DNA of 43,076 nt from Pseudomonadota bacterium (GTDB lineage Bacteria > Pseudomonadota > Alphaproteobacteria > Acetobacterales > Acetobacteraceae): the NCBI GenBank assembly GCA_021781835.1, contig JAJXWD010000023.1:1-43076 (forward strand), given 5' to 3'. Both the position numbers and the translations under genes were made by a program. Below, piece by piece: positions 1 through 43,076 of the stretch; within the stretch, counting starts at the first letter, position 1; each line of letters opens with the position of its first letter. A model generated the notes under the pieces. The model saw only the letters and a list, made by a program, of their open reading frames with translations, did not search any database and was not told the DNA's origin.

Positions 1-177
1 GGCGGCCTGGGGGGCCGCCAGCATCGGCGCGGCGGCGATGGGCATGGTGATGTGCTGGATGGTGCGCACCAGACGGACCTTGCGGTCACCCTCGGCCAGC
101 TCGATCTCGGAGAGGTCGGCCTGGGTGAGCAGCGCGGCGAGTTCGGCCAGGGTTTTCGGGTCGAATGAAAGGCTCAT
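1..177 (-). CDS. accB: Biotin carboxyl carrier protein of acetyl-CoA carboxylase (5' part only)
   Basis: Only the first 59 codons are in the window; the gene runs off the left edge. The product begins [17 protein letters not shown] and continues with [12 protein letters not shown], then KVRLVR, and enters an Ala/Pro-rich linker. This is the usual N-terminal layout of AccB, which carries biotin between the biotin carboxylase and carboxyltransferase parts of acetyl-CoA carboxylase in fatty-acid synthesis. The biotinylated EAMKM region would lie outside the window. The ATG at 177 overlaps the aroQ stop by four bases (ATGA), so the two genes are probably translationally coupled. The aroQ-accB order is common in proteobacteria. 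Confidence 0.85.
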
Positions 178-632
178 TGATCGTCGTCTTCTTCTTCCAG
201 AATTTCGGAAAGGGCGAGGAGGGCCAGGCGGTAGCCGGCGAACCCAAGCCCGGCGATCACGCCGGTGGCGGCGCGGGAGACGTAGGAATGATGGCGGAAG
301 GCTTCGCGCTTGTGAATGTTGGAGATGTGCACCTCGATGACCGGAACATCGAGGGCGAGCAGCGCGTCCATCAGCGCCACCGAGGTATGGGTGTAGCCCG
401 CCGGGTTGATGACCACGCCGGCGGCGCGCGCGCGGGCTTCCTGCACCCAGCTGATCAGCTCGCCTTCGAGGTTGGTCTGGCGGAAATCAATGGCGAAACC
501 GAGCCCGTCGGCGGTCTCGGCGCACAATGTCTCGAGATCGTCGATGGTCTCGGCGCCATAGATCTCGGGTTGGCGGGTGCCGAGCATGTTCAGGTTCGGT
601 CCGTTGAGGACGAATATGAGGGGTGCGGACAT
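174..632 (-). CDS. aroQ: 3-dehydroquinate dehydratase, type II
   Basis: This 152-residue protein dehydrates 3-dehydroquinate to 3-dehydroshikimate in the cytoplasmic shikimate pathway. It shows the family's opening motif [10 protein letters not shown], then RQPEIYG with the catalytic Tyr at residue 25, [16 protein letters not shown], and [17 protein letters not shown] near the active site. The frame is open further upstream to 713. I chose the ATG at 632 because the family begins immediately before FVLNGPN and because a GGGGGAA ribosome site lies just ahead of it. The length is normal for type II enzymes. It is followed by accB with a four-base overlap. Confidence 0.93.
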
Positions 633-758
633 GGTTCCCCCGCGTAGCATAAGCTTTCGTGTCTCGACAAATCCCGCGCGCGCCCGGCGTGGCTTGGGCG
701 GTAAAATCATCATCTCCGGGCGCTTGCGGGGGGCGCGCTCTGCCCCGATAATGTGGGC

Positions 759-980
759 ATGAACGAGGCGAGTTTGAGCGTGGCGCTCTCCGTGAACGGC
801 GAGCCCATGGAGGTTGCGGCCGGCACCAGCGTGGCCGGGCTGTTGGAATTGGTGGGGCTGGCGGCCAAGAAGGTGGCGGTGGAGCGCAATCTCGAGATTG
901 TGCCGCGCTCGGCTTACGCCCAGACCTTGTTATGCGCGCGCGATGCCATTGAGATCGTGCATTTCGTTGGAGGCGGCTGA
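759..980 (+). CDS. thiS: Sulfur carrier protein ThiS
   Basis: A 73-residue ubiquitin-fold protein that, after C-terminal thiocarboxylation, donates sulfur for the thiazole ring of thiamine. It shows [17 protein letters not shown] in the first half and [13 protein letters not shown] in the middle, and ends in VHFVGGG, giving the required Gly-Gly tail. A GTG at 753 is in frame, but the ATG at 759 fits the family start better. thiG follows four bases later. No THI-box (TPP riboswitch) sequence is recognisable in the 126 bases between aroQ and thiS. Confidence 0.9.
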
Positions 981-984
981 GGCT

Positions 985-1776
985 ATGAACATCGTGACCC
1001 CGCAAAACGACCCCTGGACCGTGGCCGGGCGCAGCTTCGCCTCGCGACTCGTGGTGGGGACGGGCAAATACAAGGATTTCGAGACCACGGCCGCGGCCAT
1101 CGAGGCTTCGGGCGCCGAGATGGTGACGGTGGCGGTGCGGCGGGTCAATCTCTCGGACCGCAACGCGCCGATGTTGCAGGATTTCGTCAGCCCGCAGCGT
1201 TATACCTACCTGCCCAACACGGCCGGCTGCTTTACCGCCGAGGAGGCGGTGCGCACGCTGCGCCTCGCCCGTGAGGCGGGGGGGTGGAATCTGGTCAAGC
1301 TCGAGGTGCTGGGGCCGCCGCCCACCCTCTACCCCGATATGGCCGCCACGCTGCTGGCCGCCGAGGCGCTGATCAAGGACGGGTTCGAGGTGATGGTCTA
1401 TTGCGCCGACGACCCGGTGGCGGCCAAGCGGCTCGAGGATATGGGCTGTGTCGCCATCATGCCGCTGGGCGCGCCCATTGGCTCCGGGCTTGGGGTGCAG
1501 AACCCGCTGATGATCCAGAAGATCATCGAGCAATCCAGGGTGCCGGTTTTGGTGGATGCGGGGGTGGGCACGGCGTTTGACGCCACCTTTGCCATGGAGC
1601 TGGGCTGCGATGCGGTGCTGGTCAATTCGGCCATCGCCATGGCCGATGACCCGGTGCTGATGGCGCGCGCCATGAAGGCGGGGGTGGAGGCCGGGCGGCT
1701 GGCTTACCGCGCCGGGCGGATACCGCGCCATGGCTTCGCCAGCGCCTCCTCGCCCATGACGGGGCTGATCCGCTGA
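985..1776 (+). CDS. thiG: Thiazole synthase
   Basis: A 263-residue TIM-barrel enzyme that forms the thiazole phosphate of thiamine from deoxyxylulose phosphate, dehydroglycine and ThiS thiocarboxylate. Family motifs in order: [36 protein letters not shown] (with the Schiff-base lysine), [31 protein letters not shown] and [15 protein letters not shown]. The ATG at 985 follows thiS after four bases, so both form one unit. Neither thiO/thiH nor thiE is in the window, so the dehydroglycine source must be encoded elsewhere. Confidence 0.93.
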
Positions 1777-2393
1777 AGGCTGCGCTGGCCGCGCTGCCTG
1801 AAATCGGGGCGAATTTCATCGCCCCGTGGCTGGTTTATGAGCTGTGCGACCCGCGGCTGGGAGATACCGGGGCGCTGATGGCCTCGGCGATGCCGCCGCT
1901 TTTGTGGAGCCTGGTCGAGCTGGCGCGGGTGCGGCGGGTGGATGCGGTGTCCATCGTGGTGGTGGCGAGCATTGTGCTGACCGTGGGGGCGACCGCGCTG
2001 GGCGGCTCGGCGCGCATGATCCAGGTGCGCGACGCGCTGGTGACCGGCAGCGTGGGGCTGCTGTTTTTGCTCAGCCTGCCGCTCAAGCGCCCGCTGATTT
2101 TTTATCTGGCCCGCGCCGCCATGGCCCGGCGAACCGAGGGCGGGGAGCGGGCTTATGAGGCGATCTGGGACCAGCCCGGCGTGCCCGAGGCTTTCATGTT
2201 TCTCACCTGGCTGTGGGGGCTGGGGCTGATGGCGCAGACCGCGCTGCTGTGCGGGCTGGCTTATGTCTGGCCGATCGGGCGGTATTTGCTGCTCTCGCCG
2301 GTGATTTCGTGGGCGGCCTTCGGGCTGCTGTTTCTGGCGAGCTTTCGCTACATGGCCAGGCACCCGGCGGCGCGCGCGATTGTCGGGCGGTGA
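1773..2393 (+). CDS. VC0807-family multispanning membrane protein
   Basis: A hydrophobic protein of about 170-206 residues with several membrane segments. Motifs such as [20 protein letters not shown]-like text and [18 protein letters not shown] match the uncharacterised VC0807 family. The first ATG in frame is at 1878, but family-like sequence ([22 protein letters not shown]) is already readable from about 1797. No in-frame ATG, GTG or TTG is seen upstream close to thiG. A CTG at 1773 overlaps the thiG stop codon (CTGA), so a rare CTG start or an error is possible. The function is unknown; the neighbours give no clear hint. Confidence 0.65.
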
Positions 2394-2459
2394 GGGCGCC
2401 GCGCGGTTGTAATCGCGCCGTGACTTCCGGCGCGGGGGGGCGGATGCTAGAGCGGTGAT

Positions 2460-4121
2460 GTGGATCACGTCCTGACCATCATGTTCGGTCTGCCCGGCGC
2501 GGGGATGCAGCTGCGTCTCGACCCGCTCTCGCTGTTGTTTCTGGTGCTGCTCACCCCCCAGATGGTGGCCGGCGCGCTCGCCGGCGAGGCGCGCAGCCTG
2601 ACCTATTGGCTGTTTGCCCTCGGCATGGTGCTGGCGGTGACGGCGGCTTCGGCCTTCACGCTCATTTTCGGGTTTGAGCTGATGAGCGCGGCCTCGTGGC
2701 TTTTGGTGCTCCGGGGCGACCAGAAGCCGGCCACGCTCTATGTGGGCATTGCCATTTTCTCGGCCGCCTGTCTGGTGCCGGCGCTGTTTTTGCCCGCCTC
2801 CTCGCTGGCTTTTGTGCTGGTGGTGCTGGGGGCGGGCGCCAAGGCCGGGCTGGCGCCGCTGCATTCCTGGCTGCCCAAGGCCCACCCGGCGCCGCCGGCC
2901 GGGGTTTCGGCGCTGATGTCGGGGGGGATGATCAAGGTCGCGCTCAGCGTCATCATCCGCGAGGGGTTCATCACCCTCGACCCCGCCTTGCAGCCCTGGT
3001 GGGGCAATGTGCTGATGACGGCGGGGGTGGCTTCGGTGTTCATCGGCGCGCTCAGGGCCATGCTGGAAACCGAGATGAAGGTGCTGCTGGCCTGCTCGAC
3101 GGTGGAGCATGCCGGGCTGATCGCCGTGGGGCTGGGGCTGGCGCTGCGCGCCAAGGCCATGGGCGATGCCAGCCTGACCGCGCTGGGGCTGGAGGGCGCG
3201 CTGCTGTGCGCGCTGGCCCATGCGCTCTACAAGCCGCTGCTGTTTATTGGCGCGGGCGAGGTGAAGCACGCCACGGGCACGGCCTCGCTGGATTGGCTGG
3301 GCGGGCTGATGCGCTCGATGCCCAGGCTCTCGGGGCTGATGCTGCTGGCCGCCAGCGGCATGGCCGCGCTGCCGCTGGGGCCCGGATTCGCGCCGGAGTT
3401 TTTGCTGCTGCATGCCGCGCTGGCGGCTGCGGGCACGGGCGGCATTGTCGCGCGGATTGGATTCAGCGCGCTGCTGGCGGTGCTGGGGCTCTCGGCCGCG
3501 CTGGCTTTGGGCGCGGCGGTGAAGCTGATCGGCGTGGGGTTTTTGGGCCGGCCGCGCTCGTTGCAGGCCGCCGCCGCCGAGGAGCCGGGCGGCCTGGCGC
3601 TGGCCGGCATGGCGCTGCTGGGCGTGCTGATGGTGCCGCTCGCCCTGGTGCCGGGGGAGGTTTTGCGCCTGATGGCGCCGGTGGTGCGCGAGCTGGCCCC
3701 CAACGCCGCGCTGGCGCCGCTGGGCTATGCGCCGCTGCCGCTGCTGGGGCTGGGGCTGATGGTGGCCGTGGGCGCGGGCTTTGGGCTGCACCGCTTTGGC
3801 GTGCGCGGCACGCGCGGCGCCGCCACATGGATGGGCGGGTTTGGCAAGCCGCCCGTGTGGCTGCCCTTTGGCGACCCCGCCACCCAGCCGACCGCCACCG
3901 GCTTCGCCGAGCCGGTGGCGCGCGCCATTGGGCGGGGCGTGCTGCCCGATGACGCCGACCCCGCCGAGCTGCTGGTGCTGGCGCCGCTCTACCGGCTGCA
4001 CCTCAAAGGCGTGCGGCTGGCCGAGAAGCTGCGGCGCGCCACCATCAGGGAGCGGCTGGCGTTTATCTTCGCCGCCTTGGTGCTGTTTTTGCTCGCCCTT
4101 GGGCTGCTGGGGGGCGGGTGA
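2460..4121 (+). CDS. hyfB: Hydrogenase-4 subunit B-like antiporter-type membrane protein
   Basis: A 553-residue inner-membrane protein of the NuoL/M/N-MrpA-HyfB group, the presumed ion-translocating arm of complex-I-like machines. It shows a conserved acidic helix (FGFELMSAASW), the lysine motif GAKAGLAPLHSWLPKAHP, SALMSGGMIKVAL and STVEHAGLIAVGLG. The start is a GTG at 2460, whose first base is the last base of an out-of-frame ATG. It is the first gene of a six-gene string whose members overlap or abut, so co-translation of one complex is likely. Subunit naming follows order and similarity to hydrogenase-4. The catalytic activity of this complex is not established (see the large subunit). 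Confidence 0.85.
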   Translation: MDHVLTIMFGLPGAGMQLRLDPLSLLFLVLLTPQMVAGALAGEARSLTYWLFALGMVLAVTAASAFTLIFGFELMSAASWLLVLRGDQKPATLYVGIAIFSAACLVPALFLPASSLAFVLVVLGAGAKAGLAPLHSWLPKAHPAPPAGVSALMSGGMIKVALSVIIREGFITLDPALQPWWGNVLMTAGVASVFIGALRAMLETEMKVLLACSTVEHAGLIAVGLGLALRAKAMGDASLTALGLEGALLCALAHALYKPLLFIGAGEVKHATGTASLDWLGGLMRSMPRLSGLMLLAASGMAALPLGPGFAPEFLLLHAALAAAGTGGIVARIGFSALLAVLGLSAALALGAAVKLIGVGFLGRPRSLQAAAAEEPGGLALAGMALLGVLMVPLALVPGEVLRLMAPVVRELAPNAALAPLGYAPLPLLGLGLMVAVGAGFGLHRFGVRGTRGAATWMGGFGKPPVWLPFGDPATQPTATGFAEPVARAIGRGVLPDDADPAELLVLAPLYRLHLKGVRLAEKLRRATIRERLAFIFAALVLFLLALGLLGGG

Positions 4122-5092
4122 TGGCGCAGATTTTGCCCGTGCTGCTCGCCGTGCTGGCCAATCTGGTGCATGCCGTGCTGCTGTTTGCCCTCGCCCCCGG
4201 GCTGATGGGGGGGGTGAGCAAAATGCGCGCCTGGGCGCTGGGGCGGCGCGGCGCGCCGGTGATGCAGCCTTACCGCCAGCTCTATAAGCTGCTGCGCAAG
4301 ACCACGCTGATTCCAGAAACCGCCACGGATGCTTACCCGTACTGGCCGCTGGCGTGTTTTTTGAGCGTGAGCGTGGCCGGGCTGCTGATTCCGAGCTTTG
4401 CCACCGGCATGGTCACGGCGCCGCTCTCGGATTTCATCACCCTGATCGGGCTGTTCGCGCTCGCGCGGGCGGCCACCATGCTGGGCGGGCTGGAGACCGG
4501 GTTCAGCTTTGGCGGGGCAGGGGCGCAGCGCGAGGCACTTTATGGCGTGTTCGCCGAGGGCGCGCTGCTGGTGACGATTTTGACCTTCGCGCTGATCGCC
4601 CATGCGACGACGGTTGATGGCATCGCGGTGGCGTTTCGGGATGGGCATATCGGGATTTCGGTGTCGCTGGCGTTCGCGCTGGCGGCGACGCTGGCGGTGG
4701 CGCTGACCGAGACCGGGCGCATTCCCACCGATAATCCGGCCGGGCACCTGGAATTGTCGATGGTGCATGAGGCGATGCTGCTGGAATATTCGGGGCGGTA
4801 TCTGCTGCTGTTTGAGTATGCCGCCATGCTGCGGCTGATGGTGTGGATGAGCCTGATCGGCGCGGTGTTTTTGCCCTTTTGGATGGGCCGCGCGGGGGAT
4901 GTGCTGTCTTGGCCGCTGGGGCTGGTGCTGTGGGCGGGCAAGCTTGGGGGGATGGCGGTGATCTTGCCGCTGTTCGAGATTTCGAGCGCCAAGATGCGCG
5001 TGTTCCGGGTGCCGGAATTTTTGGGGGTCGCCATGCTGCTGGGCGCGCTGGCCGGGGTGTTTTTGTTCGTGGCCGAGAGGATCGGCTCATGA
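4121..5092 (+). CDS. hyfC: Hydrogenase-4 subunit C-like (NuoH/HycD-type) membrane protein
   Basis: A 323-residue integral membrane protein related to NuoH and HycD, which anchor the soluble arm of complex I or formate hydrogenlyase to the membrane. Visible features are PYRQLYKLLRKTTLIPE, the acidic loop LTETGRIPTDNPAGHLEL and MVHEAMLLEYSGRYLLL, the last two being the characteristic quinone- or coupling-site region of this family. It starts at the ATG overlapping the preceding stop by one base (TGATG). About eight membrane helices are apparent. Confidence 0.85.
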   Translation: MAQILPVLLAVLANLVHAVLLFALAPGLMGGVSKMRAWALGRRGAPVMQPYRQLYKLLRKTTLIPETATDAYPYWPLACFLSVSVAGLLIPSFATGMVTAPLSDFITLIGLFALARAATMLGGLETGFSFGGAGAQREALYGVFAEGALLVTILTFALIAHATTVDGIAVAFRDGHIGISVSLAFALAATLAVALTETGRIPTDNPAGHLELSMVHEAMLLEYSGRYLLLFEYAAMLRLMVWMSLIGAVFLPFWMGRAGDVLSWPLGLVLWAGKLGGMAVILPLFEISSAKMRVFRVPEFLGVAMLLGALAGVFLFVAERIGS

Positions 5093-5748
5093 GCCTGACC
5101 TTCTCGCTCGCGCATCTGATGGGCGGGGTGATTTTGCTCGCCGCCTTCTCGCTGCTCTCGCAGCGGCGGCTGGCGGCGATGATCACGCTCTACCAGGTGC
5201 AGGCGCTGGTGCTCTCGGCCGCGGCCTTTTGGCAGGGCTATGCCCAGGGCGAGGTTAATCTCTACCTCACCGGGCTGATCACGCTGATCATCAAGGCGAT
5301 CATCTTGCCGCTCAGCCTGCGCGAGATCGTGCTGCGCTTTAACCTCATGCGCGCGGTGGAGACCGCCATGCCGGTGGCGGTCTCGATGATTTTGGGGGTG
5401 GCGCTGATTGGCGTGGCGGTGCTGGTGGTGCTGCCGACCACGCCGGGCAATGTCTCGCTGACGCGCGAAGACCTCGCCATCGCGCTCTCGGTGGTGCTGC
5501 TGGGGCTGCTGATGATGACCACGCGGCGCGGCGCGCTGGCGCAGATCATCGGCTTTCTCTCAACCGAGAACGGGCTGGTGCTGGCGGCGATCGGCATGCC
5601 GGGGATGCCGTTCGTGGCCGAGTTCTCGGTGGCGCTGCTGGTGCTGCTGGCGTTTTTGGTGGTGGGGGTGTTTTTGTTCCGTATCCGCGAGCATTTTGAC
5701 AGCCTCGACCTCTCGGGGCTCGAGCAGATCGAGCGGAGGGGGCGGTGA
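5089..5748 (+). CDS. hyfE: Hydrogenase-4 subunit E-like membrane protein
   Basis: A 219-residue membrane protein. The N-terminal half resembles MrpC/NuoK-type subunits (LYQVQALVLSAAAFWQG), and the C-terminal half adds further helices ending in FLFRIREHFDSLD, as in HyfE. It presumably contributes to proton or sodium translocation. The ATG at 5089 overlaps the hyfC stop by four bases, and its own stop overlaps the next gene by four bases. Confidence 0.82.
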   Translation: MSLTFSLAHLMGGVILLAAFSLLSQRRLAAMITLYQVQALVLSAAAFWQGYAQGEVNLYLTGLITLIIKAIILPLSLREIVLRFNLMRAVETAMPVAVSMILGVALIGVAVLVVLPTTPGNVSLTREDLAIALSVVLLGLLMMTTRRGALAQIIGFLSTENGLVLAAIGMPGMPFVAEFSVALLVLLAFLVVGVFLFRIREHFDSLDLSGLEQIERRGR

Positions 5749-7199
5749 ACCTGGCGCTGCTGCCTGTGGTCCTGGCCGGGCTCTCGGTGCCGTTTTTGGG
5801 CACGCTGGGCACGCCCCAGCAAGGCGCGGTGGCCAATGCGGCCGTGAGCCTGGTGGTGTTTTTGCTCACCTTGCTGGCGTTTTGGGGGCCGGGCGCCGGG
5901 CTGCTGCATGCCGATGAGCTGGGGCTGGTGTTTGGCGCGGTGACCGGGTTTGCCGGGTTTACCACGGCGGTGGCCAATATTTTTTACGTGCGGGGCGCGG
6001 CCGTGCGGCTGGGGGTGCGGCGCTGGCGGCTTTACCATGTGATGTGCCAGATTATCTTGGGGGCCACGCTGGCGGGGCTTTATGCCGATAATATCGGGCT
6101 GCTCTGGGCCGCGATGGAGGCGGCGACCATTGCCGCGACGCTGGCGGTGAGCCTGCCGCGCACGGCCTCGGCGCTGGAGGCGGCCTGGAAATATTTCATT
6201 CTGGGGGGCATTGGCATCGCGCTCGCGCTGTTTGGCACCATGCTGGTGTATCTGGCCGCGCAGCCGGCGCTGGGGCCGGGCCTGGCCGCCATGAGCTTTG
6301 CCCAGCTCGCCAATGCCGCGCCGCGCATGGATGGCTCGCTGCTGACCTTGGCTTTTGTGTTTTTGCTGTTTGGCTACGGCACCAAGGCCGCGCTGGCGCC
6401 GCTGCATGGCTGGCTGCCCGATGCCTATGCCGAGGGGCCGGCGCCGCTGACCACCTCGCTCTCGGGGCTGACGCTCAATGTCGCGCTGCTGGCGATCTTG
6501 CGTTTCAGCCATTTGCTCGGCGCCAACCATGCCAGCCATGGCGGGGCCATGGCGCCGGGGCCGTTTCTCATTTTACTCGGGCTGGTGTCGATTTTCCTGA
6601 CCGGGTTTTCGCTCTCCAGGCGGCGGGATTCGCGGCGGTTTTTCGGGTTTTCCTCGATCGAGCATTCGGGGGTGGCGGCGTTTGCGTTTGGCATTGGCGG
6701 GCCGGTGGCTATTTTTGGCGGGCTGCTGCATCTGCTGTTGCACACGCTGATCAAATCGGCGCTGTTTCAGGCGCTGATCCGCGCCGCCGCGCTGCGCGGC
6801 TCGACCGCGCCGGGGCATTATGCATTTTCGCATCTGAGGGGGCTGGCGCATACCAATAAAATCACCGCGCTGGCGCTGGGCGGGTGTATTTTCGCGCTTA
6901 CCGGCCTGCCGCCCTCGGGGCTGTTTGCCTCGGAGTTCATCATTGTCAGCCAGACGATTCAGCGTGAGCCGCTGGCCTCGCTGCCGCTGGGGCTGGGGCT
7001 GCTGATTTGCGCGGTGGCGATCTTGCGCAATCTCGGGCCGCTGATTTTGGCGCCCGCCCCCCACCATGCCAAGCCCGTGAAGACGGCGCGCAGCACTTAT
7101 CTGGTGCTGGTGCATCTGGCTTTGGCGTTTCTGCTCGCCTTTGCCATGCCGCCGGTGCTCTATGGGCTGCTCAGCGCGGTCGCGGCGGGGTTGTCATGA
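5745..7199 (+). CDS. hyfF: Hydrogenase-4 subunit F-like antiporter-type membrane protein
   Basis: A 484-residue NuoL/N-like membrane protein, the second antiporter-type subunit of the operon. Key pieces are AAMEAATIAATLAVSLP (acidic helix), GYGTKAALAPLHGWLPDAY (conserved lysine), TSLSGLTLNVALLAILRF, SSIEHSGVAAFAFG and LTGLPPSGLFASEF. It starts with GTG overlapping the hyfE stop (GTGA). With HyfB this gives two ion-channel-like subunits. A separate HyfD homologue is absent. Confidence 0.85.
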   Translation: MNLALLPVVLAGLSVPFLGTLGTPQQGAVANAAVSLVVFLLTLLAFWGPGAGLLHADELGLVFGAVTGFAGFTTAVANIFYVRGAAVRLGVRRWRLYHVMCQIILGATLAGLYADNIGLLWAAMEAATIAATLAVSLPRTASALEAAWKYFILGGIGIALALFGTMLVYLAAQPALGPGLAAMSFAQLANAAPRMDGSLLTLAFVFLLFGYGTKAALAPLHGWLPDAYAEGPAPLTTSLSGLTLNVALLAILRFSHLLGANHASHGGAMAPGPFLILLGLVSIFLTGFSLSRRRDSRRFFGFSSIEHSGVAAFAFGIGGPVAIFGGLLHLLLHTLIKSALFQALIRAAALRGSTAPGHYAFSHLRGLAHTNKITALALGGCIFALTGLPPSGLFASEFIIVSQTIQREPLASLPLGLGLLICAVAILRNLGPLILAPAPHHAKPVKTARSTYLVLVHLALAFLLAFAMPPVLYGLLSAVAAGLS

Positions 7200-8566
7200 T
7201 ACGTGAACTCTCGGCCACGGAATGGCAGGCGAAGCAGGGCCGGTTTGTGGCGCTGTGGACGGATGCCAATTTCGCCTATGCGCTCTACCACCCCGGCGAG
7301 CTGGTGTTTGTGGCGCTGGAGCAGGGCGGCTACCCGGCGCTGGCGCATAAGGGGGCGGGGTGGTTCATGCGCCTCGCGCGGGATTTGAACGGCCATGTGG
7401 CGCGCGGGTTTGAGGCCGCGCCCCCCGCCATAGACCATGGCGCGGCACCCGATGGCAGCGGGCCGTGGCCCGAATTTGCCCGCCACCCGGCCGAGGGCGC
7501 GCACCAGGTGGCGGTGGGGCCGGTGCATGCCGGGATCATCGAGCCGGGGCATTTCAGGTTTGACGTGAAGGGCGAGCAGGTGCTGCGCCTGACCGCCCGG
7601 CTGGGCTATGAGCATAAGGGCATTTTGGGGCTGATGCGCGGCAAGTCGCCCGCCCATGCGGCGCGTTTCGCGGCGCGCGTTTCGGGCGATGCGACGGTGG
7701 CCCACAGCCTGGCCTTTGCCCACGCCGCCGAACAGGCCGCGGGCCTGACCCCGCCGCCCCGGGCGGTGAATTTGCGCGCCATCATGGCCGAGCTGGAACG
7801 GCTGGCCAACCATGCCTCGGACGTGGGCGCCATGGCCGGGGATGCCGGGTTTGCGTTTTTGGACGCCCGTTTCGCGCTGCTGCGCGAGCTGGTGTGCCAG
7901 GCCGCCCAGGCCGCCTTTGGCCACCGGCTGATGATGGACCGGGTGGTGCCGGGCGGCGTGGCCGATGATTTGGCCGAAGGCGGGCGGGAGGCGATTTTGG
8001 CGGCCCTGGGCGCGGTGGAGGCCGAGCTGCCGAGCCTGCGCCGGGTGTTTGAGGATTATGCCAGCCTCCAGGACCGGGTGGTGGGCACCGGGCTGGTGCC
8101 CCCGGCGCTTGCCGAGGCCTATGCCGCCGGGGGGTATGTGGGCCGCGCCTCGGGGCAGAGGGGAGATGCCAGGCTGAGCCCAGGCTATGCGCCTTATGAA
8201 ACCTTTGCGCTGTACGTGCCGGTGGAGCAGGCGGGGGACGTGGCCGCGCGGATCAAGGTGCGGCTTGAGGAAATTCCCGAGAGCATCAGGCTGGTGCGGG
8301 AATGTCTGGCGAGCCTGCCGGGCGGGGCGCTGTGCCTGGCCCCAGACCCAGCCACAGGCATGGGGCTGGGGGTGGCCGAGAGCTTTCGGGGGGCGGTGTG
8401 GTACTGGCTGCGGCTGGATGCCGGGCTGATCGCGGATATATTCATCGCCGATGCCAGCACGCTGCACTGGCCGCTGCTGGAACATGCCGCCACCACCTCG
8501 ATTTTGGCCGATTTTCCGCTCATCAATAAATCCATCAACGGGTCTTATGCGGGGGGGGATCTGTAA
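7196..8566 (+). CDS. hyfG: Hydrogenase-4 large-subunit-like protein lacking the Ni-binding cysteines
   Basis: A 456-residue soluble subunit with a short NuoC-like N-terminal part followed by a NuoD/HycE-type large subunit (RLGYEHKGILGLMRG, ERLANHASDVGAMAGDAGF). In true [NiFe] hydrogenases the first metal motif reads RxCGxC. Here the aligned stretch is RVSGDATVAHS at residues 161-171, with Ser163 and Ala166 in the cysteine places. The C-terminal DPCxxC motif is likewise replaced by DFPLINKSINGSYAGGDL. The Ni-Fe site therefore cannot be built in the usual way. No maturation protease site or hyp genes are seen. The ATG at 7196 overlaps the hyfF stop. The likely class is an energy-converting-hydrogenase-related (Ehr) complex; its substrate is unknown. 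Confidence 0.83.
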   Translation: MIRELSATEWQAKQGRFVALWTDANFAYALYHPGELVFVALEQGGYPALAHKGAGWFMRLARDLNGHVARGFEAAPPAIDHGAAPDGSGPWPEFARHPAEGAHQVAVGPVHAGIIEPGHFRFDVKGEQVLRLTARLGYEHKGILGLMRGKSPAHAARFAARVSGDATVAHSLAFAHAAEQAAGLTPPPRAVNLRAIMAELERLANHASDVGAMAGDAGFAFLDARFALLRELVCQAAQAAFGHRLMMDRVVPGGVADDLAEGGREAILAALGAVEAELPSLRRVFEDYASLQDRVVGTGLVPPALAEAYAAGGYVGRASGQRGDARLSPGYAPYETFALYVPVEQAGDVAARIKVRLEEIPESIRLVRECLASLPGGALCLAPDPATGMGLGVAESFRGAVWYWLRLDAGLIADIFIADASTLHWPLLEHAATTSILADFPLINKSINGSYAGGDL

Positions 8567-9120
8567 TGGTCTGGAAAACCACGATACGCCACATACTGGG
8601 CCGCGCCGCCCCGGCGCTGCGCCCAGACCCGGCGCTGGCCAAGGAGATGAGCGCCAGGCTGCAGGCGGGGGGAGCACGGAAGCTCGGCCGGGCGCTTAGC
8701 ATACGCCATGTGGCCGCGGGCAGCTGCAATGGCTGCGAGTTGGAACTGCGCGCCATACAAAACCTGATTTACGACCTGACCCAATATGGGCTGAGCTTTG
8801 TGGCCAGCCCCAGACATGCCGATATTTTGCTGGTGACCGGCGTGAGCAACCGCAACATGGCCCAGGCCCTGCGCCAAGCCCGCACCGCCATGCCCGAGCC
8901 AGCCCTGGTGGTGGCCGTGGGCGATTGCGCGCTCGATGGCGGGGTTTTTAAAGGCAGCCCCGTGGTGCTGGGCGGCGCCAAGGCGGTGGTGCCCGTGGAT
9001 TTGGTGGTGGCCGGATGCCCGCCTAACCCAGCCGAGATTATTGCCGGGCTGGTGGCCCTGGTGGATGCCCATGACACGAAAATGCCGCCAAAGCCGAAAA
9101 TACTTCCCGGTATGACTTGA
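8566..9120 (+). CDS. hyfI: Hydrogenase-4 small-subunit-like (NuoB-type) Fe-S protein
   Basis: A 184-residue NuoB/HycG/HyfI homologue expected to hold the proximal [4Fe-4S] cluster. The cluster ligands appear intact: SCNGCELEL (Cys54, Cys57), VAVGDCALDGG (Cys121) and VVAGCPPNP (Cys151). The start ATG overlaps the hyfG stop by one base (TAATG). It is the last gene of the operon; a tRNA follows 37 bases later. No HyfH/NuoI-like ferredoxin subunit and no HyfA or HyfJ is encoded nearby, so the electron entry partner is missing or unlinked. Confidence 0.87.
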   Translation: MVWKTTIRHILGRAAPALRPDPALAKEMSARLQAGGARKLGRALSIRHVAAGSCNGCELELRAIQNLIYDLTQYGLSFVASPRHADILLVTGVSNRNMAQALRQARTAMPEPALVVAVGDCALDGGVFKGSPVVLGGAKAVVPVDLVVAGCPPNPAEIIAGLVALVDAHDTKMPPKPKILPGMT

Positions 9121-9157
9121 ATTAGTTTTCCGCCTGTCATACACGGGCCGCGCCCTA

Positions 9158-9233
<76 letters not shown>

Positions 9234-9319
9234 AGGCTTTCAACACATTGAAAACGCTGAATATTTTCGGTGTCGTCCCGCGAATGTGACACACGCTTGT
9301 GCCACACGGGAAGACGCTC

Positions 9320-9718
9320 ATGGCGATGTGTTCGTACGTCGAGAAACGGCGGCAAAGATATTATTTCCGCGCCCGGCTACCGGGGGAAATGGTGGGCATG
9401 CTCGGACGCACGCATGTCGTAGGCTCACTGCTCACCGGTGATTCCCGGATCGCAAAAATCCGGGCATCACGATTTTATTTTGTGCTTGCAGGGTTCCTGA
9501 GCATGCTCAGTCTCAGGATGAGAGACAATGCGCACAGCTCGGAGATGCTGGACGCGAGGGCCGCGGCCCTCGCGCAGAAGGCGTTTGAGCTGGGGTGCCG
9601 GTACGAGGCGGAGCAGGAGCGGCTGCGTCAGCGCCATGACGCCGAACGGGAGCAACTGCGGCGGCATTGTGAGGCCGAGTTGCAGGCCATGATCAGAAGT
9701 ATGGAGCGGGATACATGA
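9320..9718 (+). pseudogene. Truncated tyrosine-recombinase-like N-terminal fragment
   Basis: A 132-residue reading frame beginning MAMCSYVEKRRQRYYFRARL. The text YYFRARLPGEM followed by VVGSLLTGDSRIAKIRASRF resembles the small N-terminal domain found in front of some phage-type integrases (RYYFRRRVP, SLxTxDxxxAR). The rest is a charged helix (ERLRQRHDAEREQLRRHCEA), probably a coiled coil, and no catalytic R-H-R-Y domain is present. An alternative GTG start exists at 9299. Its position 86 bases after tRNA-Glu fits an integrase left behind by an old genomic island. It could instead be a small DNA-binding protein; I regard a remnant as more likely. Confidence 0.5.
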
Positions 9719-10059
9719 CGCTGGAAACCATCGCGCCCGTGAGCCATACTCCCAACGTTGGCTTGCCAGAAATGGCCGCCTGACAACGCAGCCAACGCTG
9801 CTCAGAACGCCGCTTCTACACCACGCCAAGGGGCATGATCTGAGATGGGTCGTGTTCCCGTCCGTGGTGTAGGAGACCGGTGATCGGCCTGCCGTCGCAA
9901 CCGCCACGCGTCTTGCGGGGGCGAGCCGATGGGCGGCCGCCGGGGCGGTTTTTGGGTAGCATTGGTTTGCGAACCTCAACGCGAACCCAAGGATTGGAGA
10001 TGGAACTCACCTTGAGCAAGCGGAAGGTTCCCCGGTCAGTCTGGCGGGCTGAGCTGGGG
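9719..10059. other. Gene-poor scar after tRNA-Glu
   Basis: No intact gene is recognisable here. The stretch holds a possible transposase remnant on the minus strand (see 9816-10019) and otherwise unassigned sequence up to the first 108-base repeat. It lies between the integrase-like fragment and the aromatic-degradation genes, so decayed mobile DNA is the most plausible origin. Confidence 0.5.
9816..10019 (-). pseudogene. Possible degenerate IS5-family transposase fragment
   Basis: A short minus-strand reading frame contains PMLPKNRPGGRP, which resembles the PLLPKxRPGGRP text near the N-terminus of IS5-type transposases. It then jumps to GRPITGLLHHGREHD, which is reminiscent of the GRPLxxxLTxGQxHD segment from the middle of such enzymes. 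If real, a large internal deletion has joined the two parts. No inverted repeats or DDE residues could be assigned. Recognition is by eye only and weak. Confidence 0.33.
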
Positions 10060-10167
10060 GCTTAGAGCGGGATGCGTTATGACGCACCCGCTCTAGCTAT
10101 ATTTTAACGATCAATTTCATTGGTTTAGCTTACGTCTGTCGACTCAATCTAAACCAATATTGATCTA
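10060..10167. repeat. 108-base direct repeat, copy 1
   Basis: This segment recurs at 14087-14194 in the same orientation with two adjacent base differences (GCTAT against GTCAT). It contains two hairpins. Hairpin one is AGAGCGGGATGCGT and ACGCACCCGCTCT around a TATG loop (10064-10094, one bulged A). Hairpin two has ATTGGTTTAG and CTAAACCAAT arms (10119-10158) enclosed by GATCAA and TTGATC (10109-10165). Its right end supplies the TAG stop codon of the mhpC-like gene on the minus strand. It codes for nothing recognisable; a REP- or MITE-like intergenic element is likely. Confidence 0.9.
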
Positions 10168-11007
10168 GCCGCGCAAAAACTCCAGCACCATGCGGTTGAA
10201 ATCAGCCGCATGTTCCCATTGTGCCCAATGGCCGCAGCGGCTGAACATGTGCAACTGTGCGTTTTGCAGGCCCCACAGCAGGCGCAGCCCCACGTCGAAG
10301 GGCACGAACCGGTCGTCGCGCCCCCAGATGATGAGGGTGGGCGCTGCAATCTCGCCCAGCCTGTGCCCGTAATCGGTGAATTGCCTGGGGTTGGCGGTGC
10401 TGCTCTTTACGAAATTTTCGAGATGCTCGCGGTTTTGCAGCATCGCCTTCAGCCGGGCCTGATAAAGCTCATCGGTGAGCGATGAGGCATCGAACACGAA
10501 CACCGACATCATGCGCTTCAAGTTTTCGATGGTCGGTTCGCGGTAAAGCTGACCGATGAGCTTTATGCCCTCGGTTGGCATGGGAACAAACTGGCTGGGA
10601 CCGCCGGTGCCGCCGCCCATGAGAACAAGCCGCCCAATGCGCGAAGGGTTGGCCAGCGCAAAGGCAACCGTTGAATGCGCACCCATGGAATTGCCGATGA
10701 TATGCGCGTGCTCAATGCCCAGATGGTCGAGCAGCCCCAATAGCGTGGCGGCGTTGAGGTCTGAGCGCGAGCCGGTATTTATCACGGGCGAGGATTTGTT
10801 CCAGCCTGGGCAATCCATCAGCACAACGCGGTAGCCCGCCTGCACCAGCGGCTCGACGTTGCGTGAAAAATTGGTCCAACCCGAGGCGCCAGGGCCCGAG
10901 CCGTGCAGCATGACCACGGTCTCGGCGCCGGCCTCGGTGTCGTTATAATGAATGCGGAATGCGCCGATTTGGGCGAAGCGCGAGGTGGCGCTCTCGGTAA
11001 TCGTCAT
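10165..11007 (-). CDS. mhpC: Alpha/beta hydrolase of meta-cleavage pathways (MhpC/BphD/HsaD type)
   Basis: A 280-residue carbon-carbon bond hydrolase that would split the ring-fission product of a catechol (for MhpC, to hydroxypentadienoate and succinate). It shows the oxyanion motif [17 protein letters not shown], the nucleophile elbow [10 protein letters not shown] (Ser107), the acid in [11 protein letters not shown] and the histidine in CGHWAQWEH. This catalytic triad arrangement is typical. The start is the ATG at 11007, overlapping the flavin reductase stop by four bases; an upstream in-frame start exists but would add unrelated residues. It is the last gene of the operon, and its TAG stop lies inside the 108-base repeat. 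The specific substrate is inferred from the mhpB-like neighbour. Confidence 0.85.
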
Positions 11008-11561
11008 GTGTGGTTCCTCAGGCGGTGGAAGCCGCCGTTGAAATAAAGCAGGGGCTTGGCCTCCACACGCTCGCGCGTGGCCAAAACCTCGCACAGGGCG
11101 GCATAATGTGTGCTCTCATCGTAGAGTTTTATCACCCGCGTATCGAACGTGGTGAGCGCATTGACCAGCACTGGCGCGCCCGAAGCGGCCGTGCCCCAAT
11201 CGCCAAAGCCAAAGCGGGCGGGGCCGTGCACGTCTTTCATCATGCCGGCGAAGGCGCGGGCAATGTCTTCCTGGTCATCGGCCAGCACGTTCACGCTCAG
11301 ATTGCCCAGGCGCAAAATCAGCTCGGCGGCGGCAACGTTCTTGTTTACAAACGCCACCAGCCTGGGCGGGTCGGCCGTGACCGAAACCACGGCCGTGGCG
11401 GTAAGACCGGCGCGCTCTTGGTTGTCACCCGTGGCCAGAATAGTTACGCCGGCGGCGAAATGGCGCATGCCAAAGCGATGAGCCTCGGGGGAGACCAGGT
11501 CCAACCCGCTAAGCGCGGGGTTGGGTTGCCAGTCGATGAGCTGGTTAATCTCAGTGCTCAC
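11004..11561 (-). CDS. Flavin reductase component of a two-component monooxygenase
   Basis: A 185-residue protein of the HpaC/HsaB flavin-reductase domain family, supplying reduced flavin to a partner oxygenase. Visible features are [20 protein letters not shown] followed by [14 protein letters not shown] and [19 protein letters not shown], with a conserved [13 protein letters not shown] strand towards the C-terminus. It overlaps both neighbours by four bases, directly after the oxygenase gene, so the pairing is convincing. NADH or NADPH preference cannot be read from the sequence. Confidence 0.85.
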
Positions 11562-12751
11562 GGTTTGGCTCCAAACGGGTTGGGGTAGGGAAGCTTGTTG
11601 CCCAGCAAATGTCCGCCCAGCAGATCGCCGATATTATCCTGGTTCTGGGTGATATGGTTGGCGCCCACCAGAATGTCGCGCATCTGGCGTTGAATGGGCG
11701 AGCTCAGCCACACGCCGCGCGTCGAGGTTTTTTTGAACAGCATATGCGCGGCCTCGAAGCACTCGCCGCCGGTGAACTGGTTGGTGGCAAAATGGTTGAT
11801 GCGCACATCAAGCGGCACCATCTCGCCGCGTTGGGCGTAGGTGTAGGCTTCCTCGGTATTGTGCAGAATGCGTGCGGTACAGGCTAAAATTTTGGCCGTG
11901 GCCTCGCCCAGGCGTTGTTTGATATAGGGGTCGTTCACGGCCGCGCCCACCGCTTGGTTTATGTTCTGACGCGGCATCATGTGCTCAACGTATAGATCGG
12001 CCATGCCACGCGCCATGCCAATGATGACCGACGACACCGCCGCATAGAACACGTAAAAAAACGGTACTTTATAGAGATTCTCGACATGGCCGTGCGAGGT
12101 TTCATCGTAAGAGGCAATGGTGTGCGAGCGGTAATCAGGCACGAAAACCTCTTTCACAATCAGCTTCTTGCTGCCCGTGCCCGCCAGCCCGACGACATAC
12201 CAGTCATCGACAATCTCAAATGCTTCGCGGTTTACAAGGAAAGAGCGGAACACCTGCTCTCCGTTTTCCTCAACGCGCCCGCCCAAAAAGGCGCCGCCCT
12301 CGGCATAGTCGCAGCCCGATGAGGTAAGCCATTCGCCGTTCAGAACATAGCCGCCCTCAACCTTCTTCACCGTGCCAAACGGGGCGTAAGAGGAAGACAC
12401 CAGCGTGCTGTCATCCTTGCCCCACAGCTCATGGCCGACTTGATCGCCCAGCAATCCCACCTCGAACGGATGTACGCCCAGCACCATCACAATCCACGCG
12501 CTCGAGGGGCAGCCGCGCGCCAGTTCCATCAGCACCCGGTTGAGCACGTTGGGGTTCATCTCGTAACCGCCAAAGCGCTTGGGCTGCAAAATGCGGAAGA
12601 ACCCGGCTTCCTGGAAATCCTTAACGGTTTCGGGCAGCACGTGGCGGGCTTTTTCGCAGGCTTCGGCGCGCGCGCGCAGCACGGGCACCAGCTTGCGGGC
12701 ACGGTCGACAATTTCATCCGCGGACGGGATGATCGATGTGATGGCGTTCAT
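11558..12751 (-). CDS. Acyl-CoA-dehydrogenase-fold flavin monooxygenase, oxygenase component (HsaA-like)
   Basis: A 397-residue group D flavin monooxygenase, the oxygenase partner of the flavin reductase encoded next. The fold is that of acyl-CoA dehydrogenases (ETVKDFQEAGFFRILQPKRFGG, PSSAWIVMVLGVH, LNGEWLTSSGCDYAEG, VVGLAGTGSKKLIV), as in HsaA and related phenol ortho-hydroxylases. In this operon it would hydroxylate a 3-hydroxyphenylpropanoid to a catechol for MhpB. That role is inferred; E. coli uses the unrelated single-component MhpA for this step. It overlaps the mhpB and reductase genes by four bases each. Confidence 0.82.
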   Translation of the reverse strand: MNAITSIIPSADEIVDRARKLVPVLRARAEACEKARHVLPETVKDFQEAGFFRILQPKRFGGYEMNPNVLNRVLMELARGCPSSAWIVMVLGVHPFEVGLLGDQVGHELWGKDDSTLVSSSYAPFGTVKKVEGGYVLNGEWLTSSGCDYAEGGAFLGGRVEENGEQVFRSFLVNREAFEIVDDWYVVGLAGTGSKKLIVKEVFVPDYRSHTIASYDETSHGHVENLYKVPFFYVFYAAVSSVIIGMARGMADLYVEHMMPRQNINQAVGAAVNDPYIKQRLGEATAKILACTARILHNTEEAYTYAQRGEMVPLDVRINHFATNQFTGGECFEAAHMLFKKTSTRGVWLSSPIQRQMRDILVGANHITQNQDNIGDLLGGHLLGNKLPYPNPFGAKP

Positions 12752-13728
12752 ATTGCGAGTTCCTTGGTGTTTTTGGTTTGAGCAGAAGTGGACATGGTTT
12801 GCGCGCTAAGCACGCCATAACCCGCGACCCATTCGTTGATGGCACGGTAATAATCCTGGCGGGCCTCAAAGGCCCCCAACTCGGCAATGGCCGCGAACGA
12901 GGCGACCCAGGTGCGCACCTCATGCGTCGAGCGCCCGGCGAGACGTGAGATTTCCTCGATGTCAAAGCCGCCCGCCTCGGCCACGCGCCCCTCGGCGAGG
13001 AGCTTCATAAAGGCTAAATCCCATTCGGGGTTAAGGGGCGTCAGGGTGCTCTCGGGCGTGCCATAAAGCTTGCCCGCTGCAATGGTGCGGGCTTGGCGGG
13101 CCGCGCGGAACTCGGGCGTTGGGTTGCGCCCGCAAATCAGGAATTCGCGCACATCCTCGCCCGCGCCTTTAATGAGCGGCACGGGCGGCTCGTGCGAGAG
13201 CCCGCCAGTGCCCAGAATGAGCACGCGCTTATTGAGCGTGGCAATGAATTTACCCACGGCCTGACCGAGTTTCACCACGCGCCGGTAGGGGCCAAAGGGC
13301 GGCGCCACCGAGTTGATGATGACGGGAATGACCGGATAGCGCGTGAGGCTCCCGGTCATTTCCTCGAGCGTCTGGGTGCAGCCGTGATCGACCTGCAGGC
13401 GGTGACTGAGCGAGATATCGAGGTCTTCGTTGAGAATAAAGCGGTCGAGCTCAAGCGCGAGCGCGGCGGGTACTGAGAGCGGGCCGGGCAGGGTTTTGTA
13501 ATCCGCCACCGATTCTGCGGCCGTTGCCAGCACGAAAGGGGGCATCAGATCGTAGAACAGGCCGTTATAATGGTCGGGCGCGAAGCAGATGATAAGTTCG
13601 GGGTCGAACGCCTCGACCTCGGCGCGGGCCTTGGCGAGCACGGCATCCACCTCGGCTACAATGCTGGGCGCGGGGTCGTTGTAGCCCCGAAGCGGCGTGT
13701 GTGAGAGGCATTTAAGCATCACATCCAT
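12748..13728 (-). CDS. mhpB: 2,3-dihydroxyphenylpropionate/2,3-dihydroxycinnamate 1,2-dioxygenase
   Basis: A 326-residue class III (LigB-type) extradiol dioxygenase that opens the ring of 2,3-dihydroxyphenylpropionate using Fe(II). It follows the MhpB pattern closely: LKCLSHTPLRGYNDPAP, FAPDHYNGLFYDLMPPF, LQVDHGCTQ and GTGGLSHEPPVP. With the ATG at 13728 the histidines fall at positions 115 and 179, the catalytic numbers known for the E. coli enzyme, which supports this start over the one five codons upstream. It is the first gene of a four-gene operon linked by four-base overlaps. The hydratase, aldolase and dehydrogenase (mhpDEF) are not in the window. Confidence 0.92.
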   Translation of the reverse strand: MDVMLKCLSHTPLRGYNDPAPSIVAEVDAVLAKARAEVEAFDPELIICFAPDHYNGLFYDLMPPFVLATAAESVADYKTLPGPLSVPAALALELDRFILNEDLDISLSHRLQVDHGCTQTLEEMTGSLTRYPVIPVIINSVAPPFGPYRRVVKLGQAVGKFIATLNKRVLILGTGGLSHEPPVPLIKGAGEDVREFLICGRNPTPEFRAARQARTIAAGKLYGTPESTLTPLNPEWDLAFMKLLAEGRVAEAGGFDIEEISRLAGRSTHEVRTWVASFAAIAELGAFEARQDYYRAINEWVAGYGVLSAQTMSTSAQTKNTKELAI

Positions 13729-14086
13729 GGAATGTTTCCCCAAATTCTGTTGGAATTGCCATGTTGCTAACGGGGCGCGCGGCCAAAAAGAATCGGAATT
13801 TTATAATTGTGCATGGTGTGAACAGTTTGGCGGTGCAGAAAAAAGGGCAGGCTTTACCAGAAAGCCGCCCCGCCCATGAAGCTGCGTTGCGGCCTCGCCC
13901 ACCAGCGTGGCGGCGTTGGCGGTTTGCACCTTGGCGGCGTGCACGGCGCGCGCCTTTTGGGCGGGGCTGGCGTCTGTGTCGGCCAAGGTGAGGGTGGCTT
14001 TCCGCCACGCCCTTCACCTCGCGCCCCGACCGAGGCACGGCGGTGGTTGGCATCGCGCTCATCGCCGATGGTGTGACCGTGATGAC
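13729..14086. other. Upstream region of mhpB with an acyl-CoA dehydrogenase scrap
   Basis: No intact gene. The mhpB promoter should lie close to 13740-13850, where the sequence turns AT-rich. The middle carries a recognisable acyl-CoA dehydrogenase C-terminal scrap on the minus strand (see 13861-13986). The remainder up to the second 108-base repeat is GC-rich and unassigned. Confidence 0.45.
13861..13986 (-). pseudogene. Acyl-CoA dehydrogenase C-terminal remnant
   Basis: About 42 minus-strand codons read ASPAQKARAVHAAKVQTANA and then ATLVGEAATQLHGRGGF. This matches the penultimate helix of acyl-CoA dehydrogenases, where ARAVSAAKxxxxxAA and QxVGxxAxQLHGGxGxT are typical. The frame loses resemblance on both sides and no FAD or base-bearing region is nearby, so this is a fragment rather than a gene. 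A related full-length enzyme is encoded at 19507. The scrap may come from rearrangement of this aromatic cluster. Confidence 0.42.
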
Positions 14087-14194
14087 GCTTAGAGCGGGAT
14101 GCGTTATGACGCACCCGCTCTAGTCATATTTTAACGATCAATTTCATTGGTTTAGCTTACGTCTGTCGACTCAATCTAAACCAATATTGATCTA
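14087..14194. repeat. 108-base direct repeat, copy 2
   Basis: Same orientation and length as the copy at 10060-10167, differing at two adjacent bases. It carries the same pair of hairpins. Its right end (CTA at 14192-14194) is the TAG stop of the IclR regulator on the minus strand, just as the first copy supplies the mhpC stop. The two copies bracket the mhpB operon. Confidence 0.9.
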
Positions 14195-14986
14195 AAGGTC
14201 TGGTGCTGATGAAGCGGCGGGGGGTGTAAGTTCCGCCACGCGCGCCTCAATGGCGGCCACGCAGGCGCGCAAGGCGGGCAGATGCTTCTCGGCAATCGCC
14301 TCGGGCGTGGTGGTGCGACGGAAGAAGACGATATTCACCGCCCCCAAAATGCGCGTGGGCGCGCGCACCGGCAGGCCAATGGCGGAGATATGCGCTTCCG
14401 CCCCCGCGATGGACCACGCATAGCCGCGCTTGGCAAAATCGTCCAGCAGCGCGTCAAGGTTGCGCGGCACGGGACGGTTGAGCGCGGCTTCGGTCATATC
14501 CAGGGTCAAGGCCCGCTCGGCCTCGGTGCAGCCGGCCACATAAGCACGGCCCAGCGCTGTGGTCAGTAATGGGCGCCTGCGCCCCACCATGCCGCGATTA
14601 ACCGAGAGCGCGCTCAGCCGGTGAGTGGTCTCTTGTATCACCATGGCGCCGCGGTCGAACGTGGCGTAGTCGCTGGGCCATTGTATCACGCTCAGCAGCT
14701 TGCCCAGCTCTCGCGCGGCAATGTGCAGCACGTCATCGGTTTCAATAAACCCGTCCGAGAGCCGACGCACCTCGCGCAGCAAATAATATTTATCCTCGGA
14801 GGCCGCGCGCGCAACAAACCCGAGCTCGGTGAGCGTGGCGAGCATGCGATAGACCGTGGTGCGGTCTATCCCCGTGGCAATGGCGAGCTCGGCCGGTTTG
14901 GCACGTCCGCGCGTATTCAGCTCAAGCAGCAGATCAAGCCCGCGCGCGAGCGCCCGAACGGGCTTATAAATTCGCCCGCCGGTCAT
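14192..14986 (-). CDS. IclR-family transcriptional regulator, MhpR-like
   Basis: A 264-residue regulator with an N-terminal winged helix (KPVRALARGLDLLLELNTRG, ELAIATGIDRTTVYRMLATL) and a C-terminal effector domain. The stretch VIQETTHRLSALSVNRGMVG followed by RRRPLLTTALGRAYVAG resembles MhpR, the activator of the phenylpropionate genes, as does the late AEKHLPALRACVAAIEA. It starts four bases inside the end of the fcs-type gene and so belongs to that transcript. It lies just upstream of mhpB, its probable target. Its stop codon is inside the 108-base repeat. Confidence 0.85.
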   Translation of the reverse strand: MTGGRIYKPVRALARGLDLLLELNTRGRAKPAELAIATGIDRTTVYRMLATLTELGFVARAASEDKYYLLREVRRLSDGFIETDDVLHIAARELGKLLSVIQWPSDYATFDRGAMVIQETTHRLSALSVNRGMVGRRRPLLTTALGRAYVAGCTEAERALTLDMTEAALNRPVPRNLDALLDDFAKRGYAWSIAGAEAHISAIGLPVRAPTRILGAVNIVFFRRTTTPEAIAEKHLPALRACVAAIEARVAELTPPAASSAPDL

Positions 14987-16473
14987 CCGTGCAGGGTTTG
15001 GCGTATGAGGTTTTTCTGGACCTTCCCCGTGCCCGTGCGCGGCAGGCTGCTCATGAAGCTGATATATTTGGGAATTTTATAACGTGCCAGATTGGCGTTG
15101 AGATAAGCGCGCAAAGCCGCCTCACCGGGGCCGTCCTCGGCCACCACCACGGCCAGATGGCCGACCTCGCCCCATTTGGCATCGGGCACACCCACCACGG
15201 CAGCCTCGCGCACGCCGGGCAGGGCAGCCAGCACGGCCTCGATCTCCACCGGGTACACGTTCTCACCGCCCGAGATGAACATATCCTTCTTGCGGTCCAC
15301 CAGGTGTAAAAAGCCGTCCTCATCCTGATGGGCGATATCGCCGGTTTTAAACCAGCCATCCTCGGTGAAGGCTTTGGCGGTTTCTTCGGGCGCGCGCCAA
15401 TAGCCGGAAAAAATATTCTCGCCTTTCAGCAGCAGCTCGCCCGCCATGCCGGGCGGCACATCGGCGCCGCTTGCCTCGATAATGCGGATGGCAATAGCTG
15501 GCGGCACCAGCCCCGCCGCGCCCGCCTTGGCGTGAATGAGCGGAATATGCAGCGGCATGCACGAAACCGTGCCTGCCTCGCTCATGCCAAACCCGTCCGC
15601 TATGGGTATGCCATCAGTGAGCCAGGCATGAATATTGGCCGCCGGGTGGGGCGCGCCGCCCGAGAGTATGGCGGTAAGCCCGCGCAGCTTGGCGGCGTCA
15701 AAGCCCGGCGCGTCGCGCAGTGTCTGCGCCATTTGCGGTACGCAAAAATAATGTGTCACGCGCAGGTCGGGGTCTGAGAGGCGCGCCAGCGTGCGCGCGG
15801 GGTCAAACCCCTCGCCTAGCAAGATAGCACCGCCGCGCATATAGCTGGGGCGCAGATTGGTGATGATCCCCATGATATGAAACATCGGCGTATCCACCAG
15901 CGTCACGCTGTCATGGGTCACGCGTGCCATCAGGCCAAAATTTACCGCGGTCTGGCTTATATTGTGCTCGGAGAGCATCACGCCCTTAGGCCGGCCGGAT
16001 GTGCCCGACGTATAGAGAATGAGGCTGGGCGCGCGCCGGTTAAAGGGGGCGGTGGCCAGCGGCTCGGCGCTCTCTATGGCGGCGCGCAGGGCAGGCATTT
16101 CAACATGGCGGGGTTTGTGCGCTATATTGGCCAGAAAATCGGCATCGCCGGCCAGCAGCGCGGGTTCGCAATCGCTTTGCAGCACGGCCAGCTCAGCGGG
16201 GGCTAAACGCCAATTGAGCGGCACGAAAATCACGCCCAGGCGCGCGCAGGCCAAATGCAGTAGCGCCATCTCGGCGCAGTTGCGCGCCAGGGCCGCCACG
16301 CGCTCGCCCGGTCCCAGCCCATAGGTCGCGTGCAGCACGCGGACCGTGCGGGCAATGGCTTCGTCCCATTGGGCGTAGGTCCAGCTCCGGTTCGAGGCGA
16401 ATTCATGTACCGCCAACCGGGTTGGCTGCAGGCGCGCCTGCAATCCCGGATCATCCACAATGTTCATGTGCAT
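14983..16473 (-). CDS. fcs: Hydroxycinnamate (feruloyl)-CoA ligase, AMP-forming
   Basis: A 496-residue adenylate-forming acyl-CoA synthetase. Motifs: P-loop-like LILYTSGTSGRPKGVMLS, FGMSEAGTVSCM, GWFKTGDIAHQDEDGFLHLV, DRKKDMFISGGENVYPVEIE and the C-terminal lysine motif TGTGKVQKNLIR. It would activate ferulate, p-coumarate or caffeate with CoA and ATP. The substrate assignment rests on the adjacent hydroxycinnamoyl-CoA hydratase-lyase and vanillin dehydrogenase-type genes. A second in-frame ATG lies two codons in. It follows ech after 126 bases and overlaps the iclR start by four. Confidence 0.8.
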   Translation of the reverse strand: MHMNIVDDPGLQARLQPTRLAVHEFASNRSWTYAQWDEAIARTVRVLHATYGLGPGERVAALARNCAEMALLHLACARLGVIFVPLNWRLAPAELAVLQSDCEPALLAGDADFLANIAHKPRHVEMPALRAAIESAEPLATAPFNRRAPSLILYTSGTSGRPKGVMLSEHNISQTAVNFGLMARVTHDSVTLVDTPMFHIMGIITNLRPSYMRGGAILLGEGFDPARTLARLSDPDLRVTHYFCVPQMAQTLRDAPGFDAAKLRGLTAILSGGAPHPAANIHAWLTDGIPIADGFGMSEAGTVSCMPLHIPLIHAKAGAAGLVPPAIAIRIIEASGADVPPGMAGELLLKGENIFSGYWRAPEETAKAFTEDGWFKTGDIAHQDEDGFLHLVDRKKDMFISGGENVYPVEIEAVLAALPGVREAAVVGVPDAKWGEVGHLAVVVAEDGPGEAALRAYLNANLARYKIPKYISFMSSLPRTGTGKVQKNLIRQTLHG

Positions 16474-16599
16474 AGCTCCCCCCTGGCGGTTTTCCGGCTC
16501 TCATATCCGCCCGGCAGAGGCGGGCTTTTAAACAAACGCGGCGGGGCGGTATGTTGTTGGGTGCGCGCGGCCGCCCCGCCAGCCCGCGCGCTTGGGTGG

Positions 16600-17415
16600 T
16601 CAGTCTTTCAGCTTATAAGCGCCCAGGCCCGGTTTGTAGGTCTTGTCGTCGATAAACTGCTTAATGCCTTCCTTGCGGCCGTTATTGTCGTGGGAGTTGG
16701 CGGCCTCCTGCGCGCGGATCAGATAATCCTCGGCGTTGTCATAGGTCATTTCCGACACGCGGCGGATAGCGTCCTTGGTTGCCTTCAGCGCCACCGGGTT
16801 CTTGGTCAGCAGCACGTTGGCCACTTCGGTCACCCGCTCTTTAAGCTTGACCAGGGGCACGGCCTCGTTCACCAGGCCCCATTCGGCGGCTTTCTGGCCG
16901 TCAATATTCTCGCCCATCAGCGCGTGGTACATGGCGTTGCGGAAATTCACCAGCTCAACAGCCACCTTGGTGGCGCCGCCGCCGGGTAGAATGCCCCAGT
17001 TGATCTCCGAGAGGCCAAACGTGGCTTCTTCGGCGGCAAAAGCCAGGTCGCAGGCAAAGAGCGGGCCATAGGCGCCGCCAAAGCACCAGCCGTTTATCAT
17101 GGCAATCGTCGGCTTATGGTACCAGCGCAGGCGCCGCCACCAGCCATAGGCTTCGCGCTGGGCCTTGCGCGTGGCCCACAGACCCTTTTCCTCGTTCTCG
17201 CGGAAATATTCCTTGAGATCCATGCCCGCCGACCAGGACGTGCCCTCACCCGTGAGCACAAACACGCCGACATCATCGCGATATTCCAGCTCGTCCAGCA
17301 CTTCCATCATGCGCCGGTTCACTGTCGGGCTCATGCAGTTGCGCTTCTCGGGGCGGTTATACTTCACCCAGGCAATATGATTTTCGATCGTATAAGTAAC
17401 AACATCCTCTGACAT
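16600..17415 (-). CDS. ech: p-Hydroxycinnamoyl-CoA hydratase/lyase
   Basis: A 271-residue crotonase-fold enzyme that hydrates feruloyl- or coumaroyl-CoA and cleaves it to vanillin or 4-hydroxybenzaldehyde plus acetyl-CoA. It matches the specific HCHL group rather than generic enoyl-CoA hydratases: NRPEKRNxMSP-like start, GMDLKEYFRE (Tyr70), KPTIAMINGWCFGGAYGPL, FGLSEINWGILPGG (Glu137), NAEDYLI (Tyr231) and an end of KQFIDDKTYKPGLGAYK. The Tyr, Glu and Tyr correspond to residues known to matter in the Pseudomonas enzyme. It lies 15 bases after the vdh reading frame in the same operon. Confidence 0.92.
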   Translation of the reverse strand: MSEDVVTYTIENHIAWVKYNRPEKRNCMSPTVNRRMMEVLDELEYRDDVGVFVLTGEGTSWSAGMDLKEYFRENEEKGLWATRKAQREAYGWWRRLRWYHKPTIAMINGWCFGGAYGPLFACDLAFAAEEATFGLSEINWGILPGGGATKVAVELVNFRNAMYHALMGENIDGQKAAEWGLVNEAVPLVKLKERVTEVANVLLTKNPVALKATKDAIRRVSEMTYDNAEDYLIRAQEAANSHDNNGRKEGIKQFIDDKTYKPGLGAYKLKD

Positions 17416-17430
17416 ATCTCGTCCTTGTTT

Positions 17431-18872
17431 TTAAATCGGGAAATGGCCGGGCTGGGTCTCAACGGTAATCCAGCGCAGCTCTGAGAAGGCATCGATGCCG
17501 GCCTTGCCGCCAAAGCGGCCGTAGCCGCTGGCTTTGGTGCCGCCAAAGGGCATCTGGGCTTCGTCGTGCACGGTTGGGCCGTTCACGTGGCAGATGCCAG
17601 ATTTAATCTGCTTGGCCACACGCAGTCCGCGCGGAATATCGCGCGTGAACACAGCCGCCGCGAGGCCGTATTCGGTATCATTGGCGAGCTCGATGGCGTG
17701 GGCTTCATCGCGCGCGCGGATGACCGCGACAATCGGCCCAAAGCTCTCATCACGAAACAGCTTCATCTCGGGCGTGACCTTGTCGATGATGGTAGCGCTC
17801 ATCAGCAGCCCTTCGGGCGCGCTCAGGCCGGTGAGCTGCTCGGCGCCATGCGCCACGGCATCGGCGGCAAGCGCCCGCACATGGGTGATGGTCTTGGCAT
17901 CGACGACCGCGCCCAGCGGTTGGGCGCCTTCAACCGGGTTGCCGGCCAGCAGCGTCTCGGCCTTGGCCTTAAAGCGGGCGACAAACTCATCCGCCACCGC
18001 ATCCACCACAATAATGCGCTCGGTGGACATGCAAATCTGCCCCTGATTGAAGAAGGCGCCAAAGGCCGCGGCCTTTACGGCTTCGTCGAGGTCGGCATCG
18101 TCGAGCACCACGAAGGGGGCCTTGCCGCCAAGCTCAAGCAGCACGGGCTTCAAATGCTCAGCCGCGCGCTTGGCGATAATCTTGCCTACGGCGGTTGAGC
18201 CGGTGAAATTGATGCGCCGCACGGCCGGATGGTCGATGAGCGCGCCAACCACCGCTCCGGCATCGGCGGGCGCGTTGGTGAGCATGTTCACAACGCCGGG
18301 CGGGAAGCCGGCCTCCACAAAGGCTTCGGCAATCAGCGCGTGGGTGCGCGGGCATAGCGCGGACGCCTTGAAGATGACCGTATTGCCGCAAGCGAGCGGC
18401 ACGGCAATGGCGCGCACGCCCAAAATCACCGGCGCGTTCCAGGGGGCGATGCCCAAAATCACGCCCACAGGCTCGCGCACGGCCATGGGCAGGCAGCCGG
18501 GCTTATCCGAGGGGATGATCTCGCCGCCAATCTGGGTGGTCAGCGCCGCGGCTTCGCGGATCATGTTGGTGGCCAGCATGACATTAAACCCGGCCCACGC
18601 CTTGGTCGCGCCGATTTCTTCCATCATGGCGCCAATCAGCGCGGGGCCTTGGCGGCCAGCGTATCGGCGGCTTTGGAGAGCAGCGCGCGCCGCGCGGTCG
18701 GCCCCAGCGCCGCCCAGCCGGGCAGGGCGGCCTGGGCGGCGGCATTGGCATCGGCCACGGTCGCGGCAATGGCGGTGGTCGCCACTTCGCCGCTCAGCGG
18801 GTTGCGCCGTTCAAAGGTCGCGGTGGTGCCGCCGTCCTGTGCGCCGATAATGAGGTGGACAGTGTTGGCCAC
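17431..18872 (-). pseudogene. vdh: Vanillin dehydrogenase with an internal frameshift
   Basis: Two adjacent frames together make one aldehyde dehydrogenase of about 480 residues. The first runs from a GTG at 18872 (good AAGGGGA ribosome site): VANTVHLIIGAQDGG, NPLSGEV, up to LSKAADTLAAKAP, then a stop at 18636. The second continues as ALIGAMMEEIGATKAWAGFN, with IAPWNAPVILG, NFTGSTAVGKI, the acid in LLELGGKAPFVVL, the catalytic cysteine in NQGQICMSTERI and FGGTKASGYGRFGG. One base is missing near a run of four G (18643-18646, plus strand). It may be a real null mutation or a sequencing error. The enzyme would oxidise vanillin to vanillate after Ech. Confidence 0.85.
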
Positions 18873-18960
18873 GTATTTTTCCCCTTGCGTGGTTGTCGTG
18901 CTTGTCTGATTGTTGTGATATATTGCATAGCATAAAAAGCTTGTCGATCGCAAGGGCGTC
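18873..18960. promoter_or_regulatory. Divergent promoter/operator region between vdh and marR
   Basis: An 88-base AT-rich gap separates the two divergently read genes. It contains the direct repeat GCTTGTC (twice), the AT-rich core TGATATATTGCATAGCATAA and distant arms CTTGCG and CGCAAG. A plausible minus-strand promoter for vdh is TCGACA, 17 bases, AATATA. As MarR regulators usually bind within such divergent gaps, the core is the likely operator, with hydroxycinnamoyl-CoA as a possible inducer (known for FerC and HcaR types). Confidence 0.45.
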
Positions 18961-19443
18961 ATGCATAATCTTTCAATGCCTCCGAAACTGAAGCCCGTGC
19001 CGCCGCCGATAGATGTGCCTGAGAAGACCGTTAGCAACCCGCTTGAGGGGCTTTTGGGCTATCAGTTGCGCCGCGCTTCTGTATGTATGCTGGCCGATCT
19101 GGCGTCCTCGCTGAGCGATCTTGAATTGCGGGTGACGGAAGCCTCGGTGCTCATGGTGTTGCTCGAAAACCCCAGCATCACGCAGAGCGAAATCGGCCGC
19201 ACGCTCGATGTTCAGCGCGCCAACATGGTGCCGCTCACCACGCAGCTTGAACGGCGCGGGCTAATCTGCCGCGCCGCTGCGGTGGGGCGTGCCCAGGCGC
19301 TGCGTTTAACGGCCGAGGGCGAGGCAATCGCCAAGGAATGCCAAAAGCGCATAGAGGCGCATGAGGCGCGCTTTCTCACGCGCCTGCCGTGCCCCGAACG
19401 TGACAAGCTGGTCGCCCAGATCCGCGAGATCTGGGAAGACTAA
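18961..19443 (+). CDS. MarR-family transcriptional regulator (FerC/HcaR-like role)
   Basis: A 160-residue winged-helix regulator: LGYQLRRASVCMLADLASSL dimerisation helix, SITQSEIGRTLDVQRANMVP recognition part and LERRGLICRAAAVGRAQAL wing. It reads away from vdh-ech-fcs across an 88-base gap, the classic arrangement for a MarR repressor of hydroxycinnamate genes. The ATG at 18961 comes with little leader; a later ATG (MPPKLKP, five codons in) is an alternative start. The acyl-CoA dehydrogenase gene follows 63 bases downstream. Confidence 0.82.
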   Translation: MHNLSMPPKLKPVPPPIDVPEKTVSNPLEGLLGYQLRRASVCMLADLASSLSDLELRVTEASVLMVLLENPSITQSEIGRTLDVQRANMVPLTTQLERRGLICRAAAVGRAQALRLTAEGEAIAKECQKRIEAHEARFLTRLPCPERDKLVAQIREIWED

Positions 19444-19506
19444 GCCGCCCGCGCGGCGGCCCAATCAAGACGCAAACAGCAAAATCTGCATAAGGGAAGC
19501 GGAACG

Positions 19507-21102
19507 ATGACGCCCGATGATCTCGCACATCTCATCGCTGGGCTGCATGGCCTGGCCGATGACCATCCCGACCTCGCCACCATGCGGGCGATTTTCGAGC
19601 AGGCCGAGCGCTTCTCGCGCGATGTGCTCGAACCCGCCGGCAAATTGGCCGATGCCCAAGGTGCACGCATTGAAGATGGCCGCGTAAAGCTGCCGCCGGG
19701 GCAACGCGTCTCATGGGCGGGCTATATTGAAGGCGGCTGGGCCGAAATTTCGGCGCCCGAGGAATTTGGCGGCCAGGGGCTGCCGCTCACCGTGGCGGCT
19801 GGCGCGCAAATGCTGTTCGATGCGTCTGATGTCGCGCTGGGCATGCTCGCCCTCAACCAGCGCTGCGCCATCCGGTTGTTGCGTAATGTCGCGAGCCCGG
19901 AGCAGCAGGCGCTATGGATTCCGCGTCTTGTCTCATGTGAGTGGGCGGCCACCATCTGCATCTCCGAGCCCGATGCGGGGTCGGATGTCGGGCGTATCCG
20001 CACGCGCGCCGTGCCGGGGCCTGAGGGCTCATGGCGCCTCACCGGCCAGAAATGCTGGATTTCCTATGGCGATCACGATCTCTCGCCCAACGTGCTGCAT
20101 CTGATTCTGGCCCGCACGCCCGATGCCGCGCCCGGCACGCGCGGCCTTACCTTGTTCCTGCTCCCCGATACGCGGGCCGACGGCACGCGCAATGGTATCG
20201 AGGTGATGCGGATCGAGGAGAAAATGGGCCTGCATGCCTCGCCTACCTGTGTGCTGGCGTTTGAGGATGCCGAAGCCGAGGCGCTCTGCCCCGAAGGGCG
20301 CGGCATGGCCTCAATGTTCGAGATGATTGTGGGCATGCGCTTAGGCGTGGGCGGGCAGGGCTCGGCACTGGCCAACCGCGCCGCCGAAGTGGCCTGGACC
20401 TATGCCGCCAGCCGCGCCCAGGGCGGGCGGCCGGATTCGCCGCCCGTGCTCATCCATCAACATGCCGATGTGCGCCGCCTGTTGCTGGAAGCGCGGCTGA
20501 GCGCCGTGGGAGCAACCTTGCTCACCCTCCAGGCCGCCGCCTGGGCGCAGGCGGGCGATTGGGGCGACACGCAAGCCGCCGCCCGCGCCGCCGTGATGTT
20601 GCCGGTGGTCAAAACCTTCGCCGCCGAAGCCGCGTTCGATGCCGCCAACCACGCCATGCAGGTGCTGGGCGCCGCCGGCTATACGCGTGAATGGCCGGTC
20701 GAGCGCATCATGCGCGATTCGCGCGTATTCTCGATTTTTGAAGGTACCACCGCCATTCAGGCGCTCGATCTCACGCTGCGTCAGCTGCTGGGCGCGGGCG
20801 CTCAGGCTGCGCAAGATGTACTGGCCTGCCTGGGCACGGCGCCAGAGGTGCGTGCCCGCCTGGCCAGCGTGCTCGAGCAGGTTCGCCAAACGCCGCGCCA
20901 GGCGCAGGAGCAAGCCGCCCTGCCGCTGTTGCGCCTGTTTGGCCTGGCCTGCGTGGATGGCCTGCTGCGCCGAGCCGCCACCACCAAGGCGGGCGCTGCG
21001 CTGCTCACCTGGCACGAAGCCGGGCTCAGCGCCAAGCTCGAAGCCCTGGCCGCCGCCACCGCCTGGACCGACACCGCGGCCCTCTACGCCGCCATTGCCT
21101 AA
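19507..21102 (+). CDS. Acyl-CoA dehydrogenase, probably for an aromatic propionyl-CoA
   Basis: A 531-residue flavoprotein longer than classical acyl-CoA dehydrogenases, of the C-terminally extended (DmdC-like) type. Signature text: WAEISAPEEFGGQGLPLTVA, ICISEPDAGSDVGRIRTRA, LTGQKCWISYGDHDL, AANHAMQVLGAAGYTREWP and RVFSIFEGTTAIQALDL, the last with the usual base-bearing region. A stretch of 20 bases before the ATG contains AAGGGAAGCGG as ribosome site. Next to marR and the ferulate genes it may dehydrogenate dihydroferuloyl- or hydroxyphenylpropionyl-CoA, as HcaD is proposed to do in Acinetobacter. Other acyl-CoAs cannot be excluded. Confidence 0.82.
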   Translation: MTPDDLAHLIAGLHGLADDHPDLATMRAIFEQAERFSRDVLEPAGKLADAQGARIEDGRVKLPPGQRVSWAGYIEGGWAEISAPEEFGGQGLPLTVAAGAQMLFDASDVALGMLALNQRCAIRLLRNVASPEQQALWIPRLVSCEWAATICISEPDAGSDVGRIRTRAVPGPEGSWRLTGQKCWISYGDHDLSPNVLHLILARTPDAAPGTRGLTLFLLPDTRADGTRNGIEVMRIEEKMGLHASPTCVLAFEDAEAEALCPEGRGMASMFEMIVGMRLGVGGQGSALANRAAEVAWTYAASRAQGGRPDSPPVLIHQHADVRRLLLEARLSAVGATLLTLQAAAWAQAGDWGDTQAAARAAVMLPVVKTFAAEAAFDAANHAMQVLGAAGYTREWPVERIMRDSRVFSIFEGTTAIQALDLTLRQLLGAGAQAAQDVLACLGTAPEVRARLASVLEQVRQTPRQAQEQAALPLLRLFGLACVDGLLRRAATTKAGAALLTWHEAGLSAKLEALAAATAWTDTAALYAAIA

Positions 21103-21118
21103 CATATCCGCGCATTGG

Positions 21119-21235
21119 TCCGCCAAGCTGACTGCGGCGCAGATGCAGGAATTGCGAGACCTGACGCTGGCTGGCCCCGATCCTGAACAGCATGACGTGG
21201 CGCGGTGGCGTTGTTGGGATTTGCAACAGGAAATT
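21119..21235 (+). pseudogene. IS630-type transposase N-terminal scrap
   Basis: Thirty-nine codons read SAKLTAAQMQELRDLTLAGP followed by DPEQHDVARWRCWDLQQEI. This resembles the winged-helix start of IS630-family transposases, where LxxxQLxxLxxxVxxGPDPExDGVVRWRxxDLQxxI is typical. The similarity stops at about 21235 and no start codon, DDE part or inverted repeats remain. It sits exactly in the gap between the converging acyl-CoA dehydrogenase and GATase-AraC genes. Confidence 0.55.
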
Positions 21236-22283
21236 ATATGCTGGAATCTGGCGGGGCGGCCGGTGCTGGGGCGGGGTGGCGGTAGGCTTCTGGGGTTGTG
21301 CCGTAGTAATCCCTGAATGTCTTGATCAGATGGGAAATGTCTGAAAAGCCCGTATCGCTGGCGATCTTGGTGATTGAGTAAGGGCTGTTCTCCAGCAGAA
21401 ACCGCACCTGGGTTAGACGGATCACCCGGTTGGCTTCGGCGGGGCTCACGCGCAGATGCTCCTGAAAACTGCGTTCAAGTTTTCGCCGCCCAACCTTCAG
21501 GCGCTCGGCCAGGCGCTCGATTTTGAGGGGAGATTCGATTGTCTGTTGCATGAGGTTGAGGGCTTTTTTGACCAGCGGGTCGCGGGTTGAGAATTCGGTG
21601 GGGATGACTGGTTGCGGATTGTCGCTGTCTTGCTCCTCATCGATCATCATGATGTGCAGGCTTTTGAGTTTCGCGGCGCGGCCGATATGGCGCTCGACAA
21701 GCCAGGCGGCGAGATGCGCGGCGCTGGCGCCGCCTGAGCAGGTCAGACGGTCACGGTCGATGACGAAAATACGGTCCGAAACCGGGACGATGCCCTCGAA
21801 TTGCGACAGGAAATCATCGTGGTGGAACCAGCTGACGCAGCACCGGTAGCCGTTCATCAGCCCGGCGCGGTGCAGAATGAAGCCGCCGGTGCAGAGCCCG
21901 ATGAGTGGAATGCCCCGCGCCGCCGCCCGTTTGAGAAAGGCGATATATTCAAGAGGCAGCTCCTCGATGTTTTCGAGCAGCCCGCCGATCACCACGATAT
22001 AGTCAAAGCGTGAGGGCGCGCCGAGTATTTCATGGGGCTGAACGGAGATGCCGGCGCTTGATTTGATGGGCGACATCGTGGCCGAGAGCACGCTCCAGGC
22101 GCAGCGGATCGGCCGGGATCTGTCGTCTTCGTCCGCCGCGAGGCGCAGCACGTCCAAAAAATTAGCGAACGCGCAAAGGGTGAAGCGGGGCGCGAGGATG
22201 AAGCCGAACCGAAGGCTTTGAGGGGAGGCGGGAAGGGGCATGGCATGTGGCATCGCAGCAACGGGGTTGTCGCATTCGTACAT
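21234..22283 (-). CDS. GlxA-type regulator (GATase1 plus AraC domains), GbdR-like
   Basis: A 349-residue regulator. The N-terminal half is a DJ-1/glutaminase-like domain (RFGFILAPRFTLCAFANFLD, DYIVVIGGLLENI, IPLIGLCTGGFILHRAGLM). The C-terminal half has two AraC helix-turn-helices (LAERLKVGRRKLERSFQEHL; ITKIASDTGFSDISHLIKTF). It is divergent from glyA-sox-purU. In Pseudomonas, GbdR of the same architecture activates sarcosine and glycine-betaine catabolism, so this is the likely activator, with betaine or dimethylglycine as possible effector. A start further inside (MPHAMPLPASP) is possible. Confidence 0.85.
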   Translation of the reverse strand: MYECDNPVAAMPHAMPLPASPQSLRFGFILAPRFTLCAFANFLDVLRLAADEDDRSRPIRCAWSVLSATMSPIKSSAGISVQPHEILGAPSRFDYIVVIGGLLENIEELPLEYIAFLKRAAARGIPLIGLCTGGFILHRAGLMNGYRCCVSWFHHDDFLSQFEGIVPVSDRIFVIDRDRLTCSGGASAAHLAAWLVERHIGRAAKLKSLHIMMIDEEQDSDNPQPVIPTEFSTRDPLVKKALNLMQQTIESPLKIERLAERLKVGRRKLERSFQEHLRVSPAEANRVIRLTQVRFLLENSPYSITKIASDTGFSDISHLIKTFRDYYGTTPEAYRHPAPAPAAPPDSSI

Positions 22284-22419
22284 TTATATTGGCGCGATGG
22301 TACAGTCGGGGCGTCCGCAAATCAAGCATAACCGACCTCGATAACAATATGGACGTCCGATGGCCGGGAAATCCGGCGACGTGAGGGGATGTCTTTTCTT
22401 TCAATGCGGGTGGAGGGGC
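22284..22419. promoter_or_regulatory. Divergent control region of the GlxA-type regulator and glyA-sox operon
   Basis: A 136-base gap between divergent genes. It holds two GCGTCCG/GACGTCCG-like elements, one within the palindrome GGACGTCC, which are candidate activator half-sites, and AT-richer stretches (AACAATATGG). A strong GGAGGGG ribosome site lies directly before the glyA ATG. No glycine riboswitch fold is recognisable by eye. Confidence 0.35.
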
Positions 22420-23751
22420 ATGACGTTCATGGATCAGCAGGAAAATTCCGTCGGCAAGGGCGCGTTTGGCGCCAATGATTTGGCCGGTTTCTTTACGGCG
22501 GATCTCGCGCACGCGGATGCCGAGATCGCCCATGCGCTGGGGCAGGAGCTGAGCCGCCAGCGCAATGGTTTGGAATTGATCGCCAGCGAGAACATCGTGT
22601 CGCGCGCGGTGTTGCAGGCGCAGGGCAGCATATTCACCAATAAATACGCCGAGGGTTATCCCGGCAAGCGCTATTATGGCGGCTGCGAGTATGCCGATGT
22701 CGTCGAGCAGCTCGCCATCGACCGCGCCAAGGCTTTGTTTGGTTGTGGGTTTGCCAATGTCCAGCCCCATTCCGGCGCGCAGGCCAATGGCGCGGTGCTG
22801 TTCGCGCTGCTCCAGCCGGGCGACACCATCATGGGCATGAGCCTTGCCCATGGCGGGCATCTCACCCATGGCGCGGCGCCCACCCTCTCGGGCAAATGGC
22901 TGAACGCCGTGCAATATGGCGTGAACCCCGAGACCCAGACCATCGATTACGCCCAGGTGGCGGCGCTGGCCCATGAGCACAAGCCCAAGCTCATCATCGC
23001 GGGCGGTTCGGCCATTCCGCGCATCATCGATTTCGCGCGCTTTCGCGCCATCGCCGATGAGGTCGGCGCCTATCTCATGGTCGACATCGCCCATATCGCC
23101 GGGCTGGTGGCGGCGGGGGTGCATCCGAGCCCGTTTCCCCATGCCCATGTGGTTACCAGCACCACCCATAAAACCCTGCGCGGCCCGCGTGGCGGCCTTA
23201 TCCTCACCAATGACGAGGCGCTGGCGAAGAAGCTGAACGCGGCGGTGTTTCCCGGCTTGCAGGGCGGGCCGCTCGAGCATGTCATCGCCGCCAAGGCGGT
23301 GGCGTTTGGCGAGGCGCTGGCGCCCCAATTCAAGCTCTATGCGCGGGCCGTGGTCGATAACGCCGCGGTGCTGGCCGGGCGCCTGGCGGGAAGCGGCTGC
23401 GGCATCGTCTCGGGCGGCACCGATACGCATCTCGTCCTGGTCGATCTGCGCCCCAAGGGCCTGACCGGCAAGGCGGTCGAGCAGGCCTTGGACCGCGCGC
23501 ACATCACCTGCAACAAGAACGGCATTCCCTTCGACCCCGAGAAACCCACCATCACCTCAGGCATCCGCCTGGGCACGCCGGCCTGCACCACGCGCGGCTT
23601 TGGCACGGGGGAGTTCGGGCAGGTGGCCGATCTGATCGAGGAGATGCTGGCCGCGATCGGCAAGCCCGACGAGGCGGCCGTGACGGCGGAGGTGCGCCGC
23701 AAGGTCGGCCTGTTATGCGCGGCCTTCCCGCTTTACGCGGCGCTGGGCTGA
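22420..23751 (+). CDS. glyA: Serine hydroxymethyltransferase
   Basis: A 443-residue PLP enzyme that combines glycine with 5,10-methylenetetrahydrofolate to make serine, or the reverse. It shows [66 protein letters not shown] and the PLP lysine in [15 protein letters not shown]. The start at 22420 is favoured by GGAGGGG ten bases ahead, over an upstream in-frame ATG at 22360. As first gene of the sox operon it probably acts as the catabolic paralogue (glyA1-type), absorbing glycine and one-carbon units produced from sarcosine. Confidence 0.93.
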
Positions 23752-23794
23752 GTTTTTTCCAACCGCAACCAAAAGCCCAGGATCAGAGGCTCAG

Positions 23795-25048
23795 ATGCAA
23801 CGTTATTCCGCACTCGCGCTGCTCAAGCAGACGCTGCAAAACCATAAAGGCTGGCAGCCGCAATGGCGCGACCCCGAACCCAAGCGCGCCTATGACGCGA
23901 TCATCATTGGTGGTGGCGGCCACGGGCTGGGCGCGGCCTATTATCTGGCCAGGAAGCACGGCATTCGCAATGTCGCCGTCTTGGAAAAAGGCTGGATCGG
24001 CGGCGGCAATACCGGGCGCAACACCACCATCATCCGCTCGAACTATCTGTTTGACGAAAGCGCCGCGCTTTATGACCACGCGCTCGATTTGTGGGAAGGG
24101 CTCTCGCAGGAGCTGAATTACAACGTCATGTTCTCCCAGCGCGGCGTGCTGATGATCGCGCATAATGTGCATGATGAGCAGAGCTTCAAGCGCCATGTCT
24201 ATTCCAACCGCCTGAACGGCGTTGACAATGCGTGGCTGACGCCCGAGCAGGCGAAAGCCTTTTGCCCGCCGCTCAACATCGCGCCCGGCATGCGCCATGC
24301 GGTTACCGGCGCGGCGCTCCAGCGCCGGGCGGGCACCGCGCGCCACGATGCCGTGGCCTGGGGCTATGCCCGCGCGGCCGATGCGCTGGGGGTCGATATC
24401 ATCCAGAATTGCGAAGTCACCGGCATCGACCGCGATGCCTCTGGCCGGGTGACCGGCGTGCAGACCACGCGGGGCGCCATCGCGTCGCGCAAGGTGGGGG
24501 TGAGCGCGGCGGGCAGCACCTCGCTGGTCATGGAAATGGCTGGGCTGCGCATGCCACTCGAGAGCTATCCGCTGCAGGCGCTGGTGTCCGAGCCGCTCAA
24601 GCCGATCTTTCCGTGCGTGGTGATGTCGAACACCATTCATGCCTATATCAGCCAGTCCGACAAGGGCGAGCTGGTGATCGGCGCGGGAACGGATGCTTAT
24701 GTGTCCTACAGCCAGCGCGGGGCGCTGCACATCGCCACCCACACGCTCGAAGCCATTTGCGAGCTGTTCCCCATTTTCCGCCGCATGCGGATGATGCGCA
24801 ACTGGGGCGGCATTGTCGATGTCACGCCCGACCGCTCGCCGATTTTGGGCAAGACCCCGGTGCCGGGCCTTTATGTGAATTGCGGCTGGGGCACCGGCGG
24901 GTTCAAGGCGACACCCGGCGCCGCGGATCTGTTTGCTCATACCATCGCCCGAGATGACCCTCATCCCATCAATGCCCCCTTCAACCTCGAGCGGTTCGGC
25001 GCCGGGCGGCTGATCGACGAAGCCGCCGCCGCCGCGGTCGCGCACTGA
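23795..25048 (+). CDS. soxB: Sarcosine oxidase, beta subunit
   Basis: A 417-residue flavoprotein subunit of heterotetrameric sarcosine oxidase, which oxidatively demethylates sarcosine to glycine in the cytoplasm. The dinucleotide motif [20 protein letters not shown] is followed by [20 protein letters not shown] and later [19 protein letters not shown] and [13 protein letters not shown], all typical of SoxB. It lies 43 bases after glyA and 12 before soxD. Confidence 0.94.
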
Positions 25049-25060
25049 GGAGATTCAGAG

Positions 25061-25330
25061 ATGCTGTTAATTCCCTGCCCGTATTGCGGCCCGCGTCCCG
25101 AGATCGAATTCGCCTATGGCGGCGAGGCGCACGTGGTGCGCGCCGCCGACCCGCGCCAAGTCGATGACGCGGGCTGGACCGAGTTTCTCTATTTCCGCAA
25201 CAACCCGCGCGGCGACCATGCCGAGCGCTGGCGCCATGCTTTTGGCTGCGGCCGGTTCTTCAACGTCAAACGCAACACCTATACCGACCAGATCGAGGCG
25301 AGCTATCGCATCGGGGAGACACGCCCATGA
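25061..25330 (+). CDS. soxD: Sarcosine oxidase, delta subunit
   Basis: An 89-residue zinc-binding subunit of sarcosine oxidase. The N-terminus LLIPCPYCGPRPEIEF gives the CPYCG zinc ligands, followed by TEFLYFRNNPRGDHAERWRH and FGCGRFFNVKRNT, the standard delta-subunit text. Its stop overlaps the soxA start by four bases. Confidence 0.93.
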   Translation: MLLIPCPYCGPRPEIEFAYGGEAHVVRAADPRQVDDAGWTEFLYFRNNPRGDHAERWRHAFGCGRFFNVKRNTYTDQIEASYRIGETRP

Positions 25331-28290
25331 CCCAGGCCTTCCGGCGTGCCAAAGGCGGGCGGATCGACCGCTCCCGCACGCTCAGTTTCAGCTTCGACGG
25401 CAAGAGCTATGCCGGCCATCCGGGCGATACGCTGGCCTCGGCCCTGCTCGCCAACGGTGTGCATCTGGTCGGACGCTCGTTCAAATATCACCGCCCGCGC
25501 GGCATTCTCACGGCGGGCAGCGAGGAGCCCAACGCCCTGGTCGGCGTGGGGCGCGACGATGCCCACTACACCCCCAATTTGCGCGCCCCCCAGGTGGAGC
25601 TTTATGACGGGCTGGTTTCCGAGAGCCAGAACCGCTCGCCCTCGCTGACGCGCGATTATGCGGCCATCAACGATGTCTTCTGGCGCTTCATCCCCTCGGG
25701 GTTTTACTACAAGACCTTCATGTGGCCCAAAAAGGCCTGGACCAAATTCTTCGAGCCGCGCATCCGCGAGATGGCCGGCCTCGGCCGCTCGCCCAAAACC
25801 CCCGATGCCGCCCGCTATGCCCAGCGTTTCGCCCATTGCGACGTGCTGGTGGTGGGCGCGGGGCCGGCGGGTATCGCCGCGGCGCTGTCGGCCGCCAAAA
25901 CCGGCGCGCGGGTGATTTTGTGCGATGAGCAGGCCGAGCCCGGCGGCGCGCTGCTAGCCGAGCCCGACGCCATGATCGATGGCGTGAGCGCCGCCCAATG
26001 GCTGCAAGGCGCGCTGGCCCAGCTCGCCGCCCACAAAAATGTGCGGGTGCTGCCGCGCACCATCGCGTTTGGCTATTTCCCGCACAACCTCATCGGCCTC
26101 GCGCAATCGCTCACCGACCATGAGGGCGAGCGCGACGATGCCAAGCCCCGCGGCCGGCTCTGGCAGGTGCGCGCCGGGGAGGTGATCATTGCCGCGGGCG
26201 CCATCGAGCGGCCGCTGGTCTTCCCCGACAATGACCGCCCCGGCATCATGCTGGCCGAGGCCGCGCGGATTTATCTCGAGCGTTACGGCGTGTTGCCCGG
26301 CCAGCGCGCGCTCATCTTCACCGCCCATGACGGCGCCTACCGCACGGCGCTCGCGCTGCACCGGGCGGGCTGCGAGATTGCCGGCATTGTCGATCTGCGC
26401 CCCAAGGCCGATGGGCCTTGGGTGGAGGCGGCGCGCCAGGCGGGGCTGGAGGTTCATGCCGCCGCCACCGTCACCGCCACCAGGGGGCGCTTGCGCCTCA
26501 CGGGCGCCACCATCGCCCCCATCAAGGGCGGCAGCGCCATTGAGGTGGCGTGCGACACGCTGCTGATGTCGGGCGGGTTCACGCCGAGCGTGCATCTCTT
26601 CTCGCAAAGCCGCGGCAAGCTGGTGTTCGATGCCACGCTCGACGCCTTTTTGCCCGGCGCCCCGGCCGAGGCCTGCCGGGTGGTGGGCAGCGCGGCGGGT
26701 CTGGCCTCGCTGCAGGAGGCGCTGGAATCGGGGGCCGAGGCGGGCGGCGGCGGTACCCGCCACCAGGCCGCCAATGCGCCCGTGGCCCAGGGCGGCTTCA
26801 TCGGCGTGGTGCCGTATCACGGCGATCCCGGCGCGGTACGCGCGTTTCTCGATTACCAGAACGATGTCACGGCCAAGGATGTCATGCTGGCGCTGCGCGA
26901 GGGCATGCAGTCGGTCGAGCATGTCAAGCGCTTCACCACCAACGGCATGGCCAGCGACCAGGGCAAGCTCTCCAACATGAACGCGCTGGCGATCATGTCG
27001 GCGGTGCTGCACAAGCCGGTGCCGGCCATCGGCACCACCACCTTCCGCATGCCCTATACCCCGGTGCCGTTCGGCTATTTCGCTGGCTATGCGCGCGGCG
27101 AGCTGTTCGAGCCGGCGCGCCGCACGGCCATCGATGGCTGGGCCGCCGCGCAGGGGGCGGTGTTTGAGGATGTCGGCCTCTGGAAGCGCGCGCGCTATTT
27201 CCCGCGCGGGGCGGAGGACATGCACAAGGCCGTGGCGCGCGAATGCGCGGCGGTGCGCCAGGGGGTGGGTATTTTCGATGCCTCGACGCTCGGCAAGATC
27301 GAGGTCGTCGGCCCGGATGCCGCCGAGTTTCTCAACCGCATGTACATCAACGCCTGGACCAAGCTGGCGCCCGGCAAGCTGCGCTACGGCATCTTGCTGC
27401 GCGAGGATGGCTTCATCATCGATGATGGCGTCATCGGGCGTATTTCCGACACGCGCTTTCATGTCACCACCACCACCGGCGGCGCCGCGCGCGTGCTGGG
27501 GATGATGGAGGATTATCTGCAGACCGAGTTCCCCGAGCTCAATGTCTGGCTCACCTCGACCACCGAGCAATATGCGGTGATCGCGGTGCAGGGGCCAAAA
27601 GCGCGCGCGGTGGTGGCCCCGCTGGTCGAGGGCGCCGATCTCTCGGCCGAGGCCCTGCCGCACATGAGCATGGTTGAATGCCGCGTGGCCGGCGTGCCGG
27701 CCCGGCTGTTCCGGGTCAGCTTCACCGGCGAGTTGGGCTTTGAGATCAACGTGCCCGCCGATTATGGCCAGGCGGTGTGGGAGGCGCTGATGGCCTGCGG
27801 CCAGCCGCACGGCATCACCCCTTACGGCACCGAGACCATGCATGTGCTGCGCGCCGAGAAGGGCTATATCATCGTCGGCCAGGAGACGGATGGCACCGTG
27901 ACGCCCGACGATGTCGGTTATGGCGGCATGATCGGGAAGGCCAAGCCGGACTTCGTGGGCAAGCGCGCCCTCGCCCGCAAGGCCTTCGCCGCGCAGACCA
28001 ACCGCAAGCAGCTCGTTGGCTTGCTCACCGACGATCCCGCCCTGCTGCTCGATGAAGGGGCGCAGATCGTCGCCGACCCCACCCAGCCCAAGCCGATGAC
28101 CATGCTCGGCCATATCACCTCGTCCTACTGGAGCGAGACGCTTGGCCGCTCCATCGCGCTGGCCTTGCTGCGCGATGGCCGCGCCCGCACGGGAGAGCGC
28201 CTGCATGTGCCGCAACATGATGGCACCGCCCGCGTCACCGTCGTCTCGCCCGTTTTCTATGACCCTGAAGGAGCCAGGCTCAATGGATAA
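25327..28290 (+). CDS. soxA: Sarcosine oxidase, alpha subunit
   Basis: A 987-residue subunit that binds NAD+ and tetrahydrofolate. In order: an N-terminal 2Fe-2S-ferredoxin-like fold without ligands (FDGKSYAGHPGDTLASALLA, RSFKYHRPRGI), a Rossmann domain with VVGAGPAGIAAALSAAKTG (about residues 176-194), a second dinucleotide part with VIIAAGAIERPLVFPDNDRP, and a C-terminal aminomethyltransferase (GCV_T) domain from about residue 600 that takes the methylene group to folate. The length is the family norm. It starts inside soxD by four bases and ends eight bases into soxG. Confidence 0.95.
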   Translation: MTQAFRRAKGGRIDRSRTLSFSFDGKSYAGHPGDTLASALLANGVHLVGRSFKYHRPRGILTAGSEEPNALVGVGRDDAHYTPNLRAPQVELYDGLVSESQNRSPSLTRDYAAINDVFWRFIPSGFYYKTFMWPKKAWTKFFEPRIREMAGLGRSPKTPDAARYAQRFAHCDVLVVGAGPAGIAAALSAAKTGARVILCDEQAEPGGALLAEPDAMIDGVSAAQWLQGALAQLAAHKNVRVLPRTIAFGYFPHNLIGLAQSLTDHEGERDDAKPRGRLWQVRAGEVIIAAGAIERPLVFPDNDRPGIMLAEAARIYLERYGVLPGQRALIFTAHDGAYRTALALHRAGCEIAGIVDLRPKADGPWVEAARQAGLEVHAAATVTATRGRLRLTGATIAPIKGGSAIEVACDTLLMSGGFTPSVHLFSQSRGKLVFDATLDAFLPGAPAEACRVVGSAAGLASLQEALESGAEAGGGGTRHQAANAPVAQGGFIGVVPYHGDPGAVRAFLDYQNDVTAKDVMLALREGMQSVEHVKRFTTNGMASDQGKLSNMNALAIMSAVLHKPVPAIGTTTFRMPYTPVPFGYFAGYARGELFEPARRTAIDGWAAAQGAVFEDVGLWKRARYFPRGAEDMHKAVARECAAVRQGVGIFDASTLGKIEVVGPDAAEFLNRMYINAWTKLAPGKLRYGILLREDGFIIDDGVIGRISDTRFHVTTTTGGAARVLGMMEDYLQTEFPELNVWLTSTTEQYAVIAVQGPKARAVVAPLVEGADLSAEALPHMSMVECRVAGVPARLFRVSFTGELGFEINVPADYGQAVWEALMACGQPHGITPYGTETMHVLRAEKGYIIVGQETDGTVTPDDVGYGGMIGKAKPDFVGKRALARKAFAAQTNRKQLVGLLTDDPALLLDEGAQIVADPTQPKPMTMLGHITSSYWSETLGRSIALALLRDGRARTGERLHVPQHDGTARVTVVSPVFYDPEGARLNG

Positions 28291-28843
28291 TCTCGCCATC
28301 CCTCCCGCCGCCATGCGGCGTTCATCCCTCTCTGGTCAAGAGGGCGGCCCCACATGCCGCCCCATCGCCGGCGGCGGGCGTTTCTCCCTGCGCCTGCCGC
28401 CGGCATCCCGCCAGCCCGCCGCCCTGGCGCTGGGGCTTGATCTGGAGGCAAACATCAACCGCGCGGCGGTCTCGGGCGGGCGCGCGGCGCTGCGCCTGGG
28501 GCCCGATGAATGGCTGCTGCTGCTGCCCGAGGCCGAGGCCCCGGCGGCGGCCCTGGCCGGCGCCCTGCCCGGCGGGCTCTATGCCCTCACGGAGATCAGC
28601 CACCGCCAGACCGCCATTGTCCTCGAGGGGGGCGCCGCCGCCGACAGGCTCAATGCCGGCTGCCCGCTCGATCTCGACCTCGCGGCCTTTCCCGTGGGCA
28701 TGGCCACCCGCACCTTGTTCTTCAAGGCCGAGATCGTGCTCTGGCGCCAGAGCGAGACGTGCTTCCACCTCGAGGTCTGGCGCTCCTTCGCGCCTTATGT
28801 GTGGGAGCTGCTCGGCGTCATTGGCCGCGAATATGCGAGCTGA
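28283..28843 (+). CDS. soxG: Sarcosine oxidase, gamma subunit
   Basis: A 186-residue small subunit of the sarcosine oxidase tetramer. Recognisable text is LRLGPDEWLLLLPEAEAP, LTEISHRQTAIVLEG, LNAGCPLDLDLAAFPVG and FHLEVWRSFAPYVWELL. The ATG at 28283 overlaps soxA by eight bases and is preceded by GAAGGAG. The first 30 residues are Pro/Ser-rich and variable. Confidence 0.9.
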   Translation: MDNLAIPPAAMRRSSLSGQEGGPTCRPIAGGGRFSLRLPPASRQPAALALGLDLEANINRAAVSGGRAALRLGPDEWLLLLPEAEAPAAALAGALPGGLYALTEISHRQTAIVLEGGAAADRLNAGCPLDLDLAAFPVGMATRTLFFKAEIVLWRQSETCFHLEVWRSFAPYVWELLGVIGREYAS

Positions 28844-28846
28844 GCC

Positions 28847-30214
28847 ATGATCAGCGTCTTCGACCTGTTCAAGATCGGCATTGGTCCATCTTCCTCCCAC
28901 ACGGTCGGCCCCATGCGCGCCGCCCATTTCTTCACCGAAGGCTTGCGCGAGGGCAAGCTGATCGCCCGCCTCGCCCGCCTGCGTGTCACGCTCTATGGCT
29001 CCCTCGCCTGGACCGGCCAGGGCCATGCCACCGACAAGGCGGTGGTGCTGGGCCTGGCCGGGGAGCTGCCCGAAACCATCGACCCCGACCATGCCGATGC
29101 GCTGGTCGCCGCCATCGCGGCCAGTGGCACGCTGCATCTGGCCGGGCGCGCCATTCCCTTTGCACCGGCCGGGGACATTCTCTTCGACCGCGACACGCCG
29201 CCGCCCCGCCACCCCAACACCCTGGCCTTCGAGGCGTTTGACGCCGCCGGCGCCTTGCTCGCCGCCGAGCGCTGGTGCTCCATTGGCGGCGGTTTCGTCA
29301 TCCGCGAGGAGGAGCCCGATGGCGCCGGCGCCGCCACGGCGCCCGTGCCCTACCCGTTCGCCAACGCCGCCGGTCTGCTGCGCGCCGGCCAGGAAACCGG
29401 CCTGACGATTGCCGAGATGGTGCGCGCCAACGAGGTGGCGCTGCGCCCGGCGGCCGAGGTGCTGGCCCATGTGGACCGCGTGATCGCCACCATGATGGTG
29501 GCGATCGACCGTGGGTTGCAGGGCGAGGGGCTGCTGCCCGGCGCCCTTAAGGTGCCGCGCCGCGCGCGCGCGCTGCGCAAGCGGCTGGAGGCCGACACCA
29601 GCCGCAACGACCTCGCCCCGCATGAGAAGATGGACTGGGTCAGCCTGTTCGCCATGGCGGTGAACGAGGAGAACGCGGCGGGCGGGCGCATCGTCACCGC
29701 GCCCACCAATGGCGCGGCCGGCGTTATACCAGCGGTGCTGCGCTATTATGCCGATATGTGCCCCGGCGCCACGCACGAGCAGATGCGCAATTTCCTCTTT
29801 ACCGCCACCGCCATTGGCGGGCTGTTTAAAACCAACGCCTCCATCTCGGGTGCCGAGGTTGGCTGCCAGGGCGAGGTTGGCGTTGCCGCCTCCATGGCCG
29901 CCGCCGGGCTTGCCGCGGCGCGCGGCTGCAGCAATGCCCAGATCGAGAACGCGGCCGAAATCGCCATGGAGCATCATCTTGGCATGACCTGCGACCCCGT
30001 TGGCGGGCTGGTGCAGATTCCTTGCATCGAGCGCAACGCCTTTGGCGCCATCAAGGCCATCAGCGCGGCCTCGCTGGCCAAGCGGGGCGATGGCGCGCAC
30101 CTTGTCTCGCTCGACCAGGTGATCGCCACCATGCGCCAGACGGGTGCGGACATGAACAGCAAATACAAGGAAACCTCGCTCGGCGGGCTGGCGGCCAATT
30201 TTGTCGAATGTTGA
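28847..30214 (+). CDS. sdaA: L-serine ammonia-lyase (iron-sulfur serine dehydratase)
   Basis: A 455-residue single-chain enzyme that converts L-serine to pyruvate and ammonia with a [4Fe-4S] cluster. It begins [20 protein letters not shown] and continues with [48 protein letters not shown] and [20 protein letters not shown], with the cluster cysteines in the last two motifs. Three bases separate it from soxG. In this operon it drains the serine made by GlyA into central metabolism, as sdaB does in the Pseudomonas sarcosine locus. Confidence 0.94.
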
Positions 30215-30227
30215 GGGAGGAACCGGC

Positions 30228-31106
30228 ATGAGTGACCAAACGCCCGCCCACCGCCCCTGGAGCTGCCTGGACCGGTTCTCGCTCGAAGCCACCGCCCGCG
30301 ACCTGCCGGCCCTGGCCCAGGCCGTGCCGGATCTGGCGCCCGGCACGGTGGTCGCCATTCCCTTTCTGCCCGGCGAGAGCGACGCCACCCGGCTACAGGC
30401 GGCCGCCCAGATACGCGCGCTGGGTTTCACGCCCCTGCCGCATCTGGCCGCGCGCCATTTGCCCAGCCGCCAGGCGCTGCTCGATTTGCTGGCCGGCTGG
30501 CGGGAGGGGGCGGGCATCGACCGGCTGCTGGTGCTGGCGGGCGACCGCGCCAGCCCGCGCGGGCCCTATCAGGACGCGCTGTCTCTCATCGAAACCGGCC
30601 TGCTGCCGGCTTATGGCATCCGCCGGGTGGTCGTCTCGGGCTATCCGGAAGGCCATCCCCACCTCTCGGATGCCTGCCTCGCCCGGGCCATGCGCGACAA
30701 GCTCGCCACCCTCGCGGCCCAAGAGCTGGACGCTGAAATCGCCACCCAGTTCGGCTTCTCGGCCGCGCCGGTGCTGGCATGGCTGGAGGCGTTGCGCATG
30801 GCCGGTGTCACGGTGCCGGTGCGCCTGGGGCTGCCGGGCCCGGCCAATTTGCGCACGCTGCTGCGCTATGCGGCCCTTTGCGGGGTCGGCGCCTCGGCCG
30901 CGGTGCTGGCGCGCTATGGCTTCGCCCTCAACCGCCTGCGCAGCCATGCCGGGCCGCACAGGCTGGTGCGGGAGCTGGCCGAGGAGCTCTGCCCGCGGCG
31001 CCATGGCCAGGTTTTCGCGCATTTCTATCCGTTTGGCGGCATCGCCAGCCTCACCCTCTGGCTCGCCCGCCAGGAGGTTCCCCTTGCCAAGGCCCATGTC
31101 TCATGA
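30228..31106 (+). CDS. Methylenetetrahydrofolate reductase-family protein
   Basis: A 292-residue MetF-family flavoprotein that would reduce 5,10-methylene- to 5-methyltetrahydrofolate. Family pieces are FSLEATARD (with the glutamate corresponding to the E. coli catalytic Glu), [47 protein letters not shown] and ATQFGFSA. The ATG at 30228 is preceded by GAGGGAGG; sdaA ends 13 bases upstream. Placed between serine dehydratase and purU, it looks like a catabolic paralogue handling the one-carbon surplus from sarcosine rather than the methionine-biosynthesis MetF. That is inference from context. Confidence 0.8.
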
Positions 31107-31948
31107 CCACCTCCTACACGCTCAGCTTCTCCTGCCCTGACCGCCCTGGCATCATCGCCCAGGTCAGCGGTGCCATTTTCGCGCAAGGCGGCAATATCCG
31201 CGTGCTCAACCAGTTCAACGACCCCGACACCGGCTTGTTTTTCATGCGCATGGAGTTTGTCACCGCCAGCCCGCGCCCGGCGCTGGAGGCCGCGCTGGCC
31301 GGGCTGGCCGCGCCGCTGGCCATGAGCTGGCAGCTGCGTGCCCGCGAGGAGCGGCTGCGCGTGATGCTGCTGGTCTCGAAATTCGACCATTGCCTCGCCG
31401 ATCTGCTCTATCGCACGCGCGTTGGTGAGCTGGAGATGGAGATTTGCGCGATCATCTCCAACCACCCGCAAACCGCCCTGAGGGTGACTGATATCGGGGC
31501 GATTCCGTTTTATCATCTGCCGGTTGCCCAAGGCGCCAAGGCGGCGCAGGAGGCGGAAATCCTCCGCCTGGTGGCCGAGCTGACCATCGACCTCGTGATC
31601 CTCGCCCGCTATATGCAGATCCTCTCGGATGGTTTCGCGGCGGCGCTGAGCGGGCGCTGCATCAACATTCATCACAGCTTCCTGCCCAGCTTCAAGGGCG
31701 CCAAACCCTACCACCAGGCCCATGCCCGGGGCGTGAAAATGATCGGCGCCACAGCCCACTACGTCACCACCGACCTCGATGAAGGCCCGATCATCTGCCA
31801 GGATGTCGAAGCCGTCAGCCATGCCGACACTCCGGACGATCTGGTCCGCAAGGGACGCGATATCGAACGGCGCGTGCTGGCCCGCGCGGTGCTGAGCCAT
31901 CTCGATCAGCGCGTGCTGATGAACGGCGACAAGACCGTTTTGTTTTAA
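31103..31948 (+). CDS. purU: Formyltetrahydrofolate deformylase
   Basis: A 281-residue enzyme hydrolysing 10-formyltetrahydrofolate to formate and tetrahydrofolate. An N-terminal ACT domain ([20 protein letters not shown]) is followed by a formyltransferase-like domain with [32 protein letters not shown] and [18 protein letters not shown], containing the catalytic Asn-His-Asp set. The start overlaps the preceding stop by four bases. It is the last gene of the operon and recycles folate during sarcosine use. The stop codon is followed directly by GATCAATTTTGATTGG, which resembles one end of the 108-base repeat. Confidence 0.94.
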
Positions 31949-32056
31949 GATCAATTTTGATTGGAATTCATCAGCATAACCATTCCCGAGGCGCTGCCGC
32001 TGCACTACGGATCAGCACAATCACCCCGAAGGTGATCGGCACCTTGTCCTGATCAT

Positions 32057-32071
32057 GAGACCGCCGGTCTC
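32057..32071. repeat. Short perfect inverted repeat upstream of the dehydrogenase gene
   Basis: Arms GAGACCG and CGGTCTC flank a single C. It sits 59 bases before the GTG of the Gfo/Idh/MocA gene at 32130, within the 181-base gap after purU. It may be an operator or part of a leader hairpin; the gap otherwise shows no gene. Nothing else identifies the binding protein. Confidence 0.4.
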
Positions 32072-32129
32072 TGTGAGGGGCCGCCGAGAAAACGCCTGGA
32101 ACGATATTTCCAAAGGGAAGGGATTGTCT

Positions 32130-33299
32130 GTGTCTGAGAAAAGGATTGCCATTATTGGTGCCGGCATGATTGGCGCCGCGCACGCCTTTGGTTATCGCAC
32201 TTATGGGCCACGGATCTCTGGTTTTTCAGCCAGGCTCGATACCGTTTGCGACGCCAATGCTGAATTGGCAGTAAATCTTGCGAATAAATGGGGGGTTTCA
32301 CGCATTGCAAATGACTGGCGGGCCGTCGTCTCCGATCCGGAGATCGATATCATCTCCGTATGTCTGCCGAATTTTTTGCATACGGAAGTCACGCAGGCGG
32401 CGCTGAAGGCCGGTAAGCATGTGCTGTGCGAGAAGCCACTGGCGCTCAGCGCAGGGGATGCGCGCGCAACACGTGATCTGGCGCGGGGCGCGTTGGGAAA
32501 GTCGGGAACCGTTTTCAATTATCGCCGCATTCCAGCGATTGCTGATATCCGGGCGCGTGTGAAGAACGGTGAATTGGGCGATCTCGTGCAGATCATTATT
32601 TTTTATCAGTGCGACTATGCGGCCGATCCGCTGCTGCCCCATAGTTGGCGTTATGAATTCGACCGTGCGGGCCCCGGCGCGCTTCTCGATCTTGGCACCC
32701 ATGCCGTTGACCTCGCCCGTTTCATGATGGGCGATGTGGAGCAGGTCAGCGGCGCGGTCTCGACCATATCGATCCACGAGCGCTTCTTGCCGGCCGAGGC
32801 GACGACCGGACATGGCCATGTCACGCTCTCCGATGAGAAGGCGAAAGTCGACAATGACGATGTCATGTCGGCGTTGCTGAGGTTTAAAAATGGGGCGCAG
32901 GGAGTTATCACAACGTCGCGCGTGGCGGTCGGCATGGGAAACCGCATTCAGGTTGAAGTGTATGGAACCAAAGGAACCGCGCGTTTCACCAACGAGTTTC
33001 CATCGCACTACGATCTTGCGCTCTTCGAGAGCGGTGGCGCTTCATCCTTCAGACGCATGATCAACCGGCCGTCATCGCCTTATGTCGGTGCGCTGGCGGC
33101 GGTTCCGCATGATTTGGCGCCCATAGGTTACGCGGAGGTCTTTGGGTTCATGATTTATGAATTTCTGACCGCGATTGCTCAGGACAAGAATTTCGAAAAC
33201 GGTTCGATAGAGGATGGTTATCGTGCTTCCGAGATTCTGGAGGCGATTCAGAAGGCCAGTGTCATCAATGCGCCGGTCAAGGTTGGTGGAGAGGACTGA
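32130..33299 (+). CDS. Gfo/Idh/MocA-family sugar or cyclitol dehydrogenase (first)
   Basis: A 389-residue NAD(P)-dependent oxidoreductase. The Rossmann motif AIIGAGMIGAAHAFGY comes first, then ISVCLPNFLHTEVTQAALKA, the family's GKHVLCEKPLALS with the active-site lysine, and DLGTHAVDLARFMMG with the catalytic histidine. Such enzymes oxidise a ring hydroxyl of sugars, inositols or glycosides to a ketone. The GTG at 32130 lies at good distance from AAGGGAAGGG; a TTG at 32124 is an alternative. It is followed four bases later by a TIM-barrel gene, the usual partner type. The substrate is unknown. Confidence 0.85.
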   Translation: MSEKRIAIIGAGMIGAAHAFGYRTYGPRISGFSARLDTVCDANAELAVNLANKWGVSRIANDWRAVVSDPEIDIISVCLPNFLHTEVTQAALKAGKHVLCEKPLALSAGDARATRDLARGALGKSGTVFNYRRIPAIADIRARVKNGELGDLVQIIIFYQCDYAADPLLPHSWRYEFDRAGPGALLDLGTHAVDLARFMMGDVEQVSGAVSTISIHERFLPAEATTGHGHVTLSDEKAKVDNDDVMSALLRFKNGAQGVITTSRVAVGMGNRIQVEVYGTKGTARFTNEFPSHYDLALFESGGASSFRRMINRPSSPYVGALAAVPHDLAPIGYAEVFGFMIYEFLTAIAQDKNFENGSIEDGYRASEILEAIQKASVINAPVKVGGED

Positions 33300-33303
33300 G
33301 CAA

Positions 33304-34257
33304 ATGAAAATAGGTTTGAATACGGATGGTTTGGCTGACCTTGGCCTGGAAGAAACTCTCGATTATGCCGCAAGCCTGGGCCTTGATTGTGTCGAATTTG
33401 GGCTGGGTGGATGGTCGAGCGCACCGCATGTCGATATCGGGGCGTTGCTTGCGAGCGCCGCCATGCGCGATCAGCTTTTGGGGAGGCTTCACGACCGCAA
33501 ACTGACGATTTCAGCTCTAAACGCCTCGGGCAATCCGCTCCATCCTGGTGAGATCGGACCGAATGACAGCCGGCTTGCCCGTGACGCGATCACGCTTGCC
33601 GCTGAGCTTGGCGTAAGCCGAGTGATCATGATGTCTGGCTTGCCGGGCGGCGGGCCAGAGGAAAAAATGCCGAACTGGATCACCTCGTCATGGCCGCCCG
33701 AGGCGATGAAAATGCTGGAATGGCAATGGAGGGAACGCGTCATCCCCTTTTGGAAGGAAATCGCGCCGCTGGCATCGGCAAGGGGGATTCGTCTTTGCGT
33801 GGAAAACCACGGCCGGCAGTGCGTGTTCAATCCCGACAGCTATCTGCGTCTGCGCGATGCAATCGGCCCGACCATTGGCATGAACCTTGATCCATCGCAT
33901 TTGATTTGGATGGGCGGTGATCCGGTTGCCGCGATCCGCGCGCTGGGCGCTGAAAATATTTATCATTTTCACGGCAAGGATACACGCATCGAACCGCAGG
34001 CTCGCATGAATGGCACGCTCGATACACGCCATGTCGTGCCTGTTTCCGGCCGCGCCTGGAATTTTGTGCCTCTCGGCCATGGTCTGTCACGGCGCGGGTG
34101 GCTCGAGATCGTCCAGGTCTTGCGCGAGGTTGGCTATAATGATGTGATTTCGATAGAAAACGAAGACTATATGTTGGAAGCCAAGGCGGCGATCTCTGAA
34201 AGTGTCGATGTGCTGCGTTTTGCAATCGATGAGAGCGTGCGTCGGATCCCTGTCTGA
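33304..34257 (+). CDS. Xylose-isomerase-like TIM-barrel protein (first paralogue)
   Basis: A 317-residue sugar-phosphate-isomerase/epimerase-family barrel. Probable metal ligands are Glu167 (LCVENHGR), Asp196 and His199 (NLDPSHLIW), His223 (YHFHGKD) and Glu285 (SIENED). It is clearly paralogous to the protein at 40250: both share GGWSSAPHV, ALNxSGNPL, MMSGLP and PNWIT. It starts at an ATG after GGAGAGGAC, four bases behind the dehydrogenase gene. By analogy with IolE/IolI and 3-keto-glycoside enzymes it may isomerise, epimerise or dehydrate the ketone made by that dehydrogenase. Confidence 0.83.
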   Translation: MKIGLNTDGLADLGLEETLDYAASLGLDCVEFGLGGWSSAPHVDIGALLASAAMRDQLLGRLHDRKLTISALNASGNPLHPGEIGPNDSRLARDAITLAAELGVSRVIMMSGLPGGGPEEKMPNWITSSWPPEAMKMLEWQWRERVIPFWKEIAPLASARGIRLCVENHGRQCVFNPDSYLRLRDAIGPTIGMNLDPSHLIWMGGDPVAAIRALGAENIYHFHGKDTRIEPQARMNGTLDTRHVVPVSGRAWNFVPLGHGLSRRGWLEIVQVLREVGYNDVISIENEDYMLEAKAAISESVDVLRFAIDESVRRIPV

Positions 34258-34275
34258 CTGTGGCGGGTGAAAGCA

Positions 34276-34306
34276 GAAAAATCCCCAAGGAAAAAGGAGA
34301 TTTTTC
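34276..34306. terminator. Possible terminator hairpin between converging genes
   Basis: Perfect eight-base arms GAAAAATC and GATTTTTC enclose 15 bases, followed by GTTTCTTT. It lies 19 bases after the TIM-barrel stop and before the end of the convergent dehydrogenase gene. The stem is AT-rich, so its strength as an intrinsic terminator is uncertain. The rest of the gap to 34443 holds nothing recognised. Confidence 0.4.
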
Positions 34307-34443
34307 GTTTCTTTAGTCGTAACGATCAGGCGGTGGCAGGCCGGCTTCATTCATCGAATTCAGGGCGGGATGAGATGCTATGCCTTTGTCAATCTCCTGC
34401 GGGCATTGTTGAAAGCGGGGGTGACAGCGCCTGCATGAGCCTG

Positions 34444-35451
34444 TTAAAGATCGACCCAGGCGCCCTTTGCCGCGCTGGCGAAAATGGCGTCGATGACAGC
34501 CATGTTGGCCCGTCCATCGTCCAAACCGTAGAAAGGAACGGTCTCGCCCCGCACGGCGCGCGCGAAATTGGAAACCTCGGCTTCATACTGGTCGAGCGCG
34601 TCGAAGGAAAGCGTCGTCAGGTCCGATTTGGCGTGATCGCCTGAAATATCGATGTGAATGAGGTTTGGCTCAGTGAGCGAGGGCACATAGGCCTTGGGGA
34701 GGTCTATAGAGCCTCTCTCACACACGATCTGTAGCGTCTGAACGGAAGCCTGCGCGAGTGAAACGCTCATCAAGGCATGGCATCCGCCACCGAAATCGAG
34801 AAGGATGCTTGAGAACATGTCGATTCCTCGCGCATCGTGCTGGCACGCGGCGAATGCCCGGAGAGGTTCACGGCCAAAAACAAAGCGCGCGGCCATCGCT
34901 GTGTAGCAGCCGAGGTCATAGATCGCGCCGCCACCCCATTCGGGACGAGCGCGGAAATCATCCGCATTTGTCATCGTGAAGGAAAGCAGGCTTGAAACCG
35001 TGCGGGGGGCACCATATTGCCCGGAACGTAAAATATTGGCGAGGGCCTGCCAGCGCGGTTGGTGGCGTACCATGAACGCTTCAGAGATCTTCAGCTTGGG
35101 ATCGACATTTTCGAGAACGGCCATGTCCGCACGGGTCAGCGAGACCGGCTTTTCGATCAACACATGCTTGCCGGCGTCGGCCGCCTTGCGTGCCCATTCG
35201 GCATGAAGATGATTAGGCAAGGCAATATATACCGCCTCAATCTCTGGGTCGGCGAGCAGCGCATCATAATTTCCATATGATTTCGGCAGGCCGAATTGCT
35301 CCGCCATCGCGCGTGCGCGCCCGGCGTCGCGGGCGGCGAGCGCGGTTGGCACACAATAGGGGCTGCGCAGCATGCCAGGCAAAACAGCGCTGGCGGCAAT
35401 GCGCGCCGCCCCCAGAATGCCCCAGCGCACGGGGGTGAATGATTCGCTCAT
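34444..35451 (-). CDS. Gfo/Idh/MocA-family dehydrogenase (second)
   Basis: A 335-residue oxidoreductase of the xylose-dehydrogenase/anhydrofructose-reductase-like branch: VRWGILGAARIAASAVLPGM Rossmann start, VYIALPNHLHAEWARKAADA, GKHVLIEKPVSLT with the active lysine, EAFMVRHQPRW and GGGAIYDLGCYTAMAARFVF. It is read opposite to the first dehydrogenase and lies downstream of a LacI gene on the same strand, 159 bases away. It is not close in sequence to the other two dehydrogenases here, so a different step or substrate is likely. Confidence 0.84.
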   Translation of the reverse strand: MSESFTPVRWGILGAARIAASAVLPGMLRSPYCVPTALAARDAGRARAMAEQFGLPKSYGNYDALLADPEIEAVYIALPNHLHAEWARKAADAGKHVLIEKPVSLTRADMAVLENVDPKLKISEAFMVRHQPRWQALANILRSGQYGAPRTVSSLLSFTMTNADDFRARPEWGGGAIYDLGCYTAMAARFVFGREPLRAFAACQHDARGIDMFSSILLDFGGGCHALMSVSLAQASVQTLQIVCERGSIDLPKAYVPSLTEPNLIHIDISGDHAKSDLTTLSFDALDQYEAEVSNFARAVRGETVPFYGLDDGRANMAVIDAIFASAAKGAWVDL

Positions 35452-35610
35452 TGGATTCTCCAGATTCTCCGCCCCGGCTTTGGGCGGGGTATTGATTGTA
35501 TCTCGCCGTGAGGATCAGGGCAGAATGGGGAAAACAGCAACGCCTTGATTGATGTGATTCCATCAGGGCCGGCGGAGGGCCTCTTCCGGCATGGGTGGTT
35601 TCGTGAGGGC

Positions 35611-36672
35611 TCAATTGGGTTCGGCACTGCCCGGTATGTTCTCTGGACTGTAGATAATGATGGGAACCGGTGAGTGGTATGGCGGCGATGGCGTCCCTGA
35701 GGCCATGAAGCCGAATTCGCGCAGCAAAACCTCAATGGCGAAGCGCGCCTGCAATTCTGGTGCCTGATCAATCGTAAAGCTCATTGTTTTTTCGCGCAGG
35801 AAAGATGCCGTGAATGGTGTCAGCTCATGACCTATGAAGACAGGCCGCTCGGCGAGAATGTCTGCCCGAATTGCGGCGGCAACACCACGATTCGCGGCCC
35901 CGACATTATATATGCCGACAATGTCTTTCTGCCGGGAAAATGTTTCACGCAACTTGATCTCGGACCGGTCGCGATCATCGCCACCCTCGACGATTGCGGT
36001 GATTGTGAGGTTCTTATTGTTTTCTTTGAGATAGTTGGAAAACCCCTCAACGCGCTGGATATGTGACTGAAAGCCGAGATGGTTGCACAGGATGACGATG
36101 GGGCCAGGGCGGTGAACCGTGTTATGCATCAGATATCCCGCGGTGCGGCCTGCCTGGTGGTGATTCATTCCAGCATAGGCAAGGCGCCCGGAATGTGGCA
36201 GGTCGGAAATAATGGCCACGACATGAACGCCCCGCTTCTTCAACATGCTGATTGCGCTATTTACCAGGGCGTGGTTTGGGGCATAGACAATGACGCCATC
36301 GCAGGTTGTTTTTACCAGGGCCGAGGAAATCTGCTCGGGCGTCTCTTCCTTCAAGATATTGCGATGAATCGTCACTGATCCGGTCAGCCCGCGGGCCACG
36401 TTGATCATCTCGTCGCTGATGCGCGCAATCAGCGGGAGCTCAGGCCTGGCCAGTATGATTTCTATGCGGATATGGCGGTGATAGCTCTTCGGCAAGATGC
36501 GTTTCAGCCCTAATTGGCGCGCGGCTTCAATGACTTTTTTTTGCGCGGCCTTGCTCACATTGCCACGCTCATTGATTACCCGGTCAACGGTCGCCGGGCC
36601 GACGCCGGCTTTTTCGGCGACCATGCCAAGGGTAATCTTAGATGGAGGAGTTTTGAATTTTTGGCCTGTCAT
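35611..36672 (-). CDS. LacI-family transcriptional regulator (first)
   Basis: A 353-residue regulator with a LacI helix-turn-helix (ITLGMVAEKAGVGPATVDRV, INERGNVS) and a ribose-binding-protein-like effector domain (CDGVIVYAPNHALV, AYAGMNHHQAGRTAGYLMHN, PIVILCNHLGFQSHIQRVEG, VGIYNVGAANRGVAAAI, PVFIGHELTPFT). The effector is therefore probably a free sugar or cyclitol. A long inverted repeat lies upstream at 36738-36767. The following dehydrogenase gene on the same strand is a likely target or operon partner. Confidence 0.87.
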   Translation of the reverse strand: MTGQKFKTPPSKITLGMVAEKAGVGPATVDRVINERGNVSKAAQKKVIEAARQLGLKRILPKSYHRHIRIEIILARPELPLIARISDEMINVARGLTGSVTIHRNILKEETPEQISSALVKTTCDGVIVYAPNHALVNSAISMLKKRGVHVVAIISDLPHSGRLAYAGMNHHQAGRTAGYLMHNTVHRPGPIVILCNHLGFQSHIQRVEGFSNYLKENNKNLTITAIVEGGDDRDRSEIKLRETFSRQKDIVGIYNVGAANRGVAAAIRADILAERPVFIGHELTPFTASFLREKTMSFTIDQAPELQARFAIEVLLREFGFMASGTPSPPYHSPVPIIIYSPENIPGSAEPN

Positions 36673-36737
36673 GGAATGTTTCCTTGAATTGGCGCGTGTC
36701 CTGGCTGCGCGGAAAGCCGTTAGAACGGAGGCGTCTA

Positions 36738-36767
36738 ATACAAGTCAGCCCTGTGACTGACTTGTAT
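36738..36767. repeat. Perfect 11-base inverted repeat between the two LacI genes
   Basis: Arms ATACAAGTCAG and CTGACTTGTAT surround an eight-base loop. It lies 65 bases upstream of the first LacI gene and 107 bases past the end of the second, both on the minus strand. No T-run follows on either strand, so an operator or a regulatory hairpin is more plausible than an intrinsic terminator. Confidence 0.6.
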
Positions 36768-36874
36768 GCGCGTGGGGTCGGTGGGGCGGCCGCGCGCAAG
36801 ATTAAAAATTATAGCGTCGCGCCACCGGACTTGAATGGGCGAACATTTGGCGGGACGGTATAACGCATTCCCCT

Positions 36875-37915
36875 TTAGGTCCACGCGCTTTCGGGGGTCA
36901 CGATATCGAAGGGCACGATCCGCTGCTGGATGGATGTCTGCCCCCGACCTTCGATGCGATCGAGCATGACTTCGATCAGCTCCTCTGGCATTCGCTTTAA
37001 TGAATGCGGGATGGCCGCCGTGATCAAACCCTCCGCCAGTCCTTTATGGGCCTCGGGGCCGATATCCCGGCAGACGATTTTTATGTCCTGCCGGCGCGGA
37101 GCGTCAAATTCACGCAGGGCGCGCAGAACGCCGGAGATGCCGCCGCCGCCGACGAAAATCCCAACAAGATCTGGTTCTTCGGTGATCAGCCGGCGGACGG
37201 TTTCATAAGCGGTCTGGGGCTCCTCGTTGGTCAGCTGGGTTTCGTGTACAATGAAGGTTGGAGCGCGCTCACGCAGGTATGAGCGGAAGCTGGCGTCGCA
37301 AATGTCCTGGCATTGGTAGCGGTGGCTGCCGACGAAGGGAAAGACCTTGCCGGGGCGGTGGGCCATTTGGCTGATGAACCACGCCGCGGTGCGGCCCGCC
37401 TTCCAATTGTCCGTGCCGACGAACGCGGCGCGGCCAGCGGCTGAAAGATCGGTGATATAGGCGATAACCGGCGTGTCGCGGGCACGCAGCTCGTCGATGG
37501 CTTGGCTGATCAGCGGATGATCCGCGGTGATGACGGCGACGGCGTCGGAAACGGCCCCGAGGGCCAGCAAATGGGCGGCCACCGCTTCGGGCGAGAGATC
37601 ATCCTCAAATTCTATGACCGGGTTGATGAGTGTATCGACCCGCCGGGCCGCGGCCGTTGCCAGGGATTCCGCCCAGAGCCGGTTGATGGCGCGGTGCGAT
37701 TGTTGCAGCAGAAAGCCAAGTCTGCGCCGGGGCAGGTGGGTTTGTTTGCGTTCGCGCAGGATGCCCAGGCCGTAGAAGCCAATTGATTGCGCGGCGCTGA
37801 GAATCCGCTCGACCGTTTCCGGCCGCAAGGTGCCTGTGCCGTGCAACAGACGGTTGACGGTCGAGACGCTCAGGTCGGCGGCATTCGCCAGATCGGTGAC
37901 GGTTGGACGTTTCAT
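36875..37915 (-). CDS. LacI-family transcriptional regulator (second)
   Basis: A 346-residue regulator. The DNA-binding start is PTVTDLANAADLSVSTVNRL, and the effector domain includes DAVAVITADHPLISQAIDEL, AAFVGTDNWKAGRTAAWFIS, FVGSHRYQCQDICDASFRSY and LVGIFVGGGGISGVLRALRE. It is homologous in layout to the first LacI protein (similar GRTA and HRPG features) but clearly divergent. It is transcribed away from the IolH-like operon starting at 38080, across a 164-base gap with repeated CATGATT elements, and is the probable regulator of that operon. Confidence 0.87.
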   Translation of the reverse strand: MKRPTVTDLANAADLSVSTVNRLLHGTGTLRPETVERILSAAQSIGFYGLGILRERKQTHLPRRRLGFLLQQSHRAINRLWAESLATAAARRVDTLINPVIEFEDDLSPEAVAAHLLALGAVSDAVAVITADHPLISQAIDELRARDTPVIAYITDLSAAGRAAFVGTDNWKAGRTAAWFISQMAHRPGKVFPFVGSHRYQCQDICDASFRSYLRERAPTFIVHETQLTNEEPQTAYETVRRLITEEPDLVGIFVGGGGISGVLRALREFDAPRRQDIKIVCRDIGPEAHKGLAEGLITAAIPHSLKRMPEELIEVMLDRIEGRGQTSIQQRIVPFDIVTPESAWT

Positions 37916-37930
37916 CGGGGCTCCAAAATC

Positions 37931-38026
37931 GTGCCATTCATGATTGGTATAAATGGCACAAAAATATCATTTAGTCATGATTTTAATTCCGTTCATTTGA
38001 TCAAAAAGATACATGATTGGTCATGA
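37931..38026. promoter_or_regulatory. Divergent operator region with phased CATGATT repeats
   Basis: The gap between the second LacI gene and the IolH-like gene holds an inverted repeat with eight-base arms GTGCCATT (37931-37938) and AATGGCAC (37952-37959). It also holds three CATGATT copies beginning at 37939, 37976 and 38012, with CATGATTGG in the outer two. Spacings of 37 and 36 bases place them on nearly the same helix face. A further TCATGA follows at 38021. Arrangement and position suggest multiple binding sites for the adjacent LacI protein; the binding itself is inferred. Confidence 0.55.
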
Positions 38027-38079
38027 GTAAGGCGATAACGCTGAAACGCTGGATATATTGAAACACAAGGTGAAGTCTT

Positions 38080-38985
38080 ATGAAGATCGCGCTTGATCCT
38101 TTCATGCACCGCCATCTCAGCCTGGAGGAACTGCCTTTCAAGGTGAAGGAGCTTGGCTATGACTGGATGGAACTTTCCCCGCGCGGGGATTTTTTGGAAT
38201 GGTTCAAGGCGCCGCGGGTGTTTCCCGAGCGCTTGAGGGCTTTTAAACGGGCGCTGAGAGAGGCTGAGGTTGGCATTGCCTCGCTGCTGCCGATGTATCG
38301 CTGGGCCTCGAATGACGAAGATGAGCGGAGGGCGGCCGTGCGGCACTGGCGGCGCGCCATTGAGATTGCCGTCGATCTTGAGGTGGACACGATGAACTCC
38401 GAGTTCGGGCGGGGACCGCATCCGGACAGGGGAGGGTGCTATTGTTGTCATACTGGATCGATGATCGAGACGTGCGAGGAGGCTTGGTGGCGCTCAATGG
38501 AAGAGCTCGTGCCGGTGTTCGAGCGGGAGGGAGTTAATCTCCATATCGAGCCGCATCCGGAGGACTGGGTGGAGACCTTGCAGCCGGCGGTCGATATCAT
38601 CCGTACCGTCAATTCGTCGAGGGTTAAATTTTTGTATTGTGCGCCTCATACTTTCTATTTTGGTGATGATACGCGCGCGATGCTGCGCGAATGCGCCGAT
38701 GTGCTGGCGCATGTGCATGTTGGCGATACGTTCAACCATAAGGGCAGCTCCGGGTTGCGCTATATCGTCAATCCTCCTGGTTCCACGGCGCGGGTTCACC
38801 AGCACCTCAATATCGGACAGGGTGAGGTGCCCTGGGACGACTTCTTTGGGACGCTGGCCGAGATCGGGTTTGATGGAATAATGACAGCTTGTGTTTTTGC
38901 TTGGGAAGAGAAGGCTGACCAGTCTGGCCAATTCATGCGCCAGGAAATTCAGCGTTATATCGAGCAATATAAAAAACCGAAGTGA
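38080..38985 (+). CDS. IolH-like TIM-barrel protein
   Basis: A 301-residue xylose-isomerase-like barrel. The start MKIALDPFMHRHLSLEELPF, EIAVDLEVDTMNSEFGRG, WWRSMEELVPVFEREGVNLH, FLYCAPHTFYFG and especially SGLRYIVNPPGSTARVHQHL and IGQGEVPWDDFF resemble IolH of actinobacterial and other myo-inositol clusters, whose exact reaction is not well defined. It is the first gene of the operon 38080-42137 and is divergent from the second LacI gene. This similarity is the main hint that the region handles a cyclitol. A ribosome site is weak (AAGGTGAAG). Confidence 0.75.
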   Translation: MKIALDPFMHRHLSLEELPFKVKELGYDWMELSPRGDFLEWFKAPRVFPERLRAFKRALREAEVGIASLLPMYRWASNDEDERRAAVRHWRRAIEIAVDLEVDTMNSEFGRGPHPDRGGCYCCHTGSMIETCEEAWWRSMEELVPVFEREGVNLHIEPHPEDWVETLQPAVDIIRTVNSSRVKFLYCAPHTFYFGDDTRAMLRECADVLAHVHVGDTFNHKGSSGLRYIVNPPGSTARVHQHLNIGQGEVPWDDFFGTLAEIGFDGIMTACVFAWEEKADQSGQFMRQEIQRYIEQYKKPK

Positions 38986-39043
38986 ACATGGCTGGTTTTG
39001 AAAAGTTTAATCACTGAGTTCATATCATAAAAAGGTTTTATAC

Positions 39044-40219
39044 ATGTTAAACGGAGAGAAACTCATAGAGCGCCCGCTGCGTTGGGGCATGGTGGGTGGC
39101 GGGCGGACCGGGCAGGTTGGCTACAAGCACCGACTTGGCGCGTTGCGCGACAATACCGCCTACCGGCTGGTTTGCGGTGCTTTCGATATAGATTCCGAGC
39201 GCGGCAGGGATTTTGGCGAGAAGATTGGTGTTGAGACGGGGCGATGCTATGCGGATTACCGCAGCATGATCGCCCAAGAAGCCGGGCGGGCGGATGGGGT
39301 GGAGGTTGTTACCGTCGCCACGCCCAATCATACACATTACGAGATCACCAAGGCTTGTCTTGAAGCCGGGCTGCATGTGATTTGTGAAAAGCCGTTGTTT
39401 TTTACAGTCCGTGAGTGTGAGGAGATAGAGCGCCTGGCCGATGCGCGCGGACTGATTGTTGGTGTGACTTATGGCTATTCGGCTTATCCGATGCTGTTGC
39501 AGATGCGCGCGATGGTTGCCCAAGGGATGATCGGCGATGTACGGATGGTCGATTTGACTTATGTCCATGGATTCAATTCTGGAGATGATACGAATGCCAC
39601 GGAGGCGCAGAAATGGCGTACCAACCCGGCGACCTCGGGCCCAACTTTCGTGCTGGGGGATATTTCGACCCACACCTATTATATGTCCCAGGTGATTTTG
39701 CCTGACATGAAAATTGAAAAGCTCCTTTGCGATCGACAGAGCTTTATCCGCTCGCGCGCGCCACTGGAGGACAATGCCTATGTTTTGTTCCATTATAACA
39801 ATGGTGCGGTGGGCCGGCTGTGGTGTTCGTCGGTTTGCGCGGGGTCTATGGAGGCCCAGACAATTCGCATAATCGGGTCAAAGGCCAGTCTGATCTGGCG
39901 TGAAACGATGCCGAATGAATTAGTTTATGAAATACAGGGCCAGCCTGGGCAGGTTATGCATCATGGCATGCCGTATCTGGACCAGATTTCGCTTGAGAGC
40001 GACCGGCTTGGCGCGCTGCATACCGAAGGGTTGAGCGAATCCTGGGCCAATATCTATCTGCGCATCGCGCAGGCGATTGATGCAAAAAACCGCCGCGATG
40101 ATGCAGCCCTCGACAAACTGATTTATCCTGGGATCAAGGGGGGCACCGATGGCGTGCGCTGGCTTGAAGCGTGTGTGCGCTCGGCCGAGGCGGGTGCGCA
40201 ATGGGTCGATTTCGCATAA
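39044..40219 (+). CDS. Gfo/Idh/MocA-family dehydrogenase (third)
   Basis: A 391-residue oxidoreductase of the longer type often found beside TIM-barrel isomerases. It shows LRWGMVGGGRTGQVGYKHRL, VTVATPNHTHYEITKACLEA, GLHVICEKPLFFT with the active lysine, VTYGYSAYPMLLQMRAMVAQ, VLGDISTHTYYMSQV and the C-terminal IYPGIKGGTDGVRWLEACVR. The Rossmann start and CEKP motif fit NAD(P) use. It lies 58 bases after the IolH-like gene and 30 before the second TIM-barrel paralogue, repeating the dehydrogenase/barrel pairing at 32130-34257. Confidence 0.85.
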   Translation: MLNGEKLIERPLRWGMVGGGRTGQVGYKHRLGALRDNTAYRLVCGAFDIDSERGRDFGEKIGVETGRCYADYRSMIAQEAGRADGVEVVTVATPNHTHYEITKACLEAGLHVICEKPLFFTVRECEEIERLADARGLIVGVTYGYSAYPMLLQMRAMVAQGMIGDVRMVDLTYVHGFNSGDDTNATEAQKWRTNPATSGPTFVLGDISTHTYYMSQVILPDMKIEKLLCDRQSFIRSRAPLEDNAYVLFHYNNGAVGRLWCSSVCAGSMEAQTIRIIGSKASLIWRETMPNELVYEIQGQPGQVMHHGMPYLDQISLESDRLGALHTEGLSESWANIYLRIAQAIDAKNRRDDAALDKLIYPGIKGGTDGVRWLEACVRSAEAGAQWVDFA

Positions 40220-40249
40220 GCCGAAACCTTTGATCATGAAGCGGGATTT

Positions 40250-41197
40250 ATGAATATGAAACTTTCGATCTGTACTGATTGCATGGGCGACCTCTCCTTC
40301 ACGGAGATGCTGGATAAATGTGTCTCCCTTGGGGTTGAGGGCATTGAGATGACAGGTGGTGGCTGGTCTTCGGCGCCACATGTACGCACAGAAGAGCTTT
40401 TGAGAGATGCGGGACAGCGCCGTGATTTTCTGAAAGAAATTGATAAACGCGGCCTCTCCATCGCGGCGCTGAATTGTTCGGGAAATCCACTTGACCCTGG
40501 CGCGCTTGGGGCGAAGCACCGCGAGGATACGGAAAACACGCTGCGCCTGGCGGGGGCGCTTGGTGTCAAGAAAATTGTGATGATGTCTGGTCTGCCGCCG
40601 GCGGCGCCGGGTGATACCATCCCGAACTGGATTACTTATACGGTCAGCTGGCCGGCAAGTTTGAAGGATGCGCTTGACTACCAATGGAATGAGGTGGCGA
40701 TTCCCTATTGGCGGGGGCTGGTGCGGCTTGCGGATGAGGTGGGGGTGGAGACATTCGCGCTGGAGAATTTCTCTTCCATGCTGGTGTGGAACCCGGAAAC
40801 GCTGTTCCGCCTGAGGGATGCGGTGGGTCCCAAGGTGGGGCTGAATCTCGACCCGAGCCATTTGTTTTGGATGGGGGCTGATCCGATCGCGGCGGCGCGC
40901 GCGCTTGGCCCGGCGATTCATCATGTTCATGGCAAGGATGCGCGCATTGAACGAGGGAGGGCGGCGGTCAATGGAATTTTGGAAACCAAACCGGTGGAGG
41001 ATACCGCGCGCCGGGCTTGGAATTATGTCGCGGTTGGCGCCGGGCATGATCTGCAATGGTGGAAGGAGTTTTTCTCTGTCGTGCGCATGCTTGGGTATAA
41101 TGACTGGGTGAGCCTGGAAATGGAGGATTTGACCATGTCGGTTGAAGCGGGAATCCAAAGCTCGGTTAGCGCGCTCCAGGCGGCGATCAGCCGTTGA
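40250..41197 (+). CDS. Xylose-isomerase-like TIM-barrel protein (second paralogue)
   Basis: A 315-residue barrel closely resembling the one at 33304. Probable metal ligands: Glu172 (FALENFSS), Asp201 and His204 (NLDPSHLFW), His227 (HHVHGKD) and Glu290 (VSLEMED). The shared landmarks GGWSSAPHV, CSGNPLDPG, MMSGLP, PNWIT and the late WNYV/WNFV stretch show a duplication that has diverged. A second in-frame ATG lies two codons in. The likely role is isomerisation or dehydration of a keto-cyclitol or keto-sugar from the preceding dehydrogenase. Confidence 0.83.
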   Translation: MNMKLSICTDCMGDLSFTEMLDKCVSLGVEGIEMTGGGWSSAPHVRTEELLRDAGQRRDFLKEIDKRGLSIAALNCSGNPLDPGALGAKHREDTENTLRLAGALGVKKIVMMSGLPPAAPGDTIPNWITYTVSWPASLKDALDYQWNEVAIPYWRGLVRLADEVGVETFALENFSSMLVWNPETLFRLRDAVGPKVGLNLDPSHLFWMGADPIAAARALGPAIHHVHGKDARIERGRAAVNGILETKPVEDTARRAWNYVAVGAGHDLQWWKEFFSVVRMLGYNDWVSLEMEDLTMSVEAGIQSSVSALQAAISR

Positions 41198-41207
41198 GGG
41201 GCTTGGC

Positions 41208-42137
41208 ATGAGCGCGCCCATCACCATGACGACCGCGCCGTGCTGCTGGGGGGTGGATGATGTGCGCAACCCGCATCTGCCCGCTTGGGAGCGTGTGCTC
41301 GACGAGGCCGCGGCGGCCGGATTCGCGGGGGTTGAGCTTGGCCCCTACGGATATTTGCCGCTCGATGTCGCGCGTGTTTCGGAGGCGCTGGCGCGACGCG
41401 GGCTGTGCGTTGTGGCGGGAACGATTTTTGATAATCTGGTCGATCCGGCCAATCGCGGGTCATTGCTGCGCCAGACGGCCGAGATATGCGCCTTGATTGC
41501 CGCGTTGCCGCGCCCTGTTACGCATTTGGGCCAGAAATTTGCGGCGCCTTATTTAACGGTTATGGACTGGGGGCACGAGGCGCGCGACTATGCCGCGGGC
41601 CATGCGGACCGTGCCATCCGCCTCGACCGCCATGCGTGGTCTGGCATGGTTGCCAATATCCGTGCCATCGCCATGCTCGCACGCGATGAATTCGGTGTGC
41701 GCGCGGTTATTCATCCGCATGCGGGCGGTCATATCGAATTCTCGGACGAGATCGAGCGGATCACCGGGGATGTTGCGGCCGATGAGGCGGGGCTGTGCCT
41801 GGATACCGGGCATCTGACCTATGCCGGGATGGATCCTCTCGCGACGATACGGGCCTATTGGGAGCGGCTGGATTATCTGCACTTCAAGGATATTGACGGC
41901 GAGAAATTCAAGGAGGTGATGGGGCGCAAGATACGATTTTTCGAGGCTTGCGCCGAGGGCGTGATGTGTCCGATCGGCCGGGGGATCGTAGATTATGTAG
42001 CCATACGCTCGATGCTCTCGAAGCATGGATATGCTGGATATATTACGATCGAGCAGGAGCGGGACCCGCGCAATAATGGCTCGATTCTGGAAGATCTAAG
42101 GGCGTCCAGGGTATTTTTGGCGCGGATGGGGTTTTAG
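41208..42137 (+). CDS. IolE/IolI-like TIM-barrel protein
   Basis: A 309-residue barrel. CCWGVDDVRNPHLPAWERVL, ELGPYGYLPLD, IHPHAGGHIEF, CLDTGHLTYAGMDPLATIRA, YLHFKDIDGEKFKEV, FFEACAEGVMCPIGRGIVDY and ITIEQERDPRNN follow the pattern of inosose dehydratase (IolE) and inosose isomerase (IolI) relatives. Metal ligands are expected in the HPHAGG, DTGH, HFKD and IEQE motifs. The ATG at 41208 follows GAGGGG ten bases after the previous gene. It is the last gene of the operon. The specific reaction is not fixed by sequence alone. Confidence 0.78.
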   Translation: MSAPITMTTAPCCWGVDDVRNPHLPAWERVLDEAAAAGFAGVELGPYGYLPLDVARVSEALARRGLCVVAGTIFDNLVDPANRGSLLRQTAEICALIAALPRPVTHLGQKFAAPYLTVMDWGHEARDYAAGHADRAIRLDRHAWSGMVANIRAIAMLARDEFGVRAVIHPHAGGHIEFSDEIERITGDVAADEAGLCLDTGHLTYAGMDPLATIRAYWERLDYLHFKDIDGEKFKEVMGRKIRFFEACAEGVMCPIGRGIVDYVAIRSMLSKHGYAGYITIEQERDPRNNGSILEDLRASRVFLARMGF

Positions 42138-42717
42138 TCGTCGCGCCGCGATGTGATGATGAAGGCAGGTCTTGTTTGCCTTCGTGGACCGGACGCATCC
42201 GCGGTACTGCGGGTAATTTCCTTGAAGCCGGCACTATTGGGCCCGCCGCGCCAGATTTCGAGACCCAAGGGCTGGCGGGAACGTGAAATCTGGCCCATGA
42301 TTTTGCCGGGCGCGGTGCGAACTGGCGATAATCTGCCGACCAGACCCCTGGGGTAATACCTGGCCGAGGGCATTGTGGGGTTCCGGCAGGCCCCACCATC
42401 GCGCCCACCCCGCGGCAGCGCGGGGAAAATGCCGTTGGCCTTTTGGGGGAAGCCAAGCACCTGATCCGGATGAAAAACTTTTCCGCCTGGGGAAGGGCAG
42501 GGCGGTGGCTGGACCGCGTGCCATGTTCCTTGGGCGTGGCCTGTTTCCCGAACCTGCCCAGGGGCGGGGAAACGGGGTTTAGAGGCGGATTTGGACGTTG
42601 GATTTATCCGCAAGGCGGGTCAATCGAACGTCATCGCACTCTAAGGGGTTTGAATCATCTGTAAAATTGGTCAAACTCATGCGAACAATAAGTTATATTT
42701 CCCCGGGGGGGAGGCGT
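42138..42717. other. Long non-coding stretch with several hairpins
   Basis: No convincing gene in either direction; open frames here are short, proline- or arginine-rich and match nothing I know. It contains four clear inverted repeats: GAAGGCA/TGCCTTC (42161-42183, just after the operon and possibly its terminator), CCAGATTTC/GAAATCTGG (42251-42293), GTGGGG/CCCCAC (42375-42396) and CCCCGCG/CGCGGGG around GCAG (42408-42425). This density suggests a structured RNA, a repeat-type element or remnants of both. Confidence 0.5.
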
Positions 42718-42884
42718 ATGTTTTGTCTTCAAGGACGTGGCCGGCGCGGTGGTGCCGGGCGGCGTTGTGTAAAGACAAAGGGGGAGATATAGTCATGGCC
42801 CGGTTTTCGCCGCGTGAGCGATGGGCAGACCGGCGGGCGGCGGGGCTGGTTTGGGCGCGGAGAAGGTTTGTTGACAAACCTTAA
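42718..42884 (+). other. Two tandem tiny reading frames with ribosome sites (doubtful)
   Basis: An ATG at 42718 preceded by GGGGGGGAGG opens 24 codons (MFCLQGRGRRGG start) ending at 42792. A second ATG at 42795, preceded by AAGGGGGAG, opens 29 codons (MARFSPRERWADRRA start) ending at 42884. Both peptides are arginine-rich and resemble nothing known. Good ribosome sites make leader peptides conceivable, but GC-rich DNA produces such frames by chance. Confidence 0.2.
42863..42882. promoter_or_regulatory. Palindromic operator-like site
   Basis: Nine-base arms AAGGTTTGT and ACAAACCTT are separated by TG. The palindrome includes a TTGACA hexamer at 42871-42876, and a second TTGACAAAA follows at 42893. 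It lies about 140 bases before the ATG at 43021. A symmetric 20-base site overlapping a possible -35 element fits repression by a LacI-type protein; no well-matched -10 is evident. Confidence 0.5.
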
Positions 42885-42981
42885 CTCGTTGTTTGACAAA
42901 ACTGAAATGATAATCGTGGCGCGGTTTGTTTCAAGGCTGTTGCCGTAGGACCGTGCTTGGTCGGCTTCATGAGATTTGTGG

Positions 42982-43001
42982 GGCCATTTTAAAAGATGGC
43001 C
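42982..43001. repeat. Leader hairpin before the last gene
   Basis: Arms GGCCAT and ATGGCC enclose TTTAAAAG, ending 19 bases before the ATG at 43021 and just ahead of its AAGGGGA ribosome site. It could influence translation or mRNA stability. It is short and could be coincidental. Confidence 0.35.
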
Positions 43002-43020
43002 GTATATAAGGGGAAACAAG

Positions 43021-43076
43021 ATGTCTGACGTGAACAAGGACTCTGACGTGAAAAACCCTGGCACCAACCGCCGGAA
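43021..43076 (+). CDS. Start of a gene cut by the window edge
   Basis: Eighteen complete codons read MSDVNKDSDVKNPGTNRR, preceded by the ribosome site AAGGGGA at good spacing. The hydrophilic start ending in Asn-Arg-Arg could be the beginning of a twin-arginine signal, as in many periplasmic binding proteins, but the diagnostic residues lie beyond the window. Its position after the palindrome and hairpin suggests a regulated gene, possibly the transport part of the preceding sugar or cyclitol locus. The function cannot be stated. Confidence 0.6.
   Translation, partial: MSDVNKDSDVKNPGTNRR

Follow-up and report, generated by a model that had tools for sequence, protein, structure and literature searches.

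The window analysed here, a stretch of 43,076 nucleotides from an alphaproteobacterium of the family Acetobacteraceae that resembles an Acidocella, contains an operon that is, by its sequence features, a six-subunit energy-converting-hydrogenase-related (Ehr) complex. Ehr complexes are an already known kind, and the window operon is a further member. In its large subunit, the nickel ligands of [NiFe] hydrogenases are absent, and a new set of polar residues, conserved across the family, occupies their positions. We judge from the sequences of relatives that this loss is not decay.

Organization of the operon

Six open reading frames lie at positions 2460-9120 of the window, with successive overlaps of 4 bases and, for the final pair, 1 base (Table 1). 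The initial annotation had described six overlapping hydrogenase-4-like genes without nickel ligands, and both the ORF coordinates and an alignment with HycE agree with this. The HyfB-like subunit starts at the position of NuoL residue 63; its N-terminal shortfall relative to other HyfB proteins is about 62 (NuoL alignment) to 95 residues (NCBIfam HyfB alignment). The short form is also found in both genus relatives checked, namely genome G007 and Acidocella aquatica (loci L143 and L048).

Table 1. Coordinates of the operon, its motifs and its boundary in the window
Feature	Positions	Strand	Remarks
HyfB-like antiporter subunit	2460..4121	+	553 aa
HyfC/HycD/NuoH-like membrane subunit	4118..5092	+	324 aa
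HyfE-like membrane subunit	5089..5748	+	219 aa; NF008556 match, under its curated cut-off
HyfF-like antiporter subunit	5745..7199	+	484 aa
HyfG/HycE-like large subunit (NuoD-like), nickel ligands absent	7196..8566	+	456 aa
RVSGDA, codons 161-166, replacing HycE RVCGIC	7676..7693	+	alignment
NGSYAGGDL and stop, codons 448-456	8537..8566	+	alignment
HyfI/HycG/NuoB-like small subunit	8566..9120	+	184 aa; Cys 54, 57, 121 and 151 for one [4Fe-4S] cluster
tRNA-Glu	9158..9233	+	immediately 3' of the operon and outside it; cluster boundary

Relationship to known complexes

The operon encodes homologues of HyfB, HyfC, HyfE, HyfF, HyfG and HyfI of Escherichia coli hydrogenase 4 (Hyf) and hydrogenase 3 (Hyc/FHL), systems that include the closest solved large and small subunits. 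It differs from them in that counterparts of HyfA, HyfD, HyfH and HyfJ are missing from the cluster, and the large subunit has neither the CxxC pairs nor the C-terminal extension. Thus, three marks of active group 4 [NiFe] hydrogenases are lacking: the nickel ligands, a place among these enzymes in the tree and an operon-encoded polyferredoxin (HyfH/HycF). With complex I, the operon shares NuoB-, NuoD-, NuoH- and NuoL/M-like parts and proton-channel residues, but the cluster has no counterparts of NuoE, F, G or I, and it lacks the His and Tyr with which NuoD binds quinone. Moreover, its small-subunit cysteines are spaced CxxC as in hydrogenases, unlike those of complex I.

Published Ehr complexes are known to us by description. 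In excerpts of the literature, hydrogenase-like subunits are combined with complex I-like membrane subunits, as in the window operon, and examples are Geobacter sulfurreducens GSU0739-45, those of Nitrospirales and the Rv0081-Rv0087 region of Mycobacterium tuberculosis (PMC7894505, PMC12342949, PMC10284858, PMC6728331). The same excerpts state that the [NiFe] ligands are missing or that the hydrogenase is non-functional, and they leave the function unassigned. Ehr is further described from about half of the compared Nitrospirales genomes (PMC12342949) and from M. tuberculosis (PMC6728331). In the window operon, a CxxC-less large subunit, a small subunit for one [4Fe-4S] cluster and antiporter- and NuoH-like membrane subunits occur together. 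The Ehr-type assignment of the initial annotation is upheld, since features of Ehr are present and those of a hydrogenase are lacking.

Replacement of the nickel ligands

Alignment with HycE places R161-V-S163-G-D165-A166 opposite RVCGIC, so Ser163 and Ala166 do stand at the RxCGxC cysteine positions, as had been claimed. Opposite HycE DPCYSC is N448-G449-S450-Y451-A452-G453. The segment DFPLINKS (439-446), previously taken as the DPCxxC equivalent, had been read in the wrong register; it begins nine residues before NGSYAG and corresponds to HycE DAPLIIGS. Hence neither CxxC pair (RxCGxC or DPCxxC) is intact in the window's large subunit, whose gene ends at the position of the HycE maturation cleavage site.

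Counting the window, R-x-SGD is present in 84 of 85 large subunits and the terminus NxSYxGxDL in 80 of 85; the nickel ligands are replaced in the same manner in 84, and the single exception (L084) has a cysteine at 163 only. Because the identical substitutions are conserved in relatives, and because the large subunit is carried by 24 of the 25 genomes searched in the window's genus, the substitutions are not due to chance or sequence error. An AlphaFold model of the large subunit has the HycE/NuoD fold (mean pLDDT 85.1), and among solved structures its sequence and fold are closest to E. coli HycE. However, pLDDT is below 50 at residues 90-141 and 450-456, i.e., exactly in the pocket, and we therefore did not use pocket distances from this model.

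Other functional residues are retained. Cys54, Cys57, Cys121 and Cys151 of the small subunit are all confirmed; the first three are kept in 81 of 81 small subunits and Cys151 in 80, with a gap in the remaining one, in line with the initial annotation. Proton channels in complexes of this superfamily involve a TM5 Glu, a TM7 Lys and a TM12 Glu, along with acidic positions of NuoH. The three former residues are retained in both antiporter subunits (HyfB-like and HyfF-like), as are the four acidic NuoH positions in the HyfC-like subunit. In complex I, a His and a Tyr of NuoD bind quinone; the window's large subunit has Ile115 and Gly164 there.

Family, tree and gene neighbourhoods

Our family counts are based on 80 loci, the best 80 of 580 confirmed relatives found via large-subunit patterns, and on four further loci from plasmid records, giving 84 loci. 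All six genes occur in the same order in 65 of the 84. In our searches, this branch of the family turned up commonly among rhizobia and azospirilla, as well as in the window's genus. Six-gene operons of the same large-subunit family have the window's gene order in Azospirillum, Rhizobium and Bradyrhizobium (by tblastn) and in Burkholderia and Allomeiothermus (by annotation). In the records of these five genera, HyfB is 49 to 133 residues longer than in the window, and large-subunit identity is 36-51%. These operons are annotated as hydrogenase 4 or as NADH-quinone oxidoreductase.

In the tree, 16 family rows (the window and 15 others, including Burkholderia and Allomeiothermus) form one clade with support 100/100, and ten active-hydrogenase and NuoD rows fall apart from it; the tree program warned of long branches (Allomeiothermus, NuoCD) and of uneven composition in four rows. 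The final tree leaves out a wrongly extracted NuoD row and the very long branch of G050, and adds three NuoD rows. Intact CxxC pairs and placement among active group 4 hydrogenases had been set in advance as refutations of the initial annotation, and neither came out. The initial interpretation, a putative ion-pumping redox module, is partly supported by the retained proton-channel residues and by the position outside the active group 4 large subunits used.

When 1243 ORFs of at least 70 codons from 85 regions were clustered, the most widespread neighbour family reached only 12 regions. It is a small protein that, by eye and annotation, reads as a helix-turn-helix regulator. Queries with HyfA, HyfH, HycB, HycF, NuoE, NuoF, NuoI, FDH, FixA, FixC, FixX, ferredoxin and NfnA matched only 4 of 84 loci, where flanks reach at least 3 kb on both sides in only 53 and many loci are short. 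L065 has HyfA- and HycF-like matches, the latter about 5 kb away and the sole HycF-like match in the 84 loci; L077 and L099 have weak matches to FDH-like molybdoenzymes, and L112 a weak NfnA-like match. NuoE or NuoF was near the operon in none of the 84. Segments with CxxCxxCxxxC occur beyond the cluster in 3 of the 84 loci and within its span in 9; the whole window has none (six frames, stop-free stretches of at least 40 codons). No electron-entry gene thus recurs next to the operon in these 84 loci, which is consistent with the unlinked or missing partner initially proposed and fits the expectation for a soluble donor.

FNR/FixK control of the operon is suggestive only: with at most one mismatch, boxes occur upstream of hyfB in 6 of 73 regions versus a background of 1.2%, and two are identical in box and place, while the window has none at one mismatch.

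Candidate electron partners

The initial annotation was right that no HyfH/NuoI-like protein is present in the window, but it gave too much weight to the missing hyp genes, because the window genome also encodes an intact [NiFe] hydrogenase with a maturation protease and has a single HypD match on a different contig (C17). The genome search that it called for also found ferredoxins and a formate dehydrogenase alpha subunit (C19). Complex I of the window genome is encoded on contig C49.

Some evidence comes from G194, an alphaproteobacterial draft genome of 946,554 bases (~0.95 Mb) in 49 contigs. It retains the six Ehr genes with the family motifs, whereas its complex I is reduced to broken fragments of NuoB, NuoC and NuoD, with zero matches to NuoE, F, G, H, I, J and K in the draft. 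Neither a PF00384 molybdopterin oxidoreductase nor a PF00115 oxidase was found in this draft, an E. coli CydA query was likewise without match, and there is no NifH motif. Its ORFs of at least 40 codons with CxxCxxCxxxC encode fumarate reductase FrdB, a FixX-like protein, GlpC and one 64-aa dicluster ferredoxin. As a genome below 1 Mb that kept Ehr and lost complex I, G194 narrows the possible electron partners to few; given a draft of 49 contigs, absences there are not proof.

We looked for these candidates in a class sample of 385 genomes, 32 of them with Ehr. The G194-type dicluster ferredoxin is enriched with Ehr (19 of 385 genomes, 7 of them with Ehr), and it was unmatched at the cut-off used in 25 of the 32 Ehr genomes. 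Stand-alone FixX occurs in 12 genomes of the sample, including 7 of the 32 with Ehr, where 1.0 would be expected in a test that ignores relatedness. Despite this enrichment and the lead from G194, we rejected FixABCX as an obligatory partner: FixX is found in just 2 of 25 genomes of the window's genus, and Ehr in 24. An Nfn-like enzyme was also rejected, as its N-terminal part matches 7 of 385 genomes and only 2 of the 32 with Ehr.

Possible functions

The model that we favour, tentatively and at slightly below even confidence, is a stand-alone proton pump that would pass electrons from a soluble carrier to quinone. The carrier, most likely a ferredoxin, would dock on the small subunit at the place of HyfH/HycF/NuoI; electrons would travel via its only [4Fe-4S] cluster to a quinone located in the rebuilt pocket or close by, and this transfer would drive protons through HyfC, HyfF and HyfB. 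The complex would act like a minimal complex I without the NADH-oxidising and ferredoxin-like arms. This model is supported by the uniform replacement of nickel ligands, the cluster cysteines, the proton-channel residues, the gene order, the absence of a recurrent partner and G194. Against it stand the replacement of the quinone His/Tyr by Ile115/Gly164, the uncertainty of the structure model in the pocket and the fact that no tested ferredoxin or ferredoxin-reducing enzyme tracks Ehr.

The complex might also run in reverse, with proton-motive force pushing quinol electrons to ferredoxin for nitrogenase or NADPH formation. In the window genome, nifA, nifB, nifV and a nifS-like gene adjoin fixABCX, with two G194-type ferredoxins on the same contig, and the co-occurrence of Ehr with stand-alone FixX points the same way; however, the relatedness caveat, the scarcity of FixX in the genus and the lack of a NifH motif in G194 make this direction unlikely. 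A pump driven by formate, fed by an unlinked formate dehydrogenase, appears improbable. Such a pairing (FDH-Ehr) is proposed for Margulisbacteria and Saganbacteria in PMC6349859, Ehr subunits of G. sulfurreducens are more abundant on formate according to PMC7894505, and the window genome has the alpha subunit noted above. Yet G194 has Ehr with no molybdopterin oxidoreductase match, and the FDH-like matches near Ehr loci number two, both weak.

It is similarly doubtful that Ehr has no redox activity and serves as a channel for protons or cations, or that it is an assembly remnant. The catalytic ligands are gone and there is no known partner, but this would not account for the conservation of cluster cysteines and pocket residues, or for Ehr being kept in the reduced G194 genome after complex I was lost. 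Finally, a cryptic hydrogenase with another metal or ligand set would fit HycE as the nearest solved sequence and fold, but we regard it as highly improbable: all four ligands and the C-terminal extension are missing, the clade is separate from the active enzymes used, and Ehr expression in Nitrospira moscoviensis is reported not to increase with H2 (PMC12342949).

Implications

A bolder form of the favoured ferredoxin:quinone pump, which we consider rather unlikely as a whole, is that Hyf-type Ehr is self-sufficient and able to take the place of complex I. In G194, a FixABCX-like complex would split NADH electrons between quinol and reduced ferredoxin; the latter would be oxidised by Ehr, which would reduce quinone and pump protons, with fumarate reductase as the end point. 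If this is true, the complex I superfamily would have three kinds of terminal site: the nickel-iron site, the quinone site of complex I and the rebuilt pocket (Ser163, Asp165, Asn448, Ser450 and Asp455). The conserved pocket motif also serves as a simple marker that separates this family from true hydrogenases given like names in databases.

Identity of the complex

The six genes follow one another with overlaps of four or one bases, in the order HyfB, HyfC/NuoH, HyfE, HyfF, HyfG/HycE/NuoD (the large subunit) and HyfI/NuoB (the small subunit); these identities come from Pfam and NCBIfam, with all NCBIfam matches below the curated cut-offs. E. coli formate hydrogenlyase (FHL; 7z0s) is the best solved relative of both the large and the small subunit, and it is again the top Foldseek match of the predicted large subunit (TM-score 0.83 on the query). 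Among the matches listed, the best named one for the large subunit is from Acidocella aquatica (70% identity). We are dealing, almost certainly, with a nickel-free Hyf complex of the energy-converting-hydrogenase-related (Ehr) type.

This is a known kind of system, itself unsolved. Parts of PMC6728331 describe the functions of M. tuberculosis Rv0081-Rv0087 and EHR as yet to be determined, citing Marreiros et al. 2013 for EHR, and a passage of PMC12342949 gives the function of a Nitrospirales Ehr as unknown. An FDH-Ehr association is proposed in a portion of PMC6349859, and an extract of PMC7894505 reports Geobacter Ehr to be higher on formate.

HyfB starts at the equivalent of NuoL residue 63, so that about two N-terminal helices of other HyfB proteins are absent; this shortening is common to the window and two relatives of its genus (L142, L143), namely G007 and A. 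aquatica. A VC0807-family gene ends 66 bases 5' of hyfB and also precedes the G007 cluster; it was not found in the A. aquatica stretches examined (L048, L143).

Positions of the gene clusters discussed, within the window or the named locus
Feature	Sequence	Positions
VC0807-family gene	window	1878-2393
Six-gene Ehr cluster	window	2460-9120
hyfB	window	2460-4121
fixABCX and nif genes (L236)	G000:C29:66000-84000	
Hydrogenase 4/FHL-type operon (L131)	G004:C104:1000-16000	
Very divergent Ehr-like cluster (L132)	G050:C1:750000-766000	7375-12374
Second, divergent Ehr copy of another genome of the genus (L136)	G003:C76:5000-19000	1047-8100

An apparently rebuilt nickel pocket

The initial annotation had reported the loss of both nickel-binding motifs. 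The loss is borne out, with residues 161-166 (RVSGDA) aligning to HycE RVCGIC and 448-453 (NGSYAG) to DPCYSC; the second motif had been placed nine residues too early. Among 85 large subunits (the window and 84 loci, these being the best 80 of 580 confirmed relatives plus four plasmid records), the first motif reads SGDS in 74, SGDA in seven, SGDT in three and CGDS in one (L084). The exact end NxSYxGxDL occurs in 80 of the 85, and the other five deviate at one or two letters. Ser163, Asp165, Asn448, Gly453, Asp455 and Leu456 are invariant in one alignment (31 rows). A second (60 rows) shows no variation at Asp165, Asn448, Gly453 or Asp455, with Ser163, Ser450 and Leu456 conserved in at least 90%. 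Two more distant rows, compared separately, have Gly (Allomeiothermus) or Ala (Burkholderia) at position 163. Judged by this conservation, the pocket looks rebuilt and constrained rather than decayed.

The window's large subunit, like NuoD, ends in alignment with the last residue before what we take to be the HycE maturation cleavage site, and a maturation protease should therefore be unnecessary. The same genome (2.9 Mb in 75 contigs) encodes a hupD-type protease and a Hya/Hup-type [NiFe] hydrogenase whose large subunit has intact ERICGVC and DPCLAC motifs. The reported absence of hyp genes does not extend to this genome, which has hypD on contig C17. Deficient maturation is therefore not at issue.

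Distribution and phylogeny

Of the 25 genomes of the genus, 24 carry the large subunit, the exception (G010) being 83% complete. The search covered 40 close genomes, of which 24 fall in this genus; with the A. aquatica match above, we regard the source as an Acidocella. In a class-wide sample of 385 genomes, 35 pass E 1e-32, 32 of them at 4.2e-93 or better, and the remaining three (G045, G050, G177) are remote. The family extends to Azospirillum, Rhizobium, Bradyrhizobium and Burkholderia, where members lie on plasmids, and to the Deinococcota species Allomeiothermus silvanus. The order B-C-E-F-large-small is complete in 65 of the 84 loci. For 18 of the other 19, a contig ends inside the cluster; in the last, L050 from a Roseomonas MAG, the contig continues upstream of hyfC, but hyfB was not found in its normal position there. 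A genuine loss, a break and divergence are all candidate explanations.

As the initial annotation anticipated, the large subunit falls outside the active hydrogenases: sixteen members form a single clade (support 100/100) apart from E. coli HycE and HyfG, two further FHL-type proteins, two remote hydrogenases and four NuoD. In this tree the program flagged some rows for long branches and uneven composition.

Several other clusters were observed. L132, in the same family, has 39% (small subunit) and 25% (large subunit) identity to the window, different pocket residues (RINAVD, with the end SFGILSTGVDL), a HyfC-like ORF and additional unmatched ORFs. L136, from another genome of the genus, has 46% large-subunit identity and a full-length HyfB. 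The L131 operon, from a genome of the genus that also has Ehr, has intact nickel ligands and includes HyfD-like and HycH-like genes. L133 and L134 (G045 and G177, genomes of 1.2-1.4 Mb) encode a group 4-like large subunit with both CxxC pairs that stops right after DPCISCTER and so lacks a cleavable tail. In L133 it is followed by a 995-aa ORF, which by eye resembles pyruvate:ferredoxin oxidoreductase.

Putative electron and proton pathways

The small-subunit cysteines were correctly described as retained: Cys54, Cys57 and Cys121 occur in all 81 extracted sequences and Cys151 in 80, with a gap in the other. Where complex I has its quinone His and Tyr, the window's large subunit has Ile115 and Gly164. 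The two antiporter subunits, HyfB and HyfF, retain Glu in TM5, Lys in TM7 and Glu in TM12; in the window's HyfF the TM8 Lys is replaced by Arg. HyfC keeps equivalents of NuoH E157, D213, E220 and E228, and those of E36 and E216 are not kept. These antiporter and NuoH residues presumably serve in proton channels.

Candidate electron donors

No linked electron-entry partner recurs, in agreement with the initial annotation: among the 84 loci, 53 of which have flanks of at least 3 kb on both sides, queries with known electron-entry proteins match in four, differently each time, and no family of neighbouring genes is shared by more than 12 of the 85 regions. Separately, FNR/FixK-like palindromes (at most one mismatch) lie upstream of hyfB in 6 of 73 regions (L047, L050, L052, L056, L057, L110) versus about 0.9 expected.

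Elsewhere in the window genome, complex I is encoded on C49 (12 of 12 queried subunits, NuoA being outside the query set), while C19 carries a formate dehydrogenase alpha subunit and C15 a PhsA-like molybdoenzyme. The most informative genome in the partner search is the reduced alphaproteobacterial G194 (L149-L222; 946,554 bases, 33% G+C, listed completeness 100). It retains an Ehr cluster with intact motifs, over two contigs with hyfC spanning the gap, and of complex I it has fragments of nuoB, nuoC and nuoD only. Queries from E. coli and alphaproteobacteria gave no match to NuoE, F, G, H, I, J or K, and NuoL, M and N queries match only Ehr genes. Searches of G194 also found no PF00384 molybdopterin oxidoreductase, PF00115 oxidase, E. 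coli CydA match or NifH motif. Unless the draft misses them, Ehr there should not need complex I parts or formate dehydrogenase, which suggests a soluble carrier as electron donor, ferredoxin being the simplest candidate. G194 encodes a FixABCX-like operon, assigned by best matches that stay under the NCBIfam cut-offs, together with an Nfn-like fused protein, a single 64-aa dicluster ferredoxin, ATP synthase subunits, fumarate reductase, and GlpC and GlpB-like proteins; it could be an anaerobic symbiont. Membrane pyrophosphatase genes were also seen by eye.

Among the 385 genomes, stand-alone FixX occurs in 12, seven with Ehr versus 1.0 expected (Fisher p 8e-6), or five of ten once the two genomes that gave rise to the test are left out (p 4e-4); both p values ignore relatedness. 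The G194-type ferredoxin occurs in 19, seven with Ehr (p 4e-4). The Nfn-like protein occurs in seven, two with Ehr. Within the genus the FixX link fails (FixX 2/25, Ehr 24/25), the one further genome with FixX being G011. All 12 FixX genomes have the ferredoxin, and in the window genome fixABCX is adjoined by nifB, nifA, nifV and a nifS-like gene, with two dicluster ferredoxins nearby; the enrichment may thus stem from nitrogen-fixing genomes. No one partner accounts for every Ehr member.

That Ehr is a redox-driven proton pump supplied by a soluble carrier is a tentative proposal, to which we give slightly less than an even chance. The parts of the open-licence literature covered, including those of PMC2799521, PMC9973337, PMC10936413, PMC10284858, PMC6688271 and PMC10432482, did not tie Ehr to complex I loss in a reduced genome, and the novelty of this observation is not established. 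The G194 case offers a sharper handle on Ehr function.
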